Positions 1-64,000 of a stretch of DNA of 64,000 nt are shown here, piece by piece; the stretch's first letter is position 1, and each line of letters starts with the position of its first letter. The notes below the pieces were generated by a model. It saw nothing but the letters and a program-made list of their open reading frames with translations. It did not search any database and was not told where the DNA came from. The stretch is from Gordonia namibiensis NBRC 108229 (lineage in GTDB: Bacteria; Actinomycetota; Actinomycetes; Mycobacteriales; Mycobacteriaceae): the NCBI RefSeq assembly GCF_000298235.1, contig NZ_BAHE01000009.1:1-64000 (forward strand), written 5' to 3'. Made by a program: the position numbers and the translations under genes.

Positions 1-21
1 AGGGGTGGGTCTGCGTCGACC

Positions 22-987
22 TCAGTTGTGCTTGTGCAGCGCCTCGTTGAGTGCGATGCCGTCGCCCTTCCACGGCACGACCTCGACCGCGCCGGTCAGG
101 CTGTTGCGACGGAACAGCAGGTTCGACTGGCCCGCCAGATCGCGTGCCTTGATCTGGGTGCCGTCCGGACCGGTCACCTTGGTGCCGGCGGTGACGTACA
201 GGCCCGCCTCGATGACGCAGTCGTCGCCGAGCGGGATGCCGCAGCCGGCATTGGCGCCGAGCAGGCAGCGCTTGCCCAGCGAGATGATCTCCTTGCCGCC
301 ACCGGAGAGCGTGCCCATCGTCGACGCGCCGCCACCGATGTCGGAACCGTCGCCGACGACGACACCGGCCGAGATACGACCCTCGACCATCGACGACCCG
401 AGGGTGCCCGCGTTGAAGTTCACGAAGCCCTCGTGCATCACGGTGGTGCCGGCGGCCAGGTGGGCGCCGAGACGGATGCGGTCGGCGTCACCGATGCGGA
501 CGCCGCCGGGGACGACGTAATCGACCATGCGCGGGAACTTGTCGATCGAGTAGACGGTGACCGGGCCGCGGGCGCGCAGCTTGGCGCGCACCGATTCGAA
601 ATTCTCGATCGCGCACGGGCCGTGGTTGGTCCAGACGACGTTGGTGAGCATCCCGAAGATGCCCTCCAGGTTGGCGCCGTGCGGCTCGATGAGGCGGTGG
701 GAGAGCAGGTGGAGTCGGAGGTAGACGTCGTAGGCGTCGACCGGAGCGACCGACAGGTCGGCGATGGCGGTGCGGACCGCGATGGTCTTGACGCCGCGGG
801 CCTCGTCGACACCGACCAGTTCGCGCAGTTCCGCCGGCGTGGACTCCTCGTCGAGGACGACGGTCTCGGCGGTCTCGACGCCGTCGAGCTCGGGTGCGGG
901 GAACCAGACGTCGAGCACGACTCCCGGAGTCGACCCCCCGTCGATCACGGTTGCGATGCCAGTTGCGTGTGCGCCAGTAGTTGTCAC
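22..987 (-). CDS. dapD: 2,3,4,5-tetrahydropyridine-2,6-dicarboxylate N-succinyltransferase
   Basis: DapD succinylates tetrahydrodipicolinate from succinyl-CoA in the succinylase branch of lysine and meso-diaminopimelate synthesis, supplying the peptidoglycan cross-linking residue; it is cytoplasmic. The 321-residue protein has the long N-terminal domain of the actinobacterial form. From about residue 165 it carries the left-handed beta-helix hexapeptide repeats ([20 protein letters not shown], then [20 protein letters not shown]). The partner gene dapE lies about 0.8 kb away on the other strand, with a DM13 gene between. M. tuberculosis also keeps the two close (Rv1201c/Rv1202c). The ATG start precedes a normal N-terminus. 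The family call is secure. Confidence 0.96.
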
Positions 988-1142
988 GAGACCCGAGTCT
1001 AGGCGATCGACCGTGGTGAACGACGCCGTGCCTCCTGCTGCCCGCCGCCGGTCACGCTCCGGGGGCAGATAGGGGCCCGCCCGTCATCCGAACGGCGCAA
1101 ACACCTGGTGAGAGCGTGTTCGGAGCTCGTATCGTCGCCGGC

Positions 1143-1724
1143 ATGACCGGCCGCGACCGACCCTCCTCACCCGCCCCGCGGCGTAGGCGTCGCCGGCTCT
1201 GGGTGTTCGGCGGGGTGGGCCTGCTGGTCGTGGTCGTCGTCGCGGTCGCCGCGGTGATCTTCCAGCCGTGGCTGATCCTCGTCGACACCGAGGTCGACGA
1301 CGAGATCCCGGTCGCGGTGACTCCGTCGACCTCCCAGGTCGGTCAACCGCTGCCGCCCGCGCCCGTCGTGCTGTCCGAGGGTCGGCTGATCAGCCACGAG
1401 CACTCGACCTCGGGGACCGTCACGATCATCGAGAAGCCGGACGGTACACGGGTTCTCGCGATCGAGAACCTCGACACCACCACCGGACCCGACGTCCACG
1501 TGTGGCTGTCGCAGGCCGAGGTGGTCGAGGGTTTCGGCGGCTGGCGGACCGCCGCCGGTCCGCCCCACGTCGACCTCGGGATGATCAAAGGCAACAAGGG
1601 CAACCAGGTCTACGGGATCCCCGCCGACGTCGACCTCGCCGCCTATCCTGCAGTGTTCCTGTGGTGCGTGAAGTTCAGCGTCTCGTTCGGAGCAGCGGAA
1701 CTGACCGCACCGGACGTCCGCTGA
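1143..1724 (+). CDS. Membrane-anchored DM13-domain protein
   Basis: The 193-residue protein starts with a short Arg-rich cytoplasmic stretch and a single membrane segment (about residues 16-38, rich in V/L). An extracytoplasmic linker and a DM13 domain (about residues 80-190) follow. DM13 hallmarks are visible: an opening LSEGRLISHEHSTSGTV strand, the PDVHVWLSQ segment, and a late Cys in VFLWCVKFSVSFGAAEL. DM13 domains are predicted to take part in redox or electron-transfer chemistry at the cell surface; the substrate is unknown. I chose ATG 1143 because the upstream in-frame GTG at 1116 only adds residues ahead of the basic N-terminus. It sits alone between dapD and dapE. Confidence 0.8.
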   Translation: MTGRDRPSSPAPRRRRRRLWVFGGVGLLVVVVVAVAAVIFQPWLILVDTEVDDEIPVAVTPSTSQVGQPLPPAPVVLSEGRLISHEHSTSGTVTIIEKPDGTRVLAIENLDTTTGPDVHVWLSQAEVVEGFGGWRTAAGPPHVDLGMIKGNKGNQVYGIPADVDLAAYPAVFLWCVKFSVSFGAAELTAPDVR

Positions 1725-1767
1725 TCCATGTCGGTTGAGCGGGTAGAAACCCAGATACGGTAGGTGC

Positions 1768-2865
1768 GTGAGCACCGCACTCGACCTCGCCGCCGATCCC
1801 GTCGAACTGACCGCCGCCCTCGTCGACATCGAGAGCGAGTCGCGCAACGAGTCGGCCATCGCCGACGCGGTGGAAGCGGCACTGCGGGAGCAGACGACGG
1901 GCTTCGAGATCCTCCGGCACGGCAACCGGGTGCTGGCCCGCACCAACCGTGGGAAGGCGCAGCGCGTCATCCTCGCCGGACACCTCGACACCGTGCCCGT
2001 CGCCGGCAACCTGCCCTCGCGACGCGAGACGCACCCGGAAGAGGGGGACGTCCTGCACGGTTGCGGCACCGTCGACATGAAGTCGGGCGACGCGGTGTTC
2101 CTGCATCTCGCCGCGACACTCGAGGACCCGGCCCACGACCTGACCCTGATCTTCTACGACTGCGAGGAGATCGCCGCCGAGTTCAACGGCCTCAACGACA
2201 TCGAGCGGGAACTGCCGGAGTGGCTCGCCGGTGACGTCGCGATTCTCGGCGAACCCACCGCCGGTCTCATCGAGGCGGGTTGCCAGGGGACGCTGCGGGT
2301 TCGGCTCGCGACGTCGGGGACGCGATCGCACTCGGCCCGCTCGTGGATGGGCGACAACGCGATCCACAAGCTCGGCGGAGTGCTGACCACCCTGGCCGCC
2401 TACGAGCCGCGCCGCGTCGACATCGACGGGTGCGAGTACCGCGAGGGACTCTCGGCGGTCGGGCTCGCCGGAGGTGTTGCGGGCAACGTCATCCCCGACG
2501 CCGCGCACGTCGACGTGAACTTCCGTTTCGCCCCGGACCGGTCCGTCGAGCAAGCACTCGATCATGTCCGCGAGGTCTTCGCCGCCGATCTCGCCGACGG
2601 CACGGTCACCCTCGAGGTCACCGACGCCGCGGCCGGCGCGCTGCCCGGCCTGGCACATCCGGCGGCGGCTGCTCTCGTCGAGGCCGCGCAGGGACGATTC
2701 CGCGCTAAGTACGGGTGGACCGACGTCTCGCGGTTCTCGGCCCTCGGCATCCCCGCGGTGAACCTCGGCCCCGGCGACCCGAATCTCGCGCATCGCCGCG
2801 ACGAGCGGGTCCCGGTCGAGCAGATCCGCACGGTCACCGAACTGCTTCGCGCCTACCTGTCCTGA
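1768..2865 (+). CDS. dapE: Succinyl-diaminopimelate desuccinylase
   Basis: DapE is a zinc aminopeptidase-like hydrolase that removes succinate from N-succinyl-LL-diaminopimelate, completing the succinylase branch towards LL-DAP. The 365-residue protein has the M20/ArgE/DapE architecture. Metal ligands appear in [10 protein letters not shown] (His/Asp, about residues 70-80), in [12 protein letters not shown], and in the [12 protein letters not shown] acidic pair. The lid/dimerisation domain (about residues 180-290) contains the conserved SRWSH-type segment as [12 protein letters not shown]. The GTG start lies only 6 bases after a TANNNT hexamer at 1756-1761, so the transcript may be leaderless. 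Confidence 0.96.
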
Positions 2866-2938
2866 GCCGGCCCGGCCCTGTCCTGAGCCAGTTCGACGCG
2901 GTCGGGGAGGGGCGTCACACGCTGCTAGCGTGACCTGC

Positions 2939-3763
2939 ATGTCGACGAATCCGGAACCTCCTGCGCACGATCCCGCCGCAGACGACGTCTGCTACGTCGG
3001 GCCGATCCGAATCCGGCCGGAACAGCGGGGCAAGACGACCGACCGGCGCCTTCTCGAGTGGGTCGACCCGCGTGACCCGGAGAGCCGCGCCGAACGCACG
3101 ATGCGCGACTCGTGGCGGGTGCTGCGCATCCAGTCGGAGTTCGTCGCCGGATTCGACGCGATGAGCGGCGTCGCCGAGGCGGTGACCGTGTTCGGGTCCG
3201 CGCGGTTGAAGCCGGACTCGCCGGAATACGCCCTCGGTGTGCGGGTCGGTCGAGCGCTCGGTGAGGCCGGTTATGCGGTCATCACCGGTGGCGGACCCGG
3301 CGCAATGGAGGCGGCGAACCAGGGGGCGCACGAGGCGGGCGCCCAGTCGATCGGCCTGAACATCGAGTTGCCCTTCGAGCAGGGCCTCAATCCGTGGGTC
3401 GACCTCGGCATGAACTTCCGCTACTTCTTCGTCCGCAAGACGATGTTCGTGAAATACGCGCAGGCCTTCGTCTGCCTGCCCGGCGGTATGGGCACGCTCG
3501 ACGAGCTGTTCGAGGCGCTCACCCTGGTGCAGACCAAGAAGGTGGTGCGATTCCCGATCGTGCTGGTGGGCAGCGACTTCTGGGGTGGACTGCTCGACTG
3601 GATGCGCGACGTGCTGGCCGCGCGCGGCATGATCTCGCCCGAGGACCTCGACCTGCTGACCGTCGTCGACGACCCCGACGACGTCGTCGCAGCGATCGAG
3701 GCGGCCGCCCCGACGCAGCCCGGCGTGAACCCGCCCGGAGTCGATGGCACGATTGCCCGGTGA
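2939..3763 (+). CDS. LOG-family (TIGR00730) Rossmann-fold protein, N-terminally extended
   Basis: This 274-residue member of the lysine-decarboxylase-like/LOG family contains both signature motifs: GGGPGAMEAANQGAHEAG (nucleotide binding) and PGGMGTLDELFE (the PGGxGTxxE catalytic motif). Family members hydrolyse cytokinin or purine riboside 5'-monophosphates to the free base and ribose 5-phosphate. About 75 N-terminal residues precede the Rossmann core, so it is longer than the classical LOG protein encoded next. The stop overlaps the start of the next LOG gene (GTGA), giving a tandem pair that is probably co-translated. ATG 2939 is preferred over the in-frame GTG at 2930. Confidence 0.88.
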   Translation: MSTNPEPPAHDPAADDVCYVGPIRIRPEQRGKTTDRRLLEWVDPRDPESRAERTMRDSWRVLRIQSEFVAGFDAMSGVAEAVTVFGSARLKPDSPEYALGVRVGRALGEAGYAVITGGGPGAMEAANQGAHEAGAQSIGLNIELPFEQGLNPWVDLGMNFRYFFVRKTMFVKYAQAFVCLPGGMGTLDELFEALTLVQTKKVVRFPIVLVGSDFWGGLLDWMRDVLAARGMISPEDLDLLTVVDDPDDVVAAIEAAAPTQPGVNPPGVDGTIAR

Positions 3764-4317
3764 GTGCCGTCTGTGTCTATTGTGCGTCCGGTCCCGTCGA
3801 GCAGCGCTTCCTCGATCTCGCCACCGAGGTGGGGGCGGCCCTTGCACGTGCCGGCCACACCGTCGTCTCCGGCGGCGGCAACGTCTCGATGATGGGTTCG
3901 CTGGTCACATCGGCGCGAGCGGCGGGCGGCCACACCATCGGCATCATCCCGAGGTCGCTGATCGAGCGCGAGGTCGCCGACCTCGGGTCCGACGAACTCG
4001 TCATCACCGAGACGATGCGTGAACGCAAGCGCCTCATGGACGAGCGCGCCGACGGTTTCATCACGCTCCCCGGGGGTATCGGAACCCTGGAGGAGCTGTT
4101 CGAGACCTGGACGGGTGGGTACCTGGGCATGCACGAGAAGCCGGTGGTCCTGCTCGATCCTTTCGATTTCTACGCGCCGCTCCTCGGCTGGCTGAGAGAG
4201 TTGTCGACAACCGGATTCGTCTCCCAGCGATCGTTGGATCGGCTGCTGGTCACGGCCTCCGTCGGCGAGGCGATCGAGTTGGCGACACAGCGGTGGGAAC
4301 TTCCTACCGGCCGGTAA
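3760..4317 (+). CDS. log: LOG-family cytokinin riboside 5'-monophosphate phosphoribohydrolase
   Basis: The 185-residue protein has the standard LOG length. It begins VSAVCVYCASGP, carries VVSGGGNVSMMGS in the nucleotide site and LPGGIGTLEELFETWT as the PGGxGTxxE motif, with the catalytic Arg in MRERKRLMDERADG. It corresponds in position and type to Rv1205 of M. tuberculosis, whose product releases cytokinins that break down to aldehydes; that comparison is from memory. The GTG start at 3760 overlaps the upstream stop by 4 bases. Longer reading in this frame is open but overlaps the preceding gene and lacks family similarity. Confidence 0.92.
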   Translation: MSAVCVYCASGPVEQRFLDLATEVGAALARAGHTVVSGGGNVSMMGSLVTSARAAGGHTIGIIPRSLIEREVADLGSDELVITETMRERKRLMDERADGFITLPGGIGTLEELFETWTGGYLGMHEKPVVLLDPFDFYAPLLGWLRELSTTGFVSQRSLDRLLVTASVGEAIELATQRWELPTGR

Positions 4318-4373
4318 GGTAGCGCGGTGAGTGCGCGGGGCACTCACGACGCCCAGCGGAGAGCGGAGGCCAC

Positions 4374-6203
4374 ATGTCCCCAGAGACCCAGCCCAAGGAC
4401 GTCCAGTCGGACTCGACGACGAACGGTTCGAGCCAGGACACGGTGAAGACGGTCGGGGTGGGGGATCTCCTGCGCGGCGTGGTGAAGATGGCGCCACACG
4501 CGACCGGGATGATCAAGCACGCACCGGGCCTCATCCGACGCCCGCCGGAGGCGAAGAAGACGATCGGCTCGGTCTTCCAGAAGCTCGCGAACGCTCATCC
4601 GGACCGTCCGTTCGTCCGGTTCGAGGGCCGCACGACCACCTACGGTGAGGCCAATCGCCGTGTGAACCGTTATGCCGCAGTCCTTTCCGGGGCCGGCGTC
4701 GGCAAGGGTGACGTCGTCGCCCTGCTCTCCAAGAACAACACCACCGATCTGCTGCTGATGCTGGCGACGGTGAAGCTCGGCGCGATCGCCGGGATGCTGA
4801 ACTACAACCAGCGCGGGGATGTCCTCGAGCACTCGGTGAAGCTGCTCGGGGCCAAGGTCCTCGTCCACGATCCGGAGTGTGCCGAGGCCTTCGAGTCGAT
4901 CCCGGAATCGGCGTTGCCCGAGCACGTCTTCGACTTCGCCGAGTTCGATGCCGCCGCCGAGGACAAGCCGGACACCGATCCGGAGGTCACCGCGCAGTTG
5001 CCGGCCTCGACGAAGGCCTTCTACATCTTCACCTCGGGTACCACCGGCATGCCCAAGGCCAGCGTGATGAGCCACAACCGGTGGCTGGCCAGCTTCTCCG
5101 GAATCGGCGGTCTCGCGGTCCGCCTGCGTCACAGCGACACCATGTACGTGCCGCTGCCGCTCTACCACAACAACGCACTGTCGGTCTCGCTGTCGTCGGT
5201 ACTGGCGTCGGGCGCGTGCTTCGCGATCGGCAAGTCGTTCTCGGCGTCGAAGTTCTGGGACGACGTGATCCTCAACCGCGCCACCGCCTTCTGCTACATC
5301 GGTGAGCTGTGCCGCTACCTGCTGGCGCAGCCGGAGAAGCCCACCGACCGGCAGCACTCGGTCCACACCGTCGTCGGCAACGGGATGCGCCCCGACATCT
5401 GGGACGAGTTCCGCGAGCGGTTCGGCGTGGACCGCGTCGTCGAGTTCTACGGCGCCAGCGAACTCAACCTCGCCTTCGTCAACGCCTTCACCGTCGACAA
5501 GACCGCCGGCTTCTGCCCGCTGCCGTACAAGATCGTCGAGTACGACGAGGAGGGCAACCCGAAGCGCAACTCCGAGGGCCGGCTGACCGAGGTCGGCAAG
5601 GGCGGTACGGGTCTGTTGCTCGCGCAGATCTCCAACCGGGTGCCGGTCGACGGCTACACCGACGAGGAGGAGACCGAGAAGAAGATCGTGCGCGACGCCT
5701 TCAAGAAGGGCGATGCGTACTTCAACTCGGGCGACCTCGTCCGCGACCAGGGCTTCGCGCACATCTCCTTCGTCGACCGGCTCGGCGACACCTTCCGCTG
5801 GAAGGGCGAGAACGTGGCCACCACCGAGGTCGAAGGTGCGGTCGATTCCTACGACGCGGTGGCACAGTCGGTGGCCTACGGCGTCGAGGTGCCCGGCACC
5901 GACGGCCGCGCCGGAATGGTGGCGATCAAGTTGCGCGACGGAGTCGACCTCGAGCCGAAACGGCTCGCCGAGCACCTCTACAAGGCGCTGCCGTCCTATG
6001 CGGTGCCGCTGTTCGTGCGGATCGTAGACGACTTCGAGCAGACCTCGACCTTCAAGAACCGTAAAGTCGAACTCCGTAAGGAAGGTTATGCCGACGTCGA
6101 GGCCGATAAGGTCTACGTGCTGGTCGGCAAGGAGAAGGGCTACGTGGAGTACTACGAGGATTACCCCGACGACGTGGCGGCCGCCAAGGTCCCCAAGGGA
6201 TGA
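4374..6203 (+). CDS. fadD6: Long-chain acyl-CoA synthetase, FadD6-type
   Basis: This ATP/AMP-dependent ligase activates fatty acids (FATP/FadD6 group). The 609-residue protein carries the P-loop-like AMP-binding motif YIFTSGTTGMPKASVMSH (about residues 220-237), the EFYGASELN adenine-binding motif, and the late GDLVRDQG ... DRLGDTFRWKGENV hinge. It has the N-terminal stretch typical of the very-long-chain (SLC27-like) type. It lies between log and folP2 as in Rv1205-Rv1207. Its stop overlaps the folP2 start (ATGA), so it belongs to the folP2-gpgS transcription unit. The substrate range cannot be read from sequence. Confidence 0.92.
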   Translation: MSPETQPKDVQSDSTTNGSSQDTVKTVGVGDLLRGVVKMAPHATGMIKHAPGLIRRPPEAKKTIGSVFQKLANAHPDRPFVRFEGRTTTYGEANRRVNRYAAVLSGAGVGKGDVVALLSKNNTTDLLLMLATVKLGAIAGMLNYNQRGDVLEHSVKLLGAKVLVHDPECAEAFESIPESALPEHVFDFAEFDAAAEDKPDTDPEVTAQLPASTKAFYIFTSGTTGMPKASVMSHNRWLASFSGIGGLAVRLRHSDTMYVPLPLYHNNALSVSLSSVLASGACFAIGKSFSASKFWDDVILNRATAFCYIGELCRYLLAQPEKPTDRQHSVHTVVGNGMRPDIWDEFRERFGVDRVVEFYGASELNLAFVNAFTVDKTAGFCPLPYKIVEYDEEGNPKRNSEGRLTEVGKGGTGLLLAQISNRVPVDGYTDEEETEKKIVRDAFKKGDAYFNSGDLVRDQGFAHISFVDRLGDTFRWKGENVATTEVEGAVDSYDAVAQSVAYGVEVPGTDGRAGMVAIKLRDGVDLEPKRLAEHLYKALPSYAVPLFVRIVDDFEQTSTFKNRKVELRKEGYADVEADKVYVLVGKEKGYVEYYEDYPDDVAAAKVPKG

Positions 6204-7081
6204 CCGTTTCGCCGACCCTGTGCGGTCGTCCGGTGGCCACCGACCGCGCGCTGGTCATGGCGATCGTCAACCGCACCCCTGACTCCTTCTACGACCGTGG
6301 CGCCAGCTTCGACGACACCGCCGCACAGCGACGCGTCGACCAGGTGGTCGCCGAGGGGGCCGACATCATCGATGTCGGCGGGGTGAAGGCAGGGCCCGGC
6401 GAGGAGGTCGACGCGACGACCGAGGCGGCCCGCGTCGTTCCGATGATCTCGTGGATCCGCGAGCGCCACCCCGACGTGCTGATCAGCGTAGACACGTGGC
6501 GCAGCGAGGTCGCCGACCAGGCGTGCGCGGCGGGCGCCGATCTCATCAACGACACGTGGGCCGGATTCGACCCCGAGGTGGTCGCGGTGGCGGCCGAACG
6601 CGGCGCGGGGATCGTGTGTTCGCACACCGGCGGTGCCGTCGTCCGGACTCGCCCGCATCGCGTCGCCTACGGCGACTCCGTCGACGCGGTGGTGGCCGAT
6701 GTGCTCGCCGAGGTGACCGGCGCGGCCGAACGGGCCCTGGCAGCGGGCGTCCATCGAGACGCGATCGTTATCGACCCGACGCACGATTTCGGCAAGAACA
6801 CTCACCACGGGCTCGCTCTGTTACGCCGTGTGAAAGATCTTGTTAATACGGGCTGGCCGGTGCTGATGGCGCTCAGCAACAAGGATTTTGTGGGGGAGAC
6901 TCTGGGTACAGACCTGGAGCAACGGTTGGAGGGAACTCTCGCCGCGACCGCTCTGGCCGCCGCCGAAGGCGCCCGGATCTTTCGCGTACACGAGGTCGCC
7001 GCCACCCGTCGTGTGGTCGACATGGTCGCTGCCATCGCGGGAACGAGACCGCCCGCCCGAACAGTCAGGGGACTTGCATGA
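6200..7081 (+). CDS. folP2: FolP2, dihydropteroate synthase-like protein
   Basis: A TIM-barrel pterin-binding protein of 293 residues. The pterin side is recognisable (MAIVNRTPDSFYDRG near residue 15 and SVDTWRSEVA). The loop that in true DHPS reads GGESTRPG and binds pABA and pyrophosphate reads GGVKAGPG here. M. tuberculosis FolP2 (Rv1207) is similarly diverged and is reported not to replace FolP1, so this gene should not be read as the folate enzyme. It overlaps fadD6 upstream and gpgS downstream by ATGA junctions, which suggests a role tied to the GpgS pathway. The fold call is secure; the function is open. Confidence 0.9.
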   Translation: MTVSPTLCGRPVATDRALVMAIVNRTPDSFYDRGASFDDTAAQRRVDQVVAEGADIIDVGGVKAGPGEEVDATTEAARVVPMISWIRERHPDVLISVDTWRSEVADQACAAGADLINDTWAGFDPEVVAVAAERGAGIVCSHTGGAVVRTRPHRVAYGDSVDAVVADVLAEVTGAAERALAAGVHRDAIVIDPTHDFGKNTHHGLALLRRVKDLVNTGWPVLMALSNKDFVGETLGTDLEQRLEGTLAATALAAAEGARIFRVHEVAATRRVVDMVAAIAGTRPPARTVRGLA

Positions 7082-8091
7082 CCAAGCAGAAGCGACGTAA
7101 CCCCATCAGTCGCGACAAGGCCGCCGTGTGGCCGACGCCGGCCGAGGCGCTCGGTACCAAGCGGCAGTGGTCGGCGACCCACACCTGGGAACAGCCGGAC
7201 TGGACCATCGACGAACTCGTCGCCGCCAAGGACGGTCGCACCGTCTCGGTGGTGCTCCCCGCTCTGAACGAGGAGGAGACCGTCGCCGACGTGATCGCCT
7301 CGATCATGCCGCTGTACGGCACGCTCGTCGACGAACTCATCGTCCTGGACTCGGGTTCCACCGATGCCACCGCCGAGCGTGCACTCGCCGCCGGCGCGCA
7401 GGTCATCAGCCGTGAAGAGGCGGTACCCGAACTCGAACCCGTCAAGGGCAAGGGAGAGGTGCTGTGGCGTTCGATCGCCGCGACCACCGGCGACATCATC
7501 GCCTTCGTCGACTCCGACCTCATCGACCCGGACCCGATGTTCGTGCCGAAGATGCTCGGCCCGCTCCTGGTGAATCCGGGCATCCACCTAGTCAAGGGTT
7601 ACTACCGTCGTCCGCTGCGGACCGGCGGCACCCAGGACGCCAACGGCGGCGGTCGCGTCACCGAACTCGTCGCCCGTCCGTTGCTGGCCTCGCAGAAGCC
7701 CGACCTCACCGCGGTCCTGCAGCCGCTCGGCGGCGAGTACGCGGGCACCCGCGAGATGCTGTCGTCGGTGCCGTTCGCGCCCGGCTACGGCGTGGAGATC
7801 GGCCTCCTCATCGACACCTACGACCGGTACGGTCTCGCCGGCATCGGCCAGGTCAACCTCGGCGTCCGCACCCACCGCAACCGGCCGCTCATCGAACTCG
7901 GCGTCATGAGCCGGCAGATCGTCGGCACGCTCATGCGGCGATGCGGAATCGAGGACTCCGGTGTCGGACTCACCCAGTTCACCGCCGAGTCCGACGGCTC
8001 GTTCACCCCGCACACCACCGAGGTCTACCTCGAGGACCGTCCGCCGATGAACACGCTCCGCTCCGTCAACGCCAAGGTGATGGCCTCCTAG
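7078..8091 (+). CDS. gpgS: Glucosyl-3-phosphoglycerate synthase
   Basis: GpgS (GT81) transfers glucose from a nucleotide sugar to 3-phosphoglycerate, the first step of methylglucose lipopolysaccharide synthesis. The 337-residue GT-A protein shows VVLPALNEEETVADVI for sugar-nucleotide binding, VLDSGSTDAT, and the metal-binding DxD in AFVDSDLIDPD (about residue 142). GGEYAGTREML and the C-terminal LGVRTHRNRPL correspond to acceptor-site segments of the family. The start ATG overlaps the folP2 stop. Later MGLP genes lie 50 kb away in this same window (57900-61555). A strong hairpin at 8129 follows. Confidence 0.95.
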   Translation: MTKQKRRNPISRDKAAVWPTPAEALGTKRQWSATHTWEQPDWTIDELVAAKDGRTVSVVLPALNEEETVADVIASIMPLYGTLVDELIVLDSGSTDATAERALAAGAQVISREEAVPELEPVKGKGEVLWRSIAATTGDIIAFVDSDLIDPDPMFVPKMLGPLLVNPGIHLVKGYYRRPLRTGGTQDANGGGRVTELVARPLLASQKPDLTAVLQPLGGEYAGTREMLSSVPFAPGYGVEIGLLIDTYDRYGLAGIGQVNLGVRTHRNRPLIELGVMSRQIVGTLMRRCGIEDSGVGLTQFTAESDGSFTPHTTEVYLEDRPPMNTLRSVNAKVMAS

Positions 8092-8128
8092 ACGATCTCG
8101 GTAGGCTGGCCGACCACCTCTCGACTCC

Positions 8129-8169
8129 GGCGACACCGTGACACGCCCTCGGCGTGACGCAGTGTCGCC
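8129..8169 (+). terminator. Hairpin after gpgS
   Basis: A long imperfect stem (GGCGACACCGTGACACGCC against its near-complement, 3-base loop CTC) lies 38 bases beyond the gpgS stop. It probably ends the log-fadD6-folP2-gpgS transcript. There is no T-run, as is usual in this group. Confidence 0.6.
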
Positions 8170-8251
8170 GGTGTCGTGTGCGGTCTGATGGCCCGACGGA
8201 CGGCCGGGTGCCGCAGGGGCCGCCCGACGCCGGTCTGTCAGGATGGGACGT

Positions 8252-8698
8252 ATGCAGACCCTGCTGCTGTACCTGCTGATCATGGCGCTCGTCGCCGGGG
8301 CAGTGTTCGCCATCGTCTGGTTCGCATTCGGGCGCGGGGAGGAACTGCCCCCGGTCGAACCCGACACCACCCTCACCCGTCTGCCGACGGTCGGGATCAG
8401 CGGCGACGACATCCGGGCGCTGCGCCTCATGCAGACGTTCCGGGGCTACAAGCAGTCCGAGGTCGACTGGGCGCTGGCGCGTCTGGCGCGCGAGGTCGAC
8501 GACCTCCGAACGGTCATCGCGCGCCTTCGTGAGCGCGAGTCCGGGACAGATGTGGACCCCACCACGACGGGCGTTCCCGACGCTGCCGCAGATAATGCCG
8601 ACAACCCCGAGAACGGCCGGGAGCAGGCGGTTTACGACGATCCGGACCCCAAACCGGCCACGCGCGAAGCAGGCCCGTCGATCACGTCCGACAGGTGA
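8252..8698 (+). CDS. Membrane-anchored DivIVA-domain protein (Rv1209-like)
   Basis: A 148-residue protein with one N-terminal membrane segment (about residues 3-23, LLLYLLIMALVAGAVFAIVW). A short DivIVA-like domain follows: ALRLMQTFRGYKQSEVDWAL, then the predicted coiled coil LARLAREVDDLRTVIARLRE, then a disordered acidic tail. DivIVA/Wag31-type proteins organise polar growth and septation; this small membrane form is conserved beside gpgS but uncharacterised. Two ATGs are available (8243 and 8252). The AGGATGGG run fits 8252 as ribosome-binding site. It has its own 160-bp upstream gap, so it is probably a separate unit. Confidence 0.8.
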   Translation: MQTLLLYLLIMALVAGAVFAIVWFAFGRGEELPPVEPDTTLTRLPTVGISGDDIRALRLMQTFRGYKQSEVDWALARLAREVDDLRTVIARLRERESGTDVDPTTTGVPDAAADNADNPENGREQAVYDDPDPKPATREAGPSITSDR

Positions 8699-8800
8699 TC
8701 GGAACACGTCGGAACAGTGCTTGTGTCGCGCACTCGCATTCGATTGAGACGACGACACGTATCATGTTCAAAGCAGGGACACTGTGAAGGGAGCTTGAGA

Positions 8801-8968
8801 ATGGCGGCAATGAAGCCACGTACTGGGGACGGCCCCCTCGAAGCGGCCAAGGAAGGGCGTGGAATCGTTGTCCGGATTCCGATCGAGGGCGGAGGTCGCC
8901 TCGTCGTCGAGTTGACCGCCGACGAAGCCGCCGCACTGGGTGAGGAACTCCGCGGGGTCACCGGCTGA
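8801..8968 (+). CDS. DUF3117 small protein
   Basis: A 55-residue protein almost invariant across mycolic-acid actinobacteria (Rv1211-like). It reads MAAMKPRTGDGPLEAAKEGR and then a compact acidic end with a TADEAAALGEEL helix. The function is unknown. The GAAGGGAG ribosome-binding site sits 8 bases before the ATG. Its TGA stop (8966-8968) overlaps the CTG that is the most plausible start of the downstream rRNA methyltransferase, implying translational coupling. Confidence 0.9.
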   Translation: MAAMKPRTGDGPLEAAKEGRGIVVRIPIEGGGRLVVELTADEAAALGEELRGVTG

Positions 8969-9912
8969 ACGGAGATCTCGCCGACGTCGTCGAGCTGCTT
9001 CGATGCCCGGTGTGTGCCGGGCCTTTCGAGACCGCGCCGCCCGGGACCGGGCACGACGAGACTTCCCCGGCAGGAGCCGGGTCCAGGCCGTCGCCGCGTG
9101 GAGGATCACTCCGCTGCGGTGACGGTCATTCCTTCGACATCGCCAAACAGGGTTATGTCTCACTGCTCGACGGACGTTCGGGCTCGCTGCGTGCCGACAC
9201 CGCGGCCATGGTCGCGGCCCGCGCACGTGTCCACGAAGCCGGTTTCTTCATCCCGGTTCTGGACGCGGTGGCCGAACGGACACGCGAATTCGGTGCCGGT
9301 GTCGACAAACCCGTCGTCCTGGACGCGGGAGCCGGTGGGGGCCACTACCTTCGCGCCGCGGTGACTGCCCTCGCCGACGCATCGCCCTCGATCGAGGCAC
9401 GCGGGATCGGTATCGACCTCTCCAAGTTCTGTGCGCGGGCGATCTCGCGCGGCACTCCGAGCCACGCGGCGATCGTCGCCGACATCTGGCGCGGCCTACC
9501 GATCGCCGATGACGCTGCCACCGTTGCGCTCTCGGTGTTCGCGCCGCGCAATGCCGCCGAGTTCGCGCGGATACTGCAGCCCGGCGGAGGCCTCGTGGTC
9601 GTCAGCCCGGCCGCAGACCATCTCGCCGAGATCATCGCGCCGATGCAGATGCTGAGCGTCGACTCCGGCAAATCCGAACGGCTGCAGGCCACTTTCGCCG
9701 ACGGTTTCGAGGTCGTCGACTCGTCGCCGGTCCGTTCCGTTCTCCAACTCGACGCGCAGACCGTCGGTGACCTCGTCGCGATGGGCCCGTCGGCCTTTCA
9801 CGCCGAGGACGCCGACATCCGCTCACGTGCCGCGGAATTCGTCGGCGACGGCAGGGTCGAGGTGACGCTTTCGGTCGTCGTCACGACGTGCCGGCCGGTC
9901 GCCGGGAACTGA
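8965..9912 (+). CDS. rlmA: 23S rRNA (guanine-N1)-methyltransferase, RlmA family, with probable CTG start
   Basis: RlmA-family enzymes methylate G745 or G748 of 23S rRNA; TlrB-type members give tylosin resistance. The protein has the N-terminal zinc site (CPVC encoded from 9004, then the later C and H of LRCGDGHSFD), the IAKQGYVSLL signature and a SAM domain with VVLDAGAGGGHYL. A GTG start at 9010 would cut the first zinc cysteine pair (only the second Cys remains). Between the in-frame stop at 8941 and CPVC, no ATG, GTG or TTG exists in frame; CTG 8965 overlaps the upstream TGA and gives a 315-residue protein. The start is inferred; the function is well supported. Confidence 0.82.
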   Translation: MNGDLADVVELLRCPVCAGPFETAPPGTGHDETSPAGAGSRPSPRGGSLRCGDGHSFDIAKQGYVSLLDGRSGSLRADTAAMVAARARVHEAGFFIPVLDAVAERTREFGAGVDKPVVLDAGAGGGHYLRAAVTALADASPSIEARGIGIDLSKFCARAISRGTPSHAAIVADIWRGLPIADDAATVALSVFAPRNAAEFARILQPGGGLVVVSPAADHLAEIIAPMQMLSVDSGKSERLQATFADGFEVVDSSPVRSVLQLDAQTVGDLVAMGPSAFHAEDADIRSRAAEFVGDGRVEVTLSVVVTTCRPVAGN

Positions 9913-9935
9913 CCACCTGCTGCGCAGGTGGTGCG

Positions 9936-11102
9936 TCAGCGCAGGACGGAGCGGTACACCCCGAGCGTCTGTTCGGCGATCGTCGCCCAGGAGAACTCGG
10001 CCTCGGCGCGCTCGCGACCGGCTGCCCCCATTGCCGTCGCCATCACCGGATCGGCCACGACGGCATTCACCGTCTGAGCCAGATCGTGTTCGAAGGTCTG
10101 CGGATCGACGGGGTCATAGGGCACCAGACGACCGGTGACGTGATCGCGCACCACCTCGGGGATCCCGCCGACCTCCGAGGCCACGACCGCGGTTCCGCAC
10201 GCCATGGCCTCCAGGTTCACGATGCCCAACGGTTCGTACACCGAGGGGCACACGAAGACCGATGCTGCGGTGAGGATCTCGCGGATACGGGGGAGCGGCA
10301 GCATCTCCCGGACCCAGTGCACACCGGGTCGGGACGCGGACAGCTTGCCGACCGCCGCCTCGATCTCCGCGCCGATCTCCGGGGTGTCGGGCGCACCGGC
10401 GCAGAGCACCAGCTGGACGTCGGGGTGGAAGTCGTGGGCGGCCGCGACGAGATGTGCGACGCCCTTCTGACGGGTGATGCGTCCGACGAAGGCGACGATC
10501 GGACGCTGGGGATCGACGCCGAGCGCGGTCAGCGTCGACTCCAGTCCGAAGGGGTCGTCGACGGGATACCACTGGGTGGTGTCGATGCCGTTGCGCACCA
10601 CGTGGACCCGCTCGGGGTCGAGCCGCGGATAGGTGTTGCAGACGTCGTTGCGCATGCCCGAGCTGACCGCGATCACCGCATCGGCGTATTCGACCGCGTT
10701 GCGTTCGACCCAGCTCGACACCCGGTAGCCACCGCCGAGTTGCTCGGCCTTCCACGGGCGTGACGGTTCGAGCGAATGTGCCGTGAGGATGTGCGGTACG
10801 CCGTACAGTTGCGCGGCGACGTGTCCGGCGAGGCCGGTGTACCACGTGTGGGAATGCACGACGTCGGCCCCTTCGGCTCCGACCGCCATGCGCAGGTCGG
10901 CGGAGAGTGTCGTGATCGCCGCATTCGCACCGGCCAGGCCCGGATCGGGTGAATAGACCGCCGCGGTGTCGCGTTCGGCACCCATGCAGTGCACGTCGAC
11001 GGTCGCGAGATCGCGTAGGTGACGGACCAATTCGGTCACGTGTACGCCGGCACCGCCGTACACCTCGGGTGGATACTCCCGTGTCATCATCGCCACCCTC
11101 AT
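9936..11102 (-). CDS. glgA: Glycogen synthase-type glycosyltransferase (GlgA of the Corynebacterium family; GlgM in mycobacteria)
   Basis: A GT4 glycosyltransferase of 388 residues beginning MRVAMMTREYPPEVYGGAGV, with the GAGVH donor loop and the GT4 E-x7-E region in CPSVYEPLGIVNLEAMACG. The M. tuberculosis counterpart Rv1212c was first called GlgA. It was later shown to make maltose-1-phosphate from ADP-glucose (GlgM), feeding GlgE-type alpha-glucan synthesis, so the true product here may be maltose 1-phosphate rather than linear glycogen. Transcription diverges from glgC across 113 bp. ATG 11102 is chosen because the open frame upstream runs into the glgC promoter and start and lacks similarity. 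Confidence 0.92.
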   Translation of the reverse strand: MRVAMMTREYPPEVYGGAGVHVTELVRHLRDLATVDVHCMGAERDTAAVYSPDPGLAGANAAITTLSADLRMAVGAEGADVVHSHTWYTGLAGHVAAQLYGVPHILTAHSLEPSRPWKAEQLGGGYRVSSWVERNAVEYADAVIAVSSGMRNDVCNTYPRLDPERVHVVRNGIDTTQWYPVDDPFGLESTLTALGVDPQRPIVAFVGRITRQKGVAHLVAAAHDFHPDVQLVLCAGAPDTPEIGAEIEAAVGKLSASRPGVHWVREMLPLPRIREILTAASVFVCPSVYEPLGIVNLEAMACGTAVVASEVGGIPEVVRDHVTGRLVPYDPVDPQTFEHDLAQTVNAVVADPVMATAMGAAGRERAEAEFSWATIAEQTLGVYRSVLR

Positions 11103-11215
11103 GATGACGACGCTAGTGGCATCGCGGGCAGTTCGCCATTGCTGTGCGAACACGGCCGCGAATCCGTCGGCGCTGTCATCTGGCCGAGGCTGTCGATCGC
11201 GGTTAAGTTGGGGGA

Positions 11216-12430
11216 GTGAGATCACAGCCGCACGTCCTCGGCATCGTCCTCGCAGGCGGCGAAGGCAAACGCCTTTATCCGCTCACGATGGACCGGGCCA
11301 AGCCTGCGGTGCCCTTCGGCGGTGCCTACCGGCTGATCGACTTCGTGCTGTCGAACCTGGTCAACGCCGGATACGAGCGCATTTGCGTGCTGACGCAATA
11401 CAAATCGCATTCGCTGGACCGGCACATCTCGCAGACCTGGTGGACGTCGGGTTTCCACGGCGAATACATCACGCCGGTGCCCGCACAGCAGCGCCTCGGA
11501 CCCCGTTGGTACACCGGCAGCGCCGACGCGATCTTCCAGTCGATGAACCTCATCACCGACGAACAGCCCGAGTACATCGTGGTCTTCGGTGCCGATCACG
11601 TGTACCGCATGGACCCGTCGCAGATGGTCGAGGCGCACATCGCCTCCGGTGCCGACGTCACCGTCGCCGGCATCCGCGTGCCGCGTGCGGAGGCGGTCGC
11701 CTTCGGGTGCATCGACTCCGACGCCTCCGGCAAGATCACCCGATTCCTGGAGAAACCCGCGGACCCGCCCGGCACCCCGGACGACCCGAACTCGACCTTC
11801 GCCTCGATGGGTAACTACGTGTTCACCACCGAAGCGCTCGTCGAGGCACTGCGCGAGGACGCCGCCGACTCCGACTCCGACCACGACATGGGCGGCGACA
11901 TCATCCCGGCCTTCGTCGCCCGCGACACCGCCTACGTCTACGACTTCAAGGACAACGAGGTGCCCGGCGCCACCGAGCGCGACAAGGGCTACTGGCGCGA
12001 CGTCGGAACCCTCGACGCGTTCTACGAGGCGCACATGGATCTCGTGTCCGTGCACCCGATCTTCAACCTCTACAACGGCCGCTGGCCGATCCGCGGCGAG
12101 ACACACAACCTCCCGCCGGCCAAGTTCGTCCAAGGTGGCGTGGCCGAGGACTCGGTGGTCGGTTCGGGCTGCATCATCTCGGGTGGAACCGTTCGCAATT
12201 CGGTGCTGTCATCGAACGTCATCGTCGAGGACGGCGCGATCATCGACGGCGCCGTTCTCATGCCGGGCGTACGCATCGGCAAGGGTGCGGTCGTCCGTAA
12301 GGCGATCCTCGACAAGAACGTCGTCGTCGGCGACGGCGAGCAACTCGGCGTCGACCCCGACGCCGACCGCGAACGCTTCTCCGTCAGCGCCGGTGGCGTC
12401 GTGACGGTCGGCAAGGGGATTCGGGTCTGA
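11216..12430 (+). CDS. glgC: Glucose-1-phosphate adenylyltransferase
   Basis: GlgC makes ADP-glucose from glucose 1-phosphate and ATP, the donor for glycogen and maltose-1-phosphate synthesis. In the 404-residue protein the N-terminal pyrophosphorylase domain opens with [20 protein letters not shown], followed by the ADPglucose-PPase signature [10 protein letters not shown] and [12 protein letters not shown]-terminal beta-helix (about residues 300-390) completes it. The start is GTG with a GGGGGAG ribosome-binding site directly upstream. It is divergent from glgA/glgM, the usual arrangement of Rv1212c/Rv1213. Confidence 0.97.
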
Positions 12431-12444
12431 CGCATCCCCTGCCG

Positions 12445-12461
12445 GCCGCGTATCGAGGTCA
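12445..12461 (+). repeat. Left copy of 17-bp direct repeat
   Basis: GCCGCGTATCGAGGTCA occurs here, 14 bases after the glgC stop, and identically at 12899-12915, where it ends at the Nudix stop codon. The two copies bracket the whole intergenic repeat cluster. Confidence 0.75.
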
Positions 12462-12480
12462 CCCGTTCCTTCGGGGCACT

Positions 12481-12520
12481 GTCAGCAATAGGTATCGCCT
12501 TGGCGAAACCTATCGCTGGT
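12481..12520. repeat. Palindromic element, degenerate copy
   Basis: TCAGCAATAGGTATCGCC followed by TT and an imperfect inverse copy. The same element, better preserved, lies at 53806-53846. Both copies sit about 45-50 bases beyond the stop of a plus-strand gene that faces a minus-strand gene, so it may act as a bidirectional terminator. It may equally be a dispersed REP-like repeat. Confidence 0.7.
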
Positions 12521-12668
12521 CGCCTCGTCGATTGCCTGCCGAGCCCGCCCGGGTGCGAAAACTGGTCCCTTTCAGGGGCGTCCGAGGGCATATTGCCCTC
12601 CGAGGTCCCTCTCGGGGACGAGAATTACCGCGCTGGGCCGCCCGCCGCGCCCTGAGGTGCGAGCGGAG

Positions 12669-12717
12669 CGAGCCACGAAGGGCCGGCGACGTCATCTCAC
12701 CAGGTCTTCGTGGCTCG
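12669..12717. repeat. 12-bp inverted repeat
   Basis: CGAGCCACGAAG at 12669-12680 and its exact complement CTTCGTGGCTCG at 12706-12717, with a 25-base spacer. It may form a hairpin within the repeat cluster. Confidence 0.65.
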
Positions 12718-12721
12718 TCGA

Positions 12722-12912
12722 CTTCGATACGCTCCTTCGTCGCTACTCAGCCCGGCGGCTTACGCTCCTCGTACCTCAGAAAGCAGGGGGGCGCTCCTCG
12801 CACCTCAGACAGCAGGGGGCGCTCCCAGCGCCTCGGACAGCGGGGGTGTCGGCGCTCCCACCGCCGGCCGAGTAGCGCCGACCGAGCGTAGCGAGGGCGC
12901 CGCGTATCGAGG
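12722..12912. repeat. Composite intergenic repeat with facing arms
   Basis: An arm at 12722-12758 (CTTCGATACGCTCC..., ending CCCGGCGG) is the imperfect inverse of the arm at 12861-12912 (CCGCCGGCCGAGTAGCGCC..., ending TATCGAGG). Between them lie degenerate tandem units. This resembles abundant short intergenic repeats of related genomes (recalled, not checked). Confidence 0.55.
12763..12846 (+). repeat. Degenerate 28-bp tandem repeat, three units
   Basis: Units start with CGCTCCTCG or CGCTCCCAG and end AGCAGGGGG or AGCGGGGG: 12763-12790, 12792-12819 and 12820-12846. A partial fourth unit follows from about 12853. Confidence 0.65.
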
Positions 12913-12915
12913 TCA
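12899..12915 (+). repeat. Right copy of 17-bp direct repeat
   Basis: Identical to 12445-12461. Its last three bases are the stop codon of the minus-strand Nudix gene. Confidence 0.75.
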
Positions 12916-13488
12916 GCCCGCCAACGCTGCGCGGATGAGTTCCGGGATGTCGGCGTCGGCGTCCGGGGGCAGGTCGTCGATGGGCCACCACTGCAGGTCC
13001 ACCGATTCCTCGCTGCGTTCGAACTGTGGCAGACCACCGTCGGCGGTCGGGGCGGCGACCACCCGGTAGCGCACGTCGAGATGACGGGTCGGCACGCCGA
13101 GCGAGCAGGTGATCGGGTGGGTGTGCAGGTGGACGATGCCGCCGCCGGCGCCGACCTGGTCGAGATCGAGCCCCGGGATTCCGGACTCCTCGCGGGCCTC
13201 CCGCAGTGCGGCGTCGGCGAGGGTCGCGTCGGACGGTTCGCAGTGTCCGCCGAGCTGAATCCACTTGCCGACGCGGGGATGCAGGGTCAGCAGGACGTGG
13301 CTGCGATCGGCGTCGAAGACGATGGCCGACCCGGTGAGATGGCCTGCCGCACAAGCCCGCAGGCAGGCGTCGGGGGCGGCGGCGAGGAACGCGAGGTAGG
13401 CGTGCCGAAGGCTGTCCTGTCCCGACTCGGGCGCCTCCCAGGCGGTCAATGCCTCGACAGCCGAGGCGTGCAGGGATTCCGCGCTCAC
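12913..13488 (-). CDS. Nudix hydrolase of the F420 locus
   Basis: A 191-residue protein with a Nudix box at about residues 85-105: GGHCEPSD...[11 protein letters not shown]. Compared with the consensus GX5EX7REUXEEXGU, one extra residue separates the first half from REAREESG and Asp replaces Glu. The GTG start (13488) overlaps the fbiB stop by 4 bases (GTGA), so it is translated with the F420 genes fbiA-fbiB. Nudix proteins hydrolyse nucleoside diphosphate-linked compounds; the substrate here is unknown. A housekeeping role or clearing of a side product of F420 synthesis are both possible. Confidence 0.85.
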
Positions 13489-14834
13489 AGTTCGATCACC
13501 CATTCGTCGGTCGGCGCCGCATCGCGCAGCGGGGCGGCTTCGAGGGGATGTCCGATGGCGACCGCGCCGAGGGGCTCCCACGACGCGTCCAAGTCGAGGA
13601 CACGACGCACCGTCGATGCGGCGAAGATCGTGGAGCCCACCCAGCAACTGCCGATCTCGCGGACCGACAGCGCGATCAGCAGGCTCGCCACGGCACCGCC
13701 GGCGGCCACCGTGAACATGGTGTGCTCGGCGGCATTCCGGCGCTCGTCGGGGTACTCGTGCACGCCGTCGGGCACGAGGAACGGGATCACCAGTTCTGGT
13801 GCGTCGTACAGGATCTGGCCCCGACGGAGACGCTTCTCGATCGACTCGGGTGTCTTGGAATCGGATTCGAGGTCGGCGCGCCATTCGGCGGTCATCGCGT
13901 CGAGCAGCGCACGACGCCGCTCCGCCGAGCGCACCCACACGAACCGCACCGGATGGGTGTGGTGCGGCGCGGGCGCGGTGAGGGCCTCGCCCAGAGCGGC
14001 GCGCATCAGTTCCGGGTCGACCGGCCGGGCGTCGAAGGCGCGTACGGAGCGACGGGTGCGGATGGCCTCGCGACGACCCAGCGCGATCGCCTCCTCGGTG
14101 CCCAGCCGGAAGAGGTCCTCCTCGGCGGGCCGGATCAGGTCGGCGGCGGTCGAACCGTCGTCGGCGGGCGCGAACCCGCGCACGACGGCCACCGGAACGG
14201 CGGCGAGCTTGCCCTTGACCAGATCCGCGGCCGCGGACAGTTCGTCGGCGACCGCGATGTCGGTCACCACCAACGGGTTTCCGTAGTCGTCGGTGCCGCC
14301 GTCGTAGGGATGGGTGACGGCGATCCCCGCCGATCCGATCGCGACATCGGTCTGGCCGGTGCGCCAGGCACGACCCATCGTGTCGGTGATGATCACCGCG
14401 ACCTCGAGGCCGGCGCGCTCGGCGATGGCGGCCCGCAGTCGTCTCGCGCTGCCGTCGGGGTCCTCGGGGAGCAGGGCCAACTGGTCGGAGCGCACGTTGG
14501 AGCCGTCGATCCCGGCCGCGGCCTGGACCAGACCCAGACGGTTCTCGGTGATCAGCGTTCGGTTCTTGCGGGCGAGGACCCGCACCGACTCGGCCTCGAC
14601 GAGCTTGCGGCGCAGTGCATCACGTTCTTCCGGATCGGCCGGGGCATCGACCATGCGGCCCTCGGCCTTCGAGATGATCTTGCTGGTCACGACCAGCACA
14701 TCGCCGGATTCCAACCACGGTGCGGCGGCGAGGATCTCGGCGGCGACGTCGGATTCGGGCGTGAACTCGGGGAGACCGGTGACCGGCCGGATCTCCAGGC
14801 CGTTCGGGGCGCGGTGATCGGCGAGGTCGCTCAC
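13485..14834 (-). CDS. fbiB: Coenzyme F420:L-glutamate ligase / dehydro-F420-0 reductase
   Basis: The bifunctional FbiB, 449 residues, matches the mycobacterial length. The N-terminal CofE domain (about 1-245) adds gamma-linked glutamates to F420-0; visible segments are [37 protein letters not shown] and [19 protein letters not shown]. The C-terminal nitroreductase-like FMN domain (about 250-449) reduces dehydro-F420-0: [15 protein letters not shown] and [18 protein letters not shown]. The GTG start overlaps the fbiA stop (GTGA). A longer open frame upstream is excluded because it only reads across fbiA. Confidence 0.96.
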
Positions 14835-15865
14835 TCGGTGCCCACGTTCTGTTCCGGCATGGCCACGTCGACGAGTGCGCAGGCAGCGCGGATCATCTGA
14901 GCGGTGGCCTGCGGGTCGGTCATCAGCAACGGTGCGGAACCGATGGCGATGCCGTCGACCTGAGCGCGATCGCCCTCGGCGATCAGCCAACCGTCGAGGA
15001 TGCCATTGCCGCTGCGGGCACCGTAGTGGGCGGCGACCGCCTCGGCGGACGACTCGACGCCGATCACCGACAGGCACTCGTCGGCCATGCCGCGCAGCGG
15101 CCGGTTGTCGATGATCGGCGAGACACCGACAACCGGGGCCTTCGTGGTGCGCAGCGCACTGCGCATCCCGGGAACGCTCACGATCGCGCCGATGCTCACC
15201 ACCGGGTTCGACGGTGCGAGCAGGATGACGTCGGCGTCGCTGATCGCGTCGAGGACTCCGGGTGCGGGGGTGGTGTCGTCCGATCCCACCTGCGCGAAGC
15301 CGAAGGTCGGGACCTGGGCGCGGTGGCGAACCCACCATTCCTGGAAGTGGATGGCCACGCGCTCGCCCTCATCGCCGTCCGGTTTGGCGATCACCACATG
15401 CGTTTCGTGCCGGTCGTCGGTCACCGGCAGCAGGCGCACGCCCGGATTCCACCGGCGGGACAGGGCGGCGGTCACATCGGACAGTCTGTACCCGGCGTCG
15501 AGCATCTGCGTCCGGATCAGATGAGTTGCGAGATCGCGGTCGCCGAGACCGAACCAATCCGGGTCGGCGCCGTAGGCGGCGAGTTCCTCTTTCGCGTGCC
15601 AGGTTTCGCCGCGCCGGCCCCACCCGCGTTCGGGATCGATGCCGCCGCCGAGGGTGTACATGCACGTGTCGAGGTCGGGGCAGATACGCACACCATGCAT
15701 CCACGCGTCGTCGCCGACATTGACGATCGCGGTGATCTGATGTCCGCCGACACCGAGGGTGGGGTCGTCGGGATGCGGCGGGAACGGGGTGGTGCCGAGC
15801 AGTTCGCGCAGTCCGAGGAGGAAACGCGCGCCTCCCACGCCGCCGACGAGTACGGTCACCTTCAC
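14831..15865 (-). CDS. fbiA: 2-phospho-L-lactate/phosphoenolpyruvyl transferase (CofD)
   Basis: FbiA/CofD transfers the phosphoenolpyruvyl (or 2-phospholactyl) group from its guanylyl donor to the deazaflavin Fo, making (dehydro-)F420-0. The 344-residue protein opens with the family motif [19 protein letters not shown]. It continues with [20 protein letters not shown] (GDD acceptor site) and [11 protein letters not shown]. It leads the fbiA-fbiB-Nudix operon, divergent from whiB2 across about 480 bp, as in Rv3260c-Rv3262. Confidence 0.96.
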
Positions 15866-16347
15866 AGCAGGTACTCCTTCACACCGCCACTCTAGTGGTC
15901 GGCCGCGAGGGCCCGTACGCCGCTGTCGCGCCCGTCCAGCGGGCGGGGAGGAGGGCTCGGGAGTGTGATCTTCACTTCGCCTTCGAGCCGTCGTCGTGTC
16001 GGGTCACAGATTTGACGGCACGCGATGGTAAAGGGAATTCTTCGATTCAACTTGACCGGGACCGCCCCCGGCGTGTCTAATCACATCAGTGTCATTCCGA
16101 GTTTGAGATCGAGAACATTCGAGGTCGAGAACCACTGGCCTCCAAGGGATTCGATCGTATGTTCGAACTCGGTGAGAGGGTCGGTGCCGGCAGTGAAGGG
16201 GCCGTCGCTCGGGCGCTGTGTACAACGGATGCAGGGAGTCGCTGCATCCCGAGTACAAGTGGTGTGGCAGCAGTGGTGGGTACGGCAGCACGTCGTGTTC
16301 GCAAAGGACAGTCAACGACCAACATCCCGAGCTAGGAGGCGCCGACG
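15866..16347. other. Divergent fbiA/whiB2 upstream region
   Basis: This gene-free stretch of 482 bases is less GC-rich than its neighbours and must hold the fbiA and whiB2 promoters. The clearest structure is an inverted repeat at 16219-16257. No convincing coding frame: the open frames here lack family similarity and run into whiB2 out of frame. Confidence 0.6.
16219..16257. promoter_or_regulatory. Candidate operator upstream of whiB2
   Basis: A two-part palindrome: inner arms GGATGCAG (16227-16234) and CTGCATCC (16242-16249) around a 7-base spacer, outer arms TGTAC and GTACA. It lies about 90-130 bases before the whiB2 ATG. The binding protein is unknown. Confidence 0.45.
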
Positions 16348-16848
16348 ATGGCTTTGGACAATCCGATCGGCAATCCGCTTGAACCACATATTCGCCCGCA
16401 ATTCATCGCAGAGTCGCACGTCATGACATCCACCCCGGAAATCGGTACCGCAGAGTTTCGCACCCTTGGGCCCGTTGACGATTCGATGATCGGTGGCACC
16501 GCGCGTGCGGCCGCGCTCGAATCTTCTGCCGACGCAACCGATCTCGTCGAATCCGACGCAGACGATGCCACCGGCCGTCGTCATCTGGCCTTGGTGCCCA
16601 ACGACTTCGACGACCTGTTCGACGCCGTCGAGGAGCAGTGGCAGGACCGCGCACTGTGCGCGCAGACCGACCCGGAGGCGTTCTTCCCGGAAAAGGGTGG
16701 ATCGACACGTGAGGCCAAGCGCATCTGCCAGGGCTGCGAGGTCAAGGCAGAGTGCCTGGAGTACGCGCTCCACAACGACGAACGCTTCGGGATCTGGGGC
16801 GGCCTGTCGGAGCGTGAGCGCCGGCGCCTGAAGCGCGGCATCATCTGA
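16348..16848 (+). CDS. whiB2: Iron-sulfur transcriptional regulator WhiB2
   Basis: WhiB-family [4Fe-4S] protein of the WhiB2/WhmD type, tied to septation and cell division in mycobacteria. Four cluster cysteines are visible: C in DRALCAQTDPEAFF, C and C in KRICQGCEVK, C in AECLEYAL. The GIWGGLSERERRRLKRG turn and basic C-terminus complete the pattern. At 166 residues it carries a long acidic N-terminal extension before the cluster domain (about 80-166). ATG 16348 is chosen because AGGAGG lies 8 bases upstream; internal ATGs at 16423 and 16486 would give the shorter form typical elsewhere. Position next to fbiA matches Rv3260c. Confidence 0.95.
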   Translation: MALDNPIGNPLEPHIRPQFIAESHVMTSTPEIGTAEFRTLGPVDDSMIGGTARAAALESSADATDLVESDADDATGRRHLALVPNDFDDLFDAVEEQWQDRALCAQTDPEAFFPEKGGSTREAKRICQGCEVKAECLEYALHNDERFGIWGGLSERERRRLKRGII

Positions 16849-16931
16849 GGAGTCGCCGGAGCGGCGTCATCCGAACAATCGAATTACCCAGCGAGAGCTG
16901 GACGCTCGACGTTCAGGCGTCGAACGCGATC

Positions 16932-16964
16932 ATCGACCGCGGATCACTCAGGTCCGCGGTCGAT
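16932..16964. terminator. Bidirectional hairpin between whiB2 and the zincin-like gene
   Basis: A perfect 12-bp stem, ATCGACCGCGGA / TCCGCGGTCGAT, with a 9-base loop that contains the stop codon of the minus-strand gene. Confidence 0.75.
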
Positions 16965-17465
16965 CGTGTCTTCGTCGACGCCCAGGTGGGTCGCGACCTG
17001 CTGGACGAGGACCTCGTGCACGAGCTCGAGGAGATCCGCACCCTTCTTGGCCCGTGACTCCAGCGGCCGGCGGAACAAGATGATCTGAGCCCGCGTCGGC
17101 ACCCCGTGGACGTCCATTCCCGCGGGGATCAACCTGGCGAGCGGCACCGCCCCGTCGGCGGTCACCTCGTCGGGCCACTCGACGGTCTCGGGATCGCGGG
17201 GGAGCAGTCGCGGGATCTCGTCGACGGCGATGTCGAGCCCGGCCAGCTGGTCGTGCCACTGGGCGTCGATCTCGGCGAAGGCCTCGAGCGCGACGGCGTC
17301 GAACTCGTCCGAACGGGTGTTGTAGGCGGGCACGTTCTGCGGTAGCAGCGGGGAACGCAGGCCGCGGCCACGCCGGTCTCGGTACCGTCCGACCCGGCGT
17401 CGGCCACGACGGATTCCCGACTGGCCGATCGAGCCGCGCGGCGTCGGCTTCGGGTGGATGCGCAT
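16944..17465 (-). CDS. Metallopeptidase-like (zincin_1/DUF1025-type) protein
   Basis: A 173-residue protein matching the Rv3259-type family beside whiB2. The basic N-terminus (RRGRRRVGRYRDRRGRG) precedes a core ending in ELVHEVLVQQVATHLGVDED. The family's zinc motif HExxH is incomplete: His-Glu is present, but the second His is displaced (ATHLG, 11 residues after the first His). Catalysis is therefore doubtful. It is convergent with whiB2 over a shared hairpin and divergent from the DUF3499 gene across 100 bp. No experimental role is known to me. Confidence 0.78.
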   Translation of the reverse strand: MRIHPKPTPRGSIGQSGIRRGRRRVGRYRDRRGRGLRSPLLPQNVPAYNTRSDEFDAVALEAFAEIDAQWHDQLAGLDIAVDEIPRLLPRDPETVEWPDEVTADGAVPLARLIPAGMDVHGVPTRAQIILFRRPLESRAKKGADLLELVHEVLVQQVATHLGVDEDTIDRGPE

Positions 17466-17566
17466 GGCGCGATTCTATGAGGTCGCGATGGCCCCTGTCG
17501 CCCCGCCTGCCCCCATCTGAGCGTGTCGACTCTGTGGTTGCGGACAGTGGGGGCTAATCTCGTCAC

Positions 17567-18127
17567 GTGAAGCTTCCCCGTCTGTGCTGCCGACCCGGCT
17601 GCGCCCGATCCGCGGTGGCTACCCTGACCTTCGTCTACGCCGAATCGACTGCGGTGATCGGTCCGCTGGCGACCTCACAGGAGCCGCATTCCTGGGATCT
17701 GTGCGACGACCACGCCCGACGGATCACCGTCCCCCGGGGCTGGGAGATGCTGCGCAGTGAGCGGGGATTCTCGGTGCCCGCCGAGGACCACGAGCTGACC
17801 GCCCTCGCCGAGGCCGTCCGCGAGGCCGGCGCCGTCGCCGGTGGCGGACGCCCGGGTTTCGTCGACAGCGGGCCCCGCGGTCGTAATTCCGACCGGACGT
17901 CGGCCGACTCTCTCGATGCCTTCGACTCGCGAGCCCTCGACGAGGCGCGTGCGGCCGACGCTGCGTACGAAGCCGCCCTCGCCGACCGCCGCAGCGGCCG
18001 CCATCGCGCCGGCCCTGTCGACTCGCCGTCACAGCCATCGGCCACCCCGGGTGTGCCCCGCCACCAGACACGACCCCGGCCGGGTCGCCGCGGTCATCTG
18101 CGGGTTCTCCCCGATCCGGTCGACTGA
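17567..18127 (+). CDS. DUF3499 protein (Rv3258c-like)
   Basis: A 186-residue protein beginning MKLPRLCCRPGCARSAVATL. Its N-terminal half carries likely metal-ligand cysteines and histidines (CCRPGC, then SWDLCDDHARR), suggesting a zinc-ribbon-like fold. The C-terminal half is low-complexity and disordered. The function is unknown but the family is conserved next to whiB2 and mannose genes in Mycobacteriales. The GTG start is exactly 7 bases after a TAATCT -10-like hexamer (17555-17560), so the message may be leaderless. In relatives a phosphomannomutase gene follows; here it does not. Confidence 0.85.
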   Translation: MKLPRLCCRPGCARSAVATLTFVYAESTAVIGPLATSQEPHSWDLCDDHARRITVPRGWEMLRSERGFSVPAEDHELTALAEAVREAGAVAGGGRPGFVDSGPRGRNSDRTSADSLDAFDSRALDEARAADAAYEAALADRRSGRHRAGPVDSPSQPSATPGVPRHQTRPRPGRRGHLRVLPDPVD

Positions 18128-18297
18128 CCGGAGACCACCACGCAGGGGGCGTGGAACCCGTTGTCGCCGTCGGGGGACGCGAATCGTCGGACTCCCTGTT
18201 CGAGGCCGGCCGTCGGCCCCACCTCGATGCCGGGACCGAACGAGTGACTGTGTCGCGTACCCGGGCGTGTGTCCCCGCGGCTGGCTACGCTGGTTCC

Positions 18298-19446
18298 ATG
18301 CGCACCGGTACACCCGACCTCGATGATGCCGAGGAGTTGATCTCCGCGGACGTCGACGGTCTGTTGCGGGCCGTCGCACTCGCCGGCGCGCAGGTTCGTG
18401 CCACCGCCGAGGCCGTCCGCGAGGGCGTAGTGGCCCCGCTCGCCGATCTGCGACCCCGCAGCGTCGTGATCGTCCACGGCTCCAGCGAGGTCTCGCATCG
18501 AGCCGCCGAGCTGGGGGTCGCCACCCTCGCCGCGCGCGTCGACGTGCCGCTCGTGACGGGTCCAGTCCTGCCGGGATGGGTTGGCCCGCTCGACGTCGTG
18601 ATCGTGGCCGGTGAGGATGCGGGCGACATGGCCCTGGCCGATGCGGCCGCCCGGGCGCTGCGTCGTCGGGCCGAGGTGGTCGTGGCCGCACCCAACGCCG
18701 GTCCTCTCCGAGACGCGGTGGGTGGCAACGGGATCGACCTCTCGCCGCGGTTCGACGTCGAGCCGCGTTTCCGGTTCGTCGGTTTCGTCGCCGCACTTCT
18801 CGCGGTCTTCAGTGGTCTCACCCAGGTCCGGGTGACCGGTCCGGTGCCCGCACTCGACGACCTGGCCGATGCTCTCGACGCCGAGGCCTCGGGCTCGCAC
18901 CCGTCGCGGGAGACCTTCCACAACCGGGCCAAGTCGCTGGCCGTGCGTGTGCAGGGCCGTCCCTCCGTCTGGACGTCGGATTCACCGGCGGGTTCGGTAC
19001 TGGCCGTGCATGCCGTGACGAGTCTTCTCGCATTCGCCGGGATCGTCGGTGCCGTCGCCGAACTCGGTGACGTGGCGCGGATGGCCCGGCTCCTGGATTC
19101 GCGATCAGGCACCGCGCCGGCTGTCGATTCGATCTTCTACGACCCGGAGTTCGACGGCCCGGCGCAGGAGCCCGCTCCGCGCGTCATGGTCGTGTCGACC
19201 GCCCGTCGTGAGTGGTACACCCGGCAGCGGGTGATGGGGCTCGGCGACGTCGACCTGGTGGTCGGCACCGACGAGGGAGACGCGTTGCCGCAGAACGGCG
19301 GGCAACCGTGGGACGATCGACGGCCGGTGCCGGGTGAGGACCCGGTGGCCGACGGCCCGGGCGACCTGCTCGATTTCCTGGTCGTCGCTTTGCGGGTCGA
19401 GATGGCGGCGGTGTATCTCCGCCTGATTGGGAACACGGTGCAATGA
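18298..19446 (+). CDS. TobH-like/SIS-like sugar-phosphate isomerase family protein (Rv3256c-like)
   Basis: The 382-residue protein of the actinobacterial TobH-type family has a C-terminal phosphoglucose/phosphomannose-isomerase-like (SIS) region: SVVIVHGSSEVSHRAAELG near residue 60, then VVIVAGEDAGDMALADAA, and RGR-like sugar-phosphate loops. It is always found with manA and whiB2 in relatives; its activity has not been shown. ATG 18298 was chosen because it begins the conserved MRTGTPDLDDAEELI stretch; upstream in-frame sequence to 18151 lacks similarity. It overlaps manA by ATGA. Confidence 0.82.
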   Translation: MRTGTPDLDDAEELISADVDGLLRAVALAGAQVRATAEAVREGVVAPLADLRPRSVVIVHGSSEVSHRAAELGVATLAARVDVPLVTGPVLPGWVGPLDVVIVAGEDAGDMALADAAARALRRRAEVVVAAPNAGPLRDAVGGNGIDLSPRFDVEPRFRFVGFVAALLAVFSGLTQVRVTGPVPALDDLADALDAEASGSHPSRETFHNRAKSLAVRVQGRPSVWTSDSPAGSVLAVHAVTSLLAFAGIVGAVAELGDVARMARLLDSRSGTAPAVDSIFYDPEFDGPAQEPAPRVMVVSTARREWYTRQRVMGLGDVDLVVGTDEGDALPQNGGQPWDDRRPVPGEDPVADGPGDLLDFLVVALRVEMAAVYLRLIGNTVQ

Positions 19447-20738
19447 GGATTCTCGACGGAGTGGTGCGCCCCTACGCATGGGGCTCACGAACAGCCATCG
19501 CGTCTATCCAGGGGAGGCCTGTCCCGTCGGCGCATCCGGAAGCCGAGTTGTGGTTCGGTTCGCATCCGGCGGGCTCGGCGCGGTGCGTCGACCCCTCGGG
19601 TCCGGAGCAGGACCTCGTCGAGGTGATCGATGCCGATCCGGTGGCGACCCTCGGGGCGGCGAGCGCGGCCGAGTTCGGCAACCGACTGCCGTTCCTGCTC
19701 AAGATCCTCGCCGCCGAGGAGGCGCTGTCACTGCAGGCGCACCCGTCCGCAGACCAGGCGCGTGAGGGGTTCGAGCGGGAGAACGCCCGCGGCCTCGCCC
19801 TCGAGGCCCGTGACCGGAACTATCGCGACCCGTGGCACAAGCCGGAGCTGATCGTCGCCACGACGCCCTTCGACGCCCTGGCCGGTTTCCGCGATCCGCA
19901 CAAGACCGTCGCACTACTGCGCGAACTGCAAGTCAGCGAACTCGACCACTACTTGGGAATGCTTGCCGGACAACCCGATTCCGAGGGTCTGCGGGCAGTG
20001 TTCACCACTTGGTTGACGCTGCCGGAGGCGTCGATCCGGCAGCTCGTGCCCGCGGTCCTGCACGGCGCGATCGAGGTGCTGAGCTCGGGAAGCACGGAGT
20101 TCGCCGCCGAACTGCGCACGGTGTGCGAGCTCGGCGAGGACTATCCGAACGATCCCGGTGTGCTCGCCTCGCTGCTGCTCAATCACGTGCATCTCGAGCC
20201 GGGGGAGGGTCTGTACCTGCCCGCCGGCAACCTCCACGCGTACCTGCGGGGTACCGGTGTCGAGATCATGGCCAACTCCGACAACGTGTTGCGCGGCGGC
20301 CTCACGCCCAAGCACATCGACGTCCCGGAGCTGTTGCGCGTCCTCGACTTCACTCCGGTCGACGCTGCCCAGATGGCGCCGCCGGTGCGCATGATCGGCG
20401 CCGAGCGTGTCTACCTCACCCCGGCGCCGGAGTTCCGGCTGTCGCGGATCGAGTTGGACGGCACCGGATTGCATCACTCGTCGTCGATCTGCTTCGACAT
20501 GCCAGGACCGCAGATCCTCGCCGTGCTCAGCGGTGCGATCGAGGTCCGTCCCGCCGGCGGCGCGCCGCTGACCGTGAAATCGGGTCAGGCGCTGTGGATC
20601 ACGGACGACGACCCGGACGTGATCGTGCGGGCCGCATCGGCGCGCGCGGTCTTCTACCGCGCGCTCGTGCCGGTCGCGGTGTCTGCGGCCGAGGAGGTGT
20701 CGGCGTCCGCGCCGGCCGCGGTGACCGCCACCGAGTGA
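19443..20738 (+). CDS. manA: Mannose-6-phosphate isomerase, class I
   Basis: ManA interconverts fructose 6-phosphate and mannose 6-phosphate, entry to GDP-mannose and hence mannolipids, LAM-like polymers and glycoprotein mannosylation. The 431-residue zinc enzyme has the type I features LPFLLKILAAEEALSLQAHP (zinc ligands Q and H), WHKPELIVATTPFDAL, and the second signature ending LRGTGVEIMANSDNVLRGGL. ATG 19443 overlaps the upstream stop. The cluster lacks the phosphomannomutase gene that usually accompanies it. Confidence 0.96.
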   Translation: MRILDGVVRPYAWGSRTAIASIQGRPVPSAHPEAELWFGSHPAGSARCVDPSGPEQDLVEVIDADPVATLGAASAAEFGNRLPFLLKILAAEEALSLQAHPSADQAREGFERENARGLALEARDRNYRDPWHKPELIVATTPFDALAGFRDPHKTVALLRELQVSELDHYLGMLAGQPDSEGLRAVFTTWLTLPEASIRQLVPAVLHGAIEVLSSGSTEFAAELRTVCELGEDYPNDPGVLASLLLNHVHLEPGEGLYLPAGNLHAYLRGTGVEIMANSDNVLRGGLTPKHIDVPELLRVLDFTPVDAAQMAPPVRMIGAERVYLTPAPEFRLSRIELDGTGLHHSSSICFDMPGPQILAVLSGAIEVRPAGGAPLTVKSGQALWITDDDPDVIVRAASARAVFYRALVPVAVSAAEEVSASAPAAVTATE

Positions 20739-20852
20739 CACCGCGGGGTCATCCGCCGGAGTCGCTCACGGGATCCGTTCGCGCTCATCATCAACGGGTG
20801 AGCGGTAACGGACAGGGTGAGCGAGAGTCCGACGCCGCCGACCGAGTTCCCG

Positions 20853-22589
20853 CTATCGCCGGACCGGCGCTGCGGGCGTCTGCGCGGCGGGCTCGGGGTA
20901 CCCGCCGATGAGGTTCCATTCGTCCGGGGTCGCGACCATCGTCACCAGCACCGGTTGACCGCCCGCGTCGAGCGAGAGGTCCTGTGGCGCACGCGGATTC
21001 TGGGTCAGGGCAACCGTAGGAGCGACGGTGGGGTCGTCGACGCCGGGAGCGGACACGATCATCCGCGTCGTATCCGGTTGCGGTGACGGGGGAGTGACAC
21101 CGTCGACGATGACGAGCGCGGGGCCCGGCCGGGCCGGTGTGCGGTCCCCGGAGAGTGACAGTGCGCTCGGGTCGGCGACGGCGCTGACCAGCGGTGCCCA
21201 TCTATGCGGGCGGTCGGTGTGGACGCGCACCGAGGCGCCGACGGCGACCGCGCGCAGCGCGATCTGCGCGACGACGTGGATACCGGCGGCGACCGACACG
21301 GTGGCGATGCCGGGGCCGACCAGTCGGGTGGCGACGGCGCGACCCGTGTGGTCGGCACCGATGAGCTGCCCGCACCCTCCGGCCGGGAGGCGAACCGAGC
21401 CGAGGAAGGCCTGAGCTTCCTCGCCGGTGAGGGTCGGTAGATTGCGGTCCAGGCGGGTGGGGGTCGCGATGGGGAGGCTGACGGCGAGGGCGTCGAACTG
21501 CCGGCCGTCGAGCGGCTGCAGACCGGCCGGCCACGAGGGCACCGACCGCCGTGCATCGGGGAACTCGTTGAACCGCACGAACGCGGAGACTTCGACCTCG
21601 GGTCGTCCGTTGCGATGGCGGCGGTCGGCGGTGACGTGCCGGAGACGGACGGTGAGGGTGGTGGAGACCGCCGAGTTCACCCAGATGTCGCGGACGACGG
21701 CGGGCAGCGCATCCGGTTCCACTGCGGCGCTGCGGATACGGAGCCCGGAGACCCCGACCGACTCCCATTCCTCGGTCAGCGAGTCGATGCCGGCGCCCTC
21801 GGTCAGCTGGGTGGTGACCGAGGTGATCTGTGCGGCGGACAGGATGGTGGTGGCCAGTCCGTGTTCGGCCAGGCGTTTGGCCACCCGGCGGGTCGTGACC
21901 GTCGCCGTGCGCAGGGCGCCGGTCGCGCCGCCGCCGCGTCGTGCCACGGCGTCGGGACACTCGAGCGGATCGAGCCGCAGCACGACGAAGACCGAACGCT
22001 GGGCCGTCGCCGACAGCGGGCCGAGGGTGCGGTCGTAGGTCGCGGGTGCGACACCCGAACCCCACACGCGCACACCGTGACTGATGACCTCGATCGAGCT
22101 GAGCGCGATGTCGTACCGGTCGATGCACTCGGCGAGGACGTCGAGGGGGACGAGTTGTCCGTTCTCGTCGCCGAGGGTGCTGTTGCCCGGTGTCAGGTAG
22201 GTGACCGCGGGGCCACCCGGGTCCACGCGGACCACGGTGACCAGGGTGTCGCCGACCCAGCGGGCACCGATGGTCGTGGGGGTCGACGAGCGGTGTGCCG
22301 ACGGCCGGGTGGAGGGTGCGGACAGCGGGACGTCGAACGGGGCGGGGTTCAGATCGGAGTCTCTCCGGCGCATCCGCGACCAGGAGAACGACATCCGCGC
22401 GGCGAGTCGGCCGAACAGAGACTGCCGACCGCCCACGCTCACCAGCCCGGCCGCGATCACGACCGCCGCGAACAGGGCCGACAGCCCCCACACGCTGCCG
22501 GACAACGCCCACACCACGAGGCCGAGAGCCAGGATCACCTCGATCACCACGAGTGTGCGCAACCCCGACGCGCGCGTGTTCCGATCCAC
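20853..22589 (-). CDS. eccE: Type VII secretion membrane protein EccE
   Basis: EccE is a peripheral-to-core membrane subunit of ESX secretion complexes. The protein (578 residues from GTG 22589) has two N-terminal membrane segments (about 12-29 and 33-52) and a long cytosolic domain whose middle part matches the EccE family (RRVAKRLAEHGLATTILSAAQ). GTG 22589 is preferred over ATG 22646 because a GAGGGGGG ribosome-binding site lies 4-5 bases before it. It is divergent from eccB across 200 bp. No eccC, eccD, mycP or ESX/WXG100 genes are in the window, so this is half of a dispersed ESX locus. Confidence 0.88.
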   Translation of the reverse strand: MDRNTRASGLRTLVVIEVILALGLVVWALSGSVWGLSALFAAVVIAAGLVSVGGRQSLFGRLAARMSFSWSRMRRRDSDLNPAPFDVPLSAPSTRPSAHRSSTPTTIGARWVGDTLVTVVRVDPGGPAVTYLTPGNSTLGDENGQLVPLDVLAECIDRYDIALSSIEVISHGVRVWGSGVAPATYDRTLGPLSATAQRSVFVVLRLDPLECPDAVARRGGGATGALRTATVTTRRVAKRLAEHGLATTILSAAQITSVTTQLTEGAGIDSLTEEWESVGVSGLRIRSAAVEPDALPAVVRDIWVNSAVSTTLTVRLRHVTADRRHRNGRPEVEVSAFVRFNEFPDARRSVPSWPAGLQPLDGRQFDALAVSLPIATPTRLDRNLPTLTGEEAQAFLGSVRLPAGGCGQLIGADHTGRAVATRLVGPGIATVSVAAGIHVVAQIALRAVAVGASVRVHTDRPHRWAPLVSAVADPSALSLSGDRTPARPGPALVIVDGVTPPSPQPDTTRMIVSAPGVDDPTVAPTVALTQNPRAPQDLSLDAGGQPVLVTMVATPDEWNLIGGYPEPAAQTPAAPVRR

Positions 22590-22789
22590 GATCCCCCCTC
22601 GATCCCGGCGCCGCGCCCCACGCGGCTCGCCCGTCGGTGTGTCCACAGGCGGCGGAGCCCCACACGTGAGGGGCTCATTTGTCGGTTAGGCTACTACCGC
22701 GCGGCAGGGGGTACGCCGCAGGAGATCACAACCGGTCCACACCGACGCCCGTTGGCGGGCGCGTGAGGTCGGTGCGGACAGGGGGAGTC

Positions 22790-24268
22790 GTGGCACGTCA
22801 GCTGACGACCAAGGCTCAGGTCAACGGCTATCGTTTCCTGATCAAACGGCTCGAGCATGCGCTCGTGCGCCGCGATGTGCGGATGCTGCACGACCCGATG
22901 CGGTCCCAGCTGCAGGCACTCGTTGTCGGAACCGTCCTGGGCCTGCTCGTCCTCGGTGGCTGCGGTGTGTACGGCCTCGTCCGTCCACAGGGATCGGTCG
23001 GGGACGCCACCATCATCGTCAGCAAGAACAGCGGCAGCACCTACGTTCTGGTGGAGGACACTCTGCACCCGGTGCTCAATCTCGCCTCGGCCCGGCTGAT
23101 CACCGGGAGCTCCGAGAAGCCGGCGTCGGTGGCCGACTCCAAACTCGAGCCCTACCCGCGCGGCCCGCTGCTGGGCATCCCGGGTGCACCTGCCTCGCTG
23201 CCGGGTTCGGCGCACAAGAGCACCTCGATGTGGACGGTGTGCGACTCGTCGACGGTCTCGTCGGACTCCGCGAGCGAGTCGCTCCGACAGACGGTCATCG
23301 CCGACAAACCCGTGTTGGGGTCGTCGACCGTGGAGCCCGCTCGTCCGGAAGACGCGGTGCTCGTCCGTACCGGCGACGAGACCTTCCTGATCTATCAGCT
23401 GTTCCGCGACGGGGCCTGGAGTCCGGTCCGGGCGGCGGTCGACACCGACAGTGCGCCGGTCATGCGTGCCCTCGGTCTCGACGGCGTCACACCGCGCCGG
23501 ATGACCCCTGGCCTCCTCAACAGCTTCCCGCTCGTCGAACCGCTGGAGGTGCCCACCGTTCCGGGTGCCGGGCAACCGGGCGCGGTCGACTCGACGACTG
23601 TCGGTTCCGTCGTGAAGTCGGTGGACGTCGACGACGAGACGACCTATCACGTCGTGCTCCGCGGCGGTGTGCAGGAGATCAGCGCCCCGGCCGCCGAGAT
23701 CCTGCGTCTCGCCGATCGCGACGGCGCCGCACCCGTCAAGACGGTGGCGCCCGGCGAGCTCGCCACCCTGAAGGTGGTGGAGGAGTTGCCGATCGGTGAC
23801 TTCCCCCAGGTCAACCCGTCGATGCTCGGCCTGTCCGCCGATCCGACCCTGTGTCGCAGCTGGTCTCGCGGCACCGACGAACCGCGGGCCGAGACCGCGC
23901 TGCTGGCCGGTCGCGCACTCCCGCTGGAGTCCGACGCCCGGCCGGTACGTCTGACGTCGGCCGACGGTGCCGGGCCCGGTCTCGACGAGGTCTATCTGCC
24001 GCCGGGCTCGGGGGAGTACCTCCAGGTGACGGGCAACGAGGCCGACAGTGCCCGCACCGAATCGCTGTTCTACGTGAACGATTCGGGTGTGCGCTTCGGC
24101 ATACCGGACCTCGAGACGGGTGGGACCCTGGGACTCGGTGACTCGCCTTCGCGTGCACCGTGGTCGGTGGTGTCCCTGCTCGCGCCGGGGCCGACGCTCT
24201 CCGCGGAAGCGGCGCTGGTCGCCCACGACGGTCTGAAGACGGTCGGAATCGACCCGGACGGCGAATGA
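22790..24268 (+). CDS. eccB: Type VII secretion membrane protein EccB
   Basis: EccB is a bitopic membrane protein of the ESX core with a large periplasmic domain. The 492-residue protein shows the family N-terminus ARQLTTKAQVNGYRFLIKRL and LHDPMRSQ, a membrane segment at about 42-65, and R1-type repeat domain sequences outside (VGDATIIVSKNSGSTYVLVE; GLLNSFPLVEPLEVP). The conserved cysteine pair is present (MWTVCDSS and DPTLCRSW). GTG 22790 is chosen for the family N-terminus and an upstream GGGGGAG. Together with eccE it forms the only ESX genes here. The EccB subtype (ESX-1 to ESX-5) cannot be set by eye. Confidence 0.92.
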   Translation: MARQLTTKAQVNGYRFLIKRLEHALVRRDVRMLHDPMRSQLQALVVGTVLGLLVLGGCGVYGLVRPQGSVGDATIIVSKNSGSTYVLVEDTLHPVLNLASARLITGSSEKPASVADSKLEPYPRGPLLGIPGAPASLPGSAHKSTSMWTVCDSSTVSSDSASESLRQTVIADKPVLGSSTVEPARPEDAVLVRTGDETFLIYQLFRDGAWSPVRAAVDTDSAPVMRALGLDGVTPRRMTPGLLNSFPLVEPLEVPTVPGAGQPGAVDSTTVGSVVKSVDVDDETTYHVVLRGGVQEISAPAAEILRLADRDGAAPVKTVAPGELATLKVVEELPIGDFPQVNPSMLGLSADPTLCRSWSRGTDEPRAETALLAGRALPLESDARPVRLTSADGAGPGLDEVYLPPGSGEYLQVTGNEADSARTESLFYVNDSGVRFGIPDLETGGTLGLGDSPSRAPWSVVSLLAPGPTLSAEAALVAHDGLKTVGIDPDGE

Positions 24269-24287
24269 TTCGCGTGGGTCCGGAGTC

Positions 24288-25451
24288 TCAGGACGTGAGC
24301 GGCCCGCCGACGATGTTCCCGACGATCCCGCGGATGATGTTGGTGCCGTCCTCGCCACGCAGTTCCTCGTACCAAGCGGCGGTCTTCTCCGGGTCCTTGC
24401 CGTGGGTCACGTCGCAGCGCTTGCGGGCGCGCAGCACGAGGTCGCCGGCCCGCTCGGTGCGCGCGGACTGATAGGCGGCCAGGGCTGCGAACGGATCGTC
24501 GGGGTGGTCGCGGAACGCGAACTGCAATGCGACCGCGTCCTCCATCGCCGAACAACCGCCCTGCCCGATGTCGGGGGTGGTGTTGTGTGCGGCGTCGCCG
24601 AGCACGGCGACGCGCCCCTTGACCCAGGTGTCGAACGGGTCGAGGTCGAGGATCTCGACCCGGTTGGTCGTCGCGGGATCGAGCTTGCCGATGAGGGTTT
24701 GGACTCCGGGTGCCCAGTCGGCGAACTCGTCGGCGAGCACCTCTCGTGCGGTACCGCGTTCGAACGGGACGCCCTCGGGCATGGGGACGTCGAAGAAGAA
24801 GTAGAAACGGTTGCCCGCCACCGGCATCACCGACACACGACGCGAATCACCAACGTAGGTGGTCCATTCGGTGGCCGGACCGATGTTCTCGTCCACCTCG
24901 ACGAGCCCGTTGAAGTTGACGTATCCGGCGTAGCGGCGCTGGACCGGGCCGCCGAGAACGTACTCGCGGGTCAGCGATTTCGCCCCGTCGGCGCCGATCA
25001 CGATGTCGGCGGAATCGGTGGTGCCGTCGGCGAATTCGACGGTCGCGCGATCCGCACCGTCGTGGACGGCCACCATCTTCTTGCCGAAGTGGATGTCGTC
25101 GTATCCGTAGGCGTTCATCAGCATCAGCTGCAGCTCGGCCCGCGCGATCGGGTAGGGGCGCTGGCCCACCTCGTCGATGAGCGGCTGCATGCTGAAGCGG
25201 CACATGGTGTCACCGGTGAAACCGTCGACGTAACTCATCGAGTCGACGATGCCGCCGAGTTCGGCGGTCTCCTTCTCGAGGCCGAGGTGGTTCAGACATT
25301 TGACGCCGTTGGACCACACCGAGATCGCCGCACCCACCGGCTTGTTCTCGGTCACCTGCTCGTACACCTCGACGTCGACACCGAGTTGTTTGAGGGCGAT
25401 GGCCGCCGACATGCCGCCCATACCCGCGCCGACGATCACTGCCTTCACCAC
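24288..25451 (-). CDS. hpxO: FAD-dependent urate hydroxylase-like monooxygenase (HpxO type)
   Basis: HpxO oxidises uric acid to 5-hydroxyisourate using NADH and FAD, in bacteria that lack urate oxidase. The 387-residue protein resembles Klebsiella HpxO throughout: VIVGAGMGGMSAAIALKQLG (FAD Rossmann), NKPVGAAISVWSNGVKCLNH, RRYAGYVNFNGLVEVD, RFYFFFDVPMPEG, GDAAHNTTPDIGQGGCSAME and RKRCDVTHGKD. Two adjacent GTG codons (25451, 25448) could start it. It is convergent with eccB over 19 bp. A TetR gene lies upstream on the same strand. Other purine-catabolism genes are absent here, so the urate substrate is inferred from similarity. Confidence 0.82.
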   Translation of the reverse strand: MVKAVIVGAGMGGMSAAIALKQLGVDVEVYEQVTENKPVGAAISVWSNGVKCLNHLGLEKETAELGGIVDSMSYVDGFTGDTMCRFSMQPLIDEVGQRPYPIARAELQLMLMNAYGYDDIHFGKKMVAVHDGADRATVEFADGTTDSADIVIGADGAKSLTREYVLGGPVQRRYAGYVNFNGLVEVDENIGPATEWTTYVGDSRRVSVMPVAGNRFYFFFDVPMPEGVPFERGTAREVLADEFADWAPGVQTLIGKLDPATTNRVEILDLDPFDTWVKGRVAVLGDAAHNTTPDIGQGGCSAMEDAVALQFAFRDHPDDPFAALAAYQSARTERAGDLVLRARKRCDVTHGKDPEKTAAWYEELRGEDGTNIIRGIVGNIVGGPLTS

Positions 25452-25574
25452 TCACCACCGCTTTCTCGAGATCACCGGCCGGCGCTGGCGCGGCCGGCCA
25501 GACACCAGGCTAGAGGGCGACCGACGGCGGCGCGCGACGAAGCCACGGTGATGACGCCGGCCGGTCGAGTGGAG

Positions 25575-26201
25575 TCAGTGTGGACCGCGGGAGGTCACGA
25601 GCGCGGTGACCATCTCCTGCCACTGGGTGGTGATGGTCTCCAGGTCGAGGCCAACCTCGACCATCAGAAAGCGCACCGATCCGGCGGCCAGCGGAGCCTG
25701 CACGGCAAGCGACATGAAGTCCAACTCATCGGCGAACCCCAACTGCCGCAGCAGGATCTGAACATGCTGCGTGGACGCGCGGCCCACCGGGTGGGTCATG
25801 AAGTCGTCACCGGCCGCCCCGGCCTCGAGGAGGATGTCGAGGTGGTCGCAGGTGAGTTTGAGTCGGGCCCGGCCATAGGCCAGCAGCCGGTCGAGCGGCG
25901 GCGCGCCGGGACCCAGCGGTTCGGGCCCGGACAGGTAGGCCTGCTGCATCTCCGATTCGGAGTGGTCGAGGAGCGCGAGCATCAGTCCGGTTCGGTTGCC
26001 GAAGCGGCGGAACACGGTGCCCTTGCCGACGCCGGCCTCGCGGGCGACCGCCTCCATGGTCACCGCGGCGGCACCGTGGTGATCGATCAGGTTCTTGGCG
26101 GCAGCCAGCAACAGACGCCGATTGCGTGCGGCGTCGGCACGTTCGGTCCCCGAGGTGTTGAAGGAGATATGGAGCGGGGAGTGGTCTGGCCCGTTCGGCA
26201 C
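25575..26201 (-). CDS. TetR-family transcriptional regulator
   Basis: A 208-residue one-component repressor with a TetR N-terminal helix-turn-helix at about residues 25-70 (RNRRLLLAAAKNLIDHHG, then MEAVAREAGVGKGTVFRRFG). The C-terminal ligand domain is variable. It is divergent from the FMN reductase gene across 111 bp and upstream of the monooxygenase on the same strand, so both are candidate targets. A short CGGAC/GTCCG inverted pair lies at 26239-26252. The ligand is unknown. Confidence 0.88.
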   Translation of the reverse strand: MPNGPDHSPLHISFNTSGTERADAARNRRLLLAAAKNLIDHHGAAAVTMEAVAREAGVGKGTVFRRFGNRTGLMLALLDHSESEMQQAYLSGPEPLGPGAPPLDRLLAYGRARLKLTCDHLDILLEAGAAGDDFMTHPVGRASTQHVQILLRQLGFADELDFMSLAVQAPLAAGSVRFLMVEVGLDLETITTQWQEMVTALVTSRGPH

Positions 26202-26312
26202 GTGATGAGGGTAACTCTTCGCCGCTATCGGGAATCAATCGGACTCGGGTCCGGTTGCTGGCTTCGTATCCACCGCCCTCGCCGGGCCGGTGCCCTCGTC
26301 GAAAGGAATGTC

Positions 26313-26870
26313 ATGTCGGATCGAGTCGTCGAACTGGTAGCCCTCGTCGGAAGCCTGCGTGCTGCCTCCGTGAACCGTCAGCTGGCCCAGGTCGCCGCCG
26401 ACAACGCCCCCGCCGGTGTCCACATCACCGTCGTCGACCATCTCGGTTCGCTGCCGTTCTACAGCGAGGACGTTGACGTCGAGGGCACCCTCGACGCCGG
26501 TGTGATCGCCCTGCGCGAGGCTGTCGCGAAGGCGGACGGTGTGCTCATCGCCACCCCCGAGTACAACGGCACCATTCCCGCCGCGCTGAAGAACGCCATC
26601 GACTGGCTCTCGCGCCCGTACGGAAACGGCGCCCTCAACGGCAAGCCCGTCGCTGTCCTGTCCGCCGCGCTCGGCCAGTACGGCGGCCTGTGGACCCGCG
26701 AGGACACCCGTAAGTCGGTCGGCATCGCCGGTGGCCGCGCGATCGAGGAGGCCGACCTCGGTCTGCAGATCCCGGCGCTCCCCGAGGGTGGACTGACCGA
26801 TCCCGCGATCGTGGAGAAGGTCGTCGCCTCCGTCACGCGCATCGTCGATGAGGTCGCCGTCAGCGTCTGA
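26313..26870 (+). CDS. NADPH-dependent FMN reductase (flavodoxin-like)
   Basis: A 185-residue flavodoxin-fold oxidoreductase. Family motifs are VALVGSLRAASVNRQLAQ (phosphate loop), ATPEYNGTIPAALKNAIDWL (signature), NGKPVAVLSAALGQYGG. Such enzymes reduce FMN, quinones, chromate or azo compounds. ATG 26313 follows GAAAGGA by 5 bases. A much longer open frame in phase upstream is antisense to the monooxygenase and regulator and is not part of the gene. It is possibly controlled by the divergent TetR. Confidence 0.9.
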   Translation: MSDRVVELVALVGSLRAASVNRQLAQVAADNAPAGVHITVVDHLGSLPFYSEDVDVEGTLDAGVIALREAVAKADGVLIATPEYNGTIPAALKNAIDWLSRPYGNGALNGKPVAVLSAALGQYGGLWTREDTRKSVGIAGGRAIEEADLGLQIPALPEGGLTDPAIVEKVVASVTRIVDEVAVSV

Positions 26871-26891
26871 TCCGTCTCTTCCGTTTTCGTC

Positions 26892-26925
26892 GACGCCGCG
26901 TCGGGTACATGCCCGGCGCGGCGTC
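26892..26925 (+). terminator. Hairpin after the FMN reductase gene
   Basis: A 9-bp stem, GACGCCGCG / CGCGGCGTC, with inner GGG/CCC pairing, 21 bases beyond the stop and followed by a T-containing stretch (GTCGTTTCG). Confidence 0.65.
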
Positions 26926-27099
26926 GTCGTTTCGTGCGCACATATAGAGGTATGACGACCTGGTGCTTGTGGACTGCCGGTGCACACGTTGTGGAGGACC
27001 CCTGGACAACCTGTGAACGACACGCCGGACGCAAGCGTGACACGCCGGAATTTATGATCCTGCACCCGCCCGACCTGCATGTCTTCCACCAATGTTATT

Positions 27100-27113
27100 C
27101 ACAACCCCTTGTG
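27100..27113. promoter_or_regulatory. Putative NrdR box 1
   Basis: CACAACCCCTTGTG has CACAA/TTGTG arms matching the NrdR-box pattern. It lies 187 bases before nrdH and its centre is 32 bp (three helical turns) from the second box, the usual tandem spacing for NrdR control of ribonucleotide reductase operons. Confidence 0.6.
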
Positions 27114-27131
27114 GTGCCCAGAAATGTCAGC

Positions 27132-27154
27132 CACTAGGTGTAGTGTTTGCACTA
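27132..27154. promoter_or_regulatory. Putative NrdR box 2 with overlapping third arm
   Basis: CACTAGGTGTAGTG (27132-27145) has arms CACTA/TAGTG. A further CACTA at 27150-27154 forms a second inverted pair with the same TAGTG. It is consistent with a NrdR operator of the nrdHIEF operon. Confidence 0.6.
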
Positions 27155-27286
27155 CCAGTCAGGCGGACAAGAGGAAGCGGATCTACTCCTCCGGAAACGC
27201 CAGGAAGACGGTGACTCAGATCACCATCTTTACGCTGGGAAACTGCATGTCACTGGCGATTCCAACGACCCGAGGAGAACCACTCG

Positions 27287-27523
27287 ATGTCTTCCATCAC
27301 CGTCTACACGAAGCCGGCATGTGTCCAGTGCAACGCCACCTACAAGGCTCTCGACAAGCAGGGTCTGTCCTACGAGATCGTCGACATCAGCCAGGACCCG
27401 GAAGCCCGTGACTACGTCATGGCGCTCGGCTACCTGCAGGCTCCGGTCGTCGTCGCCGGCGACGAGCACTGGTCGGGCTTCCGTCCCGACCGCATCAAGG
27501 CGCTCGCCACCGCTGCTGCCTGA
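27287..27523 (+). CDS. nrdH: Glutaredoxin-like NrdH-redoxin
   Basis: NrdH delivers electrons from thioredoxin reductase to the class Ib ribonucleotide reductase NrdEF. The 78-residue thioredoxin-fold protein has the active-site motif CVQC (TKPACVQCNATYKAL, residues 11-14). It also has the NrdH-type late segment LGYLQAPVVVAGDEHWSGFRPDRI. It is the first gene of nrdHIEF, about 140 bp downstream of two NrdR-like boxes. Confidence 0.97.
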   Translation: MSSITVYTKPACVQCNATYKALDKQGLSYEIVDISQDPEARDYVMALGYLQAPVVVAGDEHWSGFRPDRIKALATAAA

Positions 27524-27748
27524 TCGCCGGCAGTCTGCCGTCACCATCGACCCCGACGCGGGTGTGATCCGAAGGGGAAGCCGGATCCGCCGCGTCGGGA
27601 TGTGACAGCCGAGATGAACGTGGCCATCGGCCCCGACGGGGAAATGGTCACGACGGTTCCGGTGTTGGAACCACCAGGCGTCCCGAGCGCGGACGCAACG
27701 AACAATCGTCATCACAATCGGTCATCGTCAGCAGGGTTGGAGGGAGAC

Positions 27749-28213
27749 ATGTCGGCCACCTCGCCGTTGATCGTCTACTTCTCCTCGGTCTCCGAGAACA
27801 CCCACCGGTTCGTCGAGAAGCTGGACATGCGTTCCGTGCGCATCCCGCTGACCGGCGCAGCAGGTGAATTCGGTGTCGACGAGCCGTACGTGCTGGTCTG
27901 CCCGACCTACGGGGGAGGCAAGGCGACGGGGCAACCCGGCGGCTTCGTCCCCAAGCAGGTCATCCGCTTTCTCAACGACGAACACAACCGATCCCTGATC
28001 AGGGGGGTGATCGCGGCGGGCAACACGAACTTCGGTGAGGAGTTCTGCTACGCCGGCGACATCATCTCGCGCAAATGTCGCGTGCCCTACCTGTACCGAT
28101 TCGAACTGATGGGCACCACCGACGACGTCGACCGCGTCCGCGCCGGACTGGCCGACTTCGCCCAGAGCCCGGCGTTCGCAGGTGGTGTGTCGCTGCACGC
28201 CACACCCGCCTGA
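27749..28213 (+). CDS. nrdI: Class Ib ribonucleotide reductase flavodoxin NrdI
   Basis: NrdI is the FMN protein that supplies the oxidant for assembly of the dimanganese-tyrosyl radical cofactor of NrdF. The 154-residue protein reads [27 protein letters not shown] and [19 protein letters not shown], all typical. ATG 27749 follows GGAGGGA; an upstream in-frame GTG at 27602 would add about 49 residues without similarity. It sits between nrdH and nrdE. Confidence 0.96.
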
Positions 28214-28311
28214 CGCCCGCCCAGCGCGTCGCCACCGGACTGTCACACCCCGCCCATACTCTGCCCACGAGGCACTTGGTAAGCCCCCACTAACCGCAGG
28301 AGTCATCTGTC

Positions 28312-30507
28312 GTGTCGCCCACCGCCGCCGCCGTCTCGGACACCTCTTCAGCAAGCAAGTCGGGCGTGCATGCCGGCCCGTCGGGTCATGAACCCGGCGA
28401 GCTCGACTTCCATGCGCTCAACGCGATGCTCAACCTGTACGACGCCGACGGCAAGATCCAGTTCGACAAGGATCGCGAGGCCGCACGCCAGTACTTCCTG
28501 CAGCACGTCAACCAGAACACCGTGTTCTTCCACGACCTCGACGAGAAGCTCGACTATCTCGTCGAGGAGAACTACTACGAGCCCGAGGTCCTCGACAAGT
28601 ACGACCGCGAGTTCGTCAAGGGCCTGTTCAAGCACGCCTACGACAAGAAGTTCCGCTTCCCGACGTTCCTCGGAGCGTTCAAGTACTACACGAGCTACAC
28701 ACTCAAGACCTTCGACGGCAAGCGCTACCTCGAGCGTTTCGAGGACCGCGTCTGCATGGTGGCGCTGACGCTGGCCGACGGCGACACCGCCCTCGCCCGC
28801 AACCTGGTCGACGAGATCATCTCCGGCCGCTTCCAGCCGGCCACCCCGACCTTCCTCAACTCGGGCAAGAAGCAGCGCGGCGAGCCGGTCTCGTGCTTCC
28901 TGCTCCGCATCGAGGACAACATGGAGTCGATCGGCCGCTCCATCAACTCGGCCCTGCAGCTGTCCAAGCGCGGTGGCGGAGTTGCGTTGCTGCTCTCCAA
29001 CATTCGTGAGCACGGCGCACCGATCAAGAAGATCGAGAACCAGAGCTCGGGTGTCATCCCGATCATGAAGCTGCTCGAGGACTCCTTCTCCTACGCCAAC
29101 CAGCTCGGCGCGCGTCAGGGTGCGGGCGCGGTCTACCTGCACGCCCATCACCCCGACATCTACCGCTTCCTCGACACCAAGCGCGAGAACGCGGACGAGA
29201 AGATCCGCATCAAGACGCTGTCGCTCGGCGTGGTCATCCCGGACATCACGTTCCAGCTGGCCAAGAACAACGACGACATGTACCTGTTCAGCCCGTACGA
29301 CGTCGAACGCGTCTACGGCGCGCCGTTCGCCGACGTCAACGTCACCGAGCGCTACCACGAGATGGTCGAGGATCGTCGTATCCGCAAGACCAAGATCAAG
29401 GCGCGCGAGTTCTTCCAGACCCTCGCCGAGCTGCAGTTCGAGTCGGGCTACCCGTACATCATGTTCGAGGACACGGTGAACCGGTCGAACCCGATCGACG
29501 GCAAGATCACCCACTCCAATCTGTGCTCGGAGATCCTGCAGGTCTCGACGGCGTCGACCTTCAACGACGACCTGTCCTACTCCCATGTGGGCAAGGACAT
29601 CTCGTGCAACCTGGGGTCGCTGAACATCGCCAAGACGATGGACTCGCCCGACATCGGCCAGACCATCGAGACCGCCATCCGCGGACTCACCGCGGTGAGC
29701 GACCAGACCTCGATCACCTCGGTGCCGTCGATCGAGCACGGCAACAACAACTCTCACGCCATCGGCCTCGGCCAGATGAACCTGCACGGCTACCTGGCCC
29801 GCGAGCGCATCTTCTACGGCAGCGACGAGGGCATCGACTTCACGAACATCTACTTCTACACGGTGCTCTTCCACGCACTGCGTGCGTCGAACCGGATCGC
29901 CCGTGAGCGCGGCCAGGCGTTCACCGGCTTCGAGAAGTCGAAGTACGCGTCGGGTGAGTTCTTCGACAAGTACACCAACAAGGTGTGGGAGCCGGAGACC
30001 CAGAAGGTGCGGGACATCTTCGGGCAGGCCGGGATTCACATCCCGACCCAGGACGACTGGCGTGAGCTGAAGGAGGCCGTCCAGCGCGACGGCATCTACA
30101 ACCAGAACCTGCAGGCCGTTCCGCCGACCGGTTCGATCAGCTACATCAACCACTCGACCAGCTCGATCCACCCGGTCGCGGCCAAGATCGAGATCCGCAA
30201 GGAAGGCAAGATCGGTCGCGTCTATTACCCGGCGCCGTACATGACGAACGACAACCTGGAGTACTACCAGGATGCGTACGAGATCGGGTACGAGAAGATC
30301 ATCGACACCTACGCCGCGGCGACGCAGCACGTCGACCAGGGCCTGAGCCTGACGCTGTTCTTCAAGGACACCGCCACCACGCGTGACGTCAACAAGGCGC
30401 AGATCTACGCATGGCGCAAGGGGATCAAGACGCTGTACTACATCCGTCTGCGTCAGATCGCGCTCGAGGGGACCGAGGTGGAGGGCTGCGTGTCATGCAT
30501 GCTGTGA
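28312..30507 (+). CDS. nrdE: Class Ib ribonucleotide reductase alpha subunit
   Basis: NrdE is the catalytic subunit that reduces ribonucleoside diphosphates. The 731-residue protein contains the active-site Cys regions ([19 protein letters not shown]; thiyl-radical loop NLCSEILQ) and the C-terminal redox pair in EGCVSCML that is re-reduced by Nrd[20 protein letters not shown] sequence is present as [15 protein letters not shown]. The long ATP-cone of class Ia enzymes is absent, as expected for Ib. The GTG start follows GCAGGAG by 9 bases. A long antisense open frame is only its shadow. Confidence 0.97.
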
Positions 30508-31578
<1,071 letters not shown>

Positions 31579-31587
31579 TCCCCAGCC

Positions 31588-31634
31588 GATTTATAGCCCG
31601 AAGCCGCGCTCAGCGCGGTTTCGGGCTATAAATC
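31588..31634. terminator. Strong bidirectional hairpin after nrdF
   Basis: A 23-bp stem (GATTTATAGCCCGAAGCCGC... against its inverse, one G-T pair) around a single central C, 9 bases past the nrdF stop. On the minus strand it begins at the stop codon of the degenerate SWIM gene copy. Confidence 0.85.
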
Positions 31635-31637
31635 TGT

Positions 31638-31675
31638 GGCGGTCAGGCGATCGTAGAGATCGCCGAGTTCGTCGA
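31638..31675 (+). repeat. Left copy of 38-bp direct repeat (putative att-like site)
   Basis: 38 bases identical to 32457-32494. Similarity resumes after a 12-base gap up to about 31690. On the minus strand it encodes VDELGDLYDRLTA, followed by TDL and a stop, so it mimics the C-terminus of the SWIM protein. Confidence 0.85.
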
Positions 31676-31829
31676 CTTCGGCCGGCGAGGATCTTGCAAA
31701 ACCCGTCCCGCCACGGCGATTGACGCCTGGATAAACGGCCCTGCGGTCTCATGCGAGTGCTGACCAAAGACCTGTCATGGGCGTTGGCTAGAGTGTGCGG
31801 CACTGTCGTTTTCGGTTCGCGTGCATTAA

Positions 31830-32333
31830 TTACCCTCATCACGAAAATACGTTTGCTTTCCGAATCGCAGAAACCTATGGAGGATTACTGAGACCGGCGA
31901 TGTAATCGGAGTCCACCAGGTCGAGCGTGATTCGGGTGCATCGACGCTCGTCAGTTCCGTCCCTGCCAATGTCAACTTTGTCGGTCCGAAGAGGCTGAAG
32001 ACGAATATCGAAGTGCCCTCGATTGAAGCAGGAAAATCTGGGCTCTATTTCCTTCCGGATCGGGTATTGGTCCGGGATACAAAGCGATTCAGTCATATTC
32101 ACTACGGCGACCCACTTGTTGTTCACGGACAGAAGCGCTTCGTTGAGAACTCTTCGCCGCCCAGAGACGCCCTCCAAGTCGACACGACTTGGAGGTACGT
32201 CAACCTCAACGGCACCCCTGATCGCCGGTTCAATAACAATAGGCAACTGCCTGTGATGCTCTACGGCCGACTGAAGTTGAGTACGGCGTCGGGCTCTCTT
32301 GGATCATTCAGGTGTCTCGGCACACTGTTGTAG
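31830..32333 (+). pseudogene. Start-less fragment of a larger gene, unknown family
   Basis: The frame is open for 167 codons without a usable start for its first part. It reads GLYFLPDRVLVRDTKRFSHI, then DTTWRYVNLNGTPDRRFNNN and RQLPVMLYGRLKLSTASGS before losing the pattern and stopping. The central part looks like real protein: I recall the FLPDR ... TWRYVN ... GPDRRF.NN ... PV.LYG signature from the C-terminal region of larger bacterial proteins (possibly DUF4236-type), but cannot verify it. It is probably a remnant left by a lost element. The family name is a recollection only. Confidence 0.45.
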
Positions 32334-32411
32334 AACCTGTCGCTGAGGCAGTGCGCTCTGCACCGATCATTCCAGCGGGAAACTGAAAATTGCGGCGCCG
32401 AAGCTGTTTTC

Positions 32412-32448
32412 GTAGAAGTAGTGCGCACATAGCGCGCACTACTTCTAC
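32412..32448. terminator. Hairpin at the SWIM gene stop
   Basis: A perfect 15-bp stem, GTAGAAGTAGTGCGC / GCGCACTACTTCTAC, with a 7-base loop. The right arm includes the minus-strand stop codon of the SWIM gene. Confidence 0.8.
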
Positions 32449-33254
32449 AAATCGCCGGCGGTCAGGCGATCGTAGAGATCGCCGAGTTCGTCGATGGCCT
32501 CGGCGATGTCGGCCGGCGCGACACCCGTGGCGCGCAGCGCGGCACGGAGATCCGAACCGTCGAGCGCGGTGAGCGGATTCATCCGCGGAACCGTCGGAAG
32601 CGGCGGCAGCGTTGAGGTGGTGCCGTAGAAGTCGTCGGGCCGCAGCGGCCCCGACGACGCGTCGGCCTCGGTGACGAGCGATTGCGCGGGCCGCGAGTCG
32701 ATCTCGGCGAGCAGGTCACGCAGATCGGTACCCATCACCGTCAGCAGCGTCAGCGGCGACCGGTCGATCTCGGCGGCGATCTCGTAGCTGGTGACAAGGG
32801 CATGGACGCACCGTGGGGCCTCGTCGGGGCAGGTGCAGTCGGTCGCGACGTCCGCGGAATCGGTGGGCACGAGCAGCTCACCGAGTATCGGCGGCTGCTC
32901 TCCGCGCGTGAGCCGCATGAGTTCCTCGACGCCGCCGCGGTCGCGGAGCAAGCCGGCCAGCGTCGGGGTGTGGACGGTGCGGGTGGTGATGATGACGTCG
33001 AACGGTTCGAGCTGGGTGCCCTCGACCGACGCCGTCACCTGACCCGCACCGATCCGGAGTCCGCGCACATGCCGGTCGCGGAAGTACCTGCGCGCCTTGG
33101 TGACATGCCGGCTGTCGGCGACCGCCTCGCCGTCGGCGCTGCGACCCTCGACCACGTCGACGAACGCCCGCGACCACGGCGTGAGGCCGTATCCGCGGAC
33201 GGCGATGGTGCCGCGTTCGCCCTTGCGCTGGGTGCCCTTCTTGCGGACGGTCAT
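32445..33254 (-). CDS. SWIM zinc-finger protein
   Basis: A 269-residue protein with a SWIM finger at about residues 140-152: CTCPDEAPRCVH (CxC...CxH). The N-terminal half has the RRYFRDRHVRGLRIGAGQVTA-type segment seen in SNF2-associated SWIM proteins. Its ATG (33254) overlaps the stop of the SNF2 helicase gene by ATGA, so the two are made together. SWIM domains bind DNA or proteins; the pair is conserved in actinobacteria (Rv2101/HelZ region) with no established function. The last 12 codons are duplicated at 31638. Confidence 0.88.
   Translation of the reverse strand: MTVRKKGTQRKGERGTIAVRGYGLTPWSRAFVDVVEGRSADGEAVADSRHVTKARRYFRDRHVRGLRIGAGQVTASVEGTQLEPFDVIITTRTVHTPTLAGLLRDRGGVEELMRLTRGEQPPILGELLVPTDSADVATDCTCPDEAPRCVHALVTSYEIAAEIDRSPLTLLTVMGTDLRDLLAEIDSRPAQSLVTEADASSGPLRPDDFYGTTSTLPPLPTVPRMNPLTALDGSDLRAALRATGVAPADIAEAIDELGDLYDRLTAGDL
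32457..32494 (+). repeat. Right copy of 38-bp direct repeat (inside the SWIM gene 3' end)
   Basis: Identical to 31638-31675. It encodes the C-terminal ELGDLYDRLTA of the SWIM protein on the minus strand. Confidence 0.85.
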
Positions 33255-36247
33255 TCGCTCACCGCATCCTCGCGGAGCCGGAACAGTTCGAAGAGTTCGT
33301 CGTCGGCGAGGTCGGAGACCCAGTTCTCGCCGGCGGCGACGGTGAGCCGCGACAGTTCGCGCTTCTTGGCGATCATGTCGTCGATCCGTTCCTCGATGGT
33401 GCCGACGCAGACGAACCGGTGCACGGACACCTTCTGGTTCTGGCCGATGCGGTAGGCACGGTCGGTGGCCTGGTCCTCGACGGCGGGATTCCACCACCGG
33501 TCCACGTGGATGACGTGGTTGGCCGCGGTGAGATTGAGGCCGGTACCGCCCGCCTTGAGGGTCGCCAGCATCACCGGGGGGCCGTCGTCGGACTGGAAGT
33601 CGGCGACCATGCGATCGCGTTCCGTGCGGCCGAGTCCGCCGTGGAGCAACGGGGTCTCGGTGCCGAACTGTTCGGCGAGCCAGCCCGACAGCATCTCGCC
33701 GAACGCCGCGAACTGGGTGAAGACGAGTGCGCGGTCACCCTCGTCGGCAACGGTGGAGACGATGTCGGCCAGCAATTCGACCTTGCCCGAACGATGTTCG
33801 CCGTCACGGATGAGATCGGTGCCATCGGCGAGGTAGTGCGCCGGGTGATTGCACACCTGCTTGAGCCGGGTGAGGGCGGCCAGCACGTTTCGACGGCGCA
33901 GGGTGCGTTGCTGCTTGTCGCGCAGCGCGGCCATGAGTTCGTCGATGACCGCACGGTAGAGGGCGGCCTGCTCGACGGTGAGGTTGGCGCGTACCGCGAA
34001 ATCCGCCTTCTCCGGCAGATCGGCGGCGATGGCGGGGTCGGTCTTCTCGCGACGCAGGATGAACGGCCGGGTGATCGCCGACAGGCGCCGGAGGGCACCG
34101 GGGTCGCGTTCGCGTTCGATGGGTTCGGCATATCGGGCACGGAACACCGACGCCGACCCGAGCAGACCGGGGTTCACCAGGTCGATCACCGCGCGCAAGT
34201 CCTCGAGGCGGTTCTCCACCGGGGTGCCGGTCAGCGCGAGGCGTCGACCGGCGGGGATGTTCCGGATCGCCTTGGAGGCAATCGTGTTGACGTTCTTGAG
34301 GTGCTGGGCCTCGTCGACGACGACGCGGTGCCAGGGCTGCTCGGAGAGCAGTTCGAGATCGCGGCCGGCGATCGCAAAGGTCGTGATCACCACGTCGACG
34401 GAGTTCCGGATCGCCGTGAAGGCGGCTCCCGATGCCCGCGAGGGGCCGTGGTGGATCGCCACCCGCAGCGTTGGCGCAAAACGCGCGAACTCACGAGACC
34501 AGTTGCCGACCAACGACATCGGGCAGACCACCAGGGTGGGGCCGGGGGTGTCGGCGTCGTGGTCGACCACATTACGCTCGTGGCACTCGAGTGCGATCAC
34601 CTGCAGCGTCTTGCCCAGACCCATGTCGTCGGCGAGAACGCCTCCGACGCCCAGGTTCGACAGATGTGCCAGCCAGTCCAGACCCCGCTGTTGATAGGGG
34701 CGCAGTACGGCCTCCAGATCAGCTGGGGGAGTGACGGGTTCGGGGCGGATGGCGCCGCCTTCGGCGACGTCGTCGAGCCACGAGAGTCCTTCGACCCGGG
34801 TGACGGGGACCGGGAGCTTGTCGGCCTCGCCGGTGACCAGACCGAACAGTTCGCCGAAGTCGGCGGGCGGTTGGGATGCGGCGAGCGCCCGCTGAGTTGC
34901 CACGAATGCGGCGGCGCGTGTCAGCGCCGATCCCTCGGCGCGAACCCACACGCCGCGTACCCGGACGAGATCGCCCTTCTGCCCGGACAGCTCGTCGAGG
35001 TCGGCGTCGGTCAGGGTGATGGCGTCGGGCGTATCACCCAGAGCGAGGCGCCATTCGAACTCACGGATCTCGCGGAGACCGACCATTGCCGCCGGTGCGC
35101 CGCCACCGGGTGGGGGCAGCGCGCGCAGGGTGAGGCTTGGTCGGACCTCGGCGATGGTGCGGGGGAGCAGCACCGGGATACCGGCGGCACCGAGGGCGGC
35201 GGCGCCGGTGGCGAAGAGCTCGGCGGCGACGTCGGTGGGGAGTAGGAAGTCGAGGGAACCGCGATCCGGGTCGGCCCGGTCGAGTTCGGGGAACTCGCGT
35301 ACCGCGGTGGCCAGCGCGGTGGTCAGCTCGTCGAGTTCGTGAGCGTCGAGACGGTGGGGTGCCACCGGCTCGATCTGACCGTCGATGCTGCGTCGGCAGA
35401 CCTCGAGTCGCCACCGGGAAGCATCGGCGACGTCGTCGCGCGTCGGCAGTTCGAAGGAGTCGTCGGCCCACGCGTCGTCCCAGTGGGAATCGGCCAGGTC
35501 GTCGTATTCGGGTTCGTGGAGACGGAAGATGAGGGACTGGTCGTCCCGCGGCACCCCGGCATTCCACCGGGACCAGCTCCCCACGGCGGCCGCGAGTCGC
35601 TCGGGGGCACAGGGCGGGCCGGCGTCGGTGCCGGGCAGCAGCGCGCGGACCACCAGCGATGCCGGACGCGGCTCGCCGAGCCGGGGGACGGAGCGGGCGA
35701 TCGTGGTGCGGCATTCGTGGTCGACGAGCTCGGCGAGGAGATCGTCCAATGCGGCGTGGGAACCGTTGTGCAGCAGGGCATCTGGAGCGCTCCCCAGGAC
35801 GACGGCATGCCAGCTGCGCCACGTCGGCGTCGGGATGACGACCCAGCGGAGCAACCATTCGCCCGCAACCTGCTCGGCCGACGGCGCCACTGAGCCGGCG
35901 GCGACGAAGGAACGCACGCCGTCGAGCAGATACCGGTACCACCGGACGTCACCGCTGACCGTCACCGACCGCGAGGCGTCGAGCAGGGACACCGCAGAGG
36001 TCAGGCCGAGCGTCGCAGCACGGACGAACTGCCGTCGGTTGCCCTCGCCGACGATCGGGATCTCGCTGCGGAACCGGCGGCCGGACAGGGCGTCACGGAG
36101 CGGCTCCGGCAGGTCGGCCGGCTCGCCGTCGACCCACACGGCCATACCCACACCGGGGCGCCACAGGGCGTGGAGCGGTGCGAGGGAACGAGGCGTCGGG
36201 GCGGAGTCCGGGGGAGTCGGCCCACTGAGCTGCGATTCTGATGGCAT
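33251..36247 (-). CDS. helZ: SNF2-family DEAD/DEAQ helicase (HelZ-like)
   Basis: A 998-residue Swi2/Snf2-type ATPase. An N-terminal domain of about 490 residues specific to bacterial HelZ-type proteins precedes the motor. The motor shows ADDMGLGKTLQV (Walker A, about 540-550), VVVDEAQHLKN (DEAQ rather than DEAH), LTGTPVENRLEDLRAVIDLV, and late motifs TLKAGGTGLNLTAANHVIH and DRAYRIGQNQKVSVHRF. Such proteins move along or remodel DNA-protein complexes; a role in repair, transcription or defence is unproven. It is followed directly by the SWIM partner. ATG 36247 begins the family N-terminus. Confidence 0.92.
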   Translation of the reverse strand: MPSESQLSGPTPPDSAPTPRSLAPLHALWRPGVGMAVWVDGEPADLPEPLRDALSGRRFRSEIPIVGEGNRRQFVRAATLGLTSAVSLLDASRSVTVSGDVRWYRYLLDGVRSFVAAGSVAPSAEQVAGEWLLRWVVIPTPTWRSWHAVVLGSAPDALLHNGSHAALDDLLAELVDHECRTTIARSVPRLGEPRPASLVVRALLPGTDAGPPCAPERLAAAVGSWSRWNAGVPRDDQSLIFRLHEPEYDDLADSHWDDAWADDSFELPTRDDVADASRWRLEVCRRSIDGQIEPVAPHRLDAHELDELTTALATAVREFPELDRADPDRGSLDFLLPTDVAAELFATGAAALGAAGIPVLLPRTIAEVRPSLTLRALPPPGGGAPAAMVGLREIREFEWRLALGDTPDAITLTDADLDELSGQKGDLVRVRGVWVRAEGSALTRAAAFVATQRALAASQPPADFGELFGLVTGEADKLPVPVTRVEGLSWLDDVAEGGAIRPEPVTPPADLEAVLRPYQQRGLDWLAHLSNLGVGGVLADDMGLGKTLQVIALECHERNVVDHDADTPGPTLVVCPMSLVGNWSREFARFAPTLRVAIHHGPSRASGAAFTAIRNSVDVVITTFAIAGRDLELLSEQPWHRVVVDEAQHLKNVNTIASKAIRNIPAGRRLALTGTPVENRLEDLRAVIDLVNPGLLGSASVFRARYAEPIERERDPGALRRLSAITRPFILRREKTDPAIAADLPEKADFAVRANLTVEQAALYRAVIDELMAALRDKQQRTLRRRNVLAALTRLKQVCNHPAHYLADGTDLIRDGEHRSGKVELLADIVSTVADEGDRALVFTQFAAFGEMLSGWLAEQFGTETPLLHGGLGRTERDRMVADFQSDDGPPVMLATLKAGGTGLNLTAANHVIHVDRWWNPAVEDQATDRAYRIGQNQKVSVHRFVCVGTIEERIDDMIAKKRELSRLTVAAGENWVSDLADDELFELFRLREDAVSE

Positions 36248-36368
36248 CGAGGATCGCCCGCCAGTCTAACGACGGCCCCCGACACGGCGGTTTCCCCGTC
36301 GTTCGCCGCGGGTAAGGGAGATGATCGATTCGCAGGTACAGCGGCATCACGAGTGCGAGGAGGCACCG

Positions 36369-36527
36369 ATGGGACAGTCGAAGGACCAGCAGGCCGAACA
36401 TGACGAGGGCACTGCCGAGGTTCGCAAGGACCCTCCCGGCCCCAAGGACCACGGACGTGAGGGCGGTATGGCGACCCGGGAGAACGCACCCGACGCGGTG
36501 AAGCGCTCGGACGACTCCGGGGACTGA
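36369..36527 (+). CDS. Small hydrophilic protein of unknown function
   Basis: A 52-residue, highly charged protein beginning MGQSKDQQAEHDEGTAEVRK, with Gly/Lys/Asp-rich sequence (GPKDHGREGGMATRENAPD) and no membrane segment. It resembles small stress-type hydrophilic proteins in composition only. ATG 36369 has a GAGGAGG ribosome-binding site 7 bases upstream; an in-frame ATG at 36321 lacks one. It is preceded by the helZ start on the other strand and followed by a hairpin at 36551. I do not recognise a family. Confidence 0.6.
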   Translation: MGQSKDQQAEHDEGTAEVRKDPPGPKDHGREGGMATRENAPDAVKRSDDSGD

Positions 36528-36550
36528 CGAGAAGCGACTGGCGAGAAGCG

Positions 36551-36588
36551 ACTGACCGGGTACGCAGTAGTGGGCGTACCCGGTCAGT
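36551..36588. terminator. Bidirectional hairpin before the carbonic anhydrase gene end
   Basis: A perfect 15-bp stem, ACTGACCGGGTACGC / GCGTACCCGGTCAGT, between the small plus-strand gene and the minus-strand carbonic anhydrase gene. Confidence 0.8.
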
Positions 36589-36609
36589 GCTGTCTGCGGA
36601 TCAGAGAGG

Positions 36610-37098
36610 TCAGGAGACCTCGCGGAGGAGGCCGGTCGCGACGTCGAAGACGAAGCCGCGCAGCGAGCTGGTCTTGGTGATGTACGGGCTGTTCTTGATG
36701 CGGTTGAGCGACTGGCGCAAGTCCTCGTCGATGTCGCTGAACGCCTCGGCGGCCCACTCAGGCTTCTGGCCGATCTCGGCCTGGATGTCGCGCTTGAAGT
36801 CGTCGTCGGTGAAGGTGAGCATGCCGCAGTCGGTGTGGTGGATCAGGACGATCTCGGTGGTTCCGAGAAGGCGCTGGCTGATCGCGAGAGAGCGGATCTC
36901 GTCGGCGGTGACGACGCCGCCGGCGTTGCGGATCACGTGGGCCTCGCCCTCGTTGATGCCGAGCGCGCGGTAGACGTCGAGGCGGGCGTCCATGCACGCG
37001 ACGATGGCGATGTGCTTGCTCGGCGGCAGCGGGAGGGGGCCGTTGAAGGATTTGGCGTATTCGGCGTTGTTGGCCAGGTACTGATCGGTGACAGTCAT
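36610..37098 (-). CDS. Beta-class carbonic anhydrase
   Basis: A zinc enzyme interconverting CO2 and bicarbonate. The 162-residue protein has the beta-CA zinc site: CMDARLD (Cys and the Asp-Arg dyad, about residue 36) and IHHTDCGM (His and Cys, about 88-93). It is the short Rv1284-like type. ATG 37098 is chosen because the upstream TTG at 37104 is unlikely. It is divergent in placement from the small hydrophilic gene and stands alone; cytosolic bicarbonate supply for carboxylases is the expected role. Confidence 0.94.
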   Translation of the reverse strand: MTVTDQYLANNAEYAKSFNGPLPLPPSKHIAIVACMDARLDVYRALGINEGEAHVIRNAGGVVTADEIRSLAISQRLLGTTEIVLIHHTDCGMLTFTDDDFKRDIQAEIGQKPEWAAEAFSDIDEDLRQSLNRIKNSPYITKTSSLRGFVFDVATGLLREVS

Positions 37099-37176
37099 GC
37101 GCAAACAGTGATACGTCAGAACGTCCGGGGCGAGGGTTTGACCTGGCCTGATCCAAACGGTGGACGCGGGGGTGAC

Positions 37177-38199
37177 TCAGGAGTTCCCGTCGAGCGAACC
37201 CTTGACGTCGTTGAGGACCAGCCAGGCGGCGGCGAGGCCGGAGGAGTCGTACCAGACCGCGTCGTCGACGGCGAGGACGCGCTTCCACATCGAGGCACCC
37301 AGTCCCAGCCACTCGTCGCTGAGCAGAACCTCTTCGCCGTGCTGCTGACCCTTCTCGCCTTCGAAGCTCACATAGATGAGGTCGCCTTCGGCCTCGCGGA
37401 AGTTCTCCGACGTGACGGGGAAGGAGTCGGGGACCCGTTGCGGAGCGGGGCGCTGCACGCCGATCTCGCCGAGGATCTGGCCGGCGAAGGTGTCCATGCC
37501 GGCGATGGTCTCCGAGTCCTCGCCGAACCGGACCAGCGACACCTGGGTGTGCGAGGCATCCATGCGCCTGCCGGTCTTGGCGGCCTCGGTGGTGAACTCG
37601 GCCAGACGCTGCCGGCCGGCCTCGCTGCGGTCGACCGCCTCGGCCACCGCCTGGAACTGTTCCTGCCAGTCGCCGACCGGGATGGTCACCGAGCGGACAC
37701 CGCGGAAGGTCTTCGACGACGCGGCCGTCTCGGGCGTGGTGAGGACGAGGTCGGCGTCGGCCTCGGAGACCGCGGCGGCGTCGGGGGTGGTCCCGATCGC
37801 CGGTACGGACGTCAATTGCGGCCCGAGGTATGCGGGCACCGAACCGGGAGCCGCGGTCACCGCCGCCACCTTGTCGCCCATTCCCAGGGCACACAGTGCG
37901 TCGAGCAACGTCGGGTCGGTCACGACGATCCTCGTGGCATCGGTGGTGCCGGATTCCGCGGCCGTGGGCGCGAGACACGTCCTGGAGAAGTCGCGCTCGG
38001 GGGAGACGATGTTGACCTCCGCGACACGCGTGACGGTGGTCGAGATGGGGGAGCCGTCGGGAGTGGTCAGCTGCTCGTCACTCGAGCACGCCGCTACGGC
38101 GACGACGACCACGCCGAGGACCGCTGCTGCCCAGACGGGCCGGCGACCCCGGACACGACGAACACGTACATCCGTGACCCCGTTACCCCTGCTCTGCAC
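37177..38199 (-). CDS. Iron-siderophore ABC transporter substrate-binding lipoprotein (FecB-like)
   Basis: A 340-residue class III (TroA/FecB-fold) periplasmic binding protein. It has a signal peptide with lipobox VVVVAVAACSSDE (Cys about residue 38), so it is a membrane-anchored lipoprotein. The two binding lobes flank a helical backbone: RIVVTDPTLLDALCALGMGD and VPAIGTTPDAAAVSEADADL. Its neighbour is ctaD on the opposite strand, as in Rv3044 (fecB)/Rv3043c. No permease or ATPase gene adjoins, which is also true in mycobacteria. FecB there is linked to siderophore use and envelope integrity. The ligand is inferred. Confidence 0.85.
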   Translation of the reverse strand: MQSRGNGVTDVRVRRVRGRRPVWAAAVLGVVVVAVAACSSDEQLTTPDGSPISTTVTRVAEVNIVSPERDFSRTCLAPTAAESGTTDATRIVVTDPTLLDALCALGMGDKVAAVTAAPGSVPAYLGPQLTSVPAIGTTPDAAAVSEADADLVLTTPETAASSKTFRGVRSVTIPVGDWQEQFQAVAEAVDRSEAGRQRLAEFTTEAAKTGRRMDASHTQVSLVRFGEDSETIAGMDTFAGQILGEIGVQRPAPQRVPDSFPVTSENFREAEGDLIYVSFEGEKGQQHGEEVLLSDEWLGLGASMWKRVLAVDDAVWYDSSGLAAAWLVLNDVKGSLDGNS

Positions 38200-38491
38200 C
38201 CGCCCAACCTAGCACCGGCGCCGAGGCGTCGAGCGTAGGCTTCTACAGGGCCGCGAGACCGTCGGTCGCAGACGCTGCCGAGGGTGTCCCGAACACCCGG
38301 CGCGTCGACGAGGAAAAGGGTTTGAGCACCACCGATGTGGTGTGCCGGGCGTCGAATACGACAGATCGTAGGACCCGCTCGGCCCGGGCGTCGGTAAGGG
38401 TTTAGGATCAGTACCCAGCGCTCGGTTTGTGTTCATGTGCCGACCGACGTTCGAAGGGGTTCGACGTCGAGCTCGCGCAAGAGGAGGATCT

Positions 38492-40276
38492 GTGACCGCG
38501 GTAGACCAACCCACCACGCAAGTGGCTCCAGTGCGACCATTCCCGGAGCGCTATCAGCCCAAGGGTTCGTTCATCTACAAGCTGTTGACGACGACCGATC
38601 ACAAGCTGATCGGCATGATGTACATCACTGCATGTTTCGCGTTCTTCCTCATCGGTGGCCTCATGGCGCTGCTGATGCGTGGTGAGCTCGCGCAGCCGGG
38701 CATGCAGTTCCTGTCGACAGAGCAGTTCAACCAGCTCTTCACGATGCACGGCACCGTGATGCTGCTGATGTACGCGACCCCGATCGTCATCGGCTTCGCC
38801 AACTTCGTGTTGCCGCTGCAGATCGGTTCGCCCGACGTCGCCTTCCCGCGACTGAACGCACTCGGCTTCTGGCTGTTCGTCTTCGGTTCGACCATCGCCA
38901 TCGCCGGCTTCATCACCCCGGGCGGTGCTGCCGACTTCGGTTGGACGGCCTACACGCCGCTGACCGACGCCGTGCACAGCCCCGGCATCGGTGCCGACCT
39001 GTGGATCATGGGTCTGGCTGTGTCCGGTCTGGGCACGATCCTCGGTGGCGTCAACATGGTCACCACCGTGATCTGCCTCCGTGCACCCGGTATGACCATG
39101 TTCCGCATGCCGATCTTCACCTGGAACATCCTGGTGACCAGCGTGCTCATCCTGCTGATCTTCCCGCTGCTGACCGCCGCCCTGATGGGCCTCGAGGTCG
39201 ACCGCCAGTTCGGCGCCCACATCTACGACCCGGCCAACGGCGGCGTCATCCTGTGGCAGCACCTGTTCTGGTTCTTCGGACACCCCGAGGTGTACGTCAT
39301 CGCGCTGCCGTTCTTCGGCATCGTCTCGGAGGTCTTCCCGGTCTTCTCGCGTAAGCCGATCTTCGGTTACTCGGGCCTGATCTACGCGACCCTCGCGATC
39401 GCCGCCCTGTCTGCTGCCGTGTGGGCGCACCACATGTACGTCACCGGCGCCGTGCTGCTGCCGTTCTTCTCCTTCATGACGTTCCTCATCGCGGTTCCGA
39501 CCGGCGTGAAGTTCTTCAACTGGATCGGAACGATGTGGCGAGGTCACATCACGTTCGAGACGCCGATGCTGTTCTCGGTCGGCTTCATCGTGACCTTCCT
39601 CTTCGGTGGTCTGACCGGTGTTCTGCTCGCGAGCCCGCCGCTGGACTTCCACCTGTCCGACAGCTACTTCGTGGTCGCGCACTTCCACTACGTGCTCTTC
39701 GGAACCATCGTGTTCGCCACCTACGCCGGCATCTACTTCTGGTTCCCGAAGATGACCGGACGCATGCTCGACGAGCGCCTCGGCAAGATCCACTTCTGGC
39801 TGACGTTCATCGGCTTCCACATGACGTTCCTGGTGCAGCACTGGCTGGGCAACGAGGGCATGCCGCGTCGTTACGCCGACTACCTGCCGTCGGATGGCTT
39901 CACCACGCTGAACACCATCTCGACCGTCGGTGCGTTCATCCTCGGCCTGTCGACCCTGCCGTTCCTGTGGAACGTCTTCCGCAGCTATCGCTACGGCGAG
40001 GTCGTGACCGTCGACGATCCGTGGGGCTTCGGCAATTCGCTGGAGTGGGCGACCTCGTCGCCGCCGCCGCGCCACAACTTCACCGAGCTGCCCCGCATCC
40101 GTTCGGAGCGTCCGGCCTTCGAGCTGCACTACCCGCACATGATTGAGCGGATGCGTGCCGAAGCTCATGTCGGCCCGGGCCACGACGCGGGCAAGGATCG
40201 CCAGATGGAGGAGGCTCGCCGCGAGCCGTTCACCGTCGGATCGCATGAGGGGTCGCCGGATCCCGATCCGCGCTGA
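38492..40276 (+). CDS. ctaD: Cytochrome c oxidase subunit I (aa3-type)
   Basis: The catalytic subunit of the proton-pumping terminal oxidase, binding heme a, heme a3 and CuB. The 594-residue protein has about 12 membrane helices. Heme-copper motifs visible are [12 protein letters not shown] (heme a His), [17 protein letters not shown] (CuB His and the cross-linked Tyr), WAHHMYVTG, and [11 protein letters not shown] (heme ligands). GTG 38492 was chosen: GAGGAGG lies just upstream and TAVDQPTTQ is the usual mycobacterial-type N-terminus. It is followed 3 bases later by serB2, as in Rv3043c-Rv3042c. Confidence 0.97.
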
Positions 40277-41521
<1,245 letters not shown>

Positions 41522-41522
41522 C

Positions 41523-42359
41523 GTGTCGGACATGACGGACAGCGCCGACGTCACGGGTACGCCGGTGCCGCCCGACGCCGTGACGGGCTCGCCAATCACC
41601 CCGGATGCTCCGACGCGGCCACCCGTCACCCCCGATGCAGTGGTGGCGAACCATCGACGCCTCGTCGGATACGTCGGTGGCGGGGAGGATCCCGAGGACC
41701 CGGCCGACGTCCTGGCGATGGCGATGGTGCTGCACATCGAGAAGTCCGATCCGCCGAACCGCACCGATCTGTTGACCGCGGCCGCGCGGGCCGTCGCGCT
41801 GCTGTGTCTCGACGACCGCGCAGCCGGCGACGGGCCGTGGGCGTCGGCGATGGACGACTGGTGCAACGCGCGGATTCGTAAGATCGCCCGCCGTGCGCGT
41901 GGCGCGCAATGGGCTGCCGCGCAAGAGGTGTGGGGCGTGACTGCGACCGAAGGCGACGCCGAGGCGCGAGCCTACGTACCCGGCCGCGTCGGCGATCTCG
42001 ACCGTCGGGTCAAGAAGCTGCAGATCGGCGGCACCGAGGTCGACGGCGAACTGGCCACCGAGAAGCCAGATCACGGCGTGGTGTTGTGGACCAATCCCGG
42101 GCTCGACATGACCGTCGGCAAACTCGCCGCACAGGTCGGGCACGCCTCGATGCTCGCCGCGAAGTTGCTCGACGCCGACGAGGCGATCCGGTGGCGGCTC
42201 GATGAGTGTCCGATGGCGGTGCGTGAGGCCACCCCGGAACGATGGCGGGATCTGCTCGACGCCGATGCCGCCGGAACCGCGGTCGCGGTCCGCGACGCCG
42301 GCTTCACCGAGATCGCGCCCGGTTCGGTCACCGTCATCGCCGAGGTCGTCGGGAACTGA
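41523..42359 (+). CDS. Peptidyl-tRNA hydrolase (Pth2-like) family protein
   Basis: A 278-residue protein. Its C-terminal third matches the Pth2 fold: HGVVLWTNPGLDMTVGKLAA, then QVGHASMLAAKLLD, and DAGFTEIAPGSVTVIAEV. The N-terminal part (about 1-150) is an actinobacterial extension. Pth2 enzymes recycle peptidyl-tRNA; the main Pth of actinobacteria is a different family, so this copy may act on special substrates. It lies 2 bases after serB2. GTG 41523 or ATG 41532 could start it; the Pro-rich first 40 residues are poorly conserved. Confidence 0.75.
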   Translation: MSDMTDSADVTGTPVPPDAVTGSPITPDAPTRPPVTPDAVVANHRRLVGYVGGGEDPEDPADVLAMAMVLHIEKSDPPNRTDLLTAAARAVALLCLDDRAAGDGPWASAMDDWCNARIRKIARRARGAQWAAAQEVWGVTATEGDAEARAYVPGRVGDLDRRVKKLQIGGTEVDGELATEKPDHGVVLWTNPGLDMTVGKLAAQVGHASMLAAKLLDADEAIRWRLDECPMAVREATPERWRDLLDADAAGTAVAVRDAGFTEIAPGSVTVIAEVVGN

Positions 42360-42378
42360 TCACGAGACAGGGGAGTAG

Positions 42379-42831
42379 ATGAGCGCCAGCGAGCTACCGG
42401 ACTGGGCGAAAAGCCTTGATCTGCAACCGCACCCGGAGGGTGGCTGGTTCCGCGAGACCTGGCGCAGCGAGGTGGGTCTGCCGAACGCGGTGCTCCCGGC
42501 GGGCTACACCGGTGACCGAGCCGCCGGAACCGCCATCTACTTCGTCCTGATGCCCGGCCAACAGTCGGCCTGGCACACCGTACGCAGCTCGGAGATCTGG
42601 CTGCACCACCGCGGGGCGCCGGTCCAGCTCGATCTCGGCGGCGACGGCGAGGCCCCCGGCGACCCGACCCCGATCATCGTCGGGCCCGACATCGAGGCCG
42701 AACAGCAGCCGCAGGCGCTGGTGCCGCCCGGCGTGTGGCAGCGTGCCCGGCCCATCGGCGACGAGGCGGCTCTGGTCAGCTGCGTCGTCGTGCCCGGCTT
42801 CGACTTCGCGGACTTCCGGCTCGAGGACTGA
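42379..42831 (+). CDS. Cupin-domain protein (DUF985)
   Basis: A 150-residue single-domain cupin. DUF985 hallmarks: LQPHPEGGWFRETWRS, AIYFVLMPGQQSAWHTVRSS, EIWLHHRGAPV and a closing VVPGFDFADFRLED. Histidines at the cupin barrel edge could bind a metal. The function is unknown; some relatives are annotated as sugar-modifying epimerase-like proteins. It follows the Pth2-like gene by 19 bases on the same strand, so it shares its transcript. Confidence 0.85.
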   Translation: MSASELPDWAKSLDLQPHPEGGWFRETWRSEVGLPNAVLPAGYTGDRAAGTAIYFVLMPGQQSAWHTVRSSEIWLHHRGAPVQLDLGGDGEAPGDPTPIIVGPDIEAEQQPQALVPPGVWQRARPIGDEAALVSCVVVPGFDFADFRLED

Positions 42832-42846
42832 GGCCGGCGGCCGGGA

Positions 42847-43860
42847 TCAATTCCCTACGGCGACCGGCGAATTCGCCGGGGCGAGATGTCCGAGCGTGCT
42901 CATCCAGACACCGCGGCTCGGCGCGAGCGACGCGACGATGAGCTCGTCGGCGTCGGCATGCCCGGCGAACCAGCTCAGGTACTGGCGCACCTCGTCGGGT
43001 GTCCCGATGCCGGCGTAGGTGAGCATCTCGTCGATCTGGCGCCCCTGGGGCATCGACAGCACGGCATCGGCTTCCTCGTCGGTGAAGGTCCGGCCGCGTC
43101 CGTACAGCAGCGAGACGCGGTTACGCCGGGCGATCTGCAGCTGCTGCTGCGCGACGTCCGGGTCGTCGTCGGCGATCACGCCGACACCGGCGATCACATA
43201 CGGCTCGGCGAGGACCTCCGACGGCCGGAATTCGCGGCGGTACAACTCGACTGCCTGCGTCAGGGCCTGCGGTGCGAAGTGGGACGCGAAGGCGTAGGGG
43301 AGTCCGAGGGCGGCAGCGAGCTGTGCGCCGAACAGCGACGAACCGAGGATGTAGAGAGGCACGTGGGTCCCGGCACCCGGGGTCGCACGAACCCCTTCGA
43401 TGCGTGATTCGTCGCCGAGGAACGCCTGCAGCTCGAGAACGTCGTGCGGGAAACGCTCGGCCGAGGCGTGCGTGCGACGCAGCGCGTGGAAGGTCTGTTG
43501 GTCGCTGCCCGGCGCGCGGCCGAGTCCGAGGTCGATGCGGCCGGGATGCAGCTCGGCGAGGGTGCCGAACTGCTCGGCGATGGTGAGCGGGGCATGGTTG
43601 GGCAGCATGACGCCGCCGGCCCCCAGACGGATGGTCGAGGTGTGGGCGGCGATGTGCGCGATGAGCACAGCAGGCGCCGACGACGCGATCGCCGACATGT
43701 TGTGGTGTTCGGCGTACCAGATCCGCTTGTATCCCCACTTCTCGGCGTTCTGCGCGAGATCGACACTGGCGGCGAGACTTTCCGCGACGGTCTCGTCGCG
43801 GCCGACGGTGGCGAGATCCAGGATGGACAGAGGAAGGTTTTGAGCGGTCACGTAGTCCAT
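42847..43860 (-). CDS. LLM-class flavin-dependent oxidoreductase
   Basis: A bacterial luciferase-like TIM-barrel enzyme of 338 residues. Signature stretches: LSILDLATVGRDETVAESL, AEKWGYKRIWYAEHHNM, IRLGAGGVMLPNHAPLTIAEQFGTL (split here for length) and DLGLGRAPGSDQ. It is of the MsnO8-like group using FMN or F420; the presence of F420 genes in the window makes F420 possible but unproven. ATG 43860 precedes the conserved MDYVTAQNLPLSIL; an in-frame start at 43932 adds 24 unmatched residues. It is convergent with the cupin gene over 15 bp. Confidence 0.88.
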   Translation of the reverse strand: MDYVTAQNLPLSILDLATVGRDETVAESLAASVDLAQNAEKWGYKRIWYAEHHNMSAIASSAPAVLIAHIAAHTSTIRLGAGGVMLPNHAPLTIAEQFGTLAELHPGRIDLGLGRAPGSDQQTFHALRRTHASAERFPHDVLELQAFLGDESRIEGVRATPGAGTHVPLYILGSSLFGAQLAAALGLPYAFASHFAPQALTQAVELYRREFRPSEVLAEPYVIAGVGVIADDDPDVAQQQLQIARRNRVSLLYGRGRTFTDEEADAVLSMPQGRQIDEMLTYAGIGTPDEVRQYLSWFAGHADADELIVASLAPSRGVWMSTLGHLAPANSPVAVGN

Positions 43861-43981
43861 CAACCCGGCGAACGGGTCAGAGTATTCCCGCTCGGTCGCT
43901 TCGACGCAGCTCACACCGGCCGTCCCCGACACGGCTCATCCGAACCGGTCGAACGCCTGGGCGTGAGGCAGGATAGGGGTC

Positions 43982-44815
43982 GTGACCGAATCCGATCCCG
44001 ACCTCTTGATCGACTTCCGCGACGTCGCGATCGTCCGCGGCGGCAAAACGCTCGTCGGCCCGGTGTCCTGGCAGGTCGAACTCGACGAACGCTGGGTCAT
44101 CATCGGCCCGAACGGCGCCGGTAAGACGACCCTGCTGCGGCTGGCCGGCGCGGAGGTCCACCCGACCTCGGGCACCGCCTTCGTGCTGAACGAGAAGCTC
44201 GGCCGGATCGAGATCCGCGAACTCGCGACGCGGATCGGTGTGGCCAGTCCCGCCCTCGTCGACCGGGTGCCCGACCACGAGGTCGTCAGCGACGTCGTCA
44301 TCTCTGCCGGTTACGCGGTCCTGGGCCGCTGGCGCGAGGCCTACGACGACATGGACCGCGACCAGGCCGTCGAATCCCTGGAGTCGATGGGCGCCGAGCA
44401 TCTCGCCGAACGCACCTTCGGAACCCTGTCGGAGGGGGAGCGCAAGCGCGTGATCATCGCCCGCGCCCTCATGACCGACCCCGAACTCCTGCTGCTCGAC
44501 GAGCCGGCCGCCGGCCTCGACCTGGGCGGCCGTGAAGAACTCGTCGACCGTCTCGCCACCCTCGCCGCCGACCCCGACGCCCCCGCCATCGTGCTGATCA
44601 CCCATCATGTGGAGGAGATCCCGGAGGGGTTCACGCACGCGCTGATCCTGTCCGAGGGCGGCGTCGTGGCCCAGGGCCTCCTCGAGGAGGTCATGACCAG
44701 CGAGAACCTGACGGCCGCCTTCCGGCAGCAGATCATCCTCGACAAGGTCGACGGTCGGTACTTCGCTCGACGCCGTCGCCGCGCGGGCGGTCACCGTCGA
44801 GCAGGAGGCAACTGA
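43982..44815 (+). CDS. ABC transporter ATP-binding protein (Rv3041c-like)
   Basis: A 277-residue stand-alone ABC ATPase: Walker A IGPNGAGKTTLLRLAG (about 40-55), ABC signature LSEGERKRV, Walker B ELLLLDEPAAGLDLGG and the switch His in VLITHHVEEI. It has the shape of molybdate/iron-type ATPases (ModF-like). No permease gene is adjacent, as in Rv3041c. Its GTG start lies close behind the divergent LLM gene, and its stop overlaps the Nudix ATG (TGATG). Confidence 0.9.
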   Translation: MTESDPDLLIDFRDVAIVRGGKTLVGPVSWQVELDERWVIIGPNGAGKTTLLRLAGAEVHPTSGTAFVLNEKLGRIEIRELATRIGVASPALVDRVPDHEVVSDVVISAGYAVLGRWREAYDDMDRDQAVESLESMGAEHLAERTFGTLSEGERKRVIIARALMTDPELLLLDEPAAGLDLGGREELVDRLATLAADPDAPAIVLITHHVEEIPEGFTHALILSEGGVVAQGLLEEVMTSENLTAAFRQQIILDKVDGRYFARRRRRAGGHRRAGGN

Positions 44816-45639
44816 TGACATCCACCGATCAGGGACCCGAGGTCGTGTCCGCACCGATCCGCGACGCCGCGACGGTCGTCCTGGTCCGTGACTCCGCCGA
44901 CGGCATCGAGGTGTTCCTGCAGCGTCGGGTGAAGCAGATGGCCTTCGCCGGCGGTATGACCGTCTTCCCGGGTGGCGGTGTCGACAAGCGCGATGCCGGC
45001 GCCCACGTGGCCTGGACCGGTCCCGACGCGGCGTGGTGGGCATCGCAGTTCAACACCGACGCCGAGCTCGCCCAGGCGCTCGTGTGCGCGGCCGTCCGCG
45101 AGACCTTCGAAGAGTGCGGCGTCCTGCTCGCGACCACCGCCGACGGGTCCTTCGCAGACCCGGGTGCGCTCGCCGACGACCGGCAGCGGCTTGTCGAGAA
45201 GTCGCTGTCGTTCGCGGAGTTCCTGACCGCGCGCGGCCTCACCCTGCGCGCCGATCTGCTGAGTCCGCTCGCACACTGGATCACCCCGGTCAACGAGAAG
45301 CGCCGCTACGACACCCGCTTCTTCCTCGCCGCCATGCCCGAGGGCCAGAAGGCCGACGCCGAGACCACCGAGGCCGAGGTGGCGCGCTGGGTGAACGCGC
45401 GCCTCGCGATCGACACCTGGGCCGACGGCAAGCACTTCCTGATGCCGCCGACCTGGGCGCAGCTGCACTATGTCAGTGGTTTCGCGAGCGTCGAGGAATT
45501 GCTCGCCGCCGAACGGTCCATCGAGTGCATCCTGCCGAACACCACCCCGGGCGCCGGGCTCGCGGGTCTGGGCTTCCCGGGTTCCGACGAGTACTTCCGC
45601 ACGCTCGGCGATCAAACGCCGCCGGAGATCACGCTCTAG
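44815..45639 (+). CDS. Nudix hydrolase, Rv3040c-like
   Basis: A 274-residue Nudix-superfamily protein. N-terminal sheet DAATVVLVRDSADGIEVFLQ leads to MTVFPGGGVDKRDAG and the box remnant AVRETFEECGVLL. The box is split by a long insertion (about 35 residues between GGGVDKRDAG and REtFEECG), as in the large Nudix group related to RNase/CoA enzymes. The substrate is unknown. ATG 44815 overlaps the ABC ATPase stop; its own stop lies 4 bases from the converging primase gene. Confidence 0.86.
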   Translation: MTSTDQGPEVVSAPIRDAATVVLVRDSADGIEVFLQRRVKQMAFAGGMTVFPGGGVDKRDAGAHVAWTGPDAAWWASQFNTDAELAQALVCAAVRETFEECGVLLATTADGSFADPGALADDRQRLVEKSLSFAEFLTARGLTLRADLLSPLAHWITPVNEKRRYDTRFFLAAMPEGQKADAETTEAEVARWVNARLAIDTWADGKHFLMPPTWAQLHYVSGFASVEELLAAERSIECILPNTTPGAGLAGLGFPGSDEYFRTLGDQTPPEITL

Positions 45640-45643
45640 GTCC

Positions 45644-46618
45644 TCAGGCATCGTCGAGGTCGACGGTCTCGTCCTCGCCGATCTCCTCGCGATCGGCCCA
45701 CTCGAGCAGGGTGTCGAGGCGGTAGGCGACGTCGTCGATCTCGGCATGTAGGTCTCCGAGCTCGGCGAACCGCGCGGGCACGGTGGCGATGGTGAAGTCG
45801 TCGGGTTCGATGTCGTCGATCTCGTCCCAGCGCACCGGCGTGGACACCGTCGCCCGCTGGTTCCCACGAACCGAGTAGGCCGACGCCATGGTGTGGTCGC
45901 GGGTGTTCTGGTTGTAATCGACGAAGACAGCGGCGGGGTCGCGGTCCTTGCGCCACCACGTCGTCGTCACGTCCTTGGGCGCCCGACGTTCGACCTCGCG
46001 GGCGAAGGCGAGCGCGGCGCGTCGGACCTGCGGGAAACCCCACTCGGGTTCGATCCGGACGTAGATGTGCAGCCCGCGCCCACCCGAGGTCTTCGGGAAA
46101 CCGCGCATGCCCAGCTCGTCGAGGACCTCCTCGACGACGTGGGACACCCGCTGGATGCGCGAGAAGGTGCAGTCCGGCATCGGGTCGAGGTCGATGCGCC
46201 ACTCGTCGGGGGACTCGGGGTCGGCGCGACGCGAGTTCCAGGGGTGGAACTCGACCGTCGACATCTGCACCGCCCAGATCACCGACGCCAGCTCGGTCAC
46301 GCAGAGCTCGTCGGCGGTCCGACCGTACCGGGGGAAGTAGATCTCGGTGGTCTCCAGCCAGTCCGGTGCGCCCGCCGGGACCCGCTTCTGGTGCACTTTG
46401 TTGCCGCTCACGCCCCTGGGGAAACGGTGCAGCATGCAGGGACGCTCGCGCAGGGCCCGCACGATGCCGTCGCCGACCGACATGTAGTACTCGGCGAGGT
46501 CGCGCTTGGTCTCGCCGCGTTCGGTGAAGTACACGCGGTCCGGACTCGACAGCCGGACGGTGCGATCACCCACCGTCAGCTCGATCGGCTCACCTGCGGA
46601 ACCCGCGCCTTTGGCCAT
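45644..46618 (-). CDS. LigD-type polymerase/primase-domain protein (stand-alone)
   Basis: A 324-residue eukaryotic-type primase (LigD PolDom) protein. Motifs: DEWRIDLDPMP (catalytic DxD about residue 140), GGRGLHIYVRIEPEW (with the KTSGGRG strand), and VDYNQNTRDHTMASAYS for nucleotide binding. PolDoms fill gaps in non-homologous end joining and accept ribonucleotides. No Ku or ligase gene is adjacent, so it is a stand-alone copy like those of mycobacteria (Rv3730c or Rv0269c type). ATG 46618 fits the MAKGAGSAGEPIELTVG start; the long open frame upstream is antisense shadow of echA17. Confidence 0.9.
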   Translation of the reverse strand: MAKGAGSAGEPIELTVGDRTVRLSSPDRVYFTERGETKRDLAEYYMSVGDGIVRALRERPCMLHRFPRGVSGNKVHQKRVPAGAPDWLETTEIYFPRYGRTADELCVTELASVIWAVQMSTVEFHPWNSRRADPESPDEWRIDLDPMPDCTFSRIQRVSHVVEEVLDELGMRGFPKTSGGRGLHIYVRIEPEWGFPQVRRAALAFAREVERRAPKDVTTTWWRKDRDPAAVFVDYNQNTRDHTMASAYSVRGNQRATVSTPVRWDEIDDIEPDDFTIATVPARFAELGDLHAEIDDVAYRLDTLLEWADREEIGEDETVDLDDA

Positions 46619-46720
46619 GTCGCCCACTGTAGGGCGGTTCGGTGTGACGCGTGGGATCTCCGGGGCCGGTGACACCGGCCTGCGACACCGGGCCGACTTA
46701 CCAGACGGTAGCCTTCGAGA

Positions 46721-47509
46721 ATGCCTGAGTTCGTGACCCTCGAAACGTCCGACGATCATCCCGGCGTGGGCACCATCCTGCTGGCCCGCCCGCCGATGAA
46801 CGCGTTGAGCCGCCAGGTGCAGGCCGAGCTGGCCGCGGCCGCCGAGGAGGCGACGCTTCGCGACGACATCAAGGCCGTCGTCGTCTACGGCGGACCCAAG
46901 GTCCTCGCCGCCGGCGCCGACATCAAGGAGATGAACGACCTCAGCTACGCCGAGATGAGCAAGGTCGCCGGCCGCCTGCAGCGCGACCTCGGGGCCATCT
47001 CCGAGATCCCGAAGCCCACGGTCGCGGCCATCACCGGCTACGCGCTGGGCGGTGGCCTCGAAGTCGCGCTGGGAGCCGACCGCCGGATCGCCGGTGACAA
47101 TGCCAAGCTCGGCGTCCCCGAAGTCCTGCTCGGACTCATCCCCGGTGGCGGCGGCACACAGCGTCTGGCGCGACTCATCGGACCGGCCAAGGCCAAGGAC
47201 CTCATCTTCACCGGTCGCTTCGTCGGCGCCGAGGAGGCACTCGCGATCGGCCTGGTCGACGAGGTCGTCGCCCCCGACGAGGTCTACAACGCCGCCCTCG
47301 CCTGGGCGGGGCAGTTCACCGGTGCCGCGTCGGTGGCGATCGCCGCCGCCAAGAAGGCCGTCGACCAGGGCCTCGGCGTCGACCTCGACACCGGACTCAA
47401 GATGGAAGAGCAGCTCTTCGCCGCGCTGTTCGCCACCGAGGACCGTGCCATCGGCATGAGGTCGTTCGTGGAGAACGGCCCCGGCAAGGCGAAGTTCACC
47501 GGGCGCTGA
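46721..47509 (+). CDS. Enoyl-CoA hydratase/isomerase family protein (EchA17-like)
   Basis: A crotonase-fold enzyme of 262 residues, the second beta-oxidation step or related CoA chemistry. Oxyanion-hole segments are LAAGADIKEMNDLSYAEM and AAITGYALGGGLEVALG; the catalytic Glu sits in PEVLLGLIPGGGGTQRLARL. It lies as in Rv3039c between the Nudix/ABC pair and a methyltransferase. Its stop codon is inside the first unit of a 26-bp tandem repeat that fills the gap to the next gene. Confidence 0.92.
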   Translation: MPEFVTLETSDDHPGVGTILLARPPMNALSRQVQAELAAAAEEATLRDDIKAVVVYGGPKVLAAGADIKEMNDLSYAEMSKVAGRLQRDLGAISEIPKPTVAAITGYALGGGLEVALGADRRIAGDNAKLGVPEVLLGLIPGGGGTQRLARLIGPAKAKDLIFTGRFVGAEEALAIGLVDEVVAPDEVYNAALAWAGQFTGAASVAIAAAKKAVDQGLGVDLDTGLKMEEQLFAALFATEDRAIGMRSFVENGPGKAKFTGR

Positions 47510-47581
47510 GCGAAGCGAACCCTTGAAGATGCTGAGCGACGCGAGCCCCAGAAGACGCTGAGTACCGCAGCCCCACACAGA
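47504..47581 (+). repeat. Three tandem 26-bp units
   Basis: Units 47504-47529, 47530-47555 and 47556-47581 each begin [C/T]GCTGAG and end in an A/G/C-rich GAAGA or CACAGA stretch. The first unit contains the stop codon of the hydratase gene and the array nearly reaches the next start. Confidence 0.75.
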
Positions 47582-47619
47582 CATCAGTAGTGACCGACCC
47601 ACGCGACAAGGAAGCGATC

Positions 47620-48594
47620 ATGACCACCGACGCCACCCCGGGTATCGATCCGGCGCCGAATCCGCATGCCACCGAGGAGCAGGTTCAGGCCGCTCTGAAG
47701 GACACCAAGCTCGCCCAGGTGCTTTACCACGACTGGGAGGCCGAGACCTACGACGAGAAGTGGTCGATCAGCTTCGACGAGCGCTGCATCGATTACGCGC
47801 GTGGACGTTTCGACGCCATCGAGACCGACGAGCCGCTGCCCTATGGGCGTGCGATGGAACTCGGTTGCGGCACCGGCTTCTTCCTGCTGAACCTCATGCA
47901 GTCCGGTGTGGCCGAGAAGGGTTCGGTCACCGACCTGTCGCCGGGCATGGTGAAGGTCGCGCTGCGCAACGCCGAGAACCTGGGCCTCGACGTCGACGGC
48001 CGGGTCGCCGACGCGGAGAAGATCCCGTACGACGACAACACTTTCGACCTCGTGGTCGGACATGCTGTGCTGCATCACATCCCGGATGTCGAGCAGGCTC
48101 TCCGCGAGGTGCTGCGGGTGCTGAAGCCGGGCGGCCGGTTCCTGTTCGCCGGCGAGCCGTCGACCATCGGTGATTTCTACGCGCGTTGGATGAGCCGCGC
48201 GACGTGGGCGGTCACCACCAACGTCACCAAGTTCGGACCGCTGCAGAGCTGGCGTCGCCCGCAGGAGGAACTCGACGAGTCCTCGCGTGCCGCAGCTCTC
48301 GAGGCTGTCGTCGACATCCACACCTTCGATCCCGACGAGCTGGCCGGCATCGCCCGTTCCGCCGGTGCTGCCAAGGTCTCCACCGCCACCGAGGAACTGG
48401 CTGCTGCCATGCTCGGCTGGCCGGTCCGCACCTTCGAGGCCGCGGTTCCGCCGGAGAAGCTCGGCTGGGGCTGGGCACGGTTCGCGTTCGGCGGCTGGAA
48501 GCGTCTGACCTGGCTGGACGAGAACGTCCTGCGCAAGGTCGTCCCGCAGAAGTTCTTCTACAACGTCGTGGTCACCGGCACCAAGCCGGAGTAA
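47620..48594 (+). CDS. SAM-dependent methyltransferase (Rv3038c-like)
   Basis: A 324-residue class I methyltransferase. SAM motifs: AMELGCGTGFFLLNLMQSG (motif I, about residue 78), VTDLSPGMVKVALRNAE (motif II), and FDLVVGHAVLHHIPDVEQAL. A long C-terminal extension (WGWARFAFGGWKRLTWLDE) may bind a lipid or glycan substrate. The Rv3037c/Rv3038c genes sit in the MGLP region and have been proposed as sugar methyltransferases, but that is not shown. ATG 47620 follows AAGGAAGCG; a GTG at 47590 is in frame upstream. It is followed by an intrinsic terminator. Confidence 0.87.
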   Translation: MTTDATPGIDPAPNPHATEEQVQAALKDTKLAQVLYHDWEAETYDEKWSISFDERCIDYARGRFDAIETDEPLPYGRAMELGCGTGFFLLNLMQSGVAEKGSVTDLSPGMVKVALRNAENLGLDVDGRVADAEKIPYDDNTFDLVVGHAVLHHIPDVEQALREVLRVLKPGGRFLFAGEPSTIGDFYARWMSRATWAVTTNVTKFGPLQSWRRPQEELDESSRAAALEAVVDIHTFDPDELAGIARSAGAAKVSTATEELAAAMLGWPVRTFEAAVPPEKLGWGWARFAFGGWKRLTWLDENVLRKVVPQKFFYNVVVTGTKPE

Positions 48595-48643
48595 ATCCAG
48601 CGTTTTGTAGAAAGCGCAGGGTGATGGCGCGCATTCCCTCTAC

Positions 48644-48683
48644 CGATCGGGTCGTCGCTTCCGCGGCGGCCCGATCGTCGTTT
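48644..48683 (+). terminator. Intrinsic terminator after the methyltransferase gene
   Basis: CGATCGGG / CCCGATCG arms with further inner pairing, followed by a TCGTTTTC stretch. It lies between the methyltransferase stop and the small hypothetical gene. Confidence 0.7.
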
Positions 48684-48721
48684 TCGGGACCGGGGCCGCA
48701 TCCTGCGTGCAACCATGGGCT

Positions 48722-48979
48722 ATGGCCACCCTGCTGTCGTCCGATGAGTTCGAGATCCGGCTGCTCTTCAGTGACCCGGTACCGGAGGTGAGGCAGTTCC
48801 TCCGGGAGGTCATCGAGAAGCGCGAACCCATTGCTCTCGACGTCGAGGGCACGGTGCATCTGCTGAACGTCGCCAACGCCAGACACGTGGTGCTGGCCGA
48901 GCAGGACCCGGACGACGAGTCGCTGGCCACCGACGATCGGACCACCGTCGTCACCTCGATCGTGGAGTTGCGCCAGTAG
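48722..48979 (+). CDS. Small hypothetical protein
   Basis: An 85-residue acidic protein, ATLLSSDEFEIRLLFSDPVP at the start, with predicted helices and strands but no motif I recognise. ATG 48722 is preferred to an upstream in-frame ATG at 48707. It is convergent with the kinase-like gene over 6 bp. Its compact, balanced composition and codon use suggest a real gene. No function can be given. Confidence 0.62.
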   Translation: MATLLSSDEFEIRLLFSDPVPEVRQFLREVIEKREPIALDVEGTVHLLNVANARHVVLAEQDPDDESLATDDRTTVVTSIVELRQ

Positions 48980-48985
48980 GGCCGA

Positions 48986-49543
48986 TCAGGAGAATCCGGC
49001 GAGCCACGCGTCGACGTCGGCCTGGGATCGCAACCGCACGCCCGGAAGTCCCGGCTCCGACCGCTGGAGCTGCGGTACCACCGCGGCAACCGCGTGCCGT
49101 TGGCTCACCGACCACCGGATGATGTGCTCGGGGTTGGTGAAGATGGTCCGTAGGGGCGCCTCGAGGTTGCCGTTCCACAAGACCTCGCGCCGCAGTCGCC
49201 GCCGCACGGTACGCCTCACGACGCGAGGGAAAGTGGTCGTCCAGTAGGGCAGGTCGAGCCAGACCAGCAGTTCGGCGCGCGCGGCTATCAACGGTCGCGC
49301 GTCGCGGTACTGCCACTCGGTCACCCAGGCGTCGCCTGCCAGGAACTCCCGTACATCGTCGAGGAACTCGGGTCGGCGTACCCAGCCCGGTCCGTGGTGG
49401 AGGGCGTCGATCTCCACATGCGGAACGTCGAGGAGTCCGGCGATCCGGCGCGCCGTGGTCGTCTTGCCGACGCCGGACACCCCCGCGACGGCGATGCGCC
49501 GGGGATGTCGCGGACGGTCGTCGTGGACGTTCACATCCGCCAT
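48986..49543 (-). CDS. P-loop nucleotide kinase-like protein (adenylate kinase / topology-modulation type)
   Basis: A 185-residue P-loop NTPase with Walker A AVAGVSGVGKTTTARRIAG (about residues 20-38) and the nucleotide-kinase LID-type Arg-rich segment RRTVRRRLRREVLWNGNLE. HVEIDALHHGPGWV and LLVWLDLPYWTTTF match the FlaR/DNA-topology-modulation kinase-like group. The substrate is unknown. ATG 49543 was chosen over the 49606 start, because the latter overlaps the divergent methyltransferase gene by 2 bases and adds unmatched residues. Confidence 0.82.
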   Translation of the reverse strand: MADVNVHDDRPRHPRRIAVAGVSGVGKTTTARRIAGLLDVPHVEIDALHHGPGWVRRPEFLDDVREFLAGDAWVTEWQYRDARPLIAARAELLVWLDLPYWTTTFPRVVRRTVRRRLRREVLWNGNLEAPLRTIFTNPEHIIRWSVSQRHAVAAVVPQLQRSEPGLPGVRLRSQADVDAWLAGFS

Positions 49544-49604
49544 CGTCGCAGACGTGGCGGGCGATCCGGGGAAGGGCAGGTGACGACGGTAGCCTGCAAG
49601 GATC

Positions 49605-50804
49605 ATGAGCTATTCCTTCGGTCTCGACGACGTCGCGTTCCTGCGGTCGCGCCACGGTGAGAAGGCGCTGGAGACGGTGTCGGGTCTGGCGCTCACCCCC
49701 GCGTCGATGCTGTCCGACATCACCGAGGTGCGCAGTCGGTATACCCCGCACGACGCCGCGCTGATCGAGACCGTCCGGAACCGTCGGCGAGCCGCGTCGA
49801 AGCTGCGAGACCCGGCCGGGTTGTTGCTCACCGACGACGGGCTGCAGCAGGCGACAGCGTCGGTCGTGGCCGCTCATCGCGCCGCCGAGATCTCCACTCG
49901 TTACCCGGCGTCGGTGGTTCACGACATGACCTGTTCGATCGGTGCAGAACTCCGGGAACTGGTGCAGGTCAACGGGATCGCCGGAGTGATCGGCAGCGAC
50001 CTCGACCGCGTCCGGCTCGCGATGGCGCGCCACAACGTTCCCGATGCGACGCTTCTGGTCGCCGATGCGTTGACCCCGACCTCGACTGCGGATGTTCTTC
50101 TCGCCGACCCTGCTCGACGCTCCGACGCCGGCCGGATCTTTCGCCTCGACCAGCTGACCCCACCGCTGCTCGAACTGCTCGCCACGTACGCGGGCCGCAC
50201 GCTGATCGTGAAATGTGCTCCCGGACTGGATCATCAGATGCTGCGCAACCGGTTCGGCTTCGACGGCGAGGTGCAGGTGACCTCGCTCGACGGGGGCGTT
50301 CGCGAAGCATGTCTGTGGTCGGGGCCGGGGGTCGAGACCCGGCGCCGGGCAACGGTTCTGCGCACCCGGCCCGACGGTACGGTGACGGAGTTCGAGATCA
50401 CCGATCACGAGGACGACGACGTACCGGCCGGCGAGGCGGGGGAGTGGATCGTCGATCCGGACGGTGCGATCGTGCGGGCCGGACTCGTCAAGCACTACGC
50501 CCACCGCTTCGGTCTGTGGCAACTCGACCCGCAGATCGCTTATCTGACCGGCGATTCGGTGCCCGCCGGAGCACGCGGGTTCCGGGTGATCGAGCAGGTC
50601 GGGGTGACGGAGAAGGTTCTCCGCAAGGCGCTGGCCGCCCATGGTTGCGGCCCGCTGGAGATCCTCGTCCGCGGCCTCGACGTCGACCCCGACCAGCTCC
50701 GCAAGAAGCTGAAACCCAAGGGTGACCGCCCACTGTCGGTGGTGCTCACCCGGATCGGACGCAAGGGGACCGCATTCATCTGCGAGCCGGGCGTGAGGTT
50801 CTGA
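49605..50804 (+). CDS. Class I SAM methyltransferase with THUMP-like C-terminal domain (Rv3037c-like)
   Basis: A 399-residue protein. A SAM-binding region reads VVHDMTCSIGAELRELVQVN and VIGSDLDRVRLAMARHN, with LADPARRSDAGRIF as an NPPx-like catalytic segment (DPAR). The C-terminal 80 residues (VTEKVLRKALAAHGCGPLEIL ... RPLSVVLTRIGRKGTAFICE, shortened) form a THUMP-like domain, suggesting RNA rather than sugar as substrate. It occupies the Rv3037c position. ATG 49605 starts the family N-terminus SYSFGLDDVAFLRS. Confidence 0.85.
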   Translation: MSYSFGLDDVAFLRSRHGEKALETVSGLALTPASMLSDITEVRSRYTPHDAALIETVRNRRRAASKLRDPAGLLLTDDGLQQATASVVAAHRAAEISTRYPASVVHDMTCSIGAELRELVQVNGIAGVIGSDLDRVRLAMARHNVPDATLLVADALTPTSTADVLLADPARRSDAGRIFRLDQLTPPLLELLATYAGRTLIVKCAPGLDHQMLRNRFGFDGEVQVTSLDGGVREACLWSGPGVETRRRATVLRTRPDGTVTEFEITDHEDDDVPAGEAGEWIVDPDGAIVRAGLVKHYAHRFGLWQLDPQIAYLTGDSVPAGARGFRVIEQVGVTEKVLRKALAAHGCGPLEILVRGLDVDPDQLRKKLKPKGDRPLSVVLTRIGRKGTAFICEPGVRF

Positions 50805-50825
50805 CGGCTGCTTGTAAACCGGAGC

Positions 50826-50862
50826 TTGACACCTCGGCGCTTGTAAATCTAATCTTTACAAG
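50826..50862 (+). promoter_or_regulatory. Near-consensus promoter of the HTH gene, leaderless
   Basis: TTGACA at 50826-50831, an 18-base spacer and TAATCT at 50850-50855. The GTG start codon falls 7 bases after the -10 hexamer, where transcription should begin, so the message would have no leader. Confidence 0.75.
50840..50862. promoter_or_regulatory. Palindromic operator over the -10 and start of the HTH gene
   Basis: CTTGTAAA at 50840-50847 and its exact complement TTTACAAG at 50855-50862 around 7 bases. A third CTTGTAAA half-site lies at 50811-50818, before the -35. It would block the promoter when bound, consistent with autoregulation by the encoded HTH protein. Confidence 0.65.
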
Positions 50863-51494
50863 TGTCCGAGGTGGAAGAAACAGCACGGGAGATCGAGCGG
50901 TACGCACGCAGTGTGGCAACCGGACCCGGTTCCGAACCGGGGGACCCGGGTGCTCGCGAAGCGGCACTGACCCGAGTCCATGACGCACTCCAACTGGGCC
51001 GTCGCGCAGAGGAATTGCTCAGCGCCACGGCGCGCGCCGCACGAGAGTTCGGATGTACCTGGCAGGAGATCGGCGACGTCGTCGGTGTCACCCGTCAGGC
51101 GGCGTTCCAACGCTTCGGCAAACCCATCGACCCCAGAACAGGAGCACCCATGCAGAAAGTCACGATCGCCCACGCCGACGTCATGGCCCTCGACATCATC
51201 GAGAAGATCACCAAGACCGAGTGGGCCAGTGTCACAGCACGTTTCGACGAGACGATGACGGCTGCCCTGTCGGACACTGCACTCGCCGACGCCTGGGCGT
51301 CGGTGGTGGCTCTCCAGGGTGAACTCGAGAGCACCGGATCGCCTTTCGTGCGTGGTCACGGCCTGCACACGGTGGTCGACGTCCCGCTGGAGCAGGAGGC
51401 CGGGGAGATGGTCTTCCGCGTCGCGTTCGACGCCGACGGCCGGATCGCGGGACTGTTCTTCCTCAATCCCGACGCGGCGAGCAAGGAACTCTGA
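50862..51494 (+). CDS. HTH protein with C-terminal DUF3887-like domain
   Basis: A 210-residue protein. The middle has a helix-turn-helix, FGCTWQEIGDVVGVTRQAAF followed by QRFGK (about 62-88), typical of small actinobacterial regulators. The C-terminal part (about 100-210, HADVMALDIIEKITKTEWAS and onwards) resembles DUF3887, a ligand-binding-like alpha/beta fold. The strong promoter and overlapping palindrome upstream suggest it represses itself. The GTG start is at the predicted transcription start. No regulated partner gene follows: a terminator and a convergent gene come next. Confidence 0.78.
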   Translation: MSEVEETAREIERYARSVATGPGSEPGDPGAREAALTRVHDALQLGRRAEELLSATARAAREFGCTWQEIGDVVGVTRQAAFQRFGKPIDPRTGAPMQKVTIAHADVMALDIIEKITKTEWASVTARFDETMTAALSDTALADAWASVVALQGELESTGSPFVRGHGLHTVVDVPLEQEAGEMVFRVAFDADGRIAGLFFLNPDAASKEL

Positions 51495-51513
51495 GCGACC
51501 ACCTAGAAACAGA

Positions 51514-51554
51514 AATGCGGGCTGAGTGCTGGTTTCGGGCACTCAGCCCGCATT
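51514..51554. terminator. Bidirectional terminator between the HTH and PQQ-propeller genes
   Basis: A perfect 16-bp stem, AATGCGGGCTGAGTGC / GCACTCAGCCCGCATT, with a 9-base loop, followed by CTTTGTT on the plus strand. It sits between two converging genes. Confidence 0.88.
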
Positions 51555-51569
51555 CTTTGTTCGGACGCT

Positions 51570-52907
51570 CTATCCGAGGTTGGCCTTGCTGTCGAAGAAG
51601 TACACCTCGCCAAGGTTGGTCGCGGTCGCGATCTGCCCTGAGAAGGAGACCGAGACACCGGTCGCGAACCCTGACGAATTCGGCAGCGGCAGGGTACGTT
51701 TCGTCGCCCCGTCGTCGGTCGAGACCTCCACCAGTGACAGGGTGTCCTTGCCGGGGTCACGGACGACGGTCCAGGCGGTCTTCTGCTGGGTCAGCGCGGA
51801 GAGACTGACCGTGGCGAGATCGGCGCGCTGCCACACCTTCTCGGCGCGGTCACCCGCATCGCGGTACAGGGTCAGCGGTGCGCCGAGCGAGCCGGTGGGG
51901 ATGATCAGGCCGTCAGGTGACACGGTCATCGTCGCGAAGCCGTGGCCGCCGATGTCCTGGGTCCACTTGGTCGACCCGTTCTCGGTGTTCAGCGCGACGA
52001 TCTTGCCGTCCCGCGAGAAGGCGTAGAGCGTGGCGCCGTCGGCGGACAGGGTCGGCGTACCGATGACGCCGCTCGGGATGTCGGCCTGCCAGGCGGTCCG
52101 CACCTCGCGCTTGCCGGCGACCTTGTTGTACTTCATCGCCCGGATCTGCGACGACACCGCGCCCTGGGGGAAGAAGTTGAGGTAGAAGCGTTCTCGGCCG
52201 GTGTCGACTGCAGCGGGTGCCGGGATCGCGCATTGCGGTCCGTTGCGCACGCAGTCGCCGAAGCCGAGGAGCGGCTGTTCGGGGTCGGCGTCGTCGCGCA
52301 GTTTCACCTCGGGGGCGGTCAGTTCGTTGCGCTGGGTGTCGATGAGCAGGATCTGGCCCTGCGTCGTCGTCACGAGCACCTCGTTCGGGGCGGCGAACTT
52401 CGCCGACAGCGGGACCCCGATGACGCCGGCACGCCAGCGGATCGCACCACCGGCGTTGAACGCGAGGAAGGTGGTCTCCTCGCCGAGGTACGGCTGGTCG
52501 TATTGGTCGACGAGCATCGCGTTGACCTCGACGCCGGCGCGCATGTCCTTGCAGAAGTTCTTGCGGCCCGACCGGCCGTCGAGTACCAGGACGTTGCACC
52601 CCTGGGCGGCGTTCGATGTGACGCCCACATTGCCCTTGCCCGAGATCGTGACGGGTGCGGTGACCGGTCCGCCGGTGGGGCGCGTCCAGCTGAGGGTGAG
52701 GTCGTCGGGGACGTCGGCGTAGGCGAAGTTCGCGTTGCCGGGGACGCCGCCGTAGCTGGGCCAGCCGACGCTCGGGATCGAGCGGACGTCGATGTGCCCG
52801 TCGGAGCAGCCGGCGAGCACCAGCGAGCTCACGGCCGTGACGGCGACGAACAGGCGGGTCAGCGCAGATCGGCGGTGTCGGGACACCTGCGGTCGGGCCA
52901 ATGCCAT
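51570..52907 (-). CDS. PQQ-like beta-propeller lipoprotein (Rv3035-like)
   Basis: A 445-residue exported protein. The signal peptide ends in lipobox VSSLVLAGCSDGH (Cys about residue 34). The rest folds as a PQQ/WD-like propeller: WPSYGGVPGNANFAYADVP, then repeated blades such as GTPTLSADGATLYAFSRDGK and IVALNTENGSTKWTQD. Similar propellers serve as scaffolds at the cell surface. Cysteine pairs in extracytoplasmic loops (GCNV...FCKDM; GDCVRNGPQC) could form disulfides. It occupies the Rv3035 slot of the MGLP region. The function is unknown. Confidence 0.85.
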   Translation of the reverse strand: MALARPQVSRHRRSALTRLFVAVTAVSSLVLAGCSDGHIDVRSIPSVGWPSYGGVPGNANFAYADVPDDLTLSWTRPTGGPVTAPVTISGKGNVGVTSNAAQGCNVLVLDGRSGRKNFCKDMRAGVEVNAMLVDQYDQPYLGEETTFLAFNAGGAIRWRAGVIGVPLSAKFAAPNEVLVTTTQGQILLIDTQRNELTAPEVKLRDDADPEQPLLGFGDCVRNGPQCAIPAPAAVDTGRERFYLNFFPQGAVSSQIRAMKYNKVAGKREVRTAWQADIPSGVIGTPTLSADGATLYAFSRDGKIVALNTENGSTKWTQDIGGHGFATMTVSPDGLIIPTGSLGAPLTLYRDAGDRAEKVWQRADLATVSLSALTQQKTAWTVVRDPGKDTLSLVEVSTDDGATKRTLPLPNSSGFATGVSVSFSGQIATATNLGEVYFFDSKANLG

Positions 52908-52997
52908 CGGCGCTCCTCATCGTCGGTTCCACCGGCACGAGACGTGCCAGCAGTGAGCCTATCGTGTGCGAAAAACCGGTCGTTTAGGGTTTGTCCC

Positions 52998-53762
52998 ATG
53001 ACCACCATGTGGAACGCCTCCTACCGGTCCCGACGCCGCGCCGGCCGTCGCCGCGATCCCGAGCAGGCACGATTCCTCACTCTCGATTCGCTGCGCTGGG
53101 TGAAACGCAATCGCGCGTACACCCCGTGGTACCTGGTCCGTTACTACCGTCTCGCGAAGTTCCGCCTGGCCAACCCGCATGTCGTGCTGCGCGGCATGGT
53201 GTTCCTCGGCCGCAACGTGGAGATCCACTGCACGCCCGAGCTTGCCCGGATGGAGATCGGCCGCTGGGTGCACATCGGCGACGGCAACTCGATCCGCTGC
53301 CACGAGGGCAGCCTGAAGATCGGCGACAAGACCGTCTTCGGCTGCAACAACGTCGTGAACGCCTACCTCGACCTCGAGATCGGCGGGTCCACGCTCATCG
53401 CCGACTGGTGCTACATCTGCGACTTCGACCACAAGATGGACGACATCACGCTCCCCATCAAGGACCAGGGCATCGTGAAGGGCCCGGTCCGCATCGGACC
53501 CGACACCTGGGTGGCGGCCAAGGTGTCGGTATTGCGCAACACCATCGTCGGCCGCGGCTGTGTCCTCGGTTCGCATGCAGTGGTCAAGGGCGTGATCCCC
53601 GACTACTCGATCGCGGTCGGAGCCCCCGCCCGCGTGGTCAAGAACCGCATGGACGACTGGGCGAAGAACGCTGAACAGCGCGCCGAACTCGAACGCGCCC
53701 TCGCCGACATCGAACGCAAGAAGGCGGCCGCCGAGAAAGCTGCCGCGGAGCGGGCGAAGTAG
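52998..53762 (+). CDS. Hexapeptide-repeat acyltransferase (Rv3034c-like)
   Basis: A 254-residue left-handed beta-helix transferase. Hexapeptide turns run from about residue 60 to 200 (MVFLGRNVEIHCTPELARME, GDKTVFGCNNVVNAYLDLEI, RIGPDTWVAAKVSVLR, GCVLGSHAVVKGVIPDYSIA). An Ala/Lys/Glu coiled coil closes it. The M. tuberculosis counterpart is proposed to acylate MGLP. ATG 52998 is 7 bases after a TAGGGT -10-like hexamer, so the message may be leaderless. It points towards the SipW-type cluster, separated by a palindrome. Confidence 0.85.
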   Translation: MTTMWNASYRSRRRAGRRRDPEQARFLTLDSLRWVKRNRAYTPWYLVRYYRLAKFRLANPHVVLRGMVFLGRNVEIHCTPELARMEIGRWVHIGDGNSIRCHEGSLKIGDKTVFGCNNVVNAYLDLEIGGSTLIADWCYICDFDHKMDDITLPIKDQGIVKGPVRIGPDTWVAAKVSVLRNTIVGRGCVLGSHAVVKGVIPDYSIAVGAPARVVKNRMDDWAKNAEQRAELERALADIERKKAAAEKAAAERAK

Positions 53763-53805
53763 CGACCGACCGTCCGGACCTCGTTTCGACCGTGCAGCCG
53801 GTAGG

Positions 53806-53846
53806 GATCAGCAATAGGTACCGCCTGGCGATACCTATTGCTGATC
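53806..53846. terminator. Near-perfect 41-bp palindrome (terminator or REP-like element)
   Basis: GATCAGCAATAGGTACCGCC and its inverse around one T, with a single mismatch. The last two bases overlap the stop codon of the minus-strand signal peptidase gene. The same element, degenerate, occurs at 12481. It probably terminates both converging transcripts. Confidence 0.8.
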
Positions 53847-55392
53847 AGGATTCGGCGGGTTCATCCGCAGACGGCACCGATGTGGCGGCCGGGGTGGGTG
53901 TCGAGTCCGACGGCGCGTCGCGGTCCTCCGTCGGAGCCTTCGTCCCGGCGGCTGCAGGTTCGACGACGGTCTCGGTCCACCGGTTCCCGTCCCGCTCGAC
54001 AGTTGTCATCGTGCCGTCGGGGTCGGTGATCTCCAGGGTCGATGTCTCGGGAAGCCAGCGGATCTCGCTGTTGGACGAGAACCGGCCCTCGTACTCACGC
54101 TCGCCGGTTTCCGCGCTACGGATCGTCACCTTCCCGCCTGACTCGTAGTAGGCGTAATCGCCGGCATCGGACAGGGTTCCGCCGTCCGGAAGTTGGGCGG
54201 TCTCCGATGTCTTGGTCTCGACGGTTTCGACGGGCTCGGCTTCGCTGTTTTCCGAAGCTCCGGGATCGGCGGAATCCGGGGAACCGGGGGCCGACTCCGG
54301 TGCCGCACGAAATGCTGCCGCGCCTGCTGGGCCGTTGACGGTTCCCTGGGTCACGCATTTGATGCCGGCTGGGAGCTCGAGGGTCGTCGTGCTTCGTATG
54401 GTCTGGCTGAGGTAGGAGACAGACCGGAACTCACCGACCGTATTGGTCAGGCGCACAGAGAAAGTTCCGCCACCGAGAAGCAGGGCAATCAGGGTCTGGA
54501 GAAGGCCGCCCTGAACGCGAAACGTCGCAGGGTTCGCGAGAGTCGAGGCGTCGAGGACTTCGACCTCGCCTCCGGGAAAGGCGAGCTCGTACTGGTACTG
54601 AGAGTTCCCTGCCGGGTTGGGCCAGCTCAGCTCGACGGACGAGAACAGTCCGATGATTCCCAGAAGGGAAACGGTGATGTTGTTGCACGTGAACGACGTG
54701 GGGTTCGCCGGCCTTCCCGCGGTGACCGCACCGGTCGCAGTCGCTTGCCCAGTGAGCGCATGAGCATCCCCAGTGCCGTGAACCGTCGACGCGCCCAGCG
54801 CGACGACCAGGGTTGCAGCAGTTCCTGCCAGAAGTCGCCGCCCTGCTGGCGAATTCCGCCATCCCGGTTTTGGTGCGAAGGCGACGGCGAGGAGCAGCAG
54901 AATTGCGAGAGCTTGTAGGGCGAGCGTGTACGGGTTCTTCAGCCAGGCGGCGATGTAACCGAGAAGCGGGACCGTCCCGAAAACGCGGTCGACCTCGGTG
55001 ACGACATACGTATGCGAATCGGCGACGTCGTTCGCATCACCGCGCAGCGTGAGCGACACGGAATTACCGGTACGCCCGTCGACTGACGCGACTCGGTGCG
55101 TGACCCGCACGCCATCGTCGCGAATAACGCTGACGACGTCACCCTGCTGGATCGAGGCGGCCGTCACCGAATGACTCAGTCCAAGCGAGCCGGTTGGGAT
55201 CGTGGGCGCCATGGACCCGGTCTCGAAGATCATCGGACGGACCCCGAAGACCAGCGCGAGGACCGTTGCGATCAGACAGATACTGCCGGCAACAGCACCG
55301 ACTGTCAGCAGCCGATCGGCTCGGTGGCGAGGAATGGGTACCGCGAACTCGACGGTCGGGGAGTCCTCGATGTCGACGTCGATGTACTGCAT
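53845..55392 (-). CDS. SipW/archaeal-type signal peptidase I fused to a large exported domain
   Basis: A 515-residue protein. Residues 1-180 form an S26B signal peptidase: membrane segment 30-52, Ser60 in ETGSMAPTIPTGS, His99 in VRVTHRVAS, Asp119 and Asp122 in RGDANDV, second membrane segment 155-173. A Lys of the classical LepB dyad is replaced by His, as in SipW/archaeal enzymes. A third segment (186-203) leads to an exported part: residues 225-346 form a Cys-bounded beta-rich domain, then an acidic Pro/Ser linker and a second small domain (about 400-480). Its ATG overlaps the upstream substrate gene stop. The fused domain's role is unknown. Confidence 0.8.
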   Translation of the reverse strand: MQYIDVDIEDSPTVEFAVPIPRHRADRLLTVGAVAGSICLIATVLALVFGVRPMIFETGSMAPTIPTGSLGLSHSVTAASIQQGDVVSVIRDDGVRVTHRVASVDGRTGNSVSLTLRGDANDVADSHTYVVTEVDRVFGTVPLLGYIAAWLKNPYTLALQALAILLLLAVAFAPKPGWRNSPAGRRLLAGTAATLVVALGASTVHGTGDAHALTGQATATGAVTAGRPANPTSFTCNNITVSLLGIIGLFSSVELSWPNPAGNSQYQYELAFPGGEVEVLDASTLANPATFRVQGGLLQTLIALLLGGGTFSVRLTNTVGEFRSVSYLSQTIRSTTTLELPAGIKCVTQGTVNGPAGAAAFRAAPESAPGSPDSADPGASENSEAEPVETVETKTSETAQLPDGGTLSDAGDYAYYESGGKVTIRSAETGEREYEGRFSSNSEIRWLPETSTLEITDPDGTMTTVERDGNRWTETVVEPAAAGTKAPTEDRDAPSDSTPTPAATSVPSADEPAES

Positions 55393-55943
55393 CACGGCAC
55401 CGCCGCGTCGAACGTGAAGGTGACTGTTCCGGTGGTCCCGGCCAGGGTTCCGGCAGCGTTCGTGGGCAAGGTCAGCTGCATACACAACGCCTCGGCGCCG
55501 GTCGCCGCGGCCAGGGACGGGCGGGTGGCAAACGTCGTGGCGGTGGCAGTGATCGGCACACCGGTGACCAGCTGCGTACCGCCCGTACAAACGGAACCGC
55601 TGACCGTGCCGCCGGTCACGACGCGCAGTTGCATGGCGCGCCCGAGGGTGGTGGCGCTCGACACCTTGGCGCTATAGGTGAATGCCACGGTGCCAGTGTT
55701 CTGAACGGTCACCACGTTGGCGGTCGTGTCACCCGGCACGAGCGAGCCGGGAAACGCGAACGTGTGCGCGACAGAGCCGTTCGCCTTGATCTCGAGGTTC
55801 GCGGTGGTGAAGGTGCCTGATGTGGTTGCGGCAGTCGTAGACCACAGGGCAGTGGTGCCGATAGCGCTGGTGGTCAGCAGGATCCCGCACGTCAGCATCG
55901 CACGCACCCGGCGTGACGCACCCGGCGACCACCTCAGACTCAT
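55392..55943 (-). CDS. Alternate signal-peptide exported protein (TasA/SipW-substrate type), third copy
   Basis: A 183-residue secreted protein. The basic N-terminus and hydrophobic core are followed by TTALWSTTAATTSGTFTTAN, the SipW-type cleavage region with ALW(S/T). The mature domain is a Thr/Ala/Gly-rich beta sandwich (GDTTANVVTVQNTGTVAFTY) like CalY/TasA-type fibre subunits. It overlaps SipW upstream (ATGA) and the fused peptidase downstream (TGATG), so all are co-translated. ATG 55943 was chosen as the start of the signal peptide. It is probably a surface fibre or matrix protein. Confidence 0.78.
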   Translation of the reverse strand: MSLRWSPGASRRVRAMLTCGILLTTSAIGTTALWSTTAATTSGTFTTANLEIKANGSVAHTFAFPGSLVPGDTTANVVTVQNTGTVAFTYSAKVSSATTLGRAMQLRVVTGGTVSGSVCTGGTQLVTGVPITATATTFATRPSLAAATGAEALCMQLTLPTNAAGTLAGTTGTVTFTFDAAVP

Positions 55944-56641
55944 GCACTCGTCTCCGGATCGGTTGGTGCGGCGTCGGAATCGCTCACGTCGCTCTTTTGT
56001 CGACGATCGGCGATGAACTGCCATGCGCCGTAGACGAACAGCGCGCCCGCGGCCGCGAAGATCAGCACCGTGCGGCGCTGGCCGGTAAACCAGTTGTTGA
56101 CCCAACCGATGAAGGGCACCGAGTACCAGAGGGTGCCCCGCACCTGCACGGGCCGGACGGGCTCGGCATCGGCGATTCCGTTGTTGTCACCCTGGGTTAC
56201 GAATCGGAGCTCGCGCTGCGGGTTCTCGGTCACCTCGATGACCCGATGCGTGATGACTTCCGGTGAACCCGAACGAATCTGATAGGTGACGACATCACCG
56301 ACGCCGATCTCATCCGCAGGCCGCGGTTTCACGACGATGAGCGTGCCCGGCGGATAGTCCGGCTTCATCGAACCGGTGAGAACCGTATAGGGCTGTGCGC
56401 CGGCGATCTTCGGGATCAGGATCGTCGCACACAGGATCGCGACGGCCCCGATGAGCAGCAGCCAGGTGATGCCTTGCCACAAAAAGTGGAGGGCGCCATG
56501 CTTGGTGTCAGTGCCGTCTGCGCTATCTCTATCGGGCGACTTGGTATGAGCCGAATCAGTCAGCGGCGGGGCAGCTTTCACAAACTCGATAGTTCGATGT
56601 TCGTCGACCGTCGTGCCCGGCACGTGCGTGTACTCGTTCAT
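55940..56641 (-). CDS. Signal peptidase I, SipW/archaeal type
   Basis: A 233-residue membrane peptidase. A hydrophilic N-tail (about 1-52) precedes a membrane segment (53-76). The catalytic Ser91 lies in TVLTGSMKPDYPPG, His132 in VITHRVIEV, and Asp152 in TQGDNNGIA; the Lys of LepB is again replaced. A C-terminal membrane segment lies at about 191-211. It would cleave the ALW-type signal peptides of the three neighbouring exported proteins. It overlaps genes on both sides (ATGA), as second or third gene of the cluster. Confidence 0.88.
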   Translation of the reverse strand: MNEYTHVPGTTVDEHRTIEFVKAAPPLTDSAHTKSPDRDSADGTDTKHGALHFLWQGITWLLLIGAVAILCATILIPKIAGAQPYTVLTGSMKPDYPPGTLIVVKPRPADEIGVGDVVTYQIRSGSPEVITHRVIEVTENPQRELRFVTQGDNNGIADAEPVRPVQVRGTLWYSVPFIGWVNNWFTGQRRTVLIFAAAGALFVYGAWQFIADRRQKSDVSDSDAAPTDPETSA

Positions 56642-57213
56642 GGTCGGTCCTGGTCCGCCTTGAAATTGAAGGTGATGGTGAAGGTGGCCGGTTGTTGCCC
56701 GCTCACCGAGACCAGTTCAGCGCGAATGCACCACATGGTCGAGGCGCCCACCGCGAGGGGAAACACCGGGCCAACGATGCCAGTGGGTTCGTCGATGGCG
56801 GTAGTAGTTGCGGAGAATGCGCCGCCCAGCGGGACTTCGATACCGGGACATGTCGATGTCTGACTACCGGACAACTTGATCGAGACTGACGCACCGGGGG
56901 TCGAGACCACTGGTCCGGCGGAGGCCAGATGGAACAAAAGCGGTGTAGAGCCGGTGTTGGCGATCGTCAGGACTGCCTGCGACGACTGGCCGGGAAGCAT
57001 GTTGGTCCCGTTCAGTGCAGGGAAAGTGAAAGACGAACCACCACCGGAACCCGGTGCGAGACCGATCGTTCCGGTGGTGATGTTGGACGTGGGGCCATCC
57101 GCCTGCGCGGTCCACAGCGCCAGAGTGGTCTGTACCGATCCGAAGAGCAGCACGACCACCCCGATCGCGAGGGCCGCGAAGAAGACGCCCCGCCGCTTCA
57201 GGGCCGCGGGCAC
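56638..57213 (-). CDS. Alternate signal-peptide exported protein, second copy
   Basis: A 191-residue exported protein with hydrophobic core FFAALAIGVVVLLFGSVQTT, then LALWTAQADGPTSNITTG with the shared ALW(T) motif. The mature beta-rich domain (SQAVLTIANTGSTPLLFHLA) has two Cys (TCPGIEV, TMWCIRAEL) likely to form a disulfide. Its GTG start and overlap with the SipW gene place it in the same transcript. It is related in design, not close in sequence, to the other two substrates. Confidence 0.76.
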   Translation of the reverse strand: MPAALKRRGVFFAALAIGVVVLLFGSVQTTLALWTAQADGPTSNITTGTIGLAPGSGGGSSFTFPALNGTNMLPGQSSQAVLTIANTGSTPLLFHLASAGPVVSTPGASVSIKLSGSQTSTCPGIEVPLGGAFSATTTAIDEPTGIVGPVFPLAVGASTMWCIRAELVSVSGQQPATFTITFNFKADQDRP

Positions 57214-57226
57214 GAGTAGACCAGCG

Positions 57227-57754
57227 CTACGACGGACGGACCTGATTCAGCATGATCTGCATGCCACTGACATTGATCTGACCGTTGGTGAAATCGGTAC
57301 CTGTTGTTGCAGGGTCGAAGGCCACTGTGACTTTGACAGGCAACACCTGGCCACCGGACACGACAATCGGCGCATTGGTGTAGGCGGCATTGTCAACTTC
57401 GGTTTCGATGTCGACCCGACTTGTGGGAGGCAACGTCGAGTCTGTCCCGAGGTCGGTCACCGAGAGTTGAGCACGCATATTCTTACCCGTGGCAGTGACA
57501 GTACAAGTGACGTTGTACTCCCAAATGTCGCCGGGGACCATGAGCGTGGTGCCTGGTGTCACAGCGGTGACTGGAACGTCTCCCGAGACGTCCGTCCACG
57601 CCCCGTTCGGGCATGCGAGTCCGAAGGCTCCCGCAGTTATATCCGCGCCCGCAACGTCCTCCGCATCACTCCACAGCGCATACGACCCCATGCCTCCGAG
57701 GAGCAGGATTGCGCCCGCGCCGACGGCAATGGCGCCCTTGGTTTTCCGATTCAT
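57227..57754 (-). CDS. Alternate signal-peptide exported protein, first copy (RER_14450-type)
   Basis: A 175-residue exported protein leading the cluster. The signal (NRKTKGAIAVGAGAILLLGG) is followed by MGSYALWSDAEDVAGADITA, the ALW(S) motif. This fits the alternate signal-mediated RER_14450 family known from Rhodococcus (TIGR04089, recalled). The mature part has Cys in LACPNGAW and YNVTCTV. ATG 57754 follows GAAAGGGG. About 145 AT-richer bases upstream should carry the cluster promoter. It could be a fibre or matrix component. Confidence 0.8.
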   Translation of the reverse strand: MNRKTKGAIAVGAGAILLLGGMGSYALWSDAEDVAGADITAGAFGLACPNGAWTDVSGDVPVTAVTPGTTLMVPGDIWEYNVTCTVTATGKNMRAQLSVTDLGTDSTLPPTSRVDIETEVDNAAYTNAPIVVSGGQVLPVKVTVAFDPATTGTDFTNGQINVSGMQIMLNQVRPS

Positions 57755-57899
57755 GAACGTGCCCCTTTCAGGGAAAGCTGCGCCCCAGAGATGTTTGCTG
57801 TGGGCAATGCGCGTCACGTTAGCGAACCGGAACAGGGTCCGCTTTCGAAACGGATGTTATTGGTGATGCTAGAGACTAATTCGTTATGGAAAGTACAAA

Positions 57900-59183
57900 T
57901 CAGGGCTCGACGGGTTTTCCGGGGTCGCGTTCCGGAAGTGGCCGCATGGGGATTTCCGGACGTCCGACGGGGTGACGCACCCGGCGCTTGGCGGCCAGGT
58001 GTACCGCCGCGGTGCGTTCGGCCACCTCGGCCCAGGAGAACTCGGCGGTCAGTCGGGCCCGTGCGCGGACAGCTCGTTGGGCTGCTGCGCCGGGGTCGGA
58101 GAGCGTCGCTCGTACTGCAGCGGCGAGCCCGGCGACGTCGGCCGGTTCGAAGGTGAGTCCGGTGTCGGGTTCCTGAACGGCCTCGCCCAGACCGCCCGCG
58201 GTCGAGACGATGAGCGGGATGCCGGTGGCCGCCGCCTCGAGGGCGACGATGCCGAACGGCTCGTAGCGGCTCGGCAGCACGATGGCGTCGCAACGGTGCA
58301 TGAGGGTCACCAGCTGGTCGTGGTCGACGGCGCCGATGAACCGCACCGCCTTGCTCACCCGATGTTTGCGGGCCTGCTCCATCAGCCACTCGCGCTGGGT
58401 GCCGTCACCCGCGATGGTCAGGGTGGTCCCCGGGTGGCTGCGTCGGATACGGGGGAGTGCTGCCAGCAGGTCCTGCACACCCTTCTCGTATTCGAGGCGG
58501 CCGGCGAACAACAGTTCCGCCGGACCGCTGGTCCGCGCGCGGGCCGCGAACGGCCATGTGCGGATGTCGATTCCGTTGTGGATCACGGAGATGTCGGCGG
58601 CGTCGTAACCGAAGAGTCGGTTCACCTCGTCGCGCATGGACGCCGAACACGTGATGAGTGCGTCGGATTCGGCGACGAGCCACCACTCGACCGAATGCAC
58701 CTGACGGTTGGTGCGGCCGCTGACCCAGCCGCTGTGCCGGCCGGCCTCGGTGGCGTGGATGGTGGAAACAAGTGGCACATCGAAGAATTCGGCCAGCGCG
58801 ATCGCCGGGTGGGCGACCAGCCAGTCGTGCGCGTGCACGACATCCGGAATCCATCGAGTGGAAGAATCTGCGAAAGCCCGCTCGCCGGCGAGGATCTTGA
58901 GCCCGGCACGGATGAAGGAATGGCCCATCGCCAGAGTCCAGGCCATCATGTCCTGACCGAAATCGAACTCCGGCGGATCCTCGGCGACCGCGATCACGCG
59001 CACACCTTCGACGACGGTGTCGGTCGTCGGATGCGTGAGTGCATCGGTACCGGACGGGCGGCGGGTCAGGACCACGACATCATTTCCGGCGGCGGCCATC
59101 TCGGTGGCGAGGTGATGCACATGCCGACCCAGTCCGCCGACGACGACGGGTGGGTACTCCCACGACACGAACAAGATCTTCAT
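57900..59183 (-). CDS. GT4 glycosyltransferase of MGLP synthesis (Rv3032-like)
   Basis: A 427-residue GT-B enzyme. It opens MKILFVSWEYPPVVVGGLG, with RLEYEKGVQDLLAALP and the E-x7-E motif region LPSRYEPFGIVALEAAATG. Rv3032 of M. tuberculosis is an alpha-1,4-glucosyltransferase that elongates MGLP. Here it is the last gene of MGLP trio methyltransferase-GH57-GT4, overlapping GH57 by ATGA. ATG 59183 gives the usual N-terminus. Elongation of the GpgS-initiated chain is the expected role. Confidence 0.92.
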   Translation of the reverse strand: MKILFVSWEYPPVVVGGLGRHVHHLATEMAAAGNDVVVLTRRPSGTDALTHPTTDTVVEGVRVIAVAEDPPEFDFGQDMMAWTLAMGHSFIRAGLKILAGERAFADSSTRWIPDVVHAHDWLVAHPAIALAEFFDVPLVSTIHATEAGRHSGWVSGRTNRQVHSVEWWLVAESDALITCSASMRDEVNRLFGYDAADISVIHNGIDIRTWPFAARARTSGPAELLFAGRLEYEKGVQDLLAALPRIRRSHPGTTLTIAGDGTQREWLMEQARKHRVSKAVRFIGAVDHDQLVTLMHRCDAIVLPSRYEPFGIVALEAAATGIPLIVSTAGGLGEAVQEPDTGLTFEPADVAGLAAAVRATLSDPGAAAQRAVRARARLTAEFSWAEVAERTAAVHLAAKRRVRHPVGRPEIPMRPLPERDPGKPVEP

Positions 59184-60733
59184 GAGATGCTCCCCTCGGC
59201 ATCTGCGGTCAGGATCGCGTGCAGACGGCGCGCATCGAGCGCGGGGAAGAGATTGTCGGCCCGCGCCCAATTCTGCGCGAGCGTCGCCGCCGCGTCGTCG
59301 CGACCGCGGAGTGCGGCGTCGCTGATCTCCCGCGTGGCGTGCGCATGCGTGTGCGCCCGGGACACAGCGTACTGCGCGGCGGTGTCCTTCGACACCATGA
59401 ACGGCCAGTCCGACGACACCGTGAGCAGGGCTTCCCGAACGATCTGGTCGGCGACGCGGCTGCGTTCACCGCCTCCGGCGAGGAGTTTGGCCACGGCGTC
59501 GAGAGCCGTCTCGGTCACCTCCTCATTGAGGGTGACGAGATGCTGCACCTGCGGACCGTTCCACACACGCCAGTCCTTACCCGATCCCCACGACGACGCG
59601 GGAAGATCGACCGGGTCTCCGACGAGACCGGATCGCGTTGCGCCGGCGAGGGTTCCGACCTTCACCCCGACCTCGGGCAGGCGACGCAGGACGCGTCCGA
59701 GCCAGATCGGACCCTCATGCCACCAGTGCCCGAACAGTTCGGTGTCGAAGGCGGCGACCACCAGCGCGTCGCGGCCGATGCGCTCCGACTCCGCGATGAG
59801 GCGCTCGCGGACGTGCCCGACGAAATCCTCGACGTGGCGGTCGATCACGGCGTCGACGCGGGCCGGGTCGTAGGGCTTCTTCTCCTCGCCCGGCACCGAG
59901 CGCCCAGTGACGCGGAACCGCTTGAGTCCCGACTCGTGATCGTAGGTGTGGAAGTCGCGGTAGGCGGCGTGGCCGGGGTATCCCGACTTCGGCGACCACA
60001 CGCGGTAACTCACGGTGAGGTCACGTCCGTAGGCGATGACACCGCTGTCGCCGACCGGGCGACCGAGAGCGGTGTCGCCGTGCAGCGTCGGACCGTCGAC
60101 CATGAAGTGCCCGACGCCGGCGCGGGCGTACTCCGCTTCCATCCCCGGCGCGAAGGCGCATTCGGGTGCCCAGATGCCGGCCGGGTCGAAACCCCAGCGC
60201 GCGTGCGCGTCGTGGAGGCCCTCACGAAGGAAGAAGGTGCGCAGCCGCGGCTCGAGCAGCGGTGCGAACGGATGCGCGAGGGGTCCACCGAGGATCTCGG
60301 CTACCCCGCTCGAGGCGACGCGGCGGATCAGCGGTGAGGCACCGTGCCGCCACTTCGTCTCGAAGGTCTCCAGTGCCCGCTGGGCGTCGAGGAATTCACG
60401 ACGGCCCGCGTCGGCGCGGTCGGGGTCATTCGACGTCGCGGCCTCGGTCGCCCGCAGCTGCCAGTCGGCCAGCCACTCGTACATCGACGACGCACAGTGC
60501 GGGTCGTCGAGCTGCGCGGCCAGGACCGGGGTGATCCCGAGGGTCAACTGGTCGATGAAGCCGTCGTCGGCGAGACGTTCGAGAACGTCGAACAGCGGGA
60601 TGTACGACGACGCCCACGACTGATAGAGCCATTCCTCGCCGACCGGCCAGCGGCCGTGGTTGGCCAGCCAGGGCAGGTGGGAGTGCAGGACGAAAGTGAA
60701 CTGTCCCGGAACCTCGGGCGTGCTGATGGTCAT
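59180..60733 (-). CDS. Glycoside hydrolase family 57 protein, putative alpha-1,4-glucan branching enzyme (Rv3031-like)
   Basis: A 517-residue GH57 protein. The N-terminal (beta/alpha)7 barrel shows FTFVLHSHLPWLANHGRWP and GIWAPECAFAPGME; the catalytic nucleophile Glu lies in that WAPECAF segment and the acid Asp in VVAAFDTELFGHWWHEGP. DUF1957-type branching domain follows. GH57 branching enzymes act on alpha-glucans; Rv3031 is assigned to MGLP branching. It follows the methyltransferase by 3 bases and overlaps the GT4 gene. Confidence 0.93.
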   Translation of the reverse strand: MTISTPEVPGQFTFVLHSHLPWLANHGRWPVGEEWLYQSWASSYIPLFDVLERLADDGFIDQLTLGITPVLAAQLDDPHCASSMYEWLADWQLRATEAATSNDPDRADAGRREFLDAQRALETFETKWRHGASPLIRRVASSGVAEILGGPLAHPFAPLLEPRLRTFFLREGLHDAHARWGFDPAGIWAPECAFAPGMEAEYARAGVGHFMVDGPTLHGDTALGRPVGDSGVIAYGRDLTVSYRVWSPKSGYPGHAAYRDFHTYDHESGLKRFRVTGRSVPGEEKKPYDPARVDAVIDRHVEDFVGHVRERLIAESERIGRDALVVAAFDTELFGHWWHEGPIWLGRVLRRLPEVGVKVGTLAGATRSGLVGDPVDLPASSWGSGKDWRVWNGPQVQHLVTLNEEVTETALDAVAKLLAGGGERSRVADQIVREALLTVSSDWPFMVSKDTAAQYAVSRAHTHAHATREISDAALRGRDDAAATLAQNWARADNLFPALDARRLHAILTADAEGSIS

Positions 60734-60736
60734 TGC

Positions 60737-61555
60737 TCAGTCCCGGGTCGCCACCGCGAACAGGTCGAGCGAGGCGTCGATGTCGGAGTCGCGCGCGTCG
60801 AGCACGGCGAAGTCCTCGGCGGTCACCCCGGCGACATCGTCGACGAGATCGGCCGGCCACGGTTCGCCCGCGAGGGCCCGCTCGATCTGGGCGTCGATCA
60901 GCGATCCGCCCCACTTTTCGTCGAGTGCGACCAGGCGCGGTCCGTGGTGCACACCGAGCATCGCCTCGAGGGTGAACCCGCCGTCGACGATCAGTTCGGT
61001 GAGTTCGGCGGCGTTGAGCTCACGGGTGTGGAACGGGTTGAGCGGGGTGTCGCGGCCGGGGGAGAAGGTGATCCGGTTGGGCGTGGAGATCAGCAGCTCG
61101 CCGCCCGGACGCAGCACGCGCCGGCACTCGGAGATGAAGGCGGCCTGATCCCAGAGGTGCTCGATCACCTGGAAGTTGACCACCAGATCCACCGACGCGT
61201 CGGCCAGCGGGAGATCGATCAGGTTGCCCTGGTGCACGATCAGCCCCGGGTAGCGGCGGCGGGTGTGTTCGACCGCCGAGGTGTCGTAGTCGACGCAGAC
61301 CACCGACGACGCCCCGGCGTCGGCGATCATCGCGGCCCCGTAGCCCTCGCCGGAGCCGGCTTCCAGGACCGCGCGGCCCGCGCAGCGGTCGAGGATGTGC
61401 CGGTAGGCGATCTCGTGGCGGCGGAACCAGTAGTTCTCCGCGGGAATCCCCGGGACCGTCCGCTCACCGGTCAGCGCCAGCTGTTGGTCGGCGTCGAGGG
61501 ACTCCAGACCGGTCATCCCGGCCGCCGGCGGAGAACCGAGGTCTGCGTCAGTCAT
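60737..61555 (-). CDS. SAM-dependent methyltransferase of the MGLP cluster (Rv3030-like)
   Basis: A 272-residue class I methyltransferase. SAM motif I AVLEAGSGEGYGAAMIADAG (about residue 65), post-I VVCVDYDTSAVEHTRRRYPG, and VNFQVIEHLWDQAAFISECR. It is the first gene of the MGLP trio and is predicted to methylate glucose units of the polysaccharide; the position on the sugar is unknown. ATG 61555 precedes the acidic TDADLGSPP N-terminus; upstream open frame is shadow of etfB. It is divergent from etfB across 231 bp. Confidence 0.87.
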   Translation of the reverse strand: MTDADLGSPPAAGMTGLESLDADQQLALTGERTVPGIPAENYWFRRHEIAYRHILDRCAGRAVLEAGSGEGYGAAMIADAGASSVVCVDYDTSAVEHTRRRYPGLIVHQGNLIDLPLADASVDLVVNFQVIEHLWDQAAFISECRRVLRPGGELLISTPNRITFSPGRDTPLNPFHTRELNAAELTELIVDGGFTLEAMLGVHHGPRLVALDEKWGGSLIDAQIERALAGEPWPADLVDDVAGVTAEDFAVLDARDSDIDASLDLFAVATRD

Positions 61556-61786
61556 CTGCAAGAGCGTAGGGCATGGGGTCGCGGCGTCCCGGTTCGTCCC
61601 GGCCGCGACGACCGACCGAACGATCGGCCGAGGTCGTCGTCGGTTCCCTGTGCAGGTACGACGCCGGTCCAAAGTGTGAGGTAGTCGATGTTTAGTGAGA
61701 ACATTGGAGACGCTAAAGTGGTGGAGACCAATGGCCTTACCCGCCGGTAAGTTGCCGAACCCGACGCAGGAGGTCGACGAAGACCA
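61556..61786. other. Divergent promoter region between the MGLP methyltransferase and etfB
   Basis: 231 bases without a gene. A GC-poor stretch around 61680-61730 (AGTCGATGTTTAGTGAGAAC) probably contains the etfB promoter. I see no riboswitch-like fold or clear palindrome. Confidence 0.5.
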
Positions 61787-62572
61787 ATGACAAACATTGT
61801 CGTACTGATCAAGCAGGTTCCCGACACGTGGTCCGAGCGCAAGTTGTCCGACGACGACTACACCCTGGACCGCGAGGCAGCTGACGCGGTTCTGGACGAG
61901 ATCAACGAGCGCGCCGTCGAGGAAGCGCTGAAGATCAAGGAAGCCGACGGCGGTGAGGTCACCATCCTGACTGCGGGTCCCGACCGCGCCACCGACGCCA
62001 TCCGCAAGGCCCTGTCGATGGGCGCCGACAAGGCGATCCACATCAAGGACGACGCGCTCCACGGCTCGGACGCGGTCCAGACCGCCTACGTCCTGGCCCG
62101 CGCACTGGGCACCGTCGAGGGCGTCGAGCTCGTCATCGCCGGTAACGAGGCCACCGACGGTCGCGTGGGCGCGATCCCGGCCATGATCGCCGAGTACCTC
62201 GAGCTCCCGCACCTCACTCACCTGCGCAAGCTGACCCTCGAGGGCGAGACCCTCAAGGGCGAGCGTGAGACCGACGAGGGCATCTTCCACATCGAGGCCC
62301 AGCTCCCGGCGATCGTCTCGGTCAACGAGAAGATCAACGAGCCCCGCTTCCCGTCCTTCAAGGGCATCATGGCCGCGAAGAAGAAGGAAGTCACCGTCGT
62401 CTCGCTGGCCGAGATCGACGTCGAGCCGACCGATGTGGGCCTGGAGAACGCCGGCAGCGTCGTGAACTCCTCCACCCCGAAGCCGCCGAAGACCGCGGGC
62501 GAGCGCGTCACCGACGAAGGCGACGGCGGCACGAAGGTCGCCGAGTACCTGGTCGGCCAGAAGATCATCTGA
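61787..62572 (+). CDS. etfB: Electron transfer flavoprotein beta subunit
   Basis: EtfB/FixA binds AMP and, with EtfA, passes electrons from acyl-CoA and other dehydrogenases to the membrane quinone pool. The 261-residue protein reads TNIVVLIKQVPDTWSERKLS, VIAGNEATDGRVGAIPAMIA (signature) and the ETF-beta recognition loop (FPSFKGIMAAKKKEVTVVSL). ATG 61787 is downstream of an AGGAGG-like site (GCAGGAGG at 61766). It corresponds to Rv3029c, next to MGLP genes as in mycobacteria. Confidence 0.97.
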   Translation: MTNIVVLIKQVPDTWSERKLSDDDYTLDREAADAVLDEINERAVEEALKIKEADGGEVTILTAGPDRATDAIRKALSMGADKAIHIKDDALHGSDAVQTAYVLARALGTVEGVELVIAGNEATDGRVGAIPAMIAEYLELPHLTHLRKLTLEGETLKGERETDEGIFHIEAQLPAIVSVNEKINEPRFPSFKGIMAAKKKEVTVVSLAEIDVEPTDVGLENAGSVVNSSTPKPPKTAGERVTDEGDGGTKVAEYLVGQKII

Positions 62573-62624
62573 TCTTCCCCACCAGTCCATCCGGCGAACC
62601 CCAGACATTCAGGAGAAAACCAAC

Positions 62625-63581
62625 ATGGCAGAAGTACTCGTGCTCGTGGAGCAGGACGCCGAAGGCGCCCTGAAGAAGGTCACCAGCGAGCTCATCACCG
62701 CCGCCCGCGCTCTCGGTACCCCGTCGGCTGTCGTCGTCGGCAAGCCCGGCTCGGCCGACGCCATCATCGACGGCCTCAAGGAGGCCGGCGCCGAGAAGAT
62801 CTACGTCGCCGAGTCCGACGACGCGGCCGGCTACCTGATCAACCCGCAGGTCGACGTCCTGTCCTCGATCGCCGAGAGCGCCGCCCCGGCAGCGATCCTG
62901 GTCGCGGCCACCGCCGACGGCAAGGAGATCGCCGGCCGTCTCGCCGTGCGTCTCGGCTCGGGCGTGCTCGCCGACGTCGTCGACGTCAAGGAAGGCGGCG
63001 TGGGCATCCACTCCATCTTCGGTGGCGCGTTCACCGTCGAGGCCCAGGCCAAGGGCGACACCCCGGTCATCTCGATCCGCCCCGGTGGCGTCGAGGCCGC
63101 TCCGCAGGCCGGTGCCGGCGAGCGTGTCGACGTCGAGGTCCCGGCAGCTGCCGAGAACGCCGTCAAGATCACCAAGGTCGAGCCGAACATCGGTGGCGAT
63201 CGTCCCGAACTCACCGAGGCGTCGATCGTCGTCTCCGGTGGTCGCGGTGTCGGTAGCGCCGAGAAGTTCTCGGTCGTCGAGGAACTCGCCGACGCGCTCG
63301 GTGCCGCTGTCGGCGCCTCGCGTGCCGCCGTCGACTCCGGCTACTACCCGGGTCAGTTCCAGGTCGGTCAGACCGGTAAGACCGTGTCGCCGCAGCTCTA
63401 TGTCGCCCTGGGCATCTCGGGCGCCATCCAGCACCGCGCCGGCATGCAGACCTCGAAGACCATCGTCGCTGTCAACAAGGACGAAGAGGCACCGATCTTC
63501 GAGATCGCCGACTACGGCATCGTGGGCGACCTGTTCAACGTCGCCCCGCAGCTGACCGAAGAGGTCAAGAAGCGCAAGTGA
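62625..63581 (+). CDS. etfA: Electron transfer flavoprotein alpha subunit
   Basis: EtfA/FixB holds the FAD. The 318-residue protein has the C-terminal FAD domain [57 protein letters not shown] and [20 protein letters not shown]. It starts 52 bp after etfB with AGGAGAAAACC before the ATG. A tetraloop hairpin follows. It matches Rv3028c. Confidence 0.97.
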
Positions 63582-63604
63582 TCTGGAAGATCACGTAGTT
63601 CCCC

Positions 63605-63636
63605 GGTGGCCCCCGACGTTCGCGTCGGGGGCCACC
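63605..63636 (+). terminator. Intrinsic-like hairpin after etfA
   Basis: A perfect 14-bp stem, GGTGGCCCCCGACG / CGTCGGGGGCCACC, closed by a TTCG tetraloop, 23 bases past the etfA stop. Confidence 0.85.
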
Positions 63637-63753
63637 GTGCGTTCGTGACCTGTTCACCCAGGGCCACCGGTGCGGCTCGTGTTCATCCGGATCGCCCCGA
63701 CACGTCACGCTGCCGTCTTCGTGACGACGCCGGCGGTGGCTTTCATACGGGGC

Positions 63754-64000
63754 ATGAACGCTCTGCAGTCCATCGCCACCGGTGCGGTAACCGATTCCGC
63801 GGTCTCGGCCACCCTGCTGGCAGCCGGGCCGGTCCGGGTGCTGGTGACCGACGACCCCGCCGACATCCTTGCCGCCCAACGACTTCGCTACCGGGTATTC
63901 GCCGACGAGCCCGGCTTCTCCGATCGAATCGGTGATCCGGCCACCGGCCGCGACGCCGACAGGTTCGACGAATTCTGTGAACACCTCGTCGTGCGGCACG
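63754..64000 (+). CDS. GNAT-type N-acyltransferase, truncated by window end (Rv3027c-like)
   Basis: Only the first 82 codons are present. The segment ILAAQRLRYRVFADEPGFSD followed by DRFDEFCEHLVVRH matches the start of the OlsB/Acetyltransf_5 family of acyl-ACP-dependent N-acyltransferases, and Rv3027c lies here in relatives. ATG 63754 is used; an in-frame GTG at 63721 is possible. The 3' end is cut off at the window edge, so the function is tentative. Confidence 0.75.
   Translation, partial: MNALQSIATGAVTDSAVSATLLAAGPVRVLVTDDPADILAAQRLRYRVFADEPGFSDRIGDPATGRDADRFDEFCEHLVVRH

Follow-up and report, generated by a model that had tools for sequence, protein, structure and literature searches.

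Systems in which a SipW-type signal peptidase is linked to fibre-forming proteins are known from Bacillus. In Bacillus subtilis, TasA filaments are initiated through strand complementation by TapA, a protein with a complete Ig fold, and the tapA and sipW genes overlap (according to the accessible part of PMC10151520). The donor strand of TasA begins at residue 28, and the archaeal bundling pili (AbpA/AbpX) are donor-strand fibres that are said to be related to TasA (both from the accessible part of PMC9674648). In Bacillus cereus, sipW-tasA, calY and CapP provide several exported proteins per SipW system, and an assembly factor has been proposed (accessible part of PMC13082335). A search of titles and abstract openings, largely outside the subscription journals, found no description of a five-gene unit such as the one presented here, and none on Gordonia together with SipW.

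The window, by which we mean the whole stretch of 64,000 nucleotides analysed, was predicted to carry a five-gene export cluster, and its five ORFs were confirmed on the minus strand at 53845-57754, in the reading order A, B, SP1, C, SP2. The features of the locus are as follows.

57900..59183, minus strand: flanking Rv3032-like glycosyltransferase, with Pfam glycosyltransferase families
57227..57754, minus strand: gene A, 175 aa exported protein of TIGR04089 (RER_14450 family), ALWSD at residues 26-30
57668..57679, minus strand: ALWS motif of A, residues 26-29, predicted cleavage region (placed by analogy with TasA) and predicted donor strand start
56638..57213, minus strand: gene B, 191 aa exported protein, homologue of C, with C122 and C162 invariant in 44 aligned rows
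57112..57120, minus strand: ALW motif of B, residues 32-34, A and W in 48/48 unfiltered B genes
55940..56641, minus strand: gene SP1, 233 aa, signal peptidase of the S26B (SipW/archaeal) type with two membrane segments
55392..55943, minus strand: gene C, 183 aa exported protein with invariant C119 and C154, possible distant TasA/BsaA relative
55842..55850, minus strand: ALW motif of C, residues 32-34, A and W in 56/56 unfiltered C genes
53845..55395, minus strand: gene SP2, 516 aa, S26B peptidase (only about residues 28-165) fused to an exported domain
54916..55314, minus strand: first membrane segment and catalytic domain of SP2, residues 28-160, with S61, H100, D120 and D126
54748..54834, minus strand: third membrane segment of SP2, residues 188-206, then A-L-T-G at 213-216, a degenerate SipW-type signal
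54346..54714, minus strand: exported domain of SP2, residues 228-350, with Cys 237 and 347, possibly FnIII/Ig-like, a separate gene in some genera
53956..54198, minus strand: C-terminal domain of SP2, about residues 400-480, from the alignment, after a Ser/Pro/Glu-rich linker
53806..53846, no strand: hairpin of 19 bp lying between SP2 and the Rv3034c-like gene, whose ends converge, -35.2 kcal/mol, z -6.6
53046..53762, plus strand: flanking Rv3034c-like transferase, with a homologue in 57/59 genomes of the genus

Overlaps of 1-4 bases had been described for most junctions. Three of the four do overlap by 4 bases (B-SP1, SP1-C and C-SP2, each -4 nt; the last becomes 1 base if the start is the ATG at 55392), and A and B are separated by a gap of +13 nt. 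A sigma-70 scan of the region returned 0 sites, and the 19-bp hairpin has no T-run and is absent from the list of terminator-like structures. The C-terminal domain of the window SP2 has no Pfam match at E 0.1, and Pfam contributes little on the five genes in general. The flanking genes keep the names assigned in the original prediction; in M. tuberculosis, Rv3033 sits at the corresponding place.

The N-terminus is basic in each of the three exported proteins and is joined to a hydrophobic core (KD maxima over 19 residues of 1.76 for A, 2.56 for B and 1.52 for C) with ALW[ST] at the core end or directly beyond it, as had been predicted, and the tryptophan is kept across relatives. Because the rows that named loci contributed to alignments A3-A6 had been selected by a motif pattern, the figures for invariance are those of a count without motif filter over the best 80 of 105 loci, where W was present in 48/48 B genes, 56/56 C genes and 81/87 A genes (F in four, unaligned in two); the A loci were found partly via the ALW motif. 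The motif is not a product of chance. A is a member of TIGR04089 (128.5 bits, cut-off 60) and passes the SipW-dependent signal model TIGR04088 (26.9 bits, cut-off 19). B reaches 15.8 bits with TIGR04089 over residues 13-62 and is not a member, and neither B nor C was reported with TIGR04088 at E 1. C scored 23.1 bits against the BsaA family TIGR04090 (cut-off 60) and 13.6 bits against Camelysin/TasA PF12389 (cut-off 22.5), while A and B had no match to the latter at E 1. The profile search proposed for the cluster gave TIGR04089 and TIGR04088 for A and TIGR02228 for both peptidases, and A, B and C stayed under the cut-offs of the TasA/camelysin and BsaA models. The three proteins had been taken to differ in sequence from one another, but B and C are homologous (hhalign 99.7% over 164 columns). 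Mature A has no profile similarity to B or C (hhalign 0.4 and 2.7%). We rejected the idea of three ordinary Sec or lipoprotein substrates with no relation to each other, in view of the homology of B and C, the common signal class and the linked peptidases.

The assignment of two S26B peptidases held, as both proteins pass TIGR02228 (archaeal-type signal peptidase I, cut-off 51.85 bits), SP1 with 88.9 bits and SP2 only just with 52.6, and both have the S26B catalytic site of Ser, His (not Lys) and Asp. In SP1, S91, H132, D152 and D158 are kept in 21/21 rows. The corresponding S61, H100, D120 and D126 of SP2 are kept in 52/52 rows; for the rows taken from loci the Ser motif was a condition of selection, which leaves His and Asp as the independent test there. 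The SP2 profile omits L035 (masked stretch) and L046 (partial). Neither protein passes the Bacillus SipW equivalog NF046067 (cut-off 190 bits; SP1 77.7, SP2 48.6). A tree of 61 domains, 56 from SP2 and 5 from SP1, separates the two types with support of 100/100. It carries a long-branch warning for L105_SP2_16161 and omits L059 (same masked stretch as L035, also left out of A6), L060, in which no domain was recognised, and one SP1 row of the six.

Conservation of the gene order was determined with two sets. The first, from a survey of 151 genomes of the family, consists of 20 of the 21 best B matches outside the window (G072 omitted) in 19 genomes, and tblastn found A-B-SP1-C-SP2 in 20/20 of these regions, with extra copies and a 553-nt gap in L046. 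For the second set, an alignment scan with A gave 105 confirmed relatives, of which the best 80 were used. Their flanks of up to 10 kb were examined at 60 bits with profiles built on the window together with the 20 regions; in 15 of these 80 named loci, A is identical to a sequence that the profiles already contain. All five genes are present in 48 of these best 80 of 105 loci, 43 of them in the window order (35 exactly A-B-SP1-C-SP2, and eight more with extra genes). The order A-C-SP2-A-B-SP1 was seen in five of the 80, A-SP1-C-SP2 in three, A and SP1 only in 25 and other arrangements in four. The rearranged and repeated forms show that the unit is built from the modules A(-B)-SP1 and C-SP2. 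An SP1-type peptidase lies within these flanks of up to 10 kb in 78 of the best 80 of 105 loci. TIGR04089 is over its cut-off in 55/151 sampled genomes of the window's family and in 2/296 genomes of the phylum, one being the source genome itself. The suggestion of a dedicated export unit of mycolic-acid actinobacteria is supported as to SipW-type export, but the hosts are wider: Curtobacterium, Clavibacter, Herbiconiux and Cellulomonas likewise carry A with SP1, and the complete unit is present in a Rathayibacter, an Arthrobacter MAG and Ca. Avipropionibacterium.

The sequences directly show the order of the genes, their signals and catalytic residues, the homology of B with C and the existence of fused and split forms of SP2. 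The reading that we regard as somewhat probable is that of a SipW-type export and assembly operon, in which processing frees a donor strand and A, B and C polymerise into a surface fibre. A, B and C would be inserted via Sec using their N-terminal alternate signals. SP1 and SP2, as ER/SipW-type Ser-His-Asp peptidases, would then cut before or inside A|LW and leave LW[ST]... as the free N-terminus. Cleavage had originally been placed after the ALW region; by analogy with TasA, whose residue 28 is presumably the start of the mature protein, the predicted position is instead within A|LW or ahead of it. Once free, this N-terminus would serve as a donor strand and complete the beta-sandwich of the following subunit, as in TasA, so that A with B and/or C would form an extracellular fibre. 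Against this reading stand, among other points, the lack of profile similarity between mature A and B or C and the scores of A, B and C under the TasA/camelysin and BsaA cut-offs. Sec insertion and cutting at A|LW are, from sequence, the only steps that may be called well supported; processing by SipW-type peptidases is likely, polymerisation of A, B and C is plausible, and the fibre is a prediction.

One alternative is that the locus is a dedicated secretion unit that does not polymerise, with A, B and C released as separate soluble or wall-bound surface or matrix proteins. We consider this possible but rather unlikely. It accords with the signals and linked peptidases, which support processing better than polymerisation, and with the conserved Cys pair in B and C, which fits a closed, stable fold. 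The structure predictions, made in search of fibre folds, bear on both readings. The models of A and C are predicted beta-sandwiches, and the TasA fibre is among the 50 fold matches shown for both, with middling Z. The matches to TasA and to donor-strand pilins have Z below 8, a range that the tool describes as common, and they are unspecific: the first nine matches of C are jelly-rolls from unrelated proteins, and for A, where TasA is at row 31 of 50, GH31 and methane monooxygenase domains score alike. Archaeal Abp chains are not among the 50 rows shown for either model. Donor-strand pilins are matched mainly by A. Against simple release, they account for 19/50 rows of A, and both models leave the stretch from the cleavage site onwards unpacked, with pLDDT below 50 at A 1-15 and 17-30 and at C 30-35 and 37-40, although this may equally be plain uncertainty. 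In the PDB profile search, C and B+C reach TasA at E 0.033-0.18, below FAP65/FAP74/HYDIN-type Ig domains, and AbpX chains are weak matches of C (E 0.19 and 0.46); TasA was not found with B alone or A alone. A TasA- or pilin-like fold of the exported proteins is plausible, if weakly scored, and C is possibly a distant relative of TasA/BsaA.

The second peptidase holds a feature that the original prediction overlooked; judged from its alignments, SP2 is a peptidase fused to an exported domain, and fused and split forms both exist. In the window protein a basic loop (PKPGWRNSPAGRR) leads into the third membrane segment and then A-L-T-G. Among the best 80 of 105 loci, 46/56 SP2 proteins have >250 residues beyond the THR motif, and 42 of these 46 match the ectodomain profile; of the other ten, L112 has 237 residues, L059 is masked and eight have 94-111. 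A short SP2 is followed by a separate ectodomain gene in Tomitella biformata (L118), Dietzia alimentaria (L109) and Ca. Avipropionibacterium (L125), and by two such genes in the second copy of Gordonia G191 (L139). No separate ectodomain gene was seen with the short SP2 of L088, L098, L102, L105 and L108, loci which also carry a fused SP2. A profile built on the five separate proteins finds the ectodomain of SP2 (hhalign 98.0%, E 1.6e-13, 120 columns; 71.2% for the signals), and the separate protein of L118 matches the fused SP2 of L126 at 1.9e-34. On the tree the fused state changes five times, at least three of which are forced by well supported branches, with a direction that is not readable. 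The ectodomain possibly has an FnIII/Ig-like fold, with Pfam matches to FN3_Tor in just 2/52 SP2 sequences (best E 0.095) and to FlgD_ig in 1/52 (0.033). Homology of the ectodomain with a 550-aa protein of the second module at G000:C52 was rejected (BLASTP E 1.1; hhalign 0.1-0.2% to the ectodomain and C-terminal parts, 22.6% to the signal segment).

The third membrane segment would be the own signal of a neighbouring exported protein to which the peptidase became joined, and it would put the ectodomain on the active-site face. It could instead be that SP2 is merely a long peptidase, whose tail serves as a substrate-docking or wall-spanning stalk and was never a substrate, an explanation that we find doubtful. 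It agrees with the window motif A-L-T-G, which lacks W, and with the low frequency of A[WFY][TSN]D after the third segment (6/52, and 19/52 in a looser form). TIGR04088 matched the internal signal in 1/10 SP2-type proteins, at 15.7 bits and under the cut-off of 19. As the W is lost both here and in all five separate ectodomain proteins, cleavage at the internal motif is unproven. However, four loci encode the tail as an independent protein that has a hydrophobic segment at its N-terminus, and in SP2 the membrane segment before the tail resembles the signals of C, B and A (hhalign 90.8, 87.7 and 61.5%, the match to C spanning just 23 columns), whereas TM1 and TM2, used as controls, do not (0.1-7.9%). 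Where cleavage is lost or slow, the ectodomain would be held at the membrane as an anchor or initiator; the anchor role is speculative. A bolder proposal, advanced tentatively and in our view unlikely, is that peptidase and former substrate in one chain act as a TapA-like membrane-held initiator which gives the first donor strand to the A/B/C fibre, with cutting in cis timing its release, and that actinobacteria have switched repeatedly between the fused and the split form.

The cluster was also said to interrupt the MGLP region, which is the case in the window, but just 9/59 Gordonia genomes have A at about 4 kb or less from the Rv3034c-like gene, and eight more have it solely elsewhere (17/59 in total). 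An MGLP flank at E 1e-40 was found in three of the best 80 of 105 loci, all Gordonia, and a tie of the unit to the MGLP genes was rejected on these two counts. The full unit is at this site in the window, L029, L049-L051, L133 and L134, some of which are possibly the same strain. In four relatives without the unit the two flanking-gene matches are 23, 307, 93 and 67 bp apart, and therefore it entered or left cleanly; L129 ended before the site. The flanking proteins of G182 are 93.1-99.6% identical to those of the window and A, B, C and SP2 60-69%, a contrast which speaks for exchange or fast change of the unit. That the unit is recently acquired or decaying and has no present role in the strain would suit its patchiness (A in 17/59 Gordonia genomes), the close relative with 23 bp at the site and the GC of 63.8% against 67.6 and 68.1% in the flanks (lower in 9/121 same-size windows of the 64 kb), but is very improbable given five open frames, intact catalytic residues and an order kept across genera.

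If the assembly reading is true, this would be a TasA-like fibre system in actinobacteria without sortases or chaperone-usher machinery, in which the peptidase-substrate fusion allows the initiation of assembly to be tested. TIGR04089, which is over its cut-off in 55/151 sampled genomes of the window's family, would gain a role, and differences in adherence or clumping between related strains would possibly be explained.

With regard to the known systems, A belongs to TIGR04089 (alternate signal-mediated exported protein, RER_14450 family; 128.5 bits), a model whose title speaks of a family with such a signal and nothing more, and A, B and C fall under the cut-offs of the TasA/camelysin families. 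The likeness to archaeal AbpX lies in the weak profile matches of C (E 0.19 and 0.46). Both A and C have the TasA fibre in their lists of fold matches. The unit shares multiple exported proteins for a SipW system with the sipW-tasA/calY/CapP system of B. cereus, and differs from it in a second peptidase and a fusion, which the accessible part of PMC13082335 does not describe. As in tapA-sipW-tasA of B. subtilis, a SipW-type peptidase is linked to alternate-signal exported proteins and genes overlap; unlike that operon, the Gordonia unit has two peptidase lineages, three exported proteins and one peptidase fusion, and is possibly a so far undescribed route to surface fibres in actinobacteria, as a variant of SipW-type systems.

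Of the 80 named loci found through the exported protein A, 25 hold only A and the signal peptidase SP1; these sit among L063-L128, and their hosts are mostly Microbacteriaceae and Cellulomonas. The second peptidase, SP2, was not found in any of the 25 at a profile threshold of 60 bits. A weak match resembling the exported proteins B or C (23-45 bits) lies near A in 18/25, and no such match, not even a weak one, was detected near A in the other seven.

In three loci where the SP2 ectodomain is a separate gene, the next gene beyond it was recognised by eye as encoding a secreted protein:
Dietzia alimentaria (L109), 14257-15792, with Ig-like repeats
Tomitella biformata (L118), 14098-14877
Ca. Avipropionibacterium (L125), 4752-6350, with Ig-like repeats
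The signal of these proteins looks, also by eye, like an ordinary AXA type, and they are perhaps an additional surface component.

At the 3' end of the unit in the window, one feature lies between convergent genes:
53806-53846, strong 19-bp hairpin without a T-run

The same genome carries a second SipW-type module (L141 4759-7971; G000:C52), composed of:
a protein with AAWND (TIGR04088, 20.6 bits, above the cut-off)
an S26B peptidase
a 550-aa protein, AAWND present, with relatives in 17 of 151 genomes

In G110, a genome of the window's family, three A and B matches with equal scores are spaced 3226 bases apart (G110:C1:2196823-2211852), and additional copies adjoin them; this region is the unit in tandem array. 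Between the window and L133 of Gordonia G182, the flanking proteins are 93.1-99.6% identical, whereas A, B, C and SP2 share just 60-69% identity and the SP1 match is weaker and shorter.
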